From: Rugalucina vietnamica
Taxonomy: Eukaryota > Mollusca > Bivalvia > Lucinida > Lucinidae
Reading direction: 5' to 3'
Assembly: GCA_964017185.1 (NCBI GenBank)
Contig: OZ024874.1
Span: 15,309,957-15,373,956, forward strand
DNA: 64,000 nt
Shown here: positions 1 through 64,000 of the stretch, piece by piece
Position numbering within the stretch: position 1 is the stretch's first letter
How the letters are laid out: every line of letters begins with the position of its first letter
Made by a program: the position numbers and the translations under genes
The notes under the pieces: model-generated
What the model was told of the DNA's origin: nothing
The model's database searches: none
Seen by the model: the letters and a program-made list of their open reading frames with translations, nothing else

Positions 1-44
1 TGTTTTCGCAAAGGCAAAATTCGGGTCTTCTCACGACGCGGCTC
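1..44. mobile_element. palindromic MITE (family P), right-end fragment
   Basis: It runs from TGTTTTCGCA to GACGCGGCTC, the right end of the P consensus, cut by the window edge. Confidence 0.8.
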
Positions 45-65
45 ATTTATTACTGCAGCGAAATA

Positions 66-812
66 GATAACGATGCGTACTGCGTATGTACGCACGATTT
101 TTTGCTCTGTACGCATTAAAAATTCAGACCTGTGCTTACCATGTACGCAGTAAAAATCAGTGGTACGCTAACAGTTTTCGGTTTTATGCGTACTCAGATA
201 AAAATACCTTTAAAATTGTCACAAAATGACAATTTTTCAACCAGTTTTGTCTGGCTGATCTGTCAACAATCGAAAAGTAGTAACAATATTAATGCAGCTT
301 TGATCGTTCCATATTACATATGCAATATATTATGTATCATCAGTAGCTTTACCATATACATGCTCTCCGTTCAGTATCTCGACCAGACAAATTGTTTATC
401 AAAGGTTCAATCATGAAGATTAATGATAATCTGTCACTTTGGTTTATTGAATAGGCATTTTGCATCGATTTCTGGTCATTGTTTTCAATTTAAAAACTTG
501 ATGTATCCATGTTCTACAGCCATCCCAGTCTTTAATGTTTTTCTCGTTTGGTTCTTTTATTATCTATGCACGGGACAAAAGTATAGATTAACATGCCTAA
601 ATGATAGAATGACATGTAATTACAGGATTATCAACCAGTTTACTTGAATTGTCATACTTGATTCAATGGTCTTTATCCACATGTGTACCTTTATCTATAA
701 GTTTGATTCTAAAAAATGAGAGGTTAGAATAAGAATTCTCAGAAAACTTGTACACAGTTGTGTTGTCGGTACGCACTGAACATTTATTTTGATGCGTACA
801 GTACGCATTGTG
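66..812. mobile_element. possible TIR element with TACGCA motifs
   Basis: TACGCA/TGCGTA motifs cluster at 72-190 and 768-808; ATGCGTACTG and CAGTACGCAT at the tips are inverted. The middle holds nothing recognised. Confidence 0.35.
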
Positions 813-1155
813 AAAAATAATTATCTACATCACTGTACTGTATGTATGCACTGTATGTATGCATTCAGAAGATACTGTAAATTCAGCAATTTTCATTAAC
901 TTTTATTTCGCAAATTTTCTATTTCAAATTATTTGCGAGGACTTGAATTCGCGAACTAGTGTTTGTGAAGTCTTTTTGGCTTACAGAAATTCTTTATTAG
1001 CGAGAGCCTTGAATTTGTGAGGTATCAAATGCACAAATATTCACGAAAATTAGTACTCATGAACATTTCTGACTTACAGTATGGCAAAGGTGAATTATGA
1101 GTGGGACAGTGACTTTTGTAAATCCTTTACAAGCTAAGGGAGTGACCATTTGATT

Positions 1156-1160
1156 TTTTT

Positions 1161-1191
<31 letters not shown>
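1156..1191. repeat. T-run/G-run homopolymers
   Basis: About 17 T then 22 G, 70 bp past the exon 6 donor. Similar T/G or G runs lie at 17861-17906, 20356-20377 and C-rich at 25862-25890; these often collapse or expand in assemblies. Confidence 0.95.
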
Positions 1192-1192
<1 letters not shown>

Positions 1193-1259
1193 TTAACCGG
1201 ACTTAGACTGATCTAAGTTTACACCAGGTTCTCATTCAGTTCCCTTAAGTTTCATTTAC

Positions 1260-2689
1260 CTTTTGTTTAACTTGAGCTTTCTGGAAGGACTCCAGATTCT
1301 TGAAGTTGAAAGCCATCCTCATATCTTCAACCGAGGAGAAATCTTCATCAGAGTTATCTACCCCTTTACCGAACTTAGATTTCCGCTTGAACAATGGGCT
1401 GTGATGTTTACATTTTGCCTTCAAGGCTTCCTCTTTGATGACTTTCGATGGGGAGTCTGGTTTATGAAGTCTGTGAACGGGCGAATTTGGAAGTGAAGCA
1501 CTGTGGGTGATGTCAAACTTATCCATATGTCTTGTCAGGGATGACTTCCTATTGCACGCACTTAGCAGGTCTAAACCAGTTTTCACTGATCCATTACCCT
1601 TGAGCACATTAATACCAGTTTCCATTGACCCAAGAGTCCCATTGAGCAGGTTTATTCCAGTTTCTAATGACCCATCTCCAGTGACTATGCTGTCTTTATC
1701 ACTTATATATTGGTCTGTGAGATTTTCAGATGAACTTGCTACAGTTCCATCATTTAAAGTTTCAACAGAGTCTACTGAGTTCTGATTGGACAGTTTCCAG
1801 TGTGAGATCAGGTCACGTGACGTGACAACTGGATCACATGACTTCACTTTGTCAGCTGATTCTACCTCCCAGCTCTGAAGATCTTCAGAATCTTGTAGAT
1901 ATAGTCTAGGAGATTCAGCAGTGGGGGTAACCACTTGGCTACTATCACAAATACTGTTGGTTTCATAAACCGTGTCTTTGTTCAAGCTACCGTCATCATC
2001 ATCAACATATTTAATACCCTGACAAGCTGGGTCGGCCCAGCGGGGGGTATCATCCTGAATGTCCAGGCGAATGAATCTGTCAACAAAACTTGGCACAGAC
2101 TTTTGAGCACCTTGTGAATTTGAACTAGTATTTGCATCACTTGACCTTATTTCTTCGACCACAACATCACCATTGAGTTTAAAATCAGATGTAACTCCAT
2201 CTTGACTAGATAACACTTTCGATGAATGAACATTAGATAAAGCACTATTAGAATGGGCACTGTTTATTCGGTTTGAGTTGGCTGTCACACTTAATATCCC
2301 TGAGTCATTTTCCGAGGTTTCGTTAAGAGGAAATGGCTGCTGTGGCAGGACTTTAGGCCGAGCGCCTTCTCGGATATAGTTTTCTATCACAGGCGTATCA
2401 CTGATATTAAAGGCGTGGTTGTTTTGTGGATGGGTTTCAGAGGCAGGTGAAAGTTTTGTAGTCATTAGCACAGGTTTTTGTCTTTCAGAATAGCAACCAA
2501 CAGAACTAATTGCTGAGTCATGGTCAGCCATTTTGTCCATGTGATTAGATATTTCAATCTGATTGGTCAATACATCAACACTAATTATTTCTGAGTCTTG
2601 ATTGGTCAGATCAAGATGGTTGTTCCTAGGAATGTTTTGATTGGACAGTTGTTCGTTAAACACACCAGATGAGAGTCCATCGAGCATTG
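1260..2689 (-). CDS. TULP4: TULP4-like gene, exon 6 in window (long disordered insert in the tubby domain)
   Basis: The exon is 1430 nt. Acceptor TTGTTTTAG gives two bases completing TCA (Ser), then 476 open codons to CAAAAG|GTAAAT; ignoring the splice, the frame stops four codons later. The peptide is Ser/Asn/Asp-rich and looks disordered. It contains short repeats: DSEIISV, DSAISSV and DSGILSV near the start, and GSLETGINLLNG, GSMETGINVLKG, GSVKTGLDLL near the end. A basic Ser-Pro region follows (LPNSPVHRLHKPDSPSKVIK; KCKHHSPLFKRKSKF). By position it is the very long insert that vertebrate TULP4 carries between the two halves of its tubby domain. No residue-level similarity is visible by eye. 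The remaining tubby strands should lie left of the window. Confidence 0.88.
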
Positions 2690-3073
2690 CTAAAACAAAT
2701 TAAAAGCTGAATAAATAAAACATGCTATCCAATCATTTAAGGAAAATCATGGCTACAGTTATTAGGTTGTTTTGTTTTGCAACAGTATGCCAGTTCCTTT
2801 TAAATTACTTTCAGAATTCAAAATGTACTATGTATTGCTCAAAGATAATGCACATCTTGTCAAATCTTGTTTTTTATAATTTTTCATCTTTATCTCTCAA
2901 ATACTGTCATTTTTTACATGGGGCATTATCGTTTGCTTAGAGGAATTTCGTCAAAAATGTAATCAAATTTCAAAATCACTAACGATTCCTCTAAAACAGA
3001 AAGTAGACACATTCAATTGATCCCACTGATAGGGATGGGCAAGTCCATCACTTATGAGTAAAATTATGCTTAC
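2690..3073. other. short TULP4 intron, no repeats seen
   Basis: 384 bp, AT-rich, with acceptor TTGTTTTAG. No element recognised. Confidence 0.8.
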
Positions 3074-3305
3074 AGCCGTTCTCTTCCTCCCCCAGCCCCG
3101 CTGGTGTAAAGTTCCGGTCCTGGGACAGTAAAGAATCATCCTTTGGCAGCTCGGTCACAGTTACCGTCATCTGTCGCGGCTGGAGGTGCAGGAGACTTGT
3201 CTTGTACAGGACATTGCCCAGGTCCTCAGGCAGGTGGATGGCGGTGCCGATGATACGAAATTTGGTTCCCCAGATGTTGGACTGTACCTCTACCAGTTTA
3301 CTACT
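3074..3305 (-). CDS. TULP4: TULP4-like gene, exon 5 in window (tubby-like core)
   Basis: The exon is 232 nt, entering in phase 0 after TATTTTCAG and leaving after the first base of a codon at GGCT|GTAAGC. The peptide VQSNIWGTKFRIIGTAIHLP, then EDLGNVLYKTSLLHLQPRQM, is almost identical to vertebrate TULP4 (VTSNIWGTKFKIVG and NLGAVIYKTSLLHLQPRQM) and corresponds to the tubby signature SNFLGTKF / GAV.YETN / PRKM. Glutamine replaces the usual tubby lysine in PR(K/Q)M, as in vertebrate TULP4. It ends in an acidic linker (GLGEEENG). The intron to the next exon is only 384 bp. Confidence 0.95.
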
Positions 3306-3599
3306 CTGAAAATATATGGACAAAACATTTGAGGCTGGTAATGTACACATATTTAAAGTACACCAGCTCAGTAAAACATTTCTGATAAGAAGAATTTCAT
3401 TGGGGTCCACCAATCCAGTGGGAAATGAGGCTTGCTGGGTTGGGATTTTCCAGTCTCCAGACTACACTTATGAGGTATACTATTTCTTGTTTTTAATTGT
3501 CTCTGTTTTGGTAATTTTCACTGAAAACAAACAGTACAATCCCTCTGCTCCCTGTATCTGAAAATTCAGACCTCCAGCCATCTTTGTAGTATCACATAT

Positions 3600-3744
3600 C
3601 AGGGGCGGGTCCAGGATTTCTGAACAGGGGGTTCAAATGTATCAAAGGGGGGTTCGTTTGACTAATTTCACTCATGAAAATCAAATAATTTAGGTCTAGA
3701 GCTGGGTTCCAGCAAACCTTGAAGCCCCTCTGAACCCGCCACTG
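3600..3744. mobile_element. 145-bp hAT-type MITE in the exon 4/5 intron
   Basis: It starts CAGGGGCGGGTCCAGGATTT and ends GAACCCGCCACTG, i.e. CAG...CTG with imperfect TIRs. CATAT flanks both sides (3595-3599, 3745-3749). Confidence 0.75.
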
Positions 3745-3842
3745 CATATGGCTGCATAAAGTTTTACCTCGGAATGGATCTGATGTCAACTGTTAAATTA
3801 TCTTGCTCCGAGCACCAGTGTGCATAGCAGTCTACTACAAAT

Positions 3843-4055
3843 GAGCCGCCTCGTGGGAAAACCAACAATGTGGTTTCCGAACAGGTCTGACACAAATCGG
3901 CCTGTACAGTCACAGAAGATGGCTAGAGCCTGGAAATTTTGGATTTAGAAAGTAGAGGAATTGTACTATCCGTGATCAGCTTGGCAGTTACTGCGAAGCT
4001 GATCTGGGCCTTTGTTTTCGCATATGCAGATTGTTGGTTTTCTCATGGGGCAGCT
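3843..4055. mobile_element. palindromic MITE (P), complete, TSD AAAT
   Basis: GAGCCGCCTCGTGGGAAAAC at the left and TTTTCTCATGGGGCAGCTC at the right. AAAT lies directly outside both ends (3839-3842, 4056-4059). The central palindrome is TTGGC/GCGAA type, one arm mutated. Confidence 0.92.
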
Positions 4056-4561
4056 CAAATGATTCTGCATTTCCGTGATGAAGTAACTTTGTCATAGAAA
4101 TGACACAATAAGTGAATCACATTATTTTCTGCCAGTTTGTATTTGCATAACCTTTTAAATCTGCGTCAAGTTGCAGCTCTATTTGCTAGAAAGTCCGGTA
4201 TGCCATGTAATCATGTTTGTAGATAAGCTGGAATGTCTGCGCAGTGTGCAGTATCTTTATTATTATCTTTATTATTAGAGGACATACATGTACATTCTTA
4301 AGATGATTCTGTTTCCTAAATGTGAAATCTTCAAAAATTTTCCAATTACTGTTTCAAACAGTTTTATGCCTTGTCAAAAGTCTAAAGATAGTTGTTGTTT
4401 TTTCATTTTCTCATGACAAATTTTATTTATCAAAGGAAATTAATCAGAAAAGACACTGGTGCTTCAAATCGCTTCCAATCAGGCAAACTCAATCACATTT
4501 ATATTCATGAAAAAGGTCTATGACTAATTGCAAGCTCTGCAAAAAAAATAATTATGATACA

Positions 4562-4790
4562 CCGAATCAGAAAACCAGCAATTTGCATATGCGATAACAA
4601 AGGCGCAGACCAGCTTCGCGGTAATCACAAAGCTGATCAGCACCTTTGTTTTTGCTACACAGATAGTACAATCCCTCTTCTTCTTAAATCCGAAATTTCA
4701 AGTTTCTAGCCTGCTTCTGTGACTGTACAGGTCTGTTTGTGTCGGACCTGGTCGGAAACCCAAATTGTTGGTTTTGTCACGCGAATGCTC
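4562..4790. mobile_element. palindromic MITE (P), inverted copy
   Basis: Order is reversed: ACAAAGGCGC, hairpin, TTTTGCTACACAGATAGTAC, then CTTCTAGCCTGCTTCTGTGA and GGACCTGGTCGGAAACCC. The ends are damaged. Confidence 0.85.
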
Positions 4791-4846
4791 ATTATGGAAG
4801 TTTTAATCTACAAGCTCTTCATGCTTGGGTTGAGAAACAAACAAAT

Positions 4847-5081
4847 GAGCCGCCTCGTGGGAAAACCAACAATGTGGTTTCCAAAAAGGTCCGACACAAA
4901 CCGACCTGTACAAGCACAGAAAAGAGCTAGAAGCTTGAAATTTCGGATTTCAGTAGAAGAGGAATTGTACTATCCGAGTAGCGAAAACAAAGGCGCTGAT
5001 CAGCTTCGCGGTTACCGCGAAGCTGATCTGCGTCTTTGTTTTCGCCTATGCAGAATGTTGGTTTTCACCATGAGGCGGCTC
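4847..5081. mobile_element. palindromic MITE (P), complete, TSD AAAT
   Basis: Ends GAGCCGCCTCGTGGG and CCATGAGGCGGCTC, with AAAT at 4843-4846 and 5082-5085. The centre GATCAGCTTCGCGG/TTACCGCGAAGCTGATC is a perfect palindrome. Confidence 0.95.
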
Positions 5082-5178
5082 AAATGTTCTCTGAATATGT
5101 ACAAGGAAATAAGACTGTGTTCATTGGCGACATAACAGATGTTCTACATTGGTTAGAGGGGTAAATTTTGAATGTAAA

Positions 5179-5908
5179 GTTGCAGTCACACATTAGCGTA
5201 CAGCGGACATGTTGATTAAAATGTGAAATTCAACAAACCTCAGAAGCATGTCGGAGACATGTTAGAAATGTGTTACATGTGCGTTTTGTATGTTTGGTGT
5301 AGGTGGATGTAAGTCGCTTACGTGAGTGCATGTTCCAGGCATTTCAGGTGTAGGCGGCCCCTGTAGCCGAGTGGTTAAGAGCGCTAATATTTCATTACGG
5401 CACTTAACCATTCGATCATCTCACCGCTGTGTCTGGTGTGGGTTCGAGCCCCGCTCTGGCCACATGTCAGACAAGCCAAGATCTGGTTGCGGGTGTGTCA
5501 GGTGGTTTTTCTCGGGGTTCTCCCGTTTTCGCCCCACCTACTGATTGGAACATCTCATAAGAGCTGAAATAATCTTGAAAGGGACGCTAAACTGAATCCA
5601 AAAAAAAAAAAAAAATTCAGTTGTATTGAATACGCTTCAAACATGTTTAGTGCAAGTTTTAGGCACATCAGTGTACACTACATGCACATTCATATTTTAC
5701 AAGATTTTGGATTCAGCGCTTGATAACCACTTTGGTTATGTGCCCTCAATGTGTATGAGACACCTATTTAACATTTGATACATGCCTTAAGTGAGTGCTT
5801 AACGTGTCTGGGACGTAACACAAAATGAAACATACTAAAAAATTTCAGCCAGCTGAGATTTTTTATACGTCTGGCACATGCCAGTCACATGCTAATGTGT
5901 GACTGCTG
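5179..5908. mobile_element. ~0.73-kb TIR element carrying a SINE
   Basis: TGCAGTCACACATTAGC (5181) pairs with GCTAATGTGTGACTGC (5891). The latter motif recurs alone at 7022-7037, past the next element. A tRNA-type SINE is inserted inside. Confidence 0.65.
5354..5607 (+). mobile_element. tRNA-derived SINE (S1) with poly(A)
   Basis: The head has an A-box-like TAGCCGAGTGGTTAAGAGCG and a B-box-like GGGTTCGAGCCCCGC. The body includes TTTTTCTCGGGGTTCTCCCG, like central domains of metazoan SINEs, and it ends in A15. The inter-box distance and ~20 nt insert rule out a functional tRNA. Confidence 0.85.
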
Positions 5909-5965
5909 ATTAGAGTTAAAAAAGCAAATTAATTGTTATACTTCCAAAATCTTCGGCCATATCTA

Positions 5966-7008
5966 CACTGAAAAAAAGTTACAAGAGGCCACTTTTCAAA
6001 CTCATTTTTTGTTTCTAAGTCATGTTCAAAATTGCACGATTTTTTGCCAAAAGACGTGTCTTTCAAGTAAGTAAAGTTCCAAAGTGTTAAGAAATAATTT
6101 TCTTGTACTAGAGGCGTTTTTGGAGTAAAAATGCAAAAATCAATGTTTTTAAATAAAAAATTGGATACAGCACACCATTCATTGAAATTAGGAACGGGTG
6201 TCATCAAAGGGGTCGTTACAGCTCGGAAAAACATCAAACATTCGAATTTTCTCTACTGGTAGAATTTTTATGTATTTTTAAAAATCGCCAATTTTGAGAT
6301 GTTTTTGAAAATTCATAAATGTGCCTCTTCAACATGTTGACCCCTGTTAAATTCACTTGATGAGGCCTGGAAATGAGAGATATAACTCGACTGCACTGTT
6401 TTAGACCATTTTCGAGGACCAACAGGTCAAGGCTGCCGCACACTTCCGGTTTCCATGCTAATTTTTAACGAACAAAATAACAAAATTTGTGGACGATTTT
6501 TTTAATTTTCAAAGTTTATCAGAGTCTAGTATTTGACCTAAATAATCGCTAAAAATGTCAATGCCGTGCTGCTGATAATAACGCAACTGGAGAAGAACAA
6601 AGTTGGTATGCAAATTGCATACAAAAGCTGAACTCCTGTTATTCAGGTTGTTGTCTTCTTGCATGTACAAAACAGAAACGAAGATTCTTATTGCAGCAAC
6701 ACTTTTGACTTAATTTTATCTTGCATCATGGCAGTCAGTAGCACTTTCAAATAAATTAAAATGTAAAAACACAACGTCATAATATGACATTTAATTTGAA
6801 GTTAATAAAGTGTGACTTTTTGAAATAGGGTACCTTTACACATGCTTCGTCTGTGTGAGAAGTATCATGCATTTTGGAATGCAGAAACTCACAGAGCCAC
6901 TGTTAGACATTGGTTTATTCATATGATCATGAATTTTAATTGATCGTATTTTACTTTCTGAACTAGAAGAAAAAATATGAGGTGGCCTCTTATAACTTTT
7001 TTTCAGTG
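5966..7008. mobile_element. 1.04-kb TIR element with TA target
   Basis: CACTGAAAAAAAGTTACAAG (left) and the reverse complement CACTGAAAAAAAGTTATAAG (right) extend to AGGCCAC. TA flanks both ends (5964-5965, 7009-7010). Two minus-strand open frames (5929-6237, 6234-6443) are unrecognised. Confidence 0.75.
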
Positions 7009-7576
7009 TAGTGACCGGTGTGCTAATGTGTGACTGCACTTTAAGGAACTGTACTAGTCTATGCATGTATTGTCAACACATAGCTAATACGCCATTAGGT
7101 TTGTCATTTAAATTCTGTTGCATCTAGGTGATGCTAGGCAAAAAGACATAAATAATACAGCATGGTTAACATTTTAATCCAATTTATCCAATTCAGCAAA
7201 TGGCCAGACTGGCATTTCCGATTTCCCATAAAGCTATATTTTACATTTTATACTACACAATCAGATCCACTAAATGACAATACAAATAGTTTCATTTTCG
7301 TGTCTCAGATAATATTTACAGGACCTTATATAATAGTGTCTGGGGGCAATTCGATTAGCACTGCTATTTACTCCATAAAATAACGCAATAGATGTGTGTC
7401 AGATAGTGAAAACTGGATTAAAATGCGACAAAGATTGCTTTCCAGATTCCCATATCACACACATCATTTGTTTCTGGCTTTATCAGCTGATCTGTTATAG
7501 ACAAAACAAATACACAGGGGGATAAAAACTGAGAATTTAATGTCTTTTTTTCTTTGGGTTTGATATTGGGAACTCT

Positions 7577-9925
7577 AAAGCCCCTGTCACACACTCACGA
7601 AATGGACCTATGAGTTAAGCTCCGCCCACTTTTTTGGTATCTTGTAGCAACTTGTAGAGAACTCGCCATATGTCGGCTGTTGTCGTGCACAAGTCTTCCC
7701 AACTCGTAGCATGTCATGGGAAGGCTATTAGAATTTTAAACAGTTTAAAATTCTCGTAGCAACTTGCTGTCTAAAAATGGGCGGAGCATGGGCGAGGCAT
7801 TACCCGTAATATCGTGGGATGTTGTGCGTTCTAGGCGTTGTGTCAAATATAACCAGAGGACCAATGGTCCTGAGAACGCTCACCTGAAGCCTGATCCTGG
7901 AGTATTAAGTCATCATGAAATGACCTTGACCTTGAATACTCACACACCTTTATTGAATTCATAAGTTGTCTGCATCTGCAAAGATTCAGGTCTCAGGCTG
8001 CAATAGTTTACAAACCCAGTGATTTCTGAGAAAACTATAATTTTAATTTTGATATTCAAATGACCTTGGGTCAAGGTCAAGAAATGACCTTGGCCTTCAT
8101 TAATTACTTACCTTCATTGACTCCATCGGTTGTCTGCATCTAGCAACTTTCAGGTCTCAGACTGCAACAGTTTCCAAAATATCCATTGTTTTCGCCTTTT
8201 CCCATGTAAAAGCCTATGTTTCCAAAATTGACCTTGCCGTAAAATAGGTCAAGGTCATCCTATGGTCATCATTTGATCAAACTATGATGGGCTGGAGTCC
8301 CAAATGCTACATACCAAGTTTCGCGAAAATTGGCCTGCCGGTTCTGGAGAAGAAGATTTTTGAGTGTTTTTTACCATATATGGGCGTGGCAGCCATCTTG
8401 GTCATGTGACCTGGATTTCACGATCAAACTTTCGTCTCCCCTACCCATGGATGCTCCACATAAAATTTCACTTTGATTGGCCCAGCAGTTTCAGAGGAGA
8501 AGATCTGTGAAAAGTGTGTATGGGCGACAGACTGGCCAAGGTCAAGAGATAACCTTGACCTAAATTAATCACATACCTTCATCTACTCCATTAGTTGTTT
8601 GCATCCACCACTTTTCAGGCATCAGGCTGCAATAGTTTTAAAAAAATCCATAGTTTTCACTTTTTCCCATGTAAAAGCCTATGTTTCGAAAATTGACCTT
8701 GCCGTAAAATAGGTCAAGGTCATCCTAGGGTCATCATTTTATCAAACTATGATGGGCTGGAGTCCCAAATGCTACATACCAAGTTTCATGAAAATCGGCC
8801 AGCCGGTTCTGGAGAAGAAGATTTTTGAGTGGTTTTTACCATATATGGGCGTGGCGGCCATCTTGGTCATGTGACCTGGATTATTTATATATACATTGAT
8901 TCCCCCTTCACATAGATGCTTCATGTAAAATTTGGCTTTGATTGGCCAAGTGGTTTCAGAGAAGAAGATGTTTGAATATTATGATAATATACATGTATAT
9001 TGCCTCGGGGTGGGGGCGGATGAGCCCCTGGTGCCCAATTTTTTTCAGAATCATTAATATTCAGTCCTACTGCTCATTTTCTGCAAGATTTTTCCTTTAA
9101 ATGACAATTTAACAATTTTTCCCATTCAAATGCAAAGGCGACCTATGTTGACCTTGCCGTAAAATAGGTCAAGGTCACCGCAAGGTCATGATTTATATAC
9201 ACATTGTAGTACTTGAGTCATCGATGCTTCATGCCAAGTTTGGTTGAAATCGGTCCAGTGGTTCCGGAGAAGAAGATTTTTGAAGGGTTTTTACCATATA
9301 TGAGCATGGCGGCCATCTTGGTCATGTGACCTGGATTATTTATATACACATTGGTTCCCCCTTCCCATAGATGCTTCATGTAAAATTTGGCTTTGATTGG
9401 CCAAGCTGTTTCAGAGAAGAAGATCTTTGAAAATGGTGGACGACGGACGACGGACGGACGGACGACGGATGGACGACGGACGGACGGACGGACGACGGAG
9501 CATGGGTATACTATAAGCTCACCTTGTGAGCCTGACGGCTCAGGTGAGCTAACAAGTTACCTTCGAGTTATCTACGAGTTGCTACCAGTTGCTACGATAT
9601 TCAAGACTACTTCCAAAGATATACGACGACATATCGCGAGTTTACTACGACATGCCTCGAGTATCCACAAGTTTGACGACTTATATCATAGTGATGTCGT
9701 GTAGAACTCGTAGGACATTATAACTCATGGCAACTCGTGGGACAAGCGGCGAGTTATGATTTGCGCTAACTCAGAGCATGTCGTAGCTTCAATTCATGAG
9801 TGTGTGATAGCTTCTAAATTTTTCCAACTTAACTCGTGGCATCTTGCGCTACAAGGGGCGACTTATTACTCGTGCCAAGTCGTAGCATGCCGTAGCTTCA
9901 ACTCGTGTGTGACAGACCTTTTAAT
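7577..9925. mobile_element. TIR element split by T1 copy A
   Basis: The left tip AAAGCCCCTGTCACACACTC and the right tip (reverse complement AAAAGGTCTGTCACACACGA) form TIRs. The two halves, 7577-7852 and 9553-9925, are rich in ACTCGTAGCAACTCGT-type motifs. About 650 bp without the insertion. Confidence 0.7.
7853..9552. mobile_element. tandem-core element, family T1, copy A
   Basis: The left end is CCAGAGGACCAATGGTCC (a short palindrome) followed by CTCACCTGA. The body has degenerate ~460-bp units with TGACCTTGCCGTAAAATAGG, TCAAGGTCA, GGAGAAGAAGATTTTTGA and GGCCATCTTGGTCATGTGAC blocks. It ends with a (GGACGACGGACGG)n microsatellite (9436-9500) and CCTTGTGAGCC...GGCTCAGGTGAGCTAA. It interrupts a TIR element (7577-7852 and 9553-9925). 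No ORF. Confidence 0.85.
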
Positions 9926-10039
9926 GCAAATATTTAATGATGCACTCTTATCAAACAACTGTAAAAACAGAACAAAATTGATTTATTGCGGACCCTATGT
10001 AGCATTACGATCACAGTGTAGCGAGTTGTAATGGCTCAT

Positions 10040-10290
10040 TATGAAAGCATACCCATGCAATATACAGCGATTTGTTTTTCAGTTGTAAAAACTGAACATT
10101 TCAATGGATTTTTTTCCACATTTTTGGTCAAAATATTGATTGTGGGTACACGTTAGAACCAGTATCCATAATCAATGCTTTGGATAAAAATTAGAAAAAT
10201 CGATACCTTCACAACCCATTTCCATTTTTCTTAATATATAAAATTGGGGTTCAAGGAGGTAAATTTTTCATGGATATGTTTTCCTGGTAA
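10040..10290. mobile_element. foldback MITE (family Q), decayed
   Basis: It has CATACCCATGCAATATACAG, ATTGATTGTGGGTACACGTT and, at the end, ATGGATATGTTTTCCTGG. The central stem is mutated. Confidence 0.6.
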
Positions 10291-10379
10291 ATGCTTAGGG
10301 TTATTTACATGACCACATATGGGTATGATGGTCTTTTTGTTTATATGGTCCACAGCAGGTCTGACAATTGATGTTACCC

Positions 10380-10609
10380 ACATCATGAGATAACCTGATT
10401 TTTGCCTATGCGAAAACAAAGGCGCAGATCAGCTGTGCAGTAACGGCACAGCTGATCAGCACCTTTGTTTTTGCTACTCAGATAGCACAGCCCCTCTTCT
10501 TCTTAAATCCAAAATTTTGAGCTTCTAGCCTGCTTCTGTGATTGTACAGGTCAGTTTGTTTCAGACCTGGTCGGAAATCCCGAAGACCGGTTTTGTCGCT
10601 TCGCGGCTC
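10380..10609. mobile_element. palindromic MITE (P), inverted, TGTGC arm type
   Basis: The centre is CAGCTGTGCAGTAACGGCACAGCTG. The right end is TCGCGGCTC. Confidence 0.85.
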
Positions 10610-10978
10610 AGTTAAAGAGTCTATTCATTGATATTATCTGCTTCTGAATTTGTTCAGGGAGGTTAAATATCATCTTAATGGCACTCTGAGCATTGATCAG
10701 TGGCTGGAATCATGCAAGATGGCACTTTATTTGCACATCCATATGCTTATGAGTGACTATTGGTGCTAAATGAGCCGTCTCATAGGAAAACATTTTATTT
10801 GTATGTAAAGAAACAGCTTCATTGTTTTCACTACCATAATAGTACAAGAAGCTTGTGTTCTAATAGCATAATTTCGTGTCTCTAGCTATCATCTGTGTCT
10901 TTGCAGACTTTTAGTCAGATACCAAAAGAGCAGGTTTTCTTGCAATGTGACTCAACTTGCAACTATTATTTGTGCTGC

Positions 10979-11148
10979 GTCATGCTGCGAAGCTGATCAG
11001 CGCCTTTGTTTTCGCTACAAGGATAGTACAATACCTCCTCTACTTATATCCAAAATTTCAAGAGTCTAGCTTTCTTCTGAGAATGTACAGACCAGTTTAT
11101 GTCAGACCTGGTCCGAAAACCGGTTTTCTTGCATAGCTGCTCATTTAG
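10979..11148. mobile_element. palindromic MITE (P), partial inverted copy
   Basis: It runs from TGCTGCGAAGCTGATCAGCG through GACCTGGTCCGAAAACCGG to GCTGCTC. The first arm is lost. Confidence 0.75.
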
Positions 11149-11182
11149 CCTTTGAGAAGTGGTTTACTGCATGGCTAATCAT

Positions 11183-11452
11183 CACGAAAACACGTCCGTG
11201 TAATGTATACCCCCTTGAACCCCACTTTTATATAGCAAAACTGGGGTATGCAGGGGTATACCTATTTTTCTTATTTTTGCTCCAAAACATAGATTGTGGG
11301 TACTCGTTAGAACCGCCTCGCCGAGGCGGTTCTAACGTGTACCCACAATCTATGTTTTGAGAAAAAATAAGAAAAATATCAAAAAATTTCCAGTGAAAAT
11401 TTTCATTTTTACAATCAAAATTTTTTCTATATATTGCTTGGGCAAGTTTTCA
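11183..11452. mobile_element. foldback MITE (family Q) with near-perfect 78-bp palindrome
   Basis: At 11283-11360, CAAAACATAGATTGTGGGTA...GTTAGAACCGCCTCG faces its complement. The outer ends hold AAAACACGTCCGTGTAATGT and an A/T-rich mirror. Confidence 0.85.
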
Positions 11453-11814
11453 TAATGTGGAAAACATTTACCAGTAAACAATGCCCATTTATTCACCAAT
11501 GACAGATCTACATAAGGTCTGAAACATTGGCTGCAGACTCAAATAAGGTGGCTAGAAGTATGAAATTTTGGATAAGCTAGTACAGGGGTGGTTCTCCTTA
11601 TGCAATGAACTAAAGTCTTTATTCAGCTGAAGGTCACAACTCAGCCGAAATGTGCCTTCCTAAGCCTTATAGTCCGGCACAAAAACCTAGAATATCAGCC
11701 AAAGCGTGCAATACCGTCTATAGAAAATGTTTTTTGCATTTTTGAAAGAGAATACATAGTACATTTCAAAACCAAGTGATGCCACTTTGGCATCCTTGGG
11801 CAACTCGCTGAAAT

Positions 11815-12310
11815 CAAGATGGCGTACAATATGGCGGCCAAACTTATTATTTACATGAAATGGAACCATATTACACTAGTATTATTTCGTATTTGATCTT
11901 TCAGGGTCAATAAATTGTGAAATTAAATTATATGAATCATTTCATCATTGGACAGTTTGATAGATACAAGATGGAGTCCAAGATGGCGGCCAAAAGTGTT
12001 ATTTACATGACATGAACCCACATGACACTCATATTATTTTTAAATTGCTCTTTTATGGTCAATAAATTGTGAAATTAAACTATATGAATCATTTCATCAT
12101 TGGACAGTTTGATAGATACAAGATGGCATCAAAGATGGCGGCCAAAACTGTTATTTACATGAAATGGACCCATATAACAATCGTATTATTTCTAAATTGC
12201 ACTGTTATGGTCAATAAATTGTGAAAATAAATTATATGCATCATCATTTCATCATTGAATAGTTTGTAAAACACAAGATGGCGTCCAAGATGGCAGCCAA
12301 AATTGTTTGT
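11815..12310. repeat. ~160-bp tandem units in the left arm
   Basis: CAAGATGGCGNCCAAGATGG, TTATTTACATGAAATGGACC and GGTCAATAAATTGTGAAATT blocks recur about every 160 bp, three to four times. Confidence 0.8.
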
Positions 12311-12749
12311 TTAAATAACAGTAACTCAAAATACATTCCTGTTGTTTATGCATTGTTCTCAATGTCACAAAAATGGGAAATTAAAGCATAAACAGCCTTG
12401 AACATAATATTACTACATATCAATTTGATGAATCCCTAAATGACATAATAATATTGTAATAGAACATTTGTGTTAGCTCTTTTATAGTAACTGCATTTTT
12501 GCATATTTTGAAACGAGCCAATGCCGTGATTGCTCAGGAGTATGGTTCACGATTCGTGAGTTACCTACAGATATACCATTTCATATTTATGTTGAATTAT
12601 GCTGTCACATTCTAGTTGTAATGGGTTCACATGCATATCCCGAAAATAAAAAAAGATGTATAATGTCTTTCCTCTACCTCAGATAGTCACCAACATATTG
12701 TATCTGAGGAAAAAAGATGCCTTAATATAGCATAGAGTAATCCTGTTAA

Positions 12750-13241
12750 GTGACTAAGAGCACAAACAATGCGGAGTCAGCCATATCCAGACAAAGAAAA
12801 ACCAGTAAGCGATATTATCACCAAGTATGCTTATCCGACAACTGGTGTTTCGTTCCATTCTTTTCATTGAATTTGTCGGTTGTGAATGCACTTTCGGACA
12901 AAGCTGGAGAGAGTGATATCCGACTCGGTGGCGGCATACGATTTCTAGATATGCAGTTTCAAGAATGCCAATACATACATGTTATCATTGTGAACAGTTA
13001 CCAATTCATGCAAGTCTTATTTTATCTTCATGTATGCCTTTCTGCAATAGTGTATGTGAAAGAGCATCGCTTCAAAATGCATAAGATTCATACCAGACGT
13101 TGTGTAAGCCCCGTAGTGGAACTACACATGACCAACCACATCAACAACTGCAAAACTATCCAAACTAACAGTGCTACCGTCCTGCAAAGTTCCAACACAG
13201 AAGACCGGAACAGAAAACAGATGCTAGATCTAGATATATAG
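12750..13241 (+). other. 163-codon open frame, unassigned
   Basis: It starts MTKSTNNAESAISRQRKTSK and is open to a stop at 13241. It is composed like AT-rich intron, with no domain I recognise. It lies in the middle of the long-TIR element, so it may be a relic of its protein or chance. Confidence 0.2.
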
Positions 13242-15191
13242 TAACAAAATGTCAGTCTCTCTAAACCTCCGGCTACTGAGTTCTACTACGAAAACATATC
13301 ACTAGAAATGAACTTTCTGTGGAATGAGTTGTTTGAAGGACTGATGCTCGCGAAATCACTGGGATTCGTAATTGCATTGGTATAACCCATGTAACATTAC
13401 AGCCCTAAACTCACAGGATGTGTTATTTCGCTTTATTTATTTTAATAACAGTGTTGGTTTCAGTGTTTATGTTCTCACTTAAAGGGGAAGAAGAAGTTCG
13501 CGATCTTGTGATTGCTAAGGGCTTGGGACCCACAGACCGGTAATAGAATTTGTACTGCTTTGAGATACAAACCGGCTTTTACAGCGAGTGTTAGCTTCAC
13601 ACGCAGCTGTTACATGAGAACAAAAACATTTCCTCTTATGACTCTACCGAGATTAGTACCAAGATAGTGGTTGCTCTGTCACATGACTGAATATTTGTTG
13701 ACTAGGGAGTGGATCCATAACCAAATCAGATTAAACCTCCTTAAATCCCCTCATTATCTATTGTAACCCCTATCCAACCCCAGTGGAGGCCACATCAACA
13801 CATATTTTAGTCTCCACACATATCCTACACAGCCAACCACTTTTTAAAAAGTCGTCATAATACATGAAACCCTATCCTACCCATCTTACCATATTCTACC
13901 ATATTTGATTTCCATCATATTCTACCTATACCTTTGAAACCGTCAGGCGAAAGTTAAATTGTTCCTAACATTGTAATTATTTGTAATGCTTTAATCATGT
14001 GAATAGACAATATTGCTTGACAGTAGATTACCATTGTATAATCTTCTATTTGTACGTGACCACGTTATTCTAAAATTAAATAAAGTTTCCTAAAATCCAA
14101 ATTATGGAGATTATATTGGCGTTTTGGCAGTTTTTGTTGAATTTTGTTAAAAAAAACACAGATATGGAATTTTCATTTCATTTCTTAATACCCAAACACA
14201 TTCTATCTACTTTCCGGTGGTCATCTTAAATTTTAGCAGCCATTTCTATTTTATCTTCTGTTACATATTCATGAACAACCTTAGCTTTATGACTTCTGCA
14301 CCTTCAATGTCATGTTTTTAACATTTCATCACATATATTGATGAAATTCTATTAAAATAACATTTTGTCGACCATCTTGGATTTTAGTGGCCATCTTTAT
14401 TAATGTTGCTTTTGTTGCATACGTGTATTAATGGAAATAATGTCTTAACTTGAAGTTTTCTCCACTTTAAATAACCTCTTTTTAACATTTCATCACATAC
14501 ATGTAAGAACTTCTATCAGAAGCCCTTATTTCGTCGGCCATCTTGGATTTTGATGACCATCTTGATTTTGATATTTTAATTTTGTTGCATATTGATGAAA
14601 ATGGCTAAATTTTATTATTTCTCAAATTTTAAGGCAAACATTTAGCATTTAAACAGGTATCTGTACGAAATTCTATCAAAAACCCTTCTTTTGCGGCTAT
14701 ATTGGATTTTGGCGGCCATCTTGAATTGCCCAAGGATGCCAATCTGGCATCATCCGGATTTCAAATCAGGATACTCATACCAACTTATTTCTGCAAAAAC
14801 ATTTTCTATAGACGCTATTGCACGGTCATCTTGGGTTCATGCCGGACTATTAATTTTGGCATATTCAAAAGGCAGATTTTCTCAAATCCAGTAAATTTAT
14901 CTGCAAAGCAAATATTAAAAGAGTTTAAAGAGCACCAACATTTTCAAAGAAACCTTGCATATGAAACTATTTTTGATGTCCCTGAAGTCGGTTTTTATTT
15001 TTCAACATAAAAATACAAAATTGTTCGGCCATTGAACTAAACATGATAGCTAGATAACTCCATAAGATGTTCTATTGAAATTTAATCTCTAAGGTTTCTT
15101 TAATTCGCTGTATTGTCAGGTGTCTTGTTTCTGTGACATATACTAAGTAAGAAAAACTGACAGGTACACAAGAATTGCCATTAAAAGCAAG

Positions 15192-17798
15192 AACCAGAGG
15201 ACCATTGGTCCTGAGAACGCTCACCTGAAGCCTGATCTTGGAGTATTAAGTCTTAATGAAATGACCTTGACCTTGAATACTCACACACCTTTATTCACTT
15301 CAAAAGTTGTCTGCATCTGCAAAGTTTCAGGTCTCAGGCGGCAATAGTTTCCAAACCCAGTGATTTCTGAGAAAACCATAATTTTAATTTTGATATTTAA
15401 ATGACCTTGGGCCAAGGTCAAGACATGACCTTGGCCTTCATTAATTACTTACCTTCATTGACACCATTAGTTGTCTGCATCTAGCAACTTTCAGGTCTCA
15501 GGCTGCAACAGTTTGTTTTCGCCTTTTCCCATGTGAAAGCCTATGTTTCCAAAATTGACCTTGCCGTAAAATAGGTCAAGGTCATCATAGGGTCATCATT
15601 TCAACAAACTATGATGGGCTGGAGTCCCAAATGCTACATACCAAGTTTCATGAAAATTGGCCTGCCGGTTCTGGAGAAGAAGATTTTTGAAAGGTTTTTA
15701 CCATATATGGGCGTGGCGGCCATCTTGGTCATGTGACCTGGATTTCGCGATCAAACTTTCGTCTCCCCTACCCATGGATGCTCCACATAAAATTTCACTT
15801 TGATTTGCCAAGCAGTTTCAGAGAAGAAGATCTTTGAAAAGTGTGTATGGACAACAGACTGGCCAAGGTCAAGAGATGACTTTGACCTATATTAAACACA
15901 TACCTTCATCTACTCCATTAGTTGTTTGCATCTACCACTTTTCAGGCCTCAGGCTGCAATAGTTTTCAAAAAATCCATAGTTTTCACTTTTTCCTATGTA
16001 AAAGCCTATGTTTCCAAATTTGACCTTGCCGTAAAATAGGTCAAGGTCATCCAAGGGTCATCATTTTATCAAACTATGATGGGCTGAGTTCCCCGATGCT
16101 ATATACAAAGTTTCGTGGAAATCGGCCCACCGGTTCTGGAGAAGAAGATTTTTGAGTGGTTTTAACCATATATGGGCGTGGCGGCCATCTTGGTCATGTG
16201 ACCTGGATTTTGCGATCAAACTTTCGTCTCCCTTACCCATGGATGCTCCACATAAAATTTCACTTTGATTGGCCGCGCAGTTTTAGAGAAGAAGATCTTT
16301 GTAAAGTGTGTATGGACAACAGACTGGCCAAGGTTAAGAGATGACCTTGACCTATATTACTCACATACCTTCATCTACTCCATTAGTTGTTTGCATCTAC
16401 CACTTTTCAGGCCTCATGCTGCAATATTTTAAAAAAAATCCATAGTTTTCACTTTTTCCTATGTAAAAGCCTATGTTTCCAAATTTGACCTTCCTGTAAA
16501 ATATGTCAAGGTCATCCAAGGGTCATCATTTTATCAAACTATGATGGGCTGAGGTCCTTGATGCTACATACCAAGTTTCGTGGAAATCGGCCAGCCAGTT
16601 CTGGAGAAGAAGATTTTTGAGTGGTTTTTACCATATATGGGCGTGGCGGCCATCTTGGTCATGTGACCTGGATTTCTCAATCAAACTTTCGTCTCCCCTA
16701 CCCATGGATGCTCCATATAAAATTTCACTTTGATTGGCCAAGCAGTTTCAGAGAAGAAGATCTTTGAAAAGTGTGTATGGACAACAGACTGGCCAAGGTC
16801 AAGAGATGACCTTGACCTATATTAATCACATACCTTCATCTACTCTATTAGTTGTTTGCATCTACCACTTTTCAGGCCTCAGGCTGCAATAGTTTTCAAA
16901 AAATCCATAGTTTTCAATTTTTCCTATGTAAAAGCCTATGTTTCCAAATTTGACCTTGCCGTAAAATAGGTCAAGGTCATCCAAGGGTCATCATTTTATC
17001 AAACTATGATGGGCTGATTTCCTTGATGCTACATACCAAGTTTCGTGGAAATCGGCCCACCGGTTCTGGAGAAGAAGATTTTTGAGTGTTTTTTACCATA
17101 TATGGGCGTGGCAGCCATCTTGGTCATATGACCTGGATTTCACGATCAAACTTTTGTCTCCCCTACCCATGGATGCTCCACATAAAATTTCACTTTGATT
17201 GGCCAAGCAGTTTCAGAGAAGAAGATCTTTGAAAAGTGTGTATGGACAACAGACTGGCCAAGGTCAAGATATGACCTTGACCTATATTAATCACATACCT
17301 TCATCTACTCCATTAGTTGTTTGCATCTACCACTTTTCAGGCCTCAGGCTGCAATAGTTTTCAAAAAATCCATAGTTTTCACTTTTTCCCATGTAAAAGC
17401 CTATGTTTCCAAATTTGACCTTGCCGTAAAATAGGTCAAGGTCATCCAAGGGTCATCATTTTATCAAACTATGATGGGCTGAAGTCCCCGATGCTACATA
17501 CCAAGTTTCGTGGAAATCGGCCCACCGGTTCTGGAGAAGAAGATTTTTGAAGGGTTTTTACCATATATGGGCGTGGCGGCCATCTTGGTCATGTGACCTG
17601 GATTTCGCGATCAAACTTGAAATGCCACTACCAAAGGAGGCTCCACATAAAATTTCAACAAGATCGGCCCAGCGGTTTCAGAGAAGAAGATCTTTGAAAT
17701 TGTGGACGACGGACGGACGACGGACGACGGACGGACGGACGCCGGATCATGGCCATCCTATAAGCTCACCTTGTGAGCCTTCGGCTCAGGTGAGCTAA
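15192..17798. mobile_element. tandem-core element, family T1, copy B
   Basis: Complete, with the CCAGAGGACCATTGGTCC left end and hairpin/GAGCTAA right end. The unit start GGCCAAGGTCAAGAGATGACC recurs at about 15863, 16325, 16792 and 17265, giving a 461-472 bp period and about 4.5 units. The microsatellite is at 17703-17750. Confidence 0.88.
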
Positions 17799-17943
17799 AA
17801 ATAAATCAATTTTAAACTTTCTTGGTGCTGAGATATCAAAATGTAGACTCTGACCAGTGTCTTTTTTTTTTTTTTTTTTTCTTTTTTTTGGGGGGGGGGG
17901 GGGGGTCGGCCAGTGTCTTGTTGTTGACAATTTGGAAATGAGC

Positions 17944-18036
17944 CTTCACACCAGAGAAATTTTAGACATAGAAAGAAGAGAAATTGTGTTATCCGTGTAG
18001 CAAAAACAAAGGCACTGAACAGCTTCACAGTTACTA
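17944..18036. mobile_element. palindromic MITE (P), truncated
   Basis: GAGCCTTCACACCAGAGAAA, then GAAGAGAAATTGTGTTATCC, GTGTAGCAAAAACAAAGGCA and one hairpin arm. Confidence 0.6.
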
Positions 18037-18288
18037 TAGGTTACCATAAAATCACAATAAAATTTTCCAAATTTCACAAACTTTAGTTCTTGACTTGTCA
18101 ATTTTTTATGACAAAAACAGACCAATCCCTGACCGCAACAGACATTTCCTTGATCAAAGGCAACATTTCCCTAACTGTGAATGACATTTTTTTCAACTGA
18201 AGGTTGACATTTCCTTGACTGAAAGATTTTCCTTGAGTGAAACAAACATTTTCTTCATCCCTTTTTGACTGAGTTGGAACTTTTAATT

Positions 18289-18514
18289 GAGCTGCCACAT
18301 AAGAAAACCAACAATCTGCATAGGCGAAAACAAAGGCGCAGATCAGCTTCGCAGTAACTGCGAAGCTGATCAGCGCCTTTGTTTTCGCTACTCACATTCT
18401 TCTCCTACTTCAATCCGAAATTTCAAGCTTTTAGCTCTTTTCTGGGCTTGCACAGGTCGGTTTGTGTCCGACCTGTTGGGAAACCACATTGCTGGTTTTC
18501 CCATGAGGTGGCTC
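18289..18514. mobile_element. palindromic MITE (P), inverted, near-complete
   Basis: GAGCTGCCACATAAG to CCATGAGGTGGCTC. The centre is CAGCTTCGCAGTAACTGCGAAGCTG. The flanks (AATT, ATAT) do not match. Confidence 0.88.
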
Positions 18515-18859
18515 ATATTTTGGACTGAAACAGACGTTTTCCAGAACTGGAAAATAAATCTATATGATCCAAACTTATTTCTCTCTGACCAAAATGTAAC
18601 CTCTTAAATGTCTTATTTCTGGATCATTGTGCCAATTCTAGGCAAGCTCAGCATAATTACAGCAATTAATTTGTCAGACAAAACAGCCTATTAGCAAGAG
18701 AACGACAAGTGCCCTTTTTTCAAATTATCAACAGGATTATCAACAGGATATTTTACGTTTTTTCTCCTTAAAAGTATAAGGTTAATGTGCTTAAAGAACT
18801 AATTAAGGAACTCTAAAGACTTTAAGAGTACTGCTAAAGAGTACTTGCAATCTATATTT

Positions 18860-19076
18860 GAGCCACCTCGTGGGAAAACCAACAATGTGGTTTCCGAACA
18901 GGTCCGACACAAACCGCCTGTACAAGCACAGAAAATAGCTAGAAGCTTGAAATTTCGGATTTAAGTAGAAGAGGAATTGTACTATCCGAGTAGCGAAAAC
19001 AAAGGCACTGATCAGCAGCTGATCTGCGTCTTTGTTTTCGCATATGCAAATTGTTGGTTTTCCCATGAGGTGGCTC
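18860..19076. mobile_element. palindromic MITE (P), TSD ATTT, hairpin shortened
   Basis: ATTT lies at 18856-18859 and 19077-19080. The central hairpin has lost its stem (CTGATCAGCAGCTGATCTGC). Confidence 0.9.
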
Positions 19077-19422
19077 ATTTATGAAGAACAGACAAAAATG
19101 TCTTCAAATTATTACACATTTTACTTCTTATCTCAACTCGTAGTCAGATACGGCTAATGAAGCACTTTTCTCCGAGGAATAACTTTCTCTTAGACAGCGC
19201 ATATACTTGGAACAAATGGCTTTAAACTCTCTGTATAGAATCTTCTTTTGTAGGACATCTTAAATCGATATAATGTTGTTTACTCTTTTACACAGTTGCT
19301 TCACAATGTTGTTTATAACTGGCTCAGTCTACAACTTTATGACATAATAACACCATTGGACAAATGCAGGGTAGTAAAATCAACCAAGTCTTATGAGAAT
19401 CTCATTCCATTACAAAAACTTG

Positions 19423-19648
19423 CCCATGCAATAAACAGAGATTTTTTTTAGCTTTAAAAATTGAAAATTTTCAGCTGAAAATTTTTGGTATTTTTCTTAT
19501 TTTTGCTCAAAACATAGATTGTGGGTACACGTTAGAACCGCCTCACCGCCTCATAAGAAAAATAGGTATACCCCTGCAAACCCCAGTTCTACTATATAAA
19601 AGTGGGGTTCAAGGGGGTATACATTGCACGGACATGTTTTCCTGATGT
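19423..19648. mobile_element. foldback MITE (family Q), half palindrome
   Basis: CAAAACATAGATTGTGGGTA and CGTTAGAACCGCCTCA are present, but the second stem arm is deleted. It ends TGCACGGACATGTTTTCCTG. Confidence 0.8.
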
Positions 19649-20355
19649 ACAGGGTTCCGGCAAGGTCCATTTAAAGCCTGACTGTATAGCTACAGAAGTT
19701 GGCAACCAGATTGAGCCTGATAGATTTCACTATCTCTGGCTGCATTTAAAATGAATGTGCTGCTCAACATGCATTCACAATAACGCCGATCTGCAACTTA
19801 CGTACTGCATGGGTTCATAGCAAGTTTACTTGTAACCCAGTTCAAATCGTAAAATTAATGGAACCTAATGTAATAGCTTTCTCGCTTCTAGAAGGAAGTA
19901 ACATAAAACTTGGTCTATATAAGGTTTAATTTCTTGTTTAGATTAGAGAAACATTTTACTGCTAGACTTCTGAAGATTTAAATAGGTTCTCTTGGTGAAT
20001 AAAAAGAATATGTTTCTCTTTGTCTTGAAGCTATATAAGCTTTAGATAATACTTTTTCCATATTTCCAAAAGGTCATATTGTCAAATTGTCATTTAAACA
20101 CTTATTGATAGACCCAAAGGCCCTAAAGCCATATATCAATGACAGGGTCATTGACTCTTTGATCCTAATTTTTAAAGAGCTTTTCCTTATGGACATAAGG
20201 GCTATCACAGAAAACCAGTTTCACTAGAAACATTTAATTCCCTATGCCATGTTATGCTTTTTACTTGGGAGAGGTATTTGTATGGAAGGTCTGACTATTC
20301 CCCCACCCTTAGACCTTCTATGTGATAATGTGATAAGGGAGTGTGTGTGTGTTGT
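19649..20355. other. intron, nothing recognised
   Basis: Unique-looking AT-rich sequence on the 3' side of exon 4. Confidence 0.6.
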
Positions 20356-20410
20356 GGGGGGGGGGGGGGGGGGGGGGTTTGAGGTAAATCTTGATACAAC
20401 TTTACTCTAC

Positions 20411-20610
20411 CTCAGGTAGACTGTCATTATAGAACAGCTCGTTCAGTGTGCGGAATGTTGTACTTCTCTCCACTTTCTCCGCCCGGAAGTTTTTCTGCCG
20501 TTTCTTTCTCTGAGTTCTCGGTGACCCACAGACGTCAGTCTCGATATCACTGTCGGATGAGCTGCTGGAACTCGTCAGGTCAGTTTCAATGTAAACTGTG
20601 GATTCTCCTT
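20411..20610 (-). CDS. TULP4: TULP4-like gene, exon 4 in window (Ser/Asp-rich loop)
   Basis: The exon is 200 nt. Acceptor CATTGTAG supplies two bases that complete the split codon of the previous exon (G+AA, Glu); it ends in phase 0 at GAG|GTAGAG. The peptide has an acidic serine run (DLTSSSSSSDSDIETD), a basic stretch (TQRKKRQKNFRAEK) and ends NELFYNDSLPE. The vertebrate protein has a similarly low-complexity serine- and lysine-rich insert here (CSDSSDIELSDDW, then SPK repeats), but the sequences are not alignable by eye. It is placed by phase and position rather than by conserved residues. The donor GTAGAG is weaker than the others. Confidence 0.82.
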
Positions 20611-20749
20611 CTACAATGAAAACCAAATATACATTTTTATGATTCTCTCTCATTTTTATAGCTATTGGTTAACAATTGAATATTATGGAGACAAGAATTA
20701 ACTTTTGAAAGCATCTAGGTGTCTCCTATCCTATGAAATAGGAGTGCAT

Positions 20750-20853
20750 AAATCTGAAAGCTTCTAGCCTTCTGTGATTCTGCTGATAATTATGTGTCAG
20801 TCCAAATCTGGCCCCAAAAATAACTGGTTTTCCCATGCCGCAGCTCCAATGAT
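20750..20853. mobile_element. palindromic MITE (P), decayed half
   Basis: AAGCTTCTAGCCTTCTGTGA, then GGTTTTCCCATGCCGCAGCTC. Hairpin half missing. Confidence 0.55.
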
Positions 20854-21239
20854 AATCAGGCAGTCAAAGACATAATCAAGCTAATTGATACTAAAACTCA
20901 TTTGGGAATCAGACTAATTAGAATTCTGTCATTCCCTAACATGTTTTGCCTAAATGAATTAAACCCACTCCAATGCTATGAAATTCTCGTTAATGCCGCT
21001 TGCTATGCTAACTTCAAAATTCTTCAATTTATGGAAGTGTGCCTAATCAACTGTTTAGGGAAAAAATCAGTCATAATTTTTGTTAAATTCTCCATAAAAC
21101 CCTATGAAAAAAGTAATTTGAAAATGACTTGGTTAATATTAAAATTAATTATCGAAATCCTATTATTCTTTAAATCGCAAGTCTTCCATTAGAATGGCTA
21201 AAATGCCATCAGTATTTGCAAATCAGCCATCATGATAAG

Positions 21240-21435
21240 TGGTGATTATGTTTGTTTTGTGGTTTCAGATCTCTGTCAACAATTTTTCAGTCATGTGTGG
21301 TTTCCTCAATATCAGCCAATACTATGTGTAGCTAATGTGTCATGGAGATGGAGATGTTGGCATTTGAACACATGTCTCTCATTTCACAGTTTAGCACTCT
21401 ACCACTAGGCTACCATGCTCCCTCTGACAATTATT
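21240..21435 (-). mobile_element. tRNA-derived SINE (S2) adjacent to exon 3
   Basis: On the minus strand, GGGAGCATGGTAGCCTAGTG then GTAGAGTG (A-box-like) and GTGTTCAAATGCC (B-box-like). The tail is CTGTCAACAATTTTTCAGTC on the plus strand. Confidence 0.72.
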
Positions 21436-21548
21436 ATAATGCAGTAGAGTTTATTGATGCTGAATACATGTGGTTTTCTTTTAATCCTAGATATGCTCAA
21501 GTCTATTTTGCTATCTATTTTTGTTTTTTTTATTTTACTGATGCTCAC

Positions 21549-21789
21549 CTTCTTTCCTGAAAGTCTTTGCCTTTATTTTGGGGTCAAATATGACAAAGTC
21601 TGGCCTCAGTTTACTGGCCCGCTTGCCCTTCAGTAGCGGTATCAGACCACCCAGGTACTCCAGGTATAGTGTGTAATGGCCGCCCGACGTCTCCTCCCCG
21701 TGGCGCACCATGGTACAGAACAGTCGCTCCGAGCCCGGGGGTGGGGTGCTAACAAACTCACGAAGCTTGAATGGGTCTGGAATGTAGCT
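21549..21789 (-). CDS. TULP4: TULP4-like gene, exon 3 in window (start of tubby-like domain)
   Basis: The exon is 241 nt, entering in phase 0 after TTTTCAG and ending one base into a codon at GAAG|GTGAGC. The peptide begins SYIPDPFKLREFVSTPP and continues HYTLYLEYLGGLIPLLKGKR and LRPDFVIFDPKIKAK. Vertebrate TULP4 has IPDPNNMRDFVSYP, YTLYLEYLGGLVPILKGRR and LRPEFVIMDPR at the same place. In tubby proteins this segment is the first part of the C-terminal phosphoinositide-binding barrel; the basic KGKR stretch sits where tubby has its lipid-binding lysine/arginine cluster. It has a higher GC content than the flanking introns. Confidence 0.93.
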
Positions 21790-22238
21790 CTGAAAAGAGA
21801 GAGAATATGAATATGAAAAACACAGACAGGTAAAGGGGAACTTTGAGTAACAAAAAAGTTTCTAACCAAGTCCATCAGGAGTTGGCCAGAGGCTTAAAGT
21901 TTCTGTTCTGCTCCAGTGCTTTGCTCTTAAAATAAGTCTTGATCCATTTGTTGTCTGATTATGATTCTTGAAAGAACTTCCAGCTCAAATTTGCACTTTT
22001 CTAATCATACATATAAGCATATCATGAGAATGCTGGTTTCATGTATATTTGAATAATACTAGTAGCTGAAAATCTGAATAAAAACCCCAAATGCTGTGCT
22101 ATTGGTTGGGCCATTGTCAGTCTATAATTTCTCTCTACTATACCAAATACTTTGCCGATCTCAAAGCTGCTCAACAAGATACTGTATTTCAAGTTTAACC
22201 TCACTGGAAGACAACTTTTCCTCACGACAAGGCCATAT

Positions 22239-22473
22239 GAGCCGCAATGTCAGAAAACCGGTCTTTGGGATTTCCGACCAGGTCTGTCACAAACTGGCCT
22301 GTGCAGCTACAGAAGATGGCTAGAATCTTGACATTTCGGAATTAGGAAGAAGAGGAATTGTACTATCCGTGTAGCAAAATCAAAGGTGCTGAGCAGCTGT
22401 GCAGTTACTGCACGGCTGATCTGCGCCTTTGTTTTCGCATAGGCAAAAATCTGGTTTTCTCATGACATGGCTC
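22239..22473. mobile_element. palindromic MITE (P), TSD ATAT, TGTGC arm type
   Basis: ATAT lies at 22235-22238 and 22474-22477. The centre is CAGCTGTGCAGTTACTGCACGGCTG. It lies ~80 bp from the T2 element. Confidence 0.92.
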
Positions 22474-22685
22474 ATATTAGGTCATACTCCTATCTCCATA
22501 ATCATAAAAGAAAATTTTCCAAGTCATACAGGCTACTGTAAATAACTGGCTTTTTGCATATGCAATAAGAGCTGTCACAGGACAGCGTGCTCGACTGCTT
22601 CTGACCTTTGTCAAACATAAGGCCAAACCCGACCAGTAACCCAAAGCATTATGCTCATACATCTTTTTGCCTTGATGCAATAAGG

Positions 22686-24225
22686 CAAAATCACTGAACC
22701 ATGAAAGTTAACTATAACTACCTAAGATTTAAAGGTCTCACTCATATTGTGAAAGAAGTATGTTCATATACCAACTGAGTGCCAAGACACAAGGCAAAAT
22801 CACTGAACCGTGAAAAAAGGTCACACTGACCTATAAGTATTGCAGGGTCAAAGGTCTAGTGATACTTACTCATAATGTAAAAGAAAAATGATCATATACC
22901 CATTCAGTGTTGAGATATAAAGCAAAATCACTGAACCATGAAATTAGGTCATAGTGACCTATAAGTATGTTTGGGTTAAAGGTGTGGTCATACTCATTCA
23001 TAATCAGAAAGAAGTATGAAAAAATACCAACTGAGTGTCGAGATATAAGGCAAAATCACTGAACCATGAAATTAGGTCACAGTGACCCAGGAATACTTTA
23101 CGGTCAAAGGTCTTGTCATACTCATACATATCGTGAAAGAAGTATGTTCATATACCAATTGAGTGCTGAGATATAAGGCAAAAATCACTGAACCGTGAAA
23201 TTAGGTCACAGTGACCTATAAGTATATTGGGGTCAAAGTTCTGGTCATACTCACTCATAATCTGAAAAAAAGTATGAAAATATACTAATCGAGTGTCAAG
23301 ATATAAGGCAAAATCACTGAACCGTGAAATTAGGTCATATTGACCTAGGACTACTTTAGGGTCAAAGGTCTTGTCATAAGCAAACATAGTGTGAAAGAAG
23401 TTTGTTCATAAACCATTTGAATACCGAGATATAAAGGCAAAAATCACTGAACCGTGAAATTAGGTCACAGTGACCTATAAGTATATTGGGGTAAAAGGTC
23501 TGGTCATACTCACTCATAATCTGAAAAAAATATGAAAATATACTAATCGAGTGTCAAGATATAAGGCAAAATCACTGAACCGTGAAATTAGGTCACAGTG
23601 ACCTAGGACTACTTCAGGGTCAAAGGTCTTGTCATACACAAACATACTTTGAAAGAAGTTTGTTCATAAACCATTTGAGTACCGAGATATAAGGCAAAAT
23701 CAATGAACCGTGAAATTAGGTCACAGTGACCTATAAGTATATTGGGGTCAAAGGTCTGGTCATACTCACTCATAATCTGAAAAAAGTATGAAAATATACT
23801 AATCGAGTGTCAAGATATAAGGCAAAATCACTGAACCGTGAAATTAGGTCACAGTGACCTAGGACTACTTCAGGGTCAAAGGTCTTGTCATACGCAAACA
23901 TACTTTGAAAGAAGTTTGTTCACAAACCATATAAAGGCAAAAATCACTGAACCGTGAAATTAGGTCACAGTGACCTATAAGTATATTGGGGTCAAAGGTC
24001 TGGTCATACTCACTCATAATCTGAAAAAAGTATGAAAATATACTAATTGAGTGTCAAGATATAAGGCAAAATCACTGAACCGTGAAATTAGGTCACAGTG
24101 ACCTATAAGTATATTGGGGTCAAAGGCCTGGTCGTACTAACTCATAATCTGAAAGAAGTAAGAAAATATACTAATTGAGTGTCAAGATATAAGGCAAAAT
24201 CACTGAACCATGGAAAGTAGGTCAA
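22686..24225. repeat. ~129-bp tandem array with ERE-type palindromes
   Basis: About 12 units, with two alternating subtypes (after the palindrome, ATAAGTATATTGGGG or AGGACTACTT), so the real period is partly ~258 bp. Ten units hold a perfect AGGTCAnnnTGACCT palindrome: starts 22818, 22946, 23203, 23332, 23462, 23590, 23718, 23846, 23962, 24090. Seven of these have spacer CAG. One more (23074) differs at the last base. Most units follow with GGGTCAAAGGTC, a DR1-like half-site pair. Confidence 0.93.
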
Positions 24226-24309
24226 CCGACCCTTACCGTCATGACTCACAAGTCAGTGTCACAAAGTCAAAGGATGAATGACCAACCATCCTCCTAAGTT
24301 GTTTCTATT

Positions 24310-25015
24310 AAGAAATAAAAAGAAAAAAAAATTCGGGGAGTTCTAGATTTTGACCTCTAGCCCCACCCCCCTGACTCTGACCCAGAGGTTCGATGTCATG
24401 GAACCTAAAGTGTATGAAGTATGAATGCTTTATGATAAGTTGTTGTCAAGATATGCCTCCTTGTAAAAGTTACACAGCAGTACATCTATTTTTTAGTGTT
24501 CTAGTTTTTAACCTCCAGCCCCACCCCCAGGCATGGACCCAGGGGCCCGATGCCATGGAATGAAACTCAACCCTACAGGGTACCTATGGTCCGAGTATGA
24601 AAGCCCTCTGATAAAAAGTTTTCAAGATATAAACTTCTAGAATACTATATCACAGAAAAGCCATTATTATTAATGGTGTTCTAGATTTTAACCTCTAGCC
24701 CCACCCCCTGGCATGGACCCAGGGATCTGATGCCATGGAATGAAAGCCGACCCTACAGGGTGTCAATGGCCCAAGTATCAATGCTTTCTGATGAGTGGTT
24801 GTCAAGATATGGACTTCTAGAAAACTTTAACACAAGAATTGCCATTTTTGAAGGTGTTCTAAATTTTAACCTCCAGCCCCACCCCCTGGCCTGGACCCAG
24901 GGGCCCGATGCCATGGAATGAAAGCTAACCCTACAGGGTATCTATGGTCCAAGTATGAATGCTTTCTGATGAGTGGTTGTCAAGATATGGACTTCTAGAA
25001 AACTTTACCGCAAGT
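24310..25015. repeat. ~190-bp tandem array, about 3.5 units, in the T2 element
   Basis: The units share TTAACCTCYAGCCCCACCCCC, CATGGACCCAGG, GATGCCATGGAATGAAA and a GTTGTCAAGATATGGACTTC block. This is the second array of the 22.6-25.1 kb element. Confidence 0.85.
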
Positions 25016-25017
25016 GT

Positions 25018-25066
25018 GACGCGCACGCGCACGGGAACGCGCACGGGAACGGGAACGGAACGTGGA
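25018..25066. repeat. GC-rich microsatellite before the 3' hairpin of T2
   Basis: Repeats of CGCACGGGAACGGGAACG-type units. It occupies the same position as the GGACGACGGACGG microsatellite in family T1 elements. Confidence 0.85.
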
Positions 25067-25205
25067 CGACCAGGGTGACTGCAATAGCTCTATGCACTTC
25101 GTGCAGTCGAGCTAAAAATATGCAAAAACAAAGATGCAAATCAGCTGTGCAGTAACTTACTGCACAGCTGATCAGCATCTTTGTTTTTGCTACACGCCTC
25201 TTCTT

Positions 25206-25281
25206 CTGTTAATTATTGTTAATGTCTCATGTATGTTTTGTGATTCAACAATAAAATTATTGTATTGTATTGTATTGTATT
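25206..25281 (+). mobile_element. LINE 3'-tail insertion with (ATTGT)n
   Basis: TTCAACAATAAAATTATTG is followed by four ATTGT-type repeats. It is flanked by CTTCTT on both sides and splits the MITE. This looks like a severely 5'-truncated L2/CR1-type insertion. Confidence 0.65.
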
Positions 25282-25947
25282 CTTCTTATATTTGAAACCT
25301 CAAGCTTCTAGTCTTTTTCTGTGACTTTACAAACCAGTTTAGTCCAACTTGGTCGCAAACCCCCAAGACCAGCTTTCTCGTTACCCAGCTCAAGTGATGC
25401 AGGCTATTGAAATAGAATGTGAAGGCACCAGTGACTTGGAAAATTAGATTGCAACTTTTATGACAAAGTTATGTCTCATCATGGAGCTAGCGGCATATAG
25501 GGTAGTAGCCTTCTCCTGTCAGCATTACTTATTGTCATAATTGTATTGTGCAGTTTATGATGAAATTGTACTGTTTAGGTTATGTCCAAATTGCACTGTG
25601 CAGTTTATGTCTATTATTTGGTTTTATATTTTAGAAGCAGACAAAATTACATGATGATAACATTTGAACCAAATTATTAAGTTATTATTGCCGAGAATCC
25701 CCAGCCCCCAAGAACCCAAAAGTCACAGATCACAAAGAATAATTGGTATGAAAGAATCTGCTTTGCTTTAATACAATATTAAGAGAAACATCCTTCCAAA
25801 GTTTCAAGGAATAGCAATCGTAAGTGGCTGCAATGTCCAATCCAGTGGATGTAGCTGGCAACCACCCCCTCCCCCTCCCCCCCCCCCCCCAGGTTTCCTG
25901 TGACACAGCCTTTCTATATTTTTCCCCCTGTAGCTAGAAGCCTTTTT

Positions 25948-26214
25948 GAGCCACATCATGAGAAAAATGGCTTTTTTCATATGCGAAAACAAAGGCGCAT
26001 ATGAGCTGTGCAGTTACTGCACAGTGCAGTTACTGCACAGCTGAGCAGCGCCTTTGTTTTTGCTACACAGATAATAATAATATAATCCCTCTTCTTTTCT
26101 TGATTAATCTAAAATTTGAAGCTTCTAGCTTTCATCTGTGACTGTACAGGCTGGTTTGTGTTGGACCTGGTCGGAAACACCCTAAAACTGGTTTTCTTGC
26201 ATCAAGGCTGTAGT
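25948..26214. mobile_element. palindromic MITE (P), inverted, duplicated centre
   Basis: TGTGC arm type; the inner TGCAGTTACTGCACAG segment is repeated once, so the hairpin is lengthened. Left end GAGCCACATCATGAG. Confidence 0.82.
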
Positions 26215-26570
26215 CATGAAGCCTTTTGGCTCTCTCTTTTCTCCCAGACAATACATCATAATCCATTGTAAATCCTTGTGGACCACGCCAAAAGATGAGT
26301 TAATTAGTTTTGACGACACATCAACTTCAATTATCAACCCTAAAGTCTCACTTTCCATGCTCTAGAAGAGAATGTGGAAGTCTGTGCAAATCGGTGGATA
26401 AGGACATTTTTTATCTTCTTTCTTTTTTCTTCTAGTGTTCCATTTTTTTGTGTGTGTGTGTGTGTGTGCATCTGCTTAAAGTATCTTGGCATTTTCTGTC
26501 CTTTAGTTTGGATCTATGCTAATAAGCCTTAAATATAGGTTCATTTTTAATTTTACTAGGATAGTAAATT

Positions 26571-26735
26571 AGAAAACCAACATTTTGCATATGCAAAAAT
26601 AAAGGCCCAACTCAGCTTCACAGTAACTGCGGAGCTGATCAGCGCCTTTGTTTTCGCCACAAAGATAGTACAGTTTCTGTTTTACGAGTACTTATATCCA
26701 AAATTTCCTTCTGTTAGCCATCTTCTGTGGCATAC
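26571..26735. mobile_element. palindromic MITE (P), inverted, right end lost
   Basis: AGAAAACCAACATTTTGCAT, CAGCTTCACAGTAACTGCGGAGCTG, then the tract up to TTAGCCATCTTCTGTGG. Confidence 0.75.
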
Positions 26736-27575
26736 TTTGGAAAATTCTGCACACAATTTTGTTTTCTTGTATTAATGCTTTTTCATCTGCAATCCAAATG
26801 CTTCCATTATTAATGTTCCTTCAGAAAGGTTCCAGAATTGTATAAAATTTGCCTTTACATGGGATTAGTTGAAAAGCATGAATAACTGCAGGCTTATGAA
26901 AGAAATGAACTGTAGCACTAGAAACTCTGCTTTGTTTTAACTGTTCATCTAAGTAGTTCATCTGTGCATTTGCTGTTCACTGCGTAGATGACAATTATAT
27001 GCCTACAAAATCTACATGAGGAGCCATTGTATTGCATAAAACCCCCACAGAAATCCCAGGTCATCCATTTGTTTCAGTGAAGCATTGAAACACATGTAGG
27101 TCATGTATGCTCAGAATGATGAAATCAAAAACCTCTGCAAATTGCAAACATAAATTACGCACCATCATTGGATGTTACAGGCTATACCCAATGGATATAA
27201 AATACAAATTATTCATAACATGGATTTTTGGTCCTTGCCCTTAGTTCTAATACACTCAGTCGTAATATCAACATAACCCTTAAGGGCTGAGCATCGATTT
27301 CCATTTGAGAACGATATGGATAACCAAAAGCCAAAGTAACCCATTCTAACAAGCATACAGTGTACACACAAAATGAAATTGTGGGCTGAAGAATATAACA
27401 TTTTTCCATGCATTAGCATGATGTGCGCAAATAATTTGATACTCAACTGGCTTTGTCAAAACGTAGCCTATCGAAGAACAAAAAATCAAGTTTTCTGATG
27501 ATTTTGTATGAGAATTTACAGTTACTGTCATTTTCCTAAAATCAGTTAAGACAGATTTCAAAAAGCAAAGGACAT
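26736..27575. other. intron, nothing recognised
   Basis: AT-rich. Overlapping short minus-strand frames at 27209-27561 show no domain. Confidence 0.6.
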
Positions 27576-28472
27576 CTATGCCTTAGATTGAGATAGTCCC
27601 TAAATGACAAATATGTCTCTTTCAAAGACGAAAATGCCTTGTTTGATAAAATTATTGTGTCTTTGCATATTTTAATTGTCAATGACATAATTTATGTCAA
27701 TTTTAACATAAAATTGGGAATCACATTTTTAAGCATTAATGCAATATGCATAGATTGAAAGCAAATTTTTTTTTGAACCTGTACTGTATCTCTATAAATA
27801 CATCTACATGGCCTACATATGCTCACCCTGACACCGGTTTGACAAGAAATCCACCATGAATGATTACAATTCTACAGTTGATGTCTTTAAAATTGTCCAT
27901 AACAACTGTGCTTATTTTAGCTCAGGAAAAATTTCAGGAAATTGTACATTTTCGCCTCGCTGACCCTGTTCCCCCCCTAGACCCAGGATGCCACTTTGAT
28001 ATGTTGTGTGAATGTGAAAAACACATAAACTGACGAAAGGGCATGCTGGGTCCCGGGGGGGGGAACACACCTAGAATTAAACTATAAGATTGTAAATTAA
28101 AGATCTTATGCACCATGGTAACATTTCTTTCAAAATAAACTTAAAATTACAAAACAATAAATAATCAATGTGTGTATATTGTTCAGTATTCATATGACAA
28201 ACGAGCCCATATTTATTTGCTTAAAAAGTGCTGTTGACAAACAAATGCAAATCAGTTCAAAGTCTAATGGTTCATTTGTACCAAAGAAAAGGTGGGTTGT
28301 GAAAATATTTAGTTGCATTGTCTCCATTCTGTTAAATCAGCCAAACTGTTTTGTAAACGAAAGTGTATATATTTCTTCGTCTATAAATGTTAAATTCAGC
28401 CCAATAGTCATAACATGAAAATTTCATCCTCCCAAATCTGACATTTAGGGACTTCTTACATCTAAGCCATAG
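27576..28472. mobile_element. ~0.9-kb TIR element
   Basis: CTATGCCTTAGATTGAGATA at the left pairs with the reverse complement of the right end (CTATGGCTTAGATGTAAGAA). Both continue into AGTCCCTAAATG. Confidence 0.65.
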
Positions 28473-28624
28473 ATCTTCTTATTGTCATATGAATAATTAT
28501 CCTCTTGAGGCTTTGTGCACGTGATGTCACCCGATGAAATATCAGTCAACATTTTACGCTAGTATTTTTTGTTTTTGTTTTTCAGGGAACATGATATTTC
28601 CTTAAATCCCTTAATGCAACTCCA

Positions 28625-28845
28625 GAATGGTTTATTTTGTTTGTGTTGAGGCTTAATATCCCAGTCAACAATTTTTCAGTCATGTCGGGACGGAGCCAAC
28701 GCTTCCTGGGTTTAACCAGTACTGTAGTGAGTTAGTGTGTCTTGCTCAAGGACACATCATGGTGACGCCTGTGGTGATTGAACCCAGGACCTCTCAATTC
28801 GGAGTCCAACGCTCTACCACTATGCCACCACGCTCCCTCCAGAAA
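28625..28845 (-). mobile_element. tRNA-derived SINE (S2)
   Basis: The tail block TATCCCAGTCAACAATTTTT, the middle GTGTGTCTTGCTCAAGGACA, and a minus-strand head GGAGCGTGGTGGCATAGTGG with GGTTCAATCAC. Confidence 0.8.
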
Positions 28846-30998
28846 GGTTTAATGGTACAATCTTTTATCACTGAGTGCCATAGCGCAACTGGTAGCATGT
28901 CTGTTTCTCAAGGAAGGGAGCCTGTGACAAATCTTCACATCTGGCATGTTTGTTTCATGAAAATTTGGTCATGAAAAAAATGTCAACAGCCATTTCTCTT
29001 CTTCTGTTGATTCTAGAAGAGCATTTGTCACTTAATGGTGAAAGAAATGTGCACTAACAACTGGCAACCTGTCCCTGTGAGACTTGCTAAGGAACAGTGT
29101 GGCTAGATCACGCCTACCAAACGTTCCGGTGCTCAACCGTTGGTTGAGACAGAAAATCGATAGGAGTAGTTTCCGGTTGAGCATCGAAGTAGCCAGAAAG
29201 GTAAACAATTGTTGCATGCTCTTTGTTGTTTGATTAATAACTTTTCTTCCAGGACGAAAATAAAAAATCTGGGAATTGTGTACAGTGTCTTACATATTCA
29301 TACATCTGTGGTGTAAACATGAGGTCGAGGAATTATCGCGTTTTGACTGAATCCATTTCAGCCTGATGAAGGTGTATTAGAAACCGACAGGATTGTGTAG
29401 AAAACGGGTGTGTTTTAGGCTGTATTTACACTTTTGTGTCGTGTTTCAGGGTAATTTATATACCGCTGATCAAGACACAGTCATACAAATGTCACTTAAA
29501 TTTGCAAGTCCATTCAGCTGAAGCAACGGGCACAATATCTTAGAAAACATTTCTGAGAATTTTGGTTCAGCATCGGATAATTAAAAATGATAGGGAAATT
29601 GAGCTGTGTCATTTGACCATTGTTTACATTCATCGCTCAAAAATATGTTTCAGGAATGCCACATGAGTGCACACAGAGTACTTATTCCCACATTTGCCAC
29701 TCTAAACTCTGATTTTTCCTAAATATCCAAAAATAGAAGCTGCAGAGTAACAAATACATGTAAAACCGTGTATTTTGTGAACGACAGCCCACAGGCTGGT
29801 TTGCATAACTTAAACGGTACTAAAAATACTAAAAAATCCTTTTTTACTGAAAGAAAATGTCAATTTTTTATTTTTTGTGTGGTTGCGCACCGGAGTATTC
29901 GGTTGAGCATCGGAAGATCTGAGCATAATTTGCCAGTCTTTATGTGATTTTGGGACGTGAAAACATGCAATAATGGCCTTTATGCGCTACTGTATACATT
30001 GTTGGTGAGATTTTAAATGACTTGAGAAGTTGACATATTGCTGTGTATCACTTAAGGTATATTGGTGGTAGCAACTTGAATATAAGCGATGGATTGAAAC
30101 ATGGTTGCATTTTGCATCAATATATTATACAAAACGACACAAAGGACAGAATGCACAATTTCGTATATGTTACAAAGGCGTATCGCTCCACGCATACAGT
30201 TGTGGTCACGCATCGGAGTATCCGGTTGAGCATTTGACCATTTCTTTCTATATTTCGCAAACACACACATTTGCACTAGAATCAACATAATTGATCAGCC
30301 TGAGTCGTGTAGTGTCATTGGGTGAGCTTTATCCTGACATGGCTACGCTTAGTGACTGAGAAAAGTAGATAAAATGATCTCTGTTATTGTAACTTTTCTC
30401 TGACTTCTCTTGAAAGCTAACTAATCAAAAGTTCTAACCGGCCACCAAGGTTTTTATCAATTTTCTTCGAGCCCAAGAGAACTGTATAAATCGTTTTTGC
30501 TTCAGTGAATACTCCAATATGTCCGTAAAGATTATCACAAAACAGCTAAGCATAATTCAGAAACGTGCACCAAGGAGAACTTGTCAAACACAAGTACCCT
30601 CAATTTCAAAAATTACAAGAAATTGCATTAGGTACTGGGGTAATGTTTCACATTTTGTTCAAAGGCGACGAAAATAATGCCCAGGAAAGCATTTTTTCAT
30701 GAATATGTTCCATATGAGTTTATCTTTAGAAACAAAAAGGTTTAGGCGTGAAACGTGGCGTTTCAAAAAGTCGCTCCTCACAAAATAATGAAATTTGCGA
30801 ATTTTAAAAAAGGGGGTATCGGTATTCACTGGAACACACTGCGTCCTGTTTGGAAAATTTTGTAAATGTTTTCACTGCTCTTAGTCGATGAAGTGTCTGT
30901 CTTTTTAAAGGTGTTAACAGAAATTTCAGATTATTTTTTTGCTTTGAAGAAAAACCATAAAATGTAAGTGGCCGGTTAGAATTTTTGGCCAGTATATA

Positions 30999-31913
30999 TA
31001 CTTAGCAAAAGTGAAAACGCTACATGTCACTATAATTATATTCTAGACAAAGTATCAGAAAAGGGGCATTTAATCAGTTTCTGTAATGTTTTCCAGGCTT
31101 CCAGCAAATGTTTCGTGAAAATTTCATCGATTGGTCTCATTTGATATCTGAGTTAGGGATCATTATGCGTTTAAAGTGTTTTTCGATAAATTATGCATGT
31201 GCGCATGTGCAAGAAAAGATTTTTTACGCTTTTTAAAACGTACGATGCCCGTGTTACATTAAAACGTTTAAAAACTTGACTTATCCTTTGAAACAAGCTC
31301 AGAAATCAATGTCTAATTTTGCCATTTTGCCAATTGTCTCCCTTTGACATAAACAAAATAGGGAATATTGAATGTTCGGTATTCTCCGGTGTATACCGAT
31401 TTTCGAAAAAATTCTTTTGCCAATTCATTAAGGTCTACAAACACATCATTCCTACCATTTCTCGATTAGGAGTATCTTCAAACGTCGATGTAACAACAGG
31501 TTCATTATCCTATGGAGATTACATTGAGAAAATTTCAAGCATTGCGATTTGATGAAAAATACCCTTTTCAAGGTTGATTTTAAAAACCATCACATAAGCT
31601 TGTGGTGAATCGTTTACAGTTTCTGACTGACACATGTCCTGACTACATATCCACGCAATTCCACATGGTTGAAACGTTTACTCTTGGTTTTCTTAAGTCG
31701 TAAACTGTGTGAAATTTCTGTTCAAATTGCACACATAAAAAATGGTACCCTGACACACTGAATGGGCGGTTCTGTCTTTATTTGTGACAAAAACCGTATC
31801 ATGTTTAGTGTTATGGACAGCCAAGTCTTTAAACATTTCAAAACACTTTCATTTTCATTTTTCAGAAATTTGACAAACAATTAAGGTGTAGCGTTTTCAC
31901 TTTTGTTCAGTAT
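30999..31913. mobile_element. ~0.9-kb TIR element nested in the foldback interior
   Basis: The left end TACTTAGCAAAAGTGAAAAC and the right end (reverse complement TACTGAACAAAAGTGAAAAC) form ~28-bp TIRs, both continuing GCTACA. The flanks are TATA on both sides, consistent with TA-targeting (Tc1/mariner-type). No clear transposase. Confidence 0.75.
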
Positions 31914-32034
31914 ATACAGACCAGTCTGTATTCACTGTGGTTTCTGTCTAATATGATATCCATTTAAAAAAAAAAAACACTTAATCTATATTATCAGATT
32001 CCAGCATTTCTGAATGCCAAGCATCGACGTCAGC

Positions 32035-32215
32035 CCAAAACCAGTGTGACACTTGTCACAAGATATTTTCTAAAGAACGCTACTTGTGGCGGCATTGCAG
32101 ACTGGTCCACGTAGAGGATCAAAGGGCAACATGCCAGTTCTGTAACAACAGATTTGTAAATCCAATCTAAAGAGGCACAAGGACCTTGTGCATAGATCAG
32201 CTGGCTAGCCTTCAC
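32035..32215 (+). pseudogene. C2H2 zinc-finger remnant in the foldback interior
   Basis: After an acceptor-like TTATCAG (~31998) a frame reads ...AQNQCDTCHKIFSKERYLWR then HCRLVHVEDQRATCQFCNNR. This gives one full C-x2-C-x12-H-x5-H finger and the start of a second. A one-base shift near 32167 is needed to continue into SNLKRHKDLVH, which completes the second finger before a stop. It is probably a decayed captured exon, or part of the element's former protein. Confidence 0.65.
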
Positions 32216-32639
32216 TCCGCTCCACTTCGGTACCTCGTTTCACTTTCGCTAGACGGCTTAGCTTAGGTTGCCTTTAAACTATGGTCGAACCGAGGGTCGA
32301 ACACATTATGGATTTTGTAAGCAAACTCTAGTTGCTTTATTTGGCGATGTTTGTAAAAGAAATGTATATGTATATGCACCAGAGGTATTTATCTACAGCT
32401 GACACTAATCATGCATTCTGAAACTACACGGAAACAGAAAATATCGACTTTATTTATTTCTACTTTCAGTTTGATGTGTTCTATTTATAGACATGTGTGT
32501 AGTGTTTTCTTTTTTAAATATGACATATATAAACAACCCTAAGCATTCGTTGCATTGGAATGGTCGGTTCTCAAGTCATATATGTTGAAAGAGACCTAAC
32601 TTAACACAGTATTGCCTTTCTTTGCTGTTCTTGTTGATT

Positions 32640-32790
32640 TTTGACTTTCAAATAACTGTTCAATGTAAGCCGTTCCCGTCGGTGTGGAGTATAAAGAAAC
32701 ACCGATGGGAATATCCCGTCTACCTTGTGCATAGAGAAATAAAAACTTACACGTGTAATGATTGCCAAACTCAATATGGTGATAATGTGA
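32640..32790 (+). pseudogene. second zinc-finger-like remnant
   Basis: The open stretch CKPFPSVWSIKKHR then VHREIKTYTCNDCQTQYGDN has the spacing of a decayed finger followed by the C-x2-C of another (compare C.KPF..S..KKH). It runs into the right inverted arm. Confidence 0.5.
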
Positions 32791-34394
32791 TAATCGTTAC
32801 GGACATACTGGAGTATTCACTGAAGCAAAAAAGATTTATACAGTTCTCTTGGGCTCGAAGAAAATTGATAAAAACCTTGGTGGCCGGTTAGAACTTTTGA
32901 CTAGTTAGCTTTCAAGAGGTCAGAGAAAAGTTACAATAACAGAGATCATTTTATCTACTTTTCTCAGTCACTAAGCGTAGCCATGTCAGGATAAAGCTCA
33001 CCCAATGACACTACACGACTCAGGCTGATCAATTATGTTGATTCTAGTGCAAATGTGTGTGTTTGCGAAATACAGAAAGAGATGGTCAAATGCTCAACCG
33101 GATACTCCGATGCGTGACCACAACTGTATGCGTGGAGCGATACGCCTTTGTAACATATACGAAATTGTGCATTCTGTCCTTTGTGTCGTTTTGTATAATA
33201 TTTTGATGCAAAATGCAACCATGTTTCAATCCATCGCTTATATTCAAGTTGCTACCACCAATATACCTTAAGTGATACACAGCAATATGTCAACTTCTCA
33301 AGTCATTTAAAGTCTCACCAACAATGTATACAGTAGCGCATAAAGGCCATTATTGCATGTTTTCACATCCCAAAATCACATAAAGACTGGCAAATATGCT
33401 CAGATCTTCCGATGCTCAACCGAATACTCCGGTGCGCAATCACACAAAAAAATAAAAAAAACCTGACATTTTCTTTCGGGAAAAAAGGGATCTTTTTAGT
33501 ATTTTTAGTACCGTTTAAGTTATGCAAACCAGCCTGTGGGCTGTCGTTCACAAAACACACCGTTTTATATGTATTTGTTACTCTGCAGCTTCTATTTTTG
33601 GATATTTAGGAAAAATCAGAATTTAGAGTGGCAAATGTGGGAATAAGTACTCTGTGTGCACTCATGTGGCATTCCTGAAACATATTTTTGAGCGATGAAT
33701 GTAAACAATGGTCAAATGACACAACTCAATTTCCCTATCATTTTTAATTATCCGATGCTCAACCAAAATTCTCAGAGTTGTTTTCTAAGATATTGTGCCC
33801 ATTGCTTCAGCTGAATGGACTTACAAATTTAAGTGACATTTGTATGACTGTGTCTTGATCAGCGGTATATAAATTACCCTGAAACACGACACAAAAGTGT
33901 AAATACAGCCTAAAACACACCCGTTTTCTACACAATCCTGTCGGTTTCTAATACACCTTCATCACGCTGAAATGGATTCAGTCAAAACGCGATAATTCCT
34001 CGACCTCATGTTTACACCACAGATGTATGAATATGTAAGACACTGTACACAATTCTCAGATTCTTTATTTTTCGTCCTGGAAGAAAAGTTATTAATCAAA
34101 CAACAAAGAGCATGCAACAATTGTTTACCTTTCTGGCTACTTCGATGCTCAACCGGAAACTACTCCTATCGATTTTCTGTCTCAACCAACGGTTGAGCAC
34201 CGGAACGTTTGGTAGGCGTGTAGATTAACTGACTATCCCTACATGACCTTCGCTGTTGGCCATTGACATAAAACACCAACTCAAACATAACAAACAACAT
34301 CAAACTTTTAGTTGTACCATGTGGTTGGCCCAAAATGTCCCCTGTACATCCATTTTATGCACAGGAATTGTTTGCAATAAGTTGTCATGGTGAG

Positions 34395-34480
34395 ATCAAG
34401 ATACCCAGGGTGGGGCCAAGATACCCAGGGTGGGGCCAAGATACCCAGGGTGGGGGACCAAGATACCCCAGGAAGTTTTG
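34395..34480. repeat. 20-bp tandem repeat, about four units
   Basis: CCAAGATACCCAGGGTGGGG recurs. Confidence 0.85.
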
Positions 34481-34742
34481 GCCACCCTAGGGCCAACTCA
34501 TCCGTATTTTAGCCTCAGGGGACCAAGCTGGCCAGGGGCCATGAACTGTTCCTTAGTCTCTGCTTATTTATCCTACTTACATGCAATTTAACATTAGAAC
34601 TTTTTCAGATATTGGACTGTTACTGCACTCCAATTCAATCAGTTGACTCAATTATCGGTTTAATCCCCAGTGATTTATATATGGACACTATTAGATAGAG
34701 TGATTAATAGCGATGTGTGACTGGACTAGATACCAGGCAAAT

Positions 34743-34958
34743 GAGCTGCATCAGAAAACCAACAATTTAGGTTTTCCGAACAGATCAGAATCAAACCTGC
34801 CTGTACAGTCACAGAATTAGGCTAGAAGCTTGAAATTTTGGATTTAAGTAAAAGAAGAATTGTACTATCCCTGTAGCAAAAACAACGCTGATCTGCTTCG
34901 CAGTTACTGTGAAGCTGATCTGCGTCGTTTTTGCATACTGCAAAATGTTGGTTTTCAA
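34743..34958. mobile_element. palindromic MITE (P), right tip lost
   Basis: GAGCTGCATCAGAAAACCAA to AAAATGTTGGTTTTC. The hairpin is TGCTTCGCAGTTACTGTGAAGCTG. Confidence 0.8.
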
Positions 34959-35061
34959 ATCTAAATTTCATCACCAGACAAACTGCCTTCAATATAGTTA
35001 AATCTTTCTTAAATCTTTCACAAGTATACACCACCCTGTATACCCGTGATTCTTACAGCGC

Positions 35062-35242
35062 AGACTGATACAACACAAATCGGGCTGTACAAGCACAGAA
35101 GCTAAAGGCTGGAAATTTTGGAAGAAAGTAAAGGAATTGTTCTATCCGTGAGGCGAAAACAAAGGGGCTGACAGTAACTGTGAAGCTGATCTGCACCTTT
35201 TTTCGCATAATGCAAAATGTTGTTTTTCTCATGATGCGACTC
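35062..35242. mobile_element. palindromic MITE (P), left tip lost
   Basis: ATCGGGCTGTACAAGCACAG onward, with GTGAGGCGAAAACAAAGGGG and a right end ATGATGCGACTC. Left hairpin arm deleted. Confidence 0.7.
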
Positions 35243-35337
35243 ATTTGTCATGTGTCATGAATTGCTGCATCAATCAATGTTGTAAGACATTTAGTTGCAT
35301 CAGGGTGTACATGAAGCATGTGGATGACATCCAGCCA

Positions 35338-35495
35338 AGAACTCAACCTACAAAGCCAAAGGAAAGCATGGGGGTTCAATCCACACCAGTGCATGGTTGT
35401 GTCCTTGAGAAAAAGACACATTAATTCCATATAGTGCTGGAAATACCCAGGAAGCGTTGCCTCTGTTCTGATGACTGTAAATTGTTGACTGGGAC
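35338..35495 (+). mobile_element. S2 SINE, headless, plus orientation
   Basis: GGGGTTCAATCCACACCAG, GGTTGTGTCCTTGAG and tail AAATTGTTGACTGGGAC match the S2 copies in reverse. Confidence 0.65.
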
Positions 35496-35874
35496 AAAAC
35501 TATGTAGCCAAGTATTGTCTTGGCTACTGCCTTACCAAAACAAAATGACTGGATTCCTACGAATTTATATTATTTGCGTTTCTAAGCATTTAAAAGCTTT
35601 TTGATGTGTTGTGGAAATTCAAAGGTTACCAGAAGAAAATGGAGCATATCCATAGACATAGTCCACGAGAATGTGCCGACTTTGTTGACATTTGCATATC
35701 GTACATTTAGGATTCTCTGATGAGCTTTAACAATCCAGATTATCTCTACAAACAGTCTCCATACCCAAATAAAGCTTGCCTTCCTCTTAACCAAGTATGG
35801 CATCAAAACTCGCTCCCTAAATATAATCTACCTCGAAAGAAATCTTGGTATCTGGGATTCTGAGCAGTTCACAC

Positions 35875-36012
35875 ACAAAACAGAAAGAAGCTAGTTAGAC
35901 AATTGAAATTAGGGATCAAGAGGCTAGAGGCAGTTTTATGCAGTGAAAAAGAAAGGCACTGATCAGCACAAGTGTCTTTAAAAATTTATGTAAACTGTAG
36001 GTTTTCAATTAA
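35875..36012. mobile_element. very decayed palindromic MITE (P)
   Basis: Only AGGCACTGATCAGCAC, AGGCTAGAGGC and TGTAGGTTTTC match. Confidence 0.35.
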
Positions 36013-36352
36013 TGTGACTGCTATAATTCTGTAATTTAAAGAAGACATTTGCATTAATGATTGCTCCCTAACTGACAATAGCGGCAAATGAGAGTGATTA
36101 AGGCGAAGTTGCAGCTATACAAGAATTAAACATGCCTCATAAATTCTGCAGCTTAAAGACCCAAGAGCAAAATTCAAGGGAAAGGCTTTAATATTACGGT
36201 TTGTAATCAGAAGCCCCATTAGCTTTGAATCTCAATAATAATGTTTTTCAGTTGAATGTGTTCTATTTAATGACGGAAAAGCAAAAACTGTCATGTTAAA
36301 GCCTGCACATCAGTTTGATCATTGCCTTATACAGAATTACAGTATTACAAAT

Positions 36353-36587
36353 GAGCCGCGACGCGAGAAAACCGGTCTTCGGGGTTTCCGACCAGGTCCG
36401 ACATAAATCGGCCTGTACAGTTCCAGAAGCAGGCTAGAAGCTTGAAATTTCGGATTTAAGAAGAAGAGAAATTGTACTATCCGTGTAGCGAAAACAAAGG
36501 CGCTGATCAGCTTCGCGGTTACCGCGAAGCTGATCTGCGCCTTTGTTTTCGCCTAGGCAAAAATCCGGTTTTCTCACGATGCGGCTC
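36353..36587. mobile_element. palindromic MITE (P), complete, TSD AAAT
   Basis: AAAT lies at 36349-36352 and 36588-36591. The centre is a perfect palindrome GATCAGCTTCGCGG/TTACCGCGAAGCTGATC. It is 350 bp from exon 2. Confidence 0.95.
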
Positions 36588-36938
36588 AAATCATTGTATG
36601 CTACAGAAAACTTCCTATGCTAGCTGTATTGTCTTGATGGGCAAACATTAATTTTCTCACCCTCAAAGTAAAAGGCAAGGTCTTTCACATAAAGACTATC
36701 AGGGTTCGTAAAGAAATATGAAAAAATTCTAATGACTTTTCCATGACTTTTCAAGGAGAGTTTTCATTTCTCAAGGACAAATCATATTCATGTGCAATTT
36801 TATAAAATTCCAGGACTTTTCCTTGAGCAGGACAAAATTAATGCCACTGTTTGAAATTCAAGGACTTTTTCAGGTCTGTGATAACCCCTTACTACTGGCT
36901 TGAAAACTTATAACATAGAAAAATCTCCACACGCTTAC

Positions 36939-37166
36939 CTTAATGGTTGGAGAAAACAGGGCCTGTACGTTATCGTTGAGTTTCACCGGCAGCGGTAACT
37001 GACTGACGTTCCTTACGTTCTTGACGGCCTTCTGAACGATTCTCTGGCACAGGTACTGTAGTTTGGGGACGTGCTTGACCACCCACGTCACGTACAGGTT
37101 GTGTCCCGCAGCCACGAACAATCTCATGTCATTATGCCCCCAACATAGCGCTGTTAGTGGTTTACC
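36939..37166 (-). CDS. TULP4: TULP4-like gene, exon 2 in window (last WD40 strands and SOCS box)
   Basis: The exon is 228 nt, phase 0 to phase 0, with acceptor TTACAG and donor AAG|GTAAGC. The peptide opens GKPLTALCWGHNDMRLFVAAG, matching vertebrate TULP4 RPIISICWGHRDSRLLMASG. It then carries a SOCS box: a BC-box-like KLQYLCQRIV followed by a Cul5-box-like QLPLPVKL, and ends LFSPTIK, like vertebrate FIPTIK. The SOCS box is the module that docks Elongin B/C and Cullin 5, so the predicted role is ubiquitin-ligase substrate selection. The intron upstream is about 18 kb and contains the donor minisatellite. The intron downstream is about 15 kb and contains the foldback transposon. Confidence 0.92.
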
Positions 37167-38089
37167 CTGTAATGAGTTGAACTACGTCAGAAGGAAGCCA
37201 GTCTTTGTGGTTTATAACAAGGTCAAAGACAACCCTGGGTAATTAATTACTCACCCACTCAAAAGGGATGACACATTGGCATCTGAAGATTTAGAAAGTG
37301 AAAGCTTTCATGTTATAGATCTAACAAAAGAAATAAATGAGCGCGGATCTGGTAAAAGGTGTCAAGTACATTTTACGCTATTAAAATTTAAAAACACTCT
37401 AAATTTGAAATATTTGGCATGTTCTGATATTTATTTCATACAGCTTTAATATTGTAACACAATCCAAGACACATACTTTTCTTATGGTCAAACGTTATTT
37501 GTAACATGTATGTTGCCATGGCAACCATTGCGCCATAAGAACTACCCTCATGTTAAAAACCAGGTACGCCCTTTGTATTGCATGTTTTAATCAAACAGCT
37601 TGTGAATTCATGCCTATTGCATAGTCTGTGCAGTAGTATAGATGTTTAACTTAAAGAAACACATAGAATTTCGAGAATTTTAGTCTTACCTTCTTTTAAT
37701 TACACTGATTTAAAGACGTTAACGTCATCAACGTCCAAACGTCATCGACAGTTTTATGACGTCATGTTAAGATTGCATCAACTGCACACCTTTCAACGTT
37801 CATATCTTTGCTATTTGTAAAGATAATCTCTTCAAATTTTCAGGAAATACTCAGAGAAACTTGTTCTTCCATATGTAATTAATATCTTAATTTTGATTTT
37901 TCTGCCATAAGACCCCTTTTATCAGATCTTGGCCCAAATGGTATTGAACACACAGCTAAAAAATCACAACTACATTTTCCAAGTAGCAGACTGTAAGTTC
38001 GGAAATGATCATGAGCATCTAATTTTCGCGGTCTAGTTTCCTTGTGAATTCAAAGTTCATCAGAACCTGTTTCAATCTCGTAACTTACT
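37167..38089. other. intron, nothing recognised apart from CRE-like motifs
   Basis: Unique-looking sequence between exon 2 and the MITE at 38094. Confidence 0.6.
37756..37765. promoter_or_regulatory. perfect CRE-like palindrome (isolated)
   Basis: ATGACGTCAT, upstream of exon 2 among several ACGTCATC near-copies (37718-37766). Function not shown. Confidence 0.3.
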
Positions 38090-38093
38090 ATAT

Positions 38094-38328
38094 GAGCCTT
38101 TGCATGAGAAAACCAACAGTTTGGGTTTCTGACCACGTCCGACACAAACCGGCCTGTACAGTCACAGAAGCAGGCTAGAAGCTTGAAATTTTGGATTTAA
38201 GCAGAGGACGGATTTTACTATCTGTTTAGCGAAAACAAAGGCGCTGATCAGCTTCGCAGTTACTGCGAAGCTGATCTGCGACTTTGTTTTCGCATATGCA
38301 AATTGTTGGTTTCCTTGTGCAGCGGCTC
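38094..38328. mobile_element. palindromic MITE (P), complete, TSD ATAT
   Basis: ATAT lies at 38090-38093 and 38329-38332. The centre is CAGCTTCGCAGTTACTGCGAAGCTG. Confidence 0.93.
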
Positions 38329-38471
38329 ATATTCCAATACCAAATCTTTGCCCACGTGTGATGTGATTAAGTACATAAGCCAACCATCTCAGTGGCAAAA
38401 GAAGACAAAAATGCATTAATGATGTAATCTAAGCTTTGTGTTTTAAGATTTACTGAGTTTTTTACACTACA

Positions 38472-38732
38472 TTACAAAAACACGCCCATGTAATATATAT
38501 AGATTTTAAAGTAGAAAATGTTTGATATTTTTCTTATTTTTGCTCAAAACATAGATTGTGGGTACACATTAGAACCGCCTTGCCCAGGCAGTTCTAACGA
38601 GTACCCACAATCTATGTTTTGGAGCAAAAATAAGAAAAATAGGTATACCCCAGCAAACTCCAGTTTTTTCTGTATAAAAGTGGGGTTAAAGGGGGTATAC
38701 TTTTCATGGACATGATTTCATGATGATAACTC
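38472..38732. mobile_element. foldback MITE (family Q), full palindrome
   Basis: CATAGATTGTGGGTACACATTAGAACCGCC is mirrored by GGCAGTTCTAACGAGTACCC and ACAATCTATGTTTTGG. The outer ends ACACGCCCATGTAAT and TTCATGGACATGATTTC are inverted. Confidence 0.83.
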
Positions 38733-38856
38733 AATTTCTTTAAAATGTCAAATGTCAGCACAGGCAATATATCCTGATTTTTGCAAGTCCGCAATTTCTC
38801 ATTTTCTTATACCAGGCTTAGGTAGGTATACTGTTATTCAGAACAGAAGTTTAGTA

Positions 38857-39118
38857 CCAGAGGACCAATGGTCCTGTAAACGCTCACCTGAGTCTGCTGC
38901 ATATACCAATAAACATGTTTGAATATTATGGTATTTAACCCTAGTGCAGGGGCAGATGAAGCCCTTGGGCCGTTTTCTTTTTTCAGAATAATCAATATTC
39001 TGTCCATTTGCCAATTTCTTGCTGGCTTTTCCCTTCAAATGACATTTTAACAGTTTTTCCCATTCAAATGCATGGGCAACCCATGTTGACCTTGCCATAA
39101 ACTTGGTCAAGGTCATCA
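38857..39118. mobile_element. tandem-core element T1, 5' fragment (copy C)
   Basis: It starts CCAGAGGACCAATGGTCC and breaks off after AGGTCATCACA, where a LINE fragment begins. Confidence 0.8.
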
Positions 39119-39926
39119 CAATTAAACACTATATATATGCAGCAAAGTGTCTTAACCAGCCACTATCACTTATTGCACTTCTTAGAAAAATTAAGTATAT
39201 ACATGGCCTTGAACGAAACACAGCAACGAAAAAAGACAGTCTAGACAAATTTGAAGAAAAATGGCTTAAATACAGAAATTTTTTACTGTCGATCCACTGA
39301 GTGTTCTCAAAACTTCCCTGATAATACCCATGTCAAATCTTTAAAATTATTTGTAAGTATAGCTAATAAAATCAAAGAACACTGCCAGGCCATGAGCGAG
39401 AGTCTACTAGACAACTCATATTTCCTTATATATATACATATATGTTGTTGTTGTTTTCTTTTTCACTTATCTGAGGTGAACACATTGTCATTCGAGTTTA
39501 GCTTTAACCCATTTAGTGAAGCTGGAAGAAACACATTATTTTACACAACAAAGTAGGATATACATAAATTTAGATATACTTTGATACTTAGCATCAATGA
39601 AAGGCTACCAGTAAATCAGGTTCAATTAACACATGACAATATTTGAAATCATAATTTTTAACAAAATATCAAAATTTTATAGGTGGTAACCATTCATCGA
39701 TGTAGATATGATATTTTTTTATTGTTAAAACAACTGTTTGTGTTCATATTCTAGACCATCATAACATATTAATTGAATGAAGTGTGACTGAAGAGTGGAG
39801 AATGAACGCACTTTCTTATACGCAAATCCACCCATGTAGTTTGTAAGGCACTCAGGGGGATGATCCACCCCGAACCTCTGGGTGCCAAATGATGGGGAGA
39901 ATAAATGGGTTGCCCTCAGGTAACTG

Positions 39927-39957
<31 letters not shown>
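39119..39957 (+). mobile_element. 5'-truncated LINE: end of reverse transcriptase ORF, 3'UTR, poly(A)
   Basis: The frame from 39121 reads IKHYIYAAKCLNQPLSLIAL, then IKYIHGLERNTATKK and FEEKWLKYRNFL, then stops at 39298. This is the typical C-terminal pattern of CR1/L2-like reverse transcriptases (KYxIY..K, IKY...E...A, F..KW). A ~0.6-kb non-coding tail ends in A30 (39927-39956). It joins T1 fragment C on the left and T1 copy D on the right. Confidence 0.7.
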
Positions 39958-39959
<2 letters not shown>

Positions 39960-39966
39960 AAAAAAA

Positions 39967-41928
39967 CAGAGGACCACTGGTCCTGTAAACGCTCACCTGA
40001 GATCTGCTGTATATACGAATGTTATAGAAAATAGTCCGAGTAAAGGGGCAGGTGAGGCCCTTGGGCCAATATTTTCTCAGAATAATCAATATAGTCTCCA
40101 TACAAGTTTTTCCCTTCAAATGACATTTTAACAGTTTACCCATTCAAATACATAGGCAACCCATGTTGACCTTGCCTTAAAATAGGTCAAGGTCATCACA
40201 GGGTCAAGGTCATCACAGGGTCATGATTTATACATACATTGTAGTACTTGAGTCATCGATGCTTCATACCAAGTTTCTTCGAAATCTGTCCATCGGTTCC
40301 GAAGAAGAAGATTTTTGAAGGGTTTATACCATATATGGGCATGGCGGCAATCTTGGTCATGTACCTTGATTGTTTATATACACATTGATTCCCCCATTCT
40401 ATAGATGCTTCACATGAAATTTGGCTTTGATTGGATAAGCAGTTTCAGAGGAGAAGATGTTTGAATATTATGGTAATATATACATGTATAATGCCCCGGG
40501 GCTGGGGCAAATGAGCCCCTGGGGTCCAATTTTTTTCAGAATCATTAATATTCAGTCCTACTGCCCATTTCCTGCAAGACTTTCACTTTAAATGACATTT
40601 TAAAAGTTTTCCCCATTCAAATGCATTGGCGACCTATGTTGACCTTGCTGTAAAATAGGTCAATGTCATCCAAAGGTCATAATTTATAAACACATTGTAG
40701 TACTTCAGTCCCCGATGGTTCATGCCAAGTTTTGTTGAATCGGTCCATTGGTTCAGGAGAAGAAGAATTTTAAAAGGTTTTTACCATATATGGGCATGGC
40801 GGCCATCTTGGTCATGTGACCTGGATTATTTATAAACACATTGATTCCCCCTTCACACAGATAATTCCTATAAAATTTGGCTTTGATTGGCCAAGTGGTT
40901 TCAGAGAAGATCTTTGAAAATTTTTGTAATATACATGTATATTGCCCCGGGGTGGGGGCAGACCAACCCCTGGGGTCCAAAATTTTTTCAGAATTACCTA
41001 CCTTCAGTCCATTTGCCCATTTCCTGCAAGATTTGCCTTTCAAATGACATTTTAACAATTTTCTCCATTCAAATGCATGGGTGACCTATGTTGACCTTGC
41101 CGTAAAATAGGTCAAGGTCATCCAAAGGTCATAATTTATAGATACATTGTAGTACTCTAGTCCCTGATGCTTCATGCCAAGTTTCGTTGAAATCGGTCCA
41201 GTGGTTCTGGAGAAGAAGAATTTTGAAGGGTTTTTACCATATATGGGCATGGCGGCCATCTAGGTCATGTGACCTTGATAATTTATAAATACATTGGTTC
41301 CCCCTTCCTATAGATGCTTCCTATAAAATTTGGCTTTAATTGGCCAAGCGGTTTCAGAGAAGATCTTTGAATATTTTTGTAATATACATGTATATTGCCC
41401 CAGGGTGGGGGCAGACCAACCCCTGGGGTCCAAATTTTTTTCAGAATTACCTAACTTCAGTCCATTTGCCCATTTCCTGCAAGATTTGCCTTTCAAATGA
41501 CATTTTAACAATTTTCCCCATTCAAATACATGGCGACCTATGTTGACCTTGCCATAAAATAGGTCAAGGTCATCCAAAGGTCATAATTTATGAACACATT
41601 GTAGTACTCTAGTCCCCAGTGCTTCATGCCAAGTTTCGTTGAAATCGGTTCAGTGGTTTAGGAGAAGAAGAATTTTGAAGGGTTTTTACCATATATGGGC
41701 ATGGCGGCCATCTTGGTCATGTGACCTTGATAATTTAAATATACATTGATTCCCCCTTCCTATAGATGCTTCCTATAAAATTTGGCTTTGATTGGCCAAG
41801 CGGTTTCAGAGAAGAAGATCTTTGAAAATGGTGGACGATGGACGACGGACTGATGGACGACGGACGGACGCCGGATCATGGCCATCCTATAAGCTCACCT
41901 TGTGAGCCTAACGGCTCAGGTGAGCTAA
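39967..41928. mobile_element. tandem-core element, family T1, copy D
   Basis: Both ends are present (CAGAGGACCACTGGTCC; GGCTCAGGTGAGCTAA). The units repeat at about 450-475 bp, judged by GACCTATGTTGACCTTGC at ~40160, 40635, 41085 and 41540. The microsatellite is at 41832-41875. Confidence 0.85.
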
Positions 41929-43289
41929 AAAAAAAACTAGAGGACCATTGGTCCTGTAGCTCACCTGAGAGATTATCACATTGTAAGCTCATGAGATTTA
42001 AATTAATTGAGAATCGACCAATGAAAGTCTATGCATGGACACTATTGACCCCCGGGGCATGGCCAAATTTGACCCAGGGGCATGACTGGCACAATTTATA
42101 CTGGGGACTACCAAACATTGCTACATACAAAATATAGAAGCTCTGGGCCTTTTGGTTTCAGAGAAGAAGATTTTTTTAGTTTTTCCCATTGTAGGTCTAT
42201 GGAGACTATCTACCCCCGGGGCGTGGCCAAATTTGACCCCAGGGGCATGGCTGGCACAATTTATGTAGAGGACCATCAGCCATTGCCACATACAAAATAT
42301 CAAAGCTGTGTGCCCTGTGGTTTCAGAGAAGAAGATTTTTGATTTTTTTTCCCATAGCAAGTCTATTGAGACTATCAACCTCCGGGGCCTGGCCAAATTT
42401 GACCCCAGGGGCATGAATGGCACAATTTATGTAGAGGACCATTAGCCATTGCTACATACCAAATATCAAAGCTGTTGGCCTAGTGGTTTCAGAGAAGAAG
42501 ATTTTTTTTAGTTTTTCCTATTGTAGGTCTATGGAGACTATCGACCCCCGGGGCGTAGCCAAATTTGACCCCGGGGACATGATTGGCACAATTTATGTAG
42601 AGGACCATTAGCCATTGCCACATACAAAATATCAAAGCTGTGGGCCCTGTGGTTTCAGAGAAGAAGATTTTTTTATTTTTTTCCCATAGTAAGTCTATGG
42701 AGACTGTCAACCCCCGGGGCGTGGCCAAATTTGACCCCAGGGGCATGAATGGCACAATTTATGTAGAGGGCCATTGCTACATACCAAATATCAAAGCTGT
42801 TGGCCTAGTGGTTTCAGAGAAGAAGATTTTTTTAGTTATTTTCCTATTGTAGGTCTATGGAGACTATCGACCCCCGGGGCGTGGCCAAATTTGACCCCAG
42901 GGGCATGATTGGCACAATTTATGTAGAGGACCATTAGCCATTGCCACATACAAAATATCAAAGCTGTGGGCCCTGTGGTATCAGAGAAGAAGATTTCTTT
43001 ATTTTTTTCCCATAGTAAGTCTATGGAGACTATCAACCCCCGGGGCGTGGCCAAATTTGACCCCAGGGGCATGAATGGCACAATTTATGTAGAGGACCAT
43101 TAGCCATTGCTACATACCAAATATCAAAGCTGTGGACCTAGTGGTTTCAGAGAAGAAGATTTTTTTAGTTTTTCCAATTGTAAGTCTATGGAGACTATCG
43201 ACCCCCAGGGCGTGGCCAAATTTGACCCCAGGGGCATGGACGGCACAATTTATGTAGAGGACCATTAGCCATTGCCATATACAAAATAT

Positions 43290-45353
43290 TATGAATGTCA
43301 ACCGGAGTTCGAACGTTCAGACTTCGGATCCCGTACCGAAGTTCGGATCCAAATTTTAGCATCCGGACGTTCGCTAAAAAATCATCATGTTCAATATTTA
43401 GGGAAATTTCTTTTAATATATGTCAAAAATACACAAAATCTACTTAGCAGAATAGGAAACAAGGTATTGAATACGAATTTCTAAACATGTAGTGTCAAAG
43501 GTCACTAACAGGACAATGCAGGTCAAGGGGGAGCGATAATAAACAAAGAAAGGATTAAAGATGATAATTGGCCTCTTTTGTTTCCTTTTGAAAACGATAT
43601 GATTCACACTTATCAAGTTTTAAAAATTATAATTATACATACCTCGCCCAGCAAAAACAAGAAGTCAGATGATTGACAGATATATTTTGGGATTAAACAA
43701 AACAAGTATGGTTAAGATTTATGGTCGATTCGCGACCTTCCTGTTCGCACCCTATACCTGTTCGCTACCTGACCTGTTCGCTACCAACGCGTTCGCTACC
43801 TGTACATGTTCGCTACCTGGCATTTTCGCTACCTTACATTTTCGCTATCTGATTTTCTAAAATGTAAATGATAGTTTATAGAAGTGATGGTGAAGTCATA
43901 TAGATCTATATCATGAATATTTAATTTTGTTTCATGAAAATATGTACAACAGAAATTTTATAAACTATATTCATGGTTTAATACACATAAAATAATGATC
44001 GGTATTTACATACAAACACTTTTACACACACGATGTAGACAATTATAATTATTTATTTTAATATTTTCATAGACAATTAAAAGATGAGATCTGCTGATTG
44101 AGGTTATAATTTTAGCATAAAATATATTAAACATGTTAAAAAGAATTATACATTATGATTCTTTAATAAAAAATCTTAAAACATGAGCAATGATTAAAAA
44201 CATCTCAAAAAGGCAGAAATGTAATTTAGCATATATTTACTAATATACAGAGAATCAAATAAATAAATAAATAAATAAATAAAAACACTAAAATATAAAC
44301 ATGGCGTTAAAAATGAAAATCTGTAATATTGCATGGACCGTGTGTTTTCGTATTGAAAGGTTCCTTACCTGTGTCGCATTTACGGTGCTGCCACTCACCA
44401 CACCCGTCACACTGGACCGCATGTTGTCTGCTTGTTACTTTTTAGCACAGTGGATACAATTAAAAATTTCCGTTTCCCAATGGTTTTAAAAGATATCAAA
44501 GTTAAAACATTAAAACATTAATATTCAAAAGCATTCTAAAATCGAATTATTTAAAAACCATCATTTAAAAATTCAAAAGTCCTACTCGTGAGTAGGCTAC
44601 TAATCAACTGTGAAGTTTGCTAGTGAGTGAATAATTAACGATCATAATTGGCGGGAAGCTGTGAGGTTCGGTAGTGAGTGAATAATTAACGGTCATAATT
44701 GGGCGGGAAGCCGCGAAAAACATCGTGGTAGCGAACCGACTAGGGTCGATAAGGTGCGAAAAGGTGCGAAAAATACCGAGTAGCGAACGGACCAATGGGA
44801 GGTAGCGAACGGACTAAGTGCGAACGAACCAGGTCGCGAAAGATCCTGTTACCATGGTTACTATAATCGTAATTTGACAAATCAAATAGGCGGATTCTTA
44901 AGCTGCCCAGTTAATGCAAGGATGAATCACATTCGAAATACTAAAAGATTTTCAACATGTATAATGTGACTAAATTGAATTTGTTTGCTGACGCGGCAGT
45001 TCGACAAAATGGGAACTCGGTGAATGTTCGTAAATTTTGATAACAACATAATTTAATGTTGCATTATAGAGTTAGTTTTGAGTAATGCTGTTTTAGCGTG
45101 ATGTTTGTTACTTTTGGGAATGTAAATAAATTTTCCTAAATTGCATGGCGTTTTGTCTCTGCGTCCCATCAACGGAAACAACGCCAAGCTCAGTAACTCT
45201 TTATTATGAATGTTCTTGCAAGGCAGCACTCAATTAATACACATGTAAATGCAATATTATGACCTGATCCGAAAAAAAAATGCGAACGTTCGAACCATCC
45301 GGATGTTTGTTTCTGAACGTCCGAACCTTAAATCTGACACCGAATGACATCCC
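43290..45353. mobile_element. 2.06-kb insertion in T3 with 10-bp target duplication, Mutator-like
   Basis: The T3 unit is interrupted exactly. TACAAAATAT occurs at 43280-43289 and again at 45354-45363, and the core continues across the join. The ends are loosely inverted (left TGAATGTCAACCGG, right the reverse complement of GGGATGTCATTCGG). The ends hold GAACGTTCGAA/TCCGGAT-type motifs (43310-43375; 45282-45330). No transposase ORF was seen. A 9-10 bp duplication suggests the Mutator superfamily. Confidence 0.7.
43708..44855. mobile_element. nested TIR element with GTTCGCTACC boxes
   Basis: Near the left end GTTCGCTACC or close variants occur about six times (43741-43850). Near the right end the inverse GGTAGCGAAC recurs (44727-44815). 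The tips share TTCGCGACC in inverted orientation. Boundaries are approximate. It sits inside the 43290-45353 insertion. Confidence 0.55.
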
Positions 45354-46108
45354 TACAAAATATCAAAGCTGTGGGCCCTGTGGTTTCAGAGAAGAAGATT
45401 TTTGAATTTTTTCCCATAGTAAGTCTATGGAGACTATCGACCCCCGGGGCGTGGCCAAATTTGACCCCAGGGGCATGAATGGCACAATTTATGTAGAGGA
45501 CCATTAGCCATTGCTACATACCAAATATCAAAGCTGTGGGCCTAGTGGTTTCAGAGAAGAAGATTTTTTTAGTTTTTCCTATTGTAAGTCTATGGGACCT
45601 ATCTGTTGCCATGGAAACCACAATTTTGATACAATCTGCTCCAAAACCTAATGCCATCAATCCCCCAACCCAATTATGGTTCACATTAAATTTGATCAAG
45701 ATCGGCCTACTAGCTTCAGAAATATTCTTCTTTGAAATTGTGGACGGACGACGACGACGGACGACGACGACGGACGACGGATGCCTGCCTATCCTATAAG
45801 CTCACCTGTGAGCCTTCGGCTCAGGTGAGCTAAAAAGGTCATCACAGGGTCATGATTTATATATACATTGTAGCACTATAGCCATGGATGCTTCACGCCA
45901 AGTTTCATTGAAATCAATCTATTGGTTTCAGAGAAGAAGATATTTGAACGGTTTTTACCATATATGGGCATGGCGGCCATCTTGGTCATGTGACCTAGTT
46001 TATTAATATACACATTGGTTCCCCCATCCTATAGATGCATCACATAAAATTTGGCTTCAATTGGCCCAGTGGTTTCAGAGGAGAAGATGTTTGAATATTA
46101 TGGTAATA

Positions 46109-46874
46109 TTATACAATTATTGACTTCAATGAGGTAGATATAAGGATTTATCTACCTGAGAAAGTGATATTCACCGAGGCCGGAGGCCGAGGTGAATATA
46201 ACTTTTGAGGGTAGATAAATCCTTATATCTACCGAAATTGAAGTCAATAACTGTTTTGTTATATGACATTTCCACTGTTTCAATGTTTATTTTATATTTT
46301 CATTAAAGGAAATAAATGAACAAAATCATAACAGATGTGAAAGAAGGCTAGATAACAAGGGGCCATTGATTATAATTGAAGAATAATTTTGTCTGTTCTT
46401 TATAAAACCTATGTTATGGGTACTCGTAAAAATCACTACGATGAGACAATTCCAATGGGTACCAACAACATAGGTTCTAATGAAAAATAAACAAAAGTAT
46501 CCTTAATTATCAATAAATACTCCGTAGTATCTAGTGCTTTGTTTACCTGTAAAAATTTGTTACTGAAAAGCATGTAGATTTCATAAACTGAAATGAGTTC
46601 AGGCTATTTATAGCTAACTGGCAGGTTTTATACACATACAGCAAATCATGTCAATTTCACCAAGCCCATGTTGATTTCATGGTGATGCTATTTTTGGCCA
46701 GGAGGGTAATATAGATTTTGGAAGTTAATATAGAAAAACTGTCAAAATAATTAACCTTGAGGAACTGGTTTGATCTGGTTTTCATCAGTCTGGTCTTGTT
46801 TTTAAGCAAATATTAGGATTTATTAAAACTGAATGAGCCAATCAGGAGACAGGATTTTCTTCAGTCATATAACA
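46109..46874. mobile_element. ~766-bp insertion in T1 copy F
   Basis: The T1 sequence GGTAATATACATGTATATTG is split after GGTAATAT and resumes at ACATGTATATTG. The insert begins with a large palindrome (46118-46250), and TTGTTATATGAC at ~46255 recurs inverted at ~46863. No ORF. Confidence 0.6.
46118..46250. repeat. 133-bp palindrome
   Basis: TATTGACTTCAATGAGGTAG at the left is the near-complement of the right end (CTACCGAAATTGAAGTCAAT). The inner arms GGATTTATCTACC/GGTAGATAAATCC and ATTCACC/GGTGAAT flank a GGCCGGAGGCC centre. Confidence 0.85.
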
Positions 46875-48805
46875 AACATGTATATTGCCCCGGGTGTGGG
46901 CATATGAGCCCTTAGGTCCATTTTTTTTTTCAGATATTTAATTAATATTTAGTCCTACTACCCATTTCCTGCAAGATTTTTACCTCAAATGACTTTTTAA
47001 AAGTTTTCCCCATTCGCATTGGTGACCTATGTTGACCTTGTCGTAAAATAGGTCAAGGTCACCACAGGGTCATGATTTATATATACATTATAGAACTTCA
47101 GTTATTGGTGCTTCATGCCAAGTTTCTTTGAAATTGGTCCACCAGATTCGGAGAAGAAGATTTTTGAAGGGTTTTTACCATATATGGGCACGGCAGCCAT
47201 CTTGGTCATGTGAACTAGATAATTTATATATACATTAATTCCTATGCATATATTAAGCATTAATATAACTATGCACATATTAAGCATAGATGCTTCACAT
47301 AAAATTTGGCTTTGATTCAACAAGCGGTTTCAGAGGAGAAGATGATTGAATATTATGGTAATATACATGTATATTGCCCCGGGGTGGGGGCAGATGAGCC
47401 CCTGGGGTCCAATTTTTTTCAGAATCATTAATATTCAGTCCTACTGCCCATTTCCTGCAAGACTTTCACTTTAAATGACATTTTTAAAGTTTTCCCCATT
47501 CAAATGCTGGCGACCTATGTTGACTTTGCCGTAAAATAGGTCAAGGTCATCACAGGGTCATGATTTATAAATACATTGTAGTGCTTGAGCCATCAATGCT
47601 TCATGCCAAGTTTCTTTGAAATCGATCTATCGGTTCCGGAGAAGAAGATTTTTGAAGGGTTTTTACCATATATGGGCATAGCGGCCATCTTGGTCATGTG
47701 ACCTGGATTATTTATATATACATTGATAACCCCTTCCTATAGATGCTTCACATAAAATTTGGCTTTGATTGGCCAAGCGGTTTCAGAGGAGATGATGTTT
47801 GAATATTATGGTAATATACATGTATATTGCCTCGGGGTGGGGGCAGACCAACCCCTGGGGTCCAATTTTTTTCAGATTCATTAATATTCAGTCCTACTGC
47901 CCATTTCCTGCAAGACTTTCACTTTAAATGACATTTTAAAAGTTTTCCCCATTCAAATGCTGGCGACCTATGTTGACTTTGCCGTAAAATAGGTCACGGT
48001 CATCACAGGGTCATGATTTATATACACATTGTAGTGCTTGAGCCGTCGATGCTTCATGCCAAGTTTCTTTGAAATCAATCTATCGGTTCCGGAGAAGAAG
48101 ATTTTTGAAGGGTTTTTACCATATATGGGCATTGCGGCCATCTTGGTCATGTGACCTGGATTATTTATATATACATTGATAACCCCTTCCTATTGATGCT
48201 TCACATAAAATTTGGCTTTGATTGGCCAAGCGGTTTCAGAGGAGATGATGTTTGAATATTATGGTAATATACATGTACATGTATATTGCCCCGGGGTGGG
48301 GGCAGACCAACCCCTGGGGTCCAATTTTTTTCAGATTCATTAATATTCAGTCCTACTGCCCATTTCCTGCAAGACTGTCACTTTAAATGACATTTTAAAA
48401 GTTTTCCCCATTCAAATGCTGGCGACCTATGTTGACTTTGCCGTAAAATAGGTCAAGGTCATCACAGGGTCATGATTTATATATACAATGTAGCGCTTGA
48501 GCCATCGTACTTCATGCCAAGTTTTGTTGAAATCGGTCCATCGGTTCTGGAGAAGAAGATTTTTGAAGGGTTTTTACCATATATGGGCATGGTGGCCATC
48601 TTGGTCATGTGACCTGGATTTCTTATATACACATTGGTTCCCCCTTCCTATAGATGCTTCATATACAATTTGGCTTTGATTGGCCAAGCGGTTTCAGAGA
48701 AGAAGATCTTTGAAAATGGTGGACGACGGACGGACGACGACGACGGACGCCGGGTGCCTGCCTATCCTATAAGCTCGCCTTCGGCTCAGGTGAGCTAAAA
48801 ATGTG

Positions 48806-48905
48806 CCATGGAAAAAGCTTGAAATTTCGGTTTTACGAAGAAGAGAAATTGCTCTATCCGTGAAGCGAAAACAAAGGCACTGAGCAGCTGTCCAGTTACA
48901 ATTTT
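48806..48905. mobile_element. palindromic MITE (P), central fragment
   Basis: AAAAGCTTGAAATTTCGG, then GTGAAGCGAAAACAAAGGCA and CAGCTGTCCAGTTAC. Joined directly to the end of T1 copy F. Confidence 0.65.
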
Positions 48906-49756
48906 TGTTTATTCACGATAAGCCTGCAGGATTTTCCTGTTACTTCTAATGTCCCTAAAATTTCCTCTGGAGAGAGACAAATAGAATTCATTGGTGGTGT
49001 TCAGTGGAGACAGGAAAATTCCAACCAGAGGGTCCAACATTCCATTGCGAAACAAGGCTTGCCAAGTTTCCCACTGGAATGGTGGGCCCTGAGGGTTTGA
49101 ATTTTCCTGTCTCCACCGAACAACGATTGATTCTTTTTCTCACATACTCTATTTACATTCCCTTTCTAAATACCCGTAATGTCACCTGGTACCATGCTTT
49201 ACCTCTGGTGACGTTGTCTATCTATCTATCTATCTCTGTATACTGCCATATGCCCTCGCCGACATTCTAGGCAGGGTAGCGCAGCGTCTGATAGTATCAG
49301 ACAGGAAAAAGAAGAGTTATAGTACACATTGTGTTTATTACATCGCCCGGAAATGGCATCAAATGTAAATAAGTCATTGTAAATGTAGGTTTGATTTGTT
49401 CTTTATTAAAAACGAGCGTGAATCAAGAATATTCGCTACAAATTCACTCCATTTTTGTCTAGTTTTGCTGAACGCCATTACTGAAAGCAGTCACTTCGGC
49501 TAGAAACAATTTAATTTAGTTGCATGCTTTTCTTTTCTTGTATAAGCAACTCTTAGCCAGTAGTGTAAGATAGATTTTAGGCACCACCAGTGATTACCGG
49601 AATCCTTCTATCTTTTTACTAGAGGTATGTAAGAAATAGATGTCTCTCATAATGTGGTACTTTTATTTCAAACATTTTATTCCCCAAAATGACCCCAGAC
49701 ACCCCTAAAATGACTATCAATTGGGCCCTAGTCCCCTGAAATTAAAATTCAAAGGA

Positions 49757-49815
49757 AAAAACTGTCTTGGGGTTTCTTACCAGGTCCAATGCAGACTGGG
49801 CTTTACAGTATTATG
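49757..49815. mobile_element. palindromic MITE (P), short left fragment
   Basis: AAAACTGTCTTGGGGTTTCT, then ACCAGGTCCAATGCAGACTG. Confidence 0.45.
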
Positions 49816-49966
49816 TCCCATTGCACCACTCGTTTATTTGAGATTATCTGCCGTGGTTAGAAGGTTGGGTTGGCAGATCATATGATGCATAGCGTCTATA
49901 AATAGCTCAGCTGTTCAATACAATGTATCATATAAGTACAATCTCTGACATACTGCGTCAGGGAGT

Positions 49967-50040
49967 CAACTCTTTGGCTCAGTGGTTAGAGTATTGGATT
50001 TCTACCCCGGCAGTTGGGGTTCGAATCAGGGACGTGGGAT
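49967..50040 (+). mobile_element. tRNA-like sequence (pseudogene or SINE head)
   Basis: TTGGCTCAGTGGTTAGAGTA (A-box-like) and GTTGGGGTTCGAATCAGGG (B-box-like) have the spacing of a tRNA. The acceptor arm does not pair cleanly and no typical SINE tail follows. Confidence 0.5.
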
Positions 50041-50917
50041 TTTTTCAAACTAAGCATCATTTCTTAGTTACGAATTTTCATATTCGAAAGAACAGTCATA
50101 GCAAATAGCGACTTTTAAACTAGACTAAATGAATCTGTGTGGTGTTATGTTTTTACTGCACAGATAAGTGCATCGGTACTTGGACTTGATTGCCTGCAAT
50201 ATTACATGAGCATGTTTTTCGTGAAATCTCAACTATTTCTGTATGTTGAACTTGCAATAATTGGTTTAATTGGTTTTATCATTCTTTAAGAACAGGATGT
50301 GTAGGTGTTTAGAAATGGAAGAGACAAAAATAAGTTTGCGACAAAATTTGATGGATTTCGATGCCTCATTACCGCAAGGTTTTGGGAGTGGAAGCCATTT
50401 TGTCTCTTCTGGAACCCTTTGGGACTTCAGTGGGAGATGAAATTTTATTTCCCCGGTATGTCATTTGCCTAAACTTATTAAAGTGTGTTTAATTGATAAT
50501 TATTGGCAAATTGAATGTGCTAACTTGTTTATAGTAAAATTCCACACAAAAAACACACAAAAAGCTCCAAACAGTGTCTTCTCCTGATGTTCTTACCACA
50601 AAATATTCTTGTAATGTGCCCATTCTTGTAAATATGCCCTAGTACAGTATTCAGACATTTAAAAGTAATAAAATAACCTGAATAGTTTGGCTGTCAACAT
50701 CGCAGACAAATTATTATTGTTGTTCATCATGACTGGCAGAGCCATTCTATAGTTTTTGTACTTTTATCTGAGAGTATTGCCCTAAACTGGGTACTTACCA
50801 ACTGGACTGATAAGTCTTATTACATATACAACTAATATTGGTTTTCTTATAACCCTTTGTATTGGTGATGTTTCTTATTGTTTATGACAGACAAAAAACC
50901 AGCTGTACAGTTTATTT

Positions 50918-50960
50918 TTGTTTGTTTGCATTGAGGTTTAACATCCCAGTCAACAATATT
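50918..50960 (-). mobile_element. truncated S2 SINE tail abutting the 62-bp array
   Basis: The stretch holds the S2 tail (CATCCCAGTCAACAATATT) and stops exactly where the first array unit begins. The same SINE family in the same orientation lies just beyond the other end of the array. Confidence 0.75.
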
Positions 50961-53900
50961 TCGAAGCTGGCCAGAGGGTGAGTAGAAGTGTACCTTACCT
51001 GTGAGGGTACAGACACCCAATGTCGAAGCTGGCCGGATGGTGAGTAGAAGTGTACCTTACCTGTGAGGGTACAGACACCCAATGTCGAAGCTGGCCGGAT
51101 GGTGAGTAAAAGTGTACCTTACCTGTGAGGGTACAGACACCCAATGTCAAAGCTGGCCCGAGGGTGAGTAGAAGTGTACCATACCTATGAGGGTACAGAC
51201 ACCCAATGTCGAAGCTGGCCGGAGGGTGAGTAGAAGTGTACCATACCTGTGAGGGAACAGACACCCAATGTCAAAGCTGGCCAGAGGGTGATAAGAAGTG
51301 TACCATACCTGTGAGGGTACAGACACCCAATGTCAAAGCTGGCCAGAGGGTGAGTAGAAGTGTATCATACCTGTAAGGGTACAGACACCCAATGTCAAAG
51401 CTGGCCAGATGGTAAGTAGAAGTGTACCATACCTGTGAGGGTACAGGCACCCAATGTCAAAGCTGGCCAGATGGTGAGTAGAAGTGTACCATACCTGTGA
51501 GGGTACAGACACCCAATGTCAAAGCTGGCCAGATGGTGAGTAGAAGTGTACCATACCTGTGAGGGTACAGACACCCAATGTCAAAGCTGGCCAGAGGGTG
51601 AGTAGAAGTGTACCATACCTGTGAGGGTACAGACACCAAATGTCAAAGCTGACCAGATGGTGAGTAGAAGTGTACCATACCTGTGAGGGTACAGACACGC
51701 AATGTCGAAGCTGGCCAGATGGTGAGTAGAAGTGTACCATATCTGTGAGGGTACAGACACACAATGTCAAAGCTGGCCAGATGGTGAGTAGAAGTGTACC
51801 ATACCTGTGAGGGTACAGACACCCAATGTCGAAGCTGGCCAGATGGTGAGTAGAAGTGTACCATACATGTGAGGGTACAGACACCCAATGTCAAAGCTGG
51901 CCAGAGGGTGAGCAGAAGTGTATCATACGTGTGAGGGTTCAGACACCCAATGTCGAAGCTGGCCGGATGGTGAGAAGTGTACCATACCTGTGAGGGTACA
52001 GACACCCAATGTCGAAGCTGGCCAGAGGGCGAGTAGACGTGTACCATACCTGTGAGGGTTCAGACACCCAATGTCGAAGCTGGCCGGATGGTGAGTAGAA
52101 GTGTACCATACCTGTGAGGGTACAGACACCTAATGTCAAAGCTGGCCAGAGGGTGAGTAGAAGTGTACCATACCCGTGAGGGTTCAGACACCCAATGTCG
52201 AAGCTAGCTGGATGGTGAGTAGAAGTGTACCATACTTGTGAGGGTACAGACACCCAATGTCGAAGCTGGCCAGAGGGTGAGTAGAAGTGTACCATACCTG
52301 TGAGGGTTCAGACACCCAATGTCGAAGCTGGCTGGATGGTGAGTAGAAGTGTACCATACCTGTGAGGGTACAGACACCCAATGTCAAAGCTGGCCAGAGG
52401 GTGAGTAGAAGTGTATCATACCTGTAAGGGTACAGACACCCAATGTCAAAGCTGGCCAGATGGTAAGTAGAAGTGTACCATACCTGTGAGGGTACAGACA
52501 CCCAATGTCAAAGCTGGCCAGATGGTGAGTAGAAGTGTACCATACCTGTGAGGGTACAGACACCCAATGTCAAAGCTGGCCAGATGGTGAGTAGAAGTGT
52601 ACCATACCTGTGAGGGTACAGACACCCAATGTCAAAGCTGGCCAGAGGGTGAGTAGAAGTGTACCATACCTGTGAGGGTACAGACACCCAATGTCAAAGC
52701 TGACCAGATGGTGAGTAGAAGTGTACCATACCTGTGAGGGTACAGACACCCAATGTCGAAGCTGGCCAGATGGTGAGTAGAAGTGTACCATATCTGTGAG
52801 GGTACAGACACACAATGTCAAAGCTGGCCAGATGGTGAGTAGAAGTGTACCATACCTGTGAGGGTACAGACACCCAATGTCGAAGCTGGCCAGAGGGTGA
52901 GTAGAAGTGTACCTTACCTGTGAGGGTACAGACACCCAATGTCGAAGCTGGCCGGATGGTGAGTAGAAGTGTACCTTACCTGTGAGGGTACAGACACCCA
53001 ATTTCGAAGCTGGCCGGATGGTGAGTAAAAGTGTACCTTACCTGTGAGGGTACAGACACCCAATGTCGAAGCTGGCCAGAGGGTGAGTAGAAGTGTACCA
53101 TACCTATGAGGGTACAGACACCCAATGTCGAAGCTGGCCGGAGGGTGAGTAGAAGTGTACCATACCTGTGAGGGAACAGACACCCAATGTCGAAGCTGGC
53201 CAGAGGGTGATTAGAAGTGTACCATACCTGTGAGGGTACAGACACCCAATGTCAAAGCTGGCCAGAGGGTGAGTAGAAGTGTATCATACCTGTAAGGGTA
53301 CAGACACCCAATGTCAAAGCTGGCCAGATGGTAAGTAGAAGTATACCATACCTGTGAGGGTACAGGCACCCAATGTCAAAGCTGGCCAGATGGTGAGTAG
53401 AAGTGTACCATACCTGTGAGGGTACAGACACCCAATGTCAAAGCTGGCCAGATGGTGAGTAGAAGTGTACCATACCTGTGAGGGTACAGACACCCAATGT
53501 CAAAGCTGGCCAGAGGGTGAGTAGAAGTGTACCATACCTGTGAGGGTACAGACACCAAATGTCAAAGCTGACCAGATGGTGAGTAGAAGTGTACCATACC
53601 TGTGAGGGTACAGACACGCAATGTCGAAGCTGGCCAGATGGTGAGTAGAAGTGTACCATATCTGTGAGGGTACAGACACACAATGTCAAAGCTGGCCAGA
53701 TGGTGAGTAGAAGTGTACCATACCTGTGAGGGTACAGACACCCAATGTCGAAGCTGGCCAGATGGTGAGTAGAAGTGTACCATACATGTGAGGGTACAGA
53801 CACCCAATGTCAAAGCTGGCCAGAGGGTGAGCAGAAGTGTATCATACGTGTGAGGGTTCAGACACCCAATGTCGAAGCTGGCCGGATGGTGAGAAGTGTA

Positions 53901-55630
53901 CCATACCTGTGAGGGTACAGACACCCAATGTCGAAGCTGGCCAGAGGGTGAGTAGACGTGTACCATATACCTGTGAGGGTTCAGACACCCAATGTCGAAG
54001 CTGGCCGGATGGTGAGTAGAAGTGTACCATACCTGTGAGGGTACAGACACCTAATGTCAAAGCTGGCCAGAGGGTGAGTAGAAGTGTACCATACCCGTGA
54101 GGGTTCAGACACCCAATGTCGAAGCTAGCCGGATGGTGAGTAGAAGTGTACCATACTTGTGAGGGTACAGACACCCAATGTCGAAGCTGGCCAGAGGGTG
54201 AGTAGAAGTGTACCATACCTGTGAGGGTTCAGACACCCAATGTCGAAGCTGGCTGGATGGTGAGTAGAAGTGTACCATACCTGTGAGGGTACAGACACCC
54301 AATGTCAAAGCTGGCCAGAGGGTGAGTAGAAGTGTATCATACCTGTAAGGGTACAGACACCCAATGTCAAAGCTGGCCAGATGGTAAGTAGAAGTGTACC
54401 ATACCTGTGAGGGTACAGACACCCAATGTCAAAGCTGGTCAGATGGTGAGTAGAAGTGTACCATACCTGTGAGGGTACAGACACCCAATGTCAAAGCTGG
54501 CCAGATGGTGAGTAGAAGTGTACCATACCTGTGAGGGTACAGACACCCAATGTCAAAGCTGGCCAGAGGGTGAGTAGAAGTGTACCATACCTGTGAGGGT
54601 ACAGACACCCAATGTCAAAGCTGACCAGATGGTGAGTAGAAGTGTACCATACCTGTGAGGGTACAGACACCCAATGTCGAAGCTGGCCAGATGGTGAGTA
54701 GAAGTGTACCATATCTGTGAGGGTACAGACACACAATGTCAAAGCTGGCCAGATGGTGAGTAGAAGTGTACCATACCTGTGAGGGTACAGACACCCAATG
54801 TCGAAGCTGGCCAGATGGTGAGTAGAAGTGTACCATACATGTGAGGGTACAGACACCCAATGTCAAAGCTGGCCAGAGGGTGAGTAGAAGTGTATCATAC
54901 GTATGAGGGTTCAGACACCCAATGTCGAAGCTGGCCAGATGGAGAGAAGTGTACCATACCTGTGAGGGTACAGACACCCAATGTCGAAGCTGGCCAGAGG
55001 GTGAGTAGACTTGTACCATACCTGTAAGGGTTCAGACACCCAATGTCGAAGCTGGCCGTATGGTGAGTAGAAGTGTACCATACCTGTGAGGGTACAGACA
55101 CCTAATGTCAAAGCTGGCCAGAGGGTGAGTAGAAGTGTACCATAACCGTGAGGGTTCAGACACCCAATGTCGAAGCTGGCCGGATGGTGAGTAGAAGTGT
55201 ACAATACCTGTCAGGGTACAGACACCCAATGTCGAAGCTGGCCAGAGGGTGAGTAGAAGTGTACCATACCTGTGAGGGTTCAGACACCCAATGTCGAAGC
55301 TGGCTTGATGGTGAATAGAAGTGTACCATACCTTTGAGGGTACAGACACCCAATGTCAAAGCTGGCCAGAGGGTGAGTAGAAGTGTACCATACCTGTGAG
55401 GGTACAGACACCCAATGTCAAAGCTGGCCAGAGAGTGAGTAGAATTGCACCATACCTGTGAGGGTACAGACACCCAATGTCAAAGCTGGCCAGAGGGTGA
55501 GTAGAAGTGTACCATACCTGTGAGGGTACAGACACCCAATGTCTGAGTTGGACGGAGGGTGAGTAGAAGTGTACCTTACCTGTGAGGGAACAGACACCCA
55601 ATGTCGAAGCTGGCCGGAGGGTGAGTAGAA
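50961..55630 (-). repeat. 62-bp minisatellite of TULP4 exon-end plus splice donor, about 75 units
   Basis: About 75 head-to-tail units of 62 bp. Read on the gene strand, each unit encodes the exon-1 terminal peptide YSPSGQLRHWVSVPSQ followed by a donor-like CAG|GTATGG, or CAG|GTAAGG in at least seven units (near 50993, 51055, 51117, 52913, 52975, 53037, 55575). The unit at 55580-55630 is the real exon end. Because 62 is not a multiple of three, successive units read in the three frames in turn, so long open frames recur without being genes. A few units have lost the donor (CAG to CAT, or GT to AT). Confidence 0.97.
51457..53376. repeat. higher-order repeat of about 1.92 kb (31 monomers) inside the 62-bp array
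   Basis: Segments with the same private variants recur at an offset of 1919-1921 bp: 51457-51639 with 53376-53558, 51519-51884 with 53438-53803, and 52184-52501 with 54105-54422. A third partial copy (54491-54856) lies 2972 bp from the first. This is a 31-monomer block duplicated within the array, showing recent large-scale unequal exchange. Confidence 0.85.
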
Positions 55631-55722
55631 ATGTATTTCATTCTGACACTGTAGGTTAGGCAGTCTGGTGAACCCTCCCACAGCAAGGTATTGACCACAG
55701 TTAGACCAGTCGAGTCGTAAAC
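55580..55722 (-). CDS. TULP4: TULP4-like gene, exon 1 in window (WD40 region)
   Basis: On the minus strand a TATTCCAG acceptor precedes 143 nt: two bases finishing a split codon, then 47 codons, ending CAG|GTAAGG. The peptide includes LDWSNCGQYLAVGGF and FYSPSGQLRHWVSVPSQ. From memory of vertebrate TULP4 it matches the WD40 strand pair around QWCTQGDLLAVAG and the following VKFYNVRGEHIF block. It ends in phase 0, as the exon at 37166 requires, and the joined product aligns without a gap. TULP4 is a WD40-SOCS-tubby protein thought to act as a substrate receptor of an Elongin B/C-Cullin 5 ubiquitin ligase. The oddity is that the last ~50 nt plus the donor are the first unit of the 62-bp tandem array that fills the next 4.6 kb. 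Upstream exons were not found in the window. Confidence 0.9.
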
Positions 55723-55744
55723 CTGGAATATAAAGAAAACTGTT

Positions 55745-55955
55745 TGGTTGTTTTGTGGCTTGGCATCCCAGTCAACAATTTTTCAGTCATGTTAAGATGA
55801 AGGCAACACTTCTGGGTATTAAACAACTCATTAAACAACTCATATTATGGGACATTTATGTGTCTTGCTAAAGAACACTTCCCCGTGCCAGTGATTTGGA
55901 ACCCAGGATCTTTTGATGCGCAGTCCAATGCTCTATCATTAGGTATCTCACTCCC
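55745..55955 (-). mobile_element. tRNA-derived SINE (family S2) just upstream of exon 1
   Basis: It shares with 28625-28845 and 21240-21435 the tail block CCCAGTCAACAATTTTTCAG, a middle block around GTGTCTTGC, and a tRNA-like head on the minus strand near the right end. It ends about 20 bp before the exon-1 acceptor, next to its polypyrimidine tract. Confidence 0.75.
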
Positions 55956-56033
55956 TTTTGGTTAGACACAGTCATTAGTTTATGAAAACTTTGATGAGTC
56001 CAGTCCTCTGTACAAGAGAATAGAATTTTCAAA

Positions 56034-56089
<56 letters not shown>

Positions 56090-56178
56090 AACGATAATGC
56101 TGATGCTAATAATGATGATTATAATGATGATGACAATGATGATGCTGAAGCTGATGCTGACAATGATGATGATGGTGG

Positions 56179-56243
<65 letters not shown>

Positions 56244-56415
56244 CTGATGCTAATAATGATGATTATAATGATGATGACAATGATGGTGCTGAAGCTGATG
56301 CTGACAATGATGATGATGGTGGTGATGGTGATAATGCTGATGCTAATAATGATGATGACGATGATTATGATGATAATTATGATGAAGGTGATGATAATGA
56401 TGATGAAGTCACAAT
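56034..56415. repeat. imperfect (GAT)n microsatellite with ~147-bp internal duplication
   Basis: Pure ATG runs alternate with an interrupted block (CGATAATGCTGATGCTAATA...) that appears twice, at 56086 and 56233, and partly again at 56327. Confidence 0.95.
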
Positions 56416-56899
56416 AAGAAAACCTGTCTTCAGTGCAACAGATCAAGTAAGGCTGTAAAGCCAATTAAGGCTTAGCCTTTCAGATTTAGAAAAAAAAATC
56501 TACAGGAATGAATTAAACTTTAAAGCAAAATCATGCTATGCTTTCATTCTTGTACTTGTGAATAGAATCCTGATCCTGCTGGCAAACCTGAGCTTCTTGA
56601 AGAGCCTTAAAAATTATTAAAAGGTATTCTGCTGACTTGAGCATCATTAATGACACCAAATATGACGGCAATAAAACAGGATTTTACCAGAAAATACTAC
56701 AACAAATCGTAGCAAAGCAGAACAAACGATCTATGCTCACAAGGACATCATTTTATCAGATCTGTCCGATCAGAGCAGTCATTGCAAGCTATGGAGATAA
56801 GAACCAAAGATACTGATCCAACTGAACAGAAGCACATGCTGATCTGAGTTTTAACATTGCTGCACCAAGAGGTAGTTTTCTAGCACTGGTCTCTTAAAT

Positions 56900-57110
56900 G
56901 AGTATTCGCATGGGAAAACCAATAATTTGGGTTTCCGACCAGGTCCAACAGAAACTGGCCTCTACAGTCACAGAAGTGAGCTAGAGGCTTGAAATAGAGG
57001 AATTATATTATCAGAGTAGCGAAAACAAAGGCGCTGATCAGCTGTGCAGTTACTACACAGCTGATCAGCATCTTTGGTTTCGCATATGCAGATTGTTGGT
57101 TTTCTGCTTC
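56900..57110. mobile_element. palindromic MITE (P), TGTGC arm type
   Basis: Left end GAGTATTCGCATGGGAAAAC; centre CAGCTGTGCAGTTACTACACAGCTG; right tip mutated. Confidence 0.82.
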
Positions 57111-57168
57111 AGTGGCAAAATTATTAAAATCTTATTAGACAGCTTTAAAATTTATGACTTTGAGATTT

Positions 57169-57402
57169 GAGCCGCCTAGTGGAAAAACCAACAATCTGCA
57201 TAGGCGAAAACAAAGACGCAGATCAGCTTCACGGTAACCGCGAAGCTGATCAGCGCCTTTGTTTTCGCTACACGGATAGTACAATCCCTCCTCTACTTAA
57301 CTACAAAATTTCAAGCTTCTAGCTCTTTTCTGTGCTTATACAGGCCGGTTTGTGTCGGAGCTGTTCGGAAACCACATTGTTGGTTTTCCTACGAGGCGGC
57401 TC
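57169..57402. mobile_element. palindromic MITE (P), inverted, complete, TSD ATTT
   Basis: ATTT lies at 57165-57168 and 57403-57406. The centre is CAGCTTCACGGTAACCGCGAAGCTG. Confidence 0.95.
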
Positions 57403-57406
57403 ATTT

Positions 57407-58390
57407 ATCTTCCAGACAGCTGAAGGACATTTTGCTTCTAAAAAACTGTCTTTAATGATCTAGCAAATGATACAATATATAACTTTTTCAGCACCATATT
57501 CAAGAAAATGACACTGTTTTTATATTATAGAAAAATATGCTTAAATTCTCTAAAGATTCAAATATTTGTAAATTTTCAATTAGGGATTATTTATGGACCA
57601 CAAAACAGTCATGTATTTTATTTGAGGATTTGCAACCCTGTCCATGATGTCATAGCTTAGCTTGTACAGTCTTTGGTTGAAAATAACGGACCATTTTCTT
57701 CTATCTGACTGAAAAAATACACTTAGGACAGCATCAGTGATTTTTTTACCTGCGCATCCTGCATCTTTTACTCATAATTTTGTCTCTGGGATGCAAAATT
57801 TTCATTCTGGTGGGTCCCAGGATGCAATGATTTTAGCAGGTTTGCAATGAAAAATAGTGTTTTGGACTCATAAAGTGGTATCTGGACCCATTGGTACTGA
57901 ATCTAGTGAGTCCCAAGGACCCATAGTCTCAAAATTGTAAATAAATCACTGCAGCATCATTCCAGTTCCCCTTTTATTACAAGTCTTGCCCTAGTTCTAG
58001 AGATGCCACAATAAAAGGTTGTAAGGCATTCATTTGATCATATTCAGCCCCTTGTCTCAAGAACACCAGTCCAGTTTTATTCTTATGTAAACTAGAAAGA
58101 AACAGATCAGCAACATATTCACACATTAAGTGTTGTTCTCTGTTTAGTTATTTTTTTTTTGGTTTCGAAGTAACTTCTGGTTCAAGACCTTACTGTGTCC
58201 CTGAGCATGATGGTAAGCTTGGTCAGAATTTCCTGAGACAGTTTTCCTCTAGATGTGACACAAATGGTCTATACTTAGTACATATCCAGCTGGGTGAAGA
58301 GGAAGAATAGCATCAATTTATTCTATTCATGAGCCAGACAGGTTAGATTATGGCTCTGTTGTAAAGACATCTTGTGAATTATAGCTTCCT
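57407..58390. other. nothing recognised
   Basis: AT-rich, presumed upstream intron of TULP4. Confidence 0.5.
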
Positions 58391-58394
58391 ATAG

Positions 58395-58632
58395 GAGCAG
58401 CGACACGAGAAAATCAGTCTCCTGGGTTTCCGAACAGGTCAGATACAAACCAAGCTGTACAGGCACAGAAGCAGGCTAGATGCTGCAAATTTAAGATTTA
58501 AAAAGAAGAGGAATTGTATTATCCCTGTAGCAAAAAACATAAGGTGCTGATCAGCTTCGCAGTACTGCGAAGCTGATCTGTGCCATAGTTTTTCACATAT
58601 GGAAAACGTTAAGTTTCCTCATGATGCAGCTC
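58395..58632. mobile_element. palindromic MITE (P), complete, TSD ATAG
   Basis: ATAG lies at 58391-58394 and 58633-58636. The centre is CAGCTTCGCAGTACTGCGAAGCTG. Confidence 0.9.
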
Positions 58633-58784
58633 ATAGATTATAGGGATGTATTGAACACTCTAGTGCTATATTAGGCAAGAAACTTTTACACTCATGACAA
58701 TGAATTTGCAGGAGGCTGAAATCATTATCTTTCATTTTTACAACCACAAATTTCACGGTTTAAGACTTGAAGCAAGCTTAGTAA

Positions 58785-60715
58785 GATGGTGAAGGCATCA
58801 GTTAGATGGTGTGTGGCATTAGTAAGATGGTGTGTGGCATCAGTAAGATGGTGTGTGGCATAAGTAAGATGGTGTGTGGCATCAGTAAGATTGTGTGGCA
58901 TCAGTAAGATGGTGTGTGGCATCAGTAAGATTGTGTGGCATCAGTAAGATGGTGTGTGGCATCAGTAAGATGGTGTGTGGCATCAGTAAGATGGTGTGTG
59001 GCATCAGTAAGATGGTGTGTGGCATCAGTAAGATGGTGTGTGGCATCTGTAAGATGGTGTGTGGCATCAGTTAGATGGTGTGTGGCATCAGTAAGATGGT
59101 GTGTGGCATCAGTAGTATGGTGTGTGGCATCAGTAAGATGGTGTGTGGCATCAGTAAGATGGTGTGTGGCATCAGTAAGATGGTGTGTGGCATCAGTAGT
59201 ATGGTGTGTGGCATCAGTAGTATGGTGAAGGCATCAGTAAGATGGTGTGTGGCATCAGTAAGATGGTGTGTGGCATAAGTAAGATGGTGTGTGGCATCTG
59301 TAAGATGGTGTGTGGCATCAGTAAGATGGTGTGTGGCATCAGTAAGATGGTGTGTAGCATCAGTAAGATGGTGTGTGGCATCAGTAAGATGGTGTGTGGC
59401 ATCAGTAAGATGGTGTGTGGCATCAGTAAGATGGTGTGTGGCATCAGTAAGATGGTGTGTGGCATCAGTAAGATGGTGTGTGGCATCAGTAGTATGGTGT
59501 GTGGCATCAGTAGTATGGTGAAGGCATCAGTAAGATGGTGTGTGGCATCAGTAAGATGGTGTGTGGCATAAGTAAGATGGTGTGTGGCATCTGTAAGATG
59601 GTGTGTGGCATCAGTAAGATGGTGTGTGGCATCAGTAAGATGGTGTGTGGCATCAGTAAGATGGTGTGTGGCATCAGTAAGATGGTGTGTGGCATCAGTA
59701 AGATGGTGTGTGGCATCAGTAAGATGGTGTGTGGCATCAGTAGTATGGTGTGTGGCATCAGTAAGATGGTGTGTGGCATCAGTAAGATGGTGTGTGGCAT
59801 CAGTAGTATGGTGTGTGGCATCAGTAGTATGGTGAAGGCATCAGTAAGATGGTGTGTGGCATCAGTAAGATGGTGTGTGGCATAAGTAAGATGGTGTGTG
59901 GCATCAGTAAGATGGTGTGTGGCATAAGTAAGATGGTGTGTGGCATCAGTAAGATGGTGTGTGGCATCAGTAGTATGGTGTGTGGCATCAGTAAGATGGT
60001 GTGTGGCATCAGTAAGATGGTGTGTGGCATCAGTAAGATGGTGTGGCATCAGTAGTATGGTGTGGCATCAGTAAGATGGTGTGTGGCATCAGTAAGATGG
60101 TGTGTGGCATCAGTAAGATGGTGTGTGGCATCAGTAGTATGGTGTGTGGCATCAGTAAGATGGTGTGTGGCATCAGTAAGATGGTGTGTGGCATCAGTAA
60201 GATGGTGTGGCATCAGTAGTATGGTGTGGCATCAGTAAGATGGTGTGTGGCATCAGTAAGATGGTGTGTGGCATCAGTAACATGGTGTGTGGCATCAGTA
60301 ACATTGTGTGGCATCAGTAGTATGGTGTGGCATCAGTAGTATGGTGTGTGGCATCAGTAGGATGGTGTGTGGCATCAGTAAGATGGTGTGGCATCAGTAA
60401 GATCGTGTGGCATCAATAAGATGGGGTGTGGCATCAATAAGATGGGGTGTGGCATCATTAAGATGGTGTGGCATCAGTGGCATCTGTAAGATGGTGTGTG
60501 GCATCTGTAAGATGGTGTGGGCATCAGTTAGATGGTGTGGCATCAGCAAGATAGTGTGGCACCAGTAATATGGTGTGTGGCATCAGCAAGATAGTGTGGC
60601 ACCAGTAATATGGTGTGTGGCATCAGTAAGATGGTGTGTGGCATCAGTAAGATGGTGTGTGGCATCAGTTAGATGGTGTGTGGCATCAGTAAGATGGTGG
60701 GACATCAAATAGACG
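58785..60715. repeat. 21-bp minisatellite, about 90 units
   Basis: The unit is GTAAGATGGTGTGTGGCATCA. Because 21 is a multiple of three, uninterrupted frames run on both strands (MVCGISK... and MPHTILL...); these are not genes. Marker units with GGTGAAGGCATCAG recur at 58790, 59225, 59518 and 59832, showing block duplications of 14-15 units. The 3' third degenerates with 19-bp units. Confidence 0.95.
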
Positions 60716-61711
60716 TCTGTTTCTACCAGGACCCCATGGATAGTGTTACAATGAGGTTGGCCTGTACTTCCTGCATCCTTGAACTTAAACTTTCTATTCA
60801 TGTTCTAAATAACTCTGGAAAATTCCGCACCCCAGCAATTATATCAGATTAACCAAAATAGGGATAGAACCTGTCCATAGAAGGCAGCGAAAAAGTCAAT
60901 CAATTACATTTCCATAATATTCTCTGCTGTGGTCTAGACAATAAGAATATTGGGTGATGATTTTATAACTGATATTTTGGCATGTTACCCACAAAAACAA
61001 TTTGTTGTGGCTACCCTATAAAATTGCCAAAGTGTGCTAACCCTTTAAGGCTAGCAAAAACATCTTTTATTGAAATTTATGCCAAATTTTATTTTCACAA
61101 TGACCTTGTTTTCTACCTAACTGGTGTTTTTCACAGATTTAGTTTTCTCTAGAAATATCAGTAATCATCCCTCAATTTGTCTTCATTTGGAGAAAAATCA
61201 TGTCATGGAGACAACAAGATTGCAAATTCAGGCAGAAAATTGATGTCAAATGAATAACCAACCAGTTTTTGGCATCTCAGTTGGGTTATATGTGGAAAAT
61301 ACACGTCAAATGCTTCATTATTCCCTAAATACCTTTGTCACACGATATTTAAGGCTGTGTATTAATGTGGCCGCGTGTGCCGCGTTTATTTATGCTCGTT
61401 ACCGCACGCCACGTAAAACACATGCTAATAATGAGTAACTGAAGTCCGCCTGGAACAAGCATAAGAATGAAAGCTTTTACGTGTATGAAAATGTGACAAG
61501 GCTGTAAAATATAGTGCACAAATATTTCTTTGGTTTGTGCAGAATTCATGCAATAATAGCATCAAAAATGATTTTGTTATTCATGGACATTCACTTCGCC
61601 CTTCGGGGAGGGCTACACCCTCAATTTTCAACACTCCCCTCGGGACCTAGCGTATGTTAATGAATGAAAAATCATGGTTGATCCCTATATTAACAATATT
61701 TTTGTAGTACA
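60716..61711. other. nothing recognised
   Basis: Presumed intron. Short plus-strand frame at 61250-61438 without a known domain; a small inverted repeat CACTTCGCCCTTCGGGGAGG lies at 61590. Confidence 0.5.
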
Positions 61712-61891
61712 TGCAGTAACTGAACAGCTGTTCAGTGCCTTTGTTTTCGCTATACGCATAGTACAATAATTATTCCTCTTCTTCTTAAATCCAAAATATT
61801 AAGCTTCTATCCATCTCTGTGAATGCACCGACCGGTTTGAGTAAGACCTGGTTGGAAACCCCTGAAGACCAGTTTACTCACATCATGGCTC
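61712..61891. mobile_element. palindromic MITE (P), inverted, left part lost
   Basis: GCAGTAACTGAACAGCTGTTC onward to CATCATGGCTC followed by ATAT. Confidence 0.75.
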
Positions 61892-62229
61892 ATATCATTG
61901 TGTAAGAACCTATTTTTTGTCTGACCTCCTCAACAACTCAAAAATAAATTTTTTATCCCATGAGTTTTTACTGTTGGGAATTCAATTCTGGTAGATGCAG
62001 ACAAAAATATCCCAATCAAATTATGAATAAAATAGAATCTAAGAGAAATTTCTTGTTCTTTACAATGTCATTACATCGGCTGCCATTGGGAAAATCTGTC
62101 TTTAATTTTTACAATCCAGCAAGATTTTTTTTCATGACTAAATTACCAGAAATTCAACTATACCATATAGGAAAAGGAAACAAATTGATTTTCTAGGCAA
62201 CATCTTATCAAAGAAATTAGTTATACATT

Positions 62230-62452
62230 TCAACCAACAATTTCTGTTTCCTACCAGGTCTGACACAAACCGGGCTGTACAGTCACAGAAGTTGGCTAGA
62301 GGCTAGAAATTTTGGACTAAAGAAGAAGAGTAATTGTACTATCCATGTAGCGAAAACAAAGGTGCTGATCAGCTTCGCAGTTACTGCAAAGCTGATCTGC
62401 GCCTTTGTTTTCGCATAGGCAAAAATCTGGTTTTCTCATGATGCGATTCAAA
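62230..62452. mobile_element. palindromic MITE (P), left tip lost
   Basis: AACCAACAATTTCTGTTTCC to TGATGCGATTC followed by AAAT. The centre is CAGCTTCGCAGTTACTGCAAAGCTG. Confidence 0.85.
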
Positions 62453-62662
62453 TGTGAATGTTGGCAAGCTTACACATGAATGGATATTTTCACAGAACTC
62501 TAAAGACAAGCCCATATTTGGACCAAACATAAAAATAGTCTGAAAGACATTTCTATGCAACAAACCAAATCAAAGAAATAAGGTTATACATCCCATAAAT
62601 GTCAATGCCGCTGAAATTATGAGCGGTCTGACAGACCTATGGATTTTTTCCTTTCCTGAGAA

Positions 62663-62905
62663 GAGCACCATCATGAGAAAACCTATCTTGGGGGTTCGGA
62701 CCAGGCTCGACACAAACTGGTGTGTAACATAGTCATAGAAGAACACTAAAAGGTTGAAATTTCTGATTAAAAAAGGAGAGGGAATGCACTATCTGTGAAG
62801 CGAAAACAAAGGCGCAGATCAGCTGTGCAGTTACTGCACAGCTGATCTGCGTCTTTGTTTTCGCAAATGCAAAAAGCAAGTTTTCTCATCATCGTGATGT
62901 GGCTC
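62663..62905. mobile_element. palindromic MITE (P), TGTGC arm type
   Basis: GAGCACCATCATGAGAAAAC to GTGATGTGGCTC. The centre CAGCTGTGCAGTTACTGCACAGCTG is perfect. Confidence 0.88.
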
Positions 62906-63301
62906 AGTAGACCTAGCTGTCTGTTTGAGTCTGGCTGACTAGGTGAAATTTCCTGATTTTATTTGGCAATTATTAAACCATTTCGTCTGTGAAGGAAATA
63001 ACATAATCAAGTCCAGTCAAGAAAAGTTAAACCAAGTTTATGAGAAAAAAAAATCATTGTGACTTGAAAAAAACACATCCAATCTAGTTTAGAAAGAAGG
63101 CAGGAATGAGACGTAAAATGTGCTAAAATGGAAGAAAAGAAATAAAGTGTCATCCTCAACAACAAAATATCAAATCGAAATGCTATTTCTAACATTATTG
63201 ATACAATCAAAGTTGTTTTCCCTAGTTTTTGTGTTTGTTTCACACCTTCTTTAAGAAACATGGCAAAACTTATTCTTTTATTTTTTTCTCTGATTTTATA
63301 T

Positions 63302-63519
63302 GAGCTGCTGCATGAGAAAACCAACAATTTGAGATTCCGACAAGGTCCGACACCAAAAGGCCTGTACATTCACAGAAGAAAGCTAGCAGCTTGAAACTTT
63401 GGATAATTGTACTATCCGTATGGCGAAAACAAATGCACTGATCAGCTGTGCAGTTGCACAGCTGATTTGCGTCTTTGTTTTCGCGTATTCAAATTGTTGG
63501 TTTTCCCATGCAGCGGCTC
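63302..63519. mobile_element. palindromic MITE (P), complete, TSD ATAT
   Basis: ATAT lies at 63298-63301 and 63520-63523. The centre is CAGCTGTGCAGTTGCACAGCTG (short loop). Confidence 0.92.
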
Positions 63520-64000
63520 ATATGGCTTTATAGCACTTGGAAAACCTCAAGCCTAGGAATTCCTTCAAATAGACCATTTAAATGCATTGTTACCCAGAAA
63601 ATGAATCCAATTTTATCTAGCTATTACTTCGAAAACCAATTTAGGTTTCGACTATTTCTGTCTTCATTCTAATGTTATTATGCAAATGATATTCATATAG
63701 ATTCTTCGAGATTTGAACCCTTTAAGTTTTGGAGCATGACATCTTGGCAAACAATAATTATTTAAAAGCACAGATCAAACCTTTTCTAATTGCAATCTTA
63801 ATTTGATCTACACAGTTTATTTTTAAACGTCCAGACTGCTATAGGCCTGAACAGTGTGTTTGCTATTTCAAGCAGACAGCAGTTTTTGTTGTTGTTGTTT
63901 TTTTTCTCCACTTCTTATGAGCCACCTCTGTCATACAGGAAAAGCTGTCTAAACATTTGCCACCTGGACAGACATAAACAAGCCAAAACAATCACAGAGG

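Follow-up and report, generated by a model that had tools for sequence, protein, structure and literature searches.

A donor-containing minisatellite of about 75 copies in an intron of a likely TULP4 gene of the bivalve Rugalucina vietnamica

The end of a coding exon, together with its splice donor, is amplified about 75-fold into the downstream intron of a likely TULP4 gene in the bivalve Rugalucina vietnamica. In the analyzed stretch of 64,000 nt (hereafter the window), TRF delimited a tandem array at 50964-55635 with a period of 62, 75.5 copies, and 92% matches, a span that takes in the exon's own last 56 nt. The array of short units is real, is contiguous with the exon, and most likely represents a neutral expansion. 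It appears to be a large case of a known kind, the donor-containing minisatellite, with many copies and much exon in each unit.

The source segment occupies 62 bp on the minus strand (55574..55635) and is made up of 56 nt from the end of the exon and the 6 intronic nt that follow, GTAAGG. In register, 56 of its 62 positions are identical to the unit consensus. The first-pass annotation had described a 62-bp unit with about 50 nt of exon; the unit length stood, while the exonic part is refined to 56 nt, followed by the 6 intronic nt. Beyond the source segment, the minisatellite itself (50961..55573, minus strand) carries 74 further junctions in donor register, as established from TRF, the unit list, the donor tables, and the distal end. 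Four of the 74 complete units deviate from 62 bp (59, 64, 59, and 59 bp). Elsewhere in the window, the unit gave only eight short matches of 11-17 nt (E 0.86-3.0), which were taken as chance.

Including the authentic donor, 75 donor-register junctions were counted on the minus strand, from 55580/55579 (authentic; the slash marks the splice site) to 50999. The amplification of exon end and donor that had been proposed from the letters is thus confirmed by the copy number and by the junction count alike. Array units repeat the authentic donor, with GT intact at 70 of 75 junctions. The donor 9-mer is CAG/GTATGG at 44 junctions and CAG/GTAAGG at 7, so the claim that each unit carries one of these two holds at the 51 junctions with an exact CAG/GTAWGG, while 24 carry other 9-mers. 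Across the window, CAGGTAWGG occurs 52 times, always on the minus strand, which bears out the placement of the unit on the transcribed strand; 51 of these occurrences are in array register, the authentic donor included, and the only one outside it lies at 44363-44371. In the dinucleotide-shuffled window the motif was found 0.94 times on average and 4 times at most, and the array is therefore far beyond chance.

The TULP4 layout comprises a WD40 propeller, a SOCS box, and a Tub domain in that order. The source of the repeat is an internal coding exon of 143 nt in a TULP4-like gene (55580..55722, minus strand), recognised by its acceptor TTCCAG/GT (55723/55722), its donor CAG/GTAAGG, and homology. 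The next recognised exon, of 228 nt (36939..37166, minus strand), is open in frame and has the acceptor TTACAG/GG, the donor AAG/GTAAGC, and a SOCS box. When the authentic donor, donor 1, is joined to 37166, residues 4-75 of the joined peptide match PF24797, the WDR35/TULP N-terminal profile (E 8e-07, 28.9 bits, curated cut-off 80), followed by a SOCS box match (E 0.00033, 21.2 bits, cut-off 23.5), so that the homology spans the junction. Two PDB sequences of WDR35 also match the joined peptide (E 0.0018), and a weak Tub match lies further downstream (E 0.025, 14.7 bits, cut-off 27). Along the minus strand, the PF24797 match is followed by the SOCS match and then by the Tub match. The ORF at 3048-3461 (one weak unrelated match) and two pieces near 20.4-21.9 kb (three weak unrelated matches) matched no Tub chain in the PDB. 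Judged from the homology across the junction, TULP4 is likely the gene that carries the array, as had been proposed, although every Pfam match falls below its curated cut-off. Since the joined peptide matches the WDR35/TULP4 profile, the SOCS box, and WDR35 in the PDB, the exon is the source of the array and not the reverse. The match of the 143-nt exon starts near position 259 of the 332-position PF24797 profile, which together with the acceptor-like start makes it an internal exon and not the exon 1 that it had been called. A literature search for TULP4 together with mollusc returned no paper.

The intron from donor 1 to the exon at 37166 measures 18,413 nt. Joined to 37166, donor 1 is the only one of the 75 donors with which that exon is read through without a stop, while all 74 alternative donors meet a stop, in agreement with the earlier claim that only the first donor is productive. 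In the exon frame, the stop is codon 72 with donor 2, codon 90 with donor 3, and codon 101 with donors 4-75. The last of these is a TGA at 55418..55420 on the minus strand, met in the frame walk with donor 4 or any later one; it lies in the third unit past the exon, which is the fourth copy when the exon's own is counted, and so matches the stop that had been placed in the fourth unit near 55415. The array was rejected as a protein-coding extension, as no listed stop-to-stop run that lies entirely within it exceeds 162 aa and the period of 62 is not divisible by 3.

All 75 donors were scored with a human donor matrix and human U1 letters, which may not be those of the bivalve; on this scale, donor 1 (CAG/GTAAGG, 55574..55582, minus strand) scores 11.4 bits and pairs with the U1 5' end at -11.5 kcal/mol, while donors 2-41 reach at most 8.42 bits and -9.1 kcal/mol. 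The description of the donors as equivalent is therefore abandoned. Donor 1 is matched in score by six array donors (42-44 and 73-75), the first of which, donor 42, lies 2,538 nt further on. Donors 2-41, with their weaker +4 T, may have been selected or may descend from a single mutated founder. Across the 74 units, 11 distinct variant types of the donor 9-mer occur, compared with 7.0 in the average 9-nt stretch; four of the 62 overlapping circular 9-nt stretches of the unit reach 11. Because the array units are related to one another, this reading is limited to an apparent lack of any sign of conservation of the array donors. The locus provides a natural test of spliceosome choice among dozens of near-copy donors, with one of 75 productive, the next 40 weaker, and equals from 2.5 kb onward.

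We infer that the array is likely a largely neutral minisatellite, with donor 1 serving most transcripts and a small nonproductive leak. Donor 1 would be chosen through exon definition and through its strength relative to the next 40 donors, and the array would be removed together with the intron. Slight leakage to the nearest array donors would produce early-stop transcripts, which would be degraded. Since the junction is copied at the end of every unit, added units would only lengthen the 18.4-kb intron and leave donor 1 beside the exon.

A minisatellite with multiple splice donors in IFI6 (6-16) is, by its title, the subject of Turri 1995, and Lievers 2001 is cited for the 31-bp VNTR of CBS. 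The first-pass annotation knew of no described minisatellite made of an exon end plus donor, a statement that gives way to cases in print for human ABCA7 (PMC5954066), CBS (PMC2630376), and IFI6 (PMC4526556). Donor-containing minisatellites, in print for human genes, thereby gain a gene of another species. According to PMC5954066, intron 18 of ABCA7 holds a 25-bp VNTR that starts at the GT of the intron and includes the exon-18 donor, with alleles reaching 9,711 bp. When the next donor is used, one unit is retained and the frame is shifted; the two frameshifting isoforms account for 14 +/- 6 and 2 +/- 1%, neither of them length-dependent, and the second value is taken as that of unit retention because of the order in which the text presents them. 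As the VNTR lengthens, skipping of exon 19 increases and expression decreases (PMC5954066). Both arrays begin at and include the donor of their exon, and in both the next donor retains a unit and shifts the frame. The ABCA7 unit differs in measuring 25 bp from the GT, and its length variation and splicing were measured, whereas the TULP4-like array is known from one sequence. Among the sources consulted, ABCA7 is the best measured precedent. Its donors behave as the largely neutral reading expects, with a one-unit retention of about 2% that is independent of length. To call the array inert may be too simple, because ABCA7 array length altered downstream exon skipping and expression.

A regulated poison cassette would have the array donors used at a substantial, controlled rate, with array length and U1 supply tuning the output of the gene via nonsense-mediated decay. 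Such a cassette would make sense of the stops reached from all 74 alternative donors, of the GT kept in 69 of them, and of the six that equal donor 1 in score, and ABCA7 offers a parallel in the expression that drops with VNTR length. We nevertheless consider it unlikely, since donor 1 outscores donors 2-41, the array donors show no sign of conservation, and the ABCA7 isoform with a retained unit stays at about 2% whatever the length.

The CBS VNTR, c.1444_1467+7(16_21), has a 31-bp unit that by its name comprises 24 exonic and 7 intronic nt in 16-21 copies (PMC2630376), and a table places it at exon 13-intron 13 (PMC1395315). By these coordinates, its unit likewise joins an exon end to an intron start and repeats the donor. 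Its 24 + 7 nt in 16-21 copies compare with 56 + 6 nt in about 75 copies in the TULP4-like array, in which the exonic share per unit is larger. The IFI6 minisatellite gives multiple donors, and two downstream units are used according to PMC4526556. Repeated donors follow the exon in both genes, some of them being used in IFI6; the IFI6 variants are said there to encode isoforms, whereas every alternative donor of the TULP4-like array leads to a stop. The features that distinguish the array from the known cases are its large exonic share and its acceptor-like unit ends.

A recursive splice site, or ratchet point, consists of a pyrimidine tract followed by YAG/GT and is used stepwise. Given the acceptor-like unit ends, recursive splicing is possible: a splice into a unit end, used as an acceptor, would restore a donor (CAG/GTATGG), and the array would be removed in steps with the mRNA unchanged. 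The AG of each unit end stands directly before a donor, and splicing from donor 1 to a unit end would hence regenerate the exon together with a donor. Most units run from GT to AG, which makes the array a chain of such stretches, and YAG/GTAWG occurs 58 times in the window, always on the minus strand and 57 times in array register. Among these 57, the exon end included, 52 have an upstream pyrimidine fraction of at least 0.625, and T-type units, those with CTTTGA, can carry the branch-like motif TTGAC, which in the one such unit examined stands 24 nt ahead of the unit end with no AG between. A further parallel is intron gain by tandem AGGT duplication, for which PMC4974935 cites an example from fission yeast in which 24-bp duplicates are multiple. 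There as here a duplicated AG/GT segment yields GT...AG stretches; in that process an exonic AGGT gives rise to a new intron, whereas the TULP4-like array consists of many copies, within the intron, of an exon/intron junction that already existed. However, the pyrimidine content is middling (mean 0.62), 23% of the 1635 minus-strand YAG outside the array also reach 0.625, and CTTCGA, found in 34 units against 39 with CTTTGA, is without the TTGAC branch-like motif. Moreover, repeated acceptor-like signals follow from duplication alone, because the source exon carries the same signals. We therefore rate stepwise removal as very unlikely; if it took place, the intron would be shortened stepwise with the message unchanged, and the array would be a frame-safe aid to intron removal. 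A literature search combining recursive-splicing and tandem-repeat terms found no paper.

Under the preferred, largely neutral reading, the array would have arisen when a 62-bp segment across the exon/intron junction (56 exonic nt followed by GTAAGG) was duplicated in tandem; unequal exchange would then have enlarged it, and in the last step that can still be seen an array of 44 units would have gained 31 more. A 31-unit block made up of units 45-75, of which the final one is cut (50961..52855, minus strand), is a copy of units 14-44, with 11 differing columns out of 1897 (99.4% identity). Units 4-21 and 21-38 are 97.9% identical, and when the comparison was widened to units 4-27 and 21-44 the identity was 96.5%, the 17-unit repeat not extending cleanly. 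Distally, the array is broken off within a unit, at 50961, where it is joined to an interspersed-repeat tail. Stepwise unequal exchange, with a last visible step from 44 to 75 units, is the simplest account of this history. In a variable species, 0.6% is a plausible allelic distance. As units 14-44 and 45-75 differ by just this amount, a real array could have been made over-long in the assembly by two haplotypes joined end to end. We regard such a join as quite improbable, since unequal exchange predicts the same picture and the older block at 97.9% suggests earlier growth; about 44 units would be left either way.

The tail fused to the distal end belongs to a truncated SINE-like interspersed repeat (50919..50962, minus strand), which overlaps the array by 2 bases and is 82% identical to 55784-55741 and 88% to 28677-28636. 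Just upstream of the exon, in the same orientation as the distal tail, lies a SINE-like copy (55743..55941, minus strand; 68% over 204 columns to 28822-28636) that in our own reading has a tRNA-like head. ARAGORN found no tRNA gene, and no known RNA family was matched at gathering score within the window. Tails of one SINE-like family at 55741-55784 and 50919-50962 thus flank the exon and the array in the same orientation, and exchange between them would delete the exon. Further partial matches to the family occur near 28.6, 21.3, 35.4, and 13.7 kb.

The window contains 11 tandem arrays longer than 350 bp, the donor array included, and as they cover 26.6% of it, array growth is common in this stretch. 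Arrays with units of 452-465 bp lie at 8072-8976, 15410-17699, 40202-41829, and 47286-48714. Across the exon from the donor array, a 21-bp array at 58780-60699 comprises 92.6 copies of AGTAAGATGGTGTGTGGCATC. An imperfect trinucleotide (ATG) tract at 56034-56406 has a higher-order period of 144 bp in 2.6 copies.
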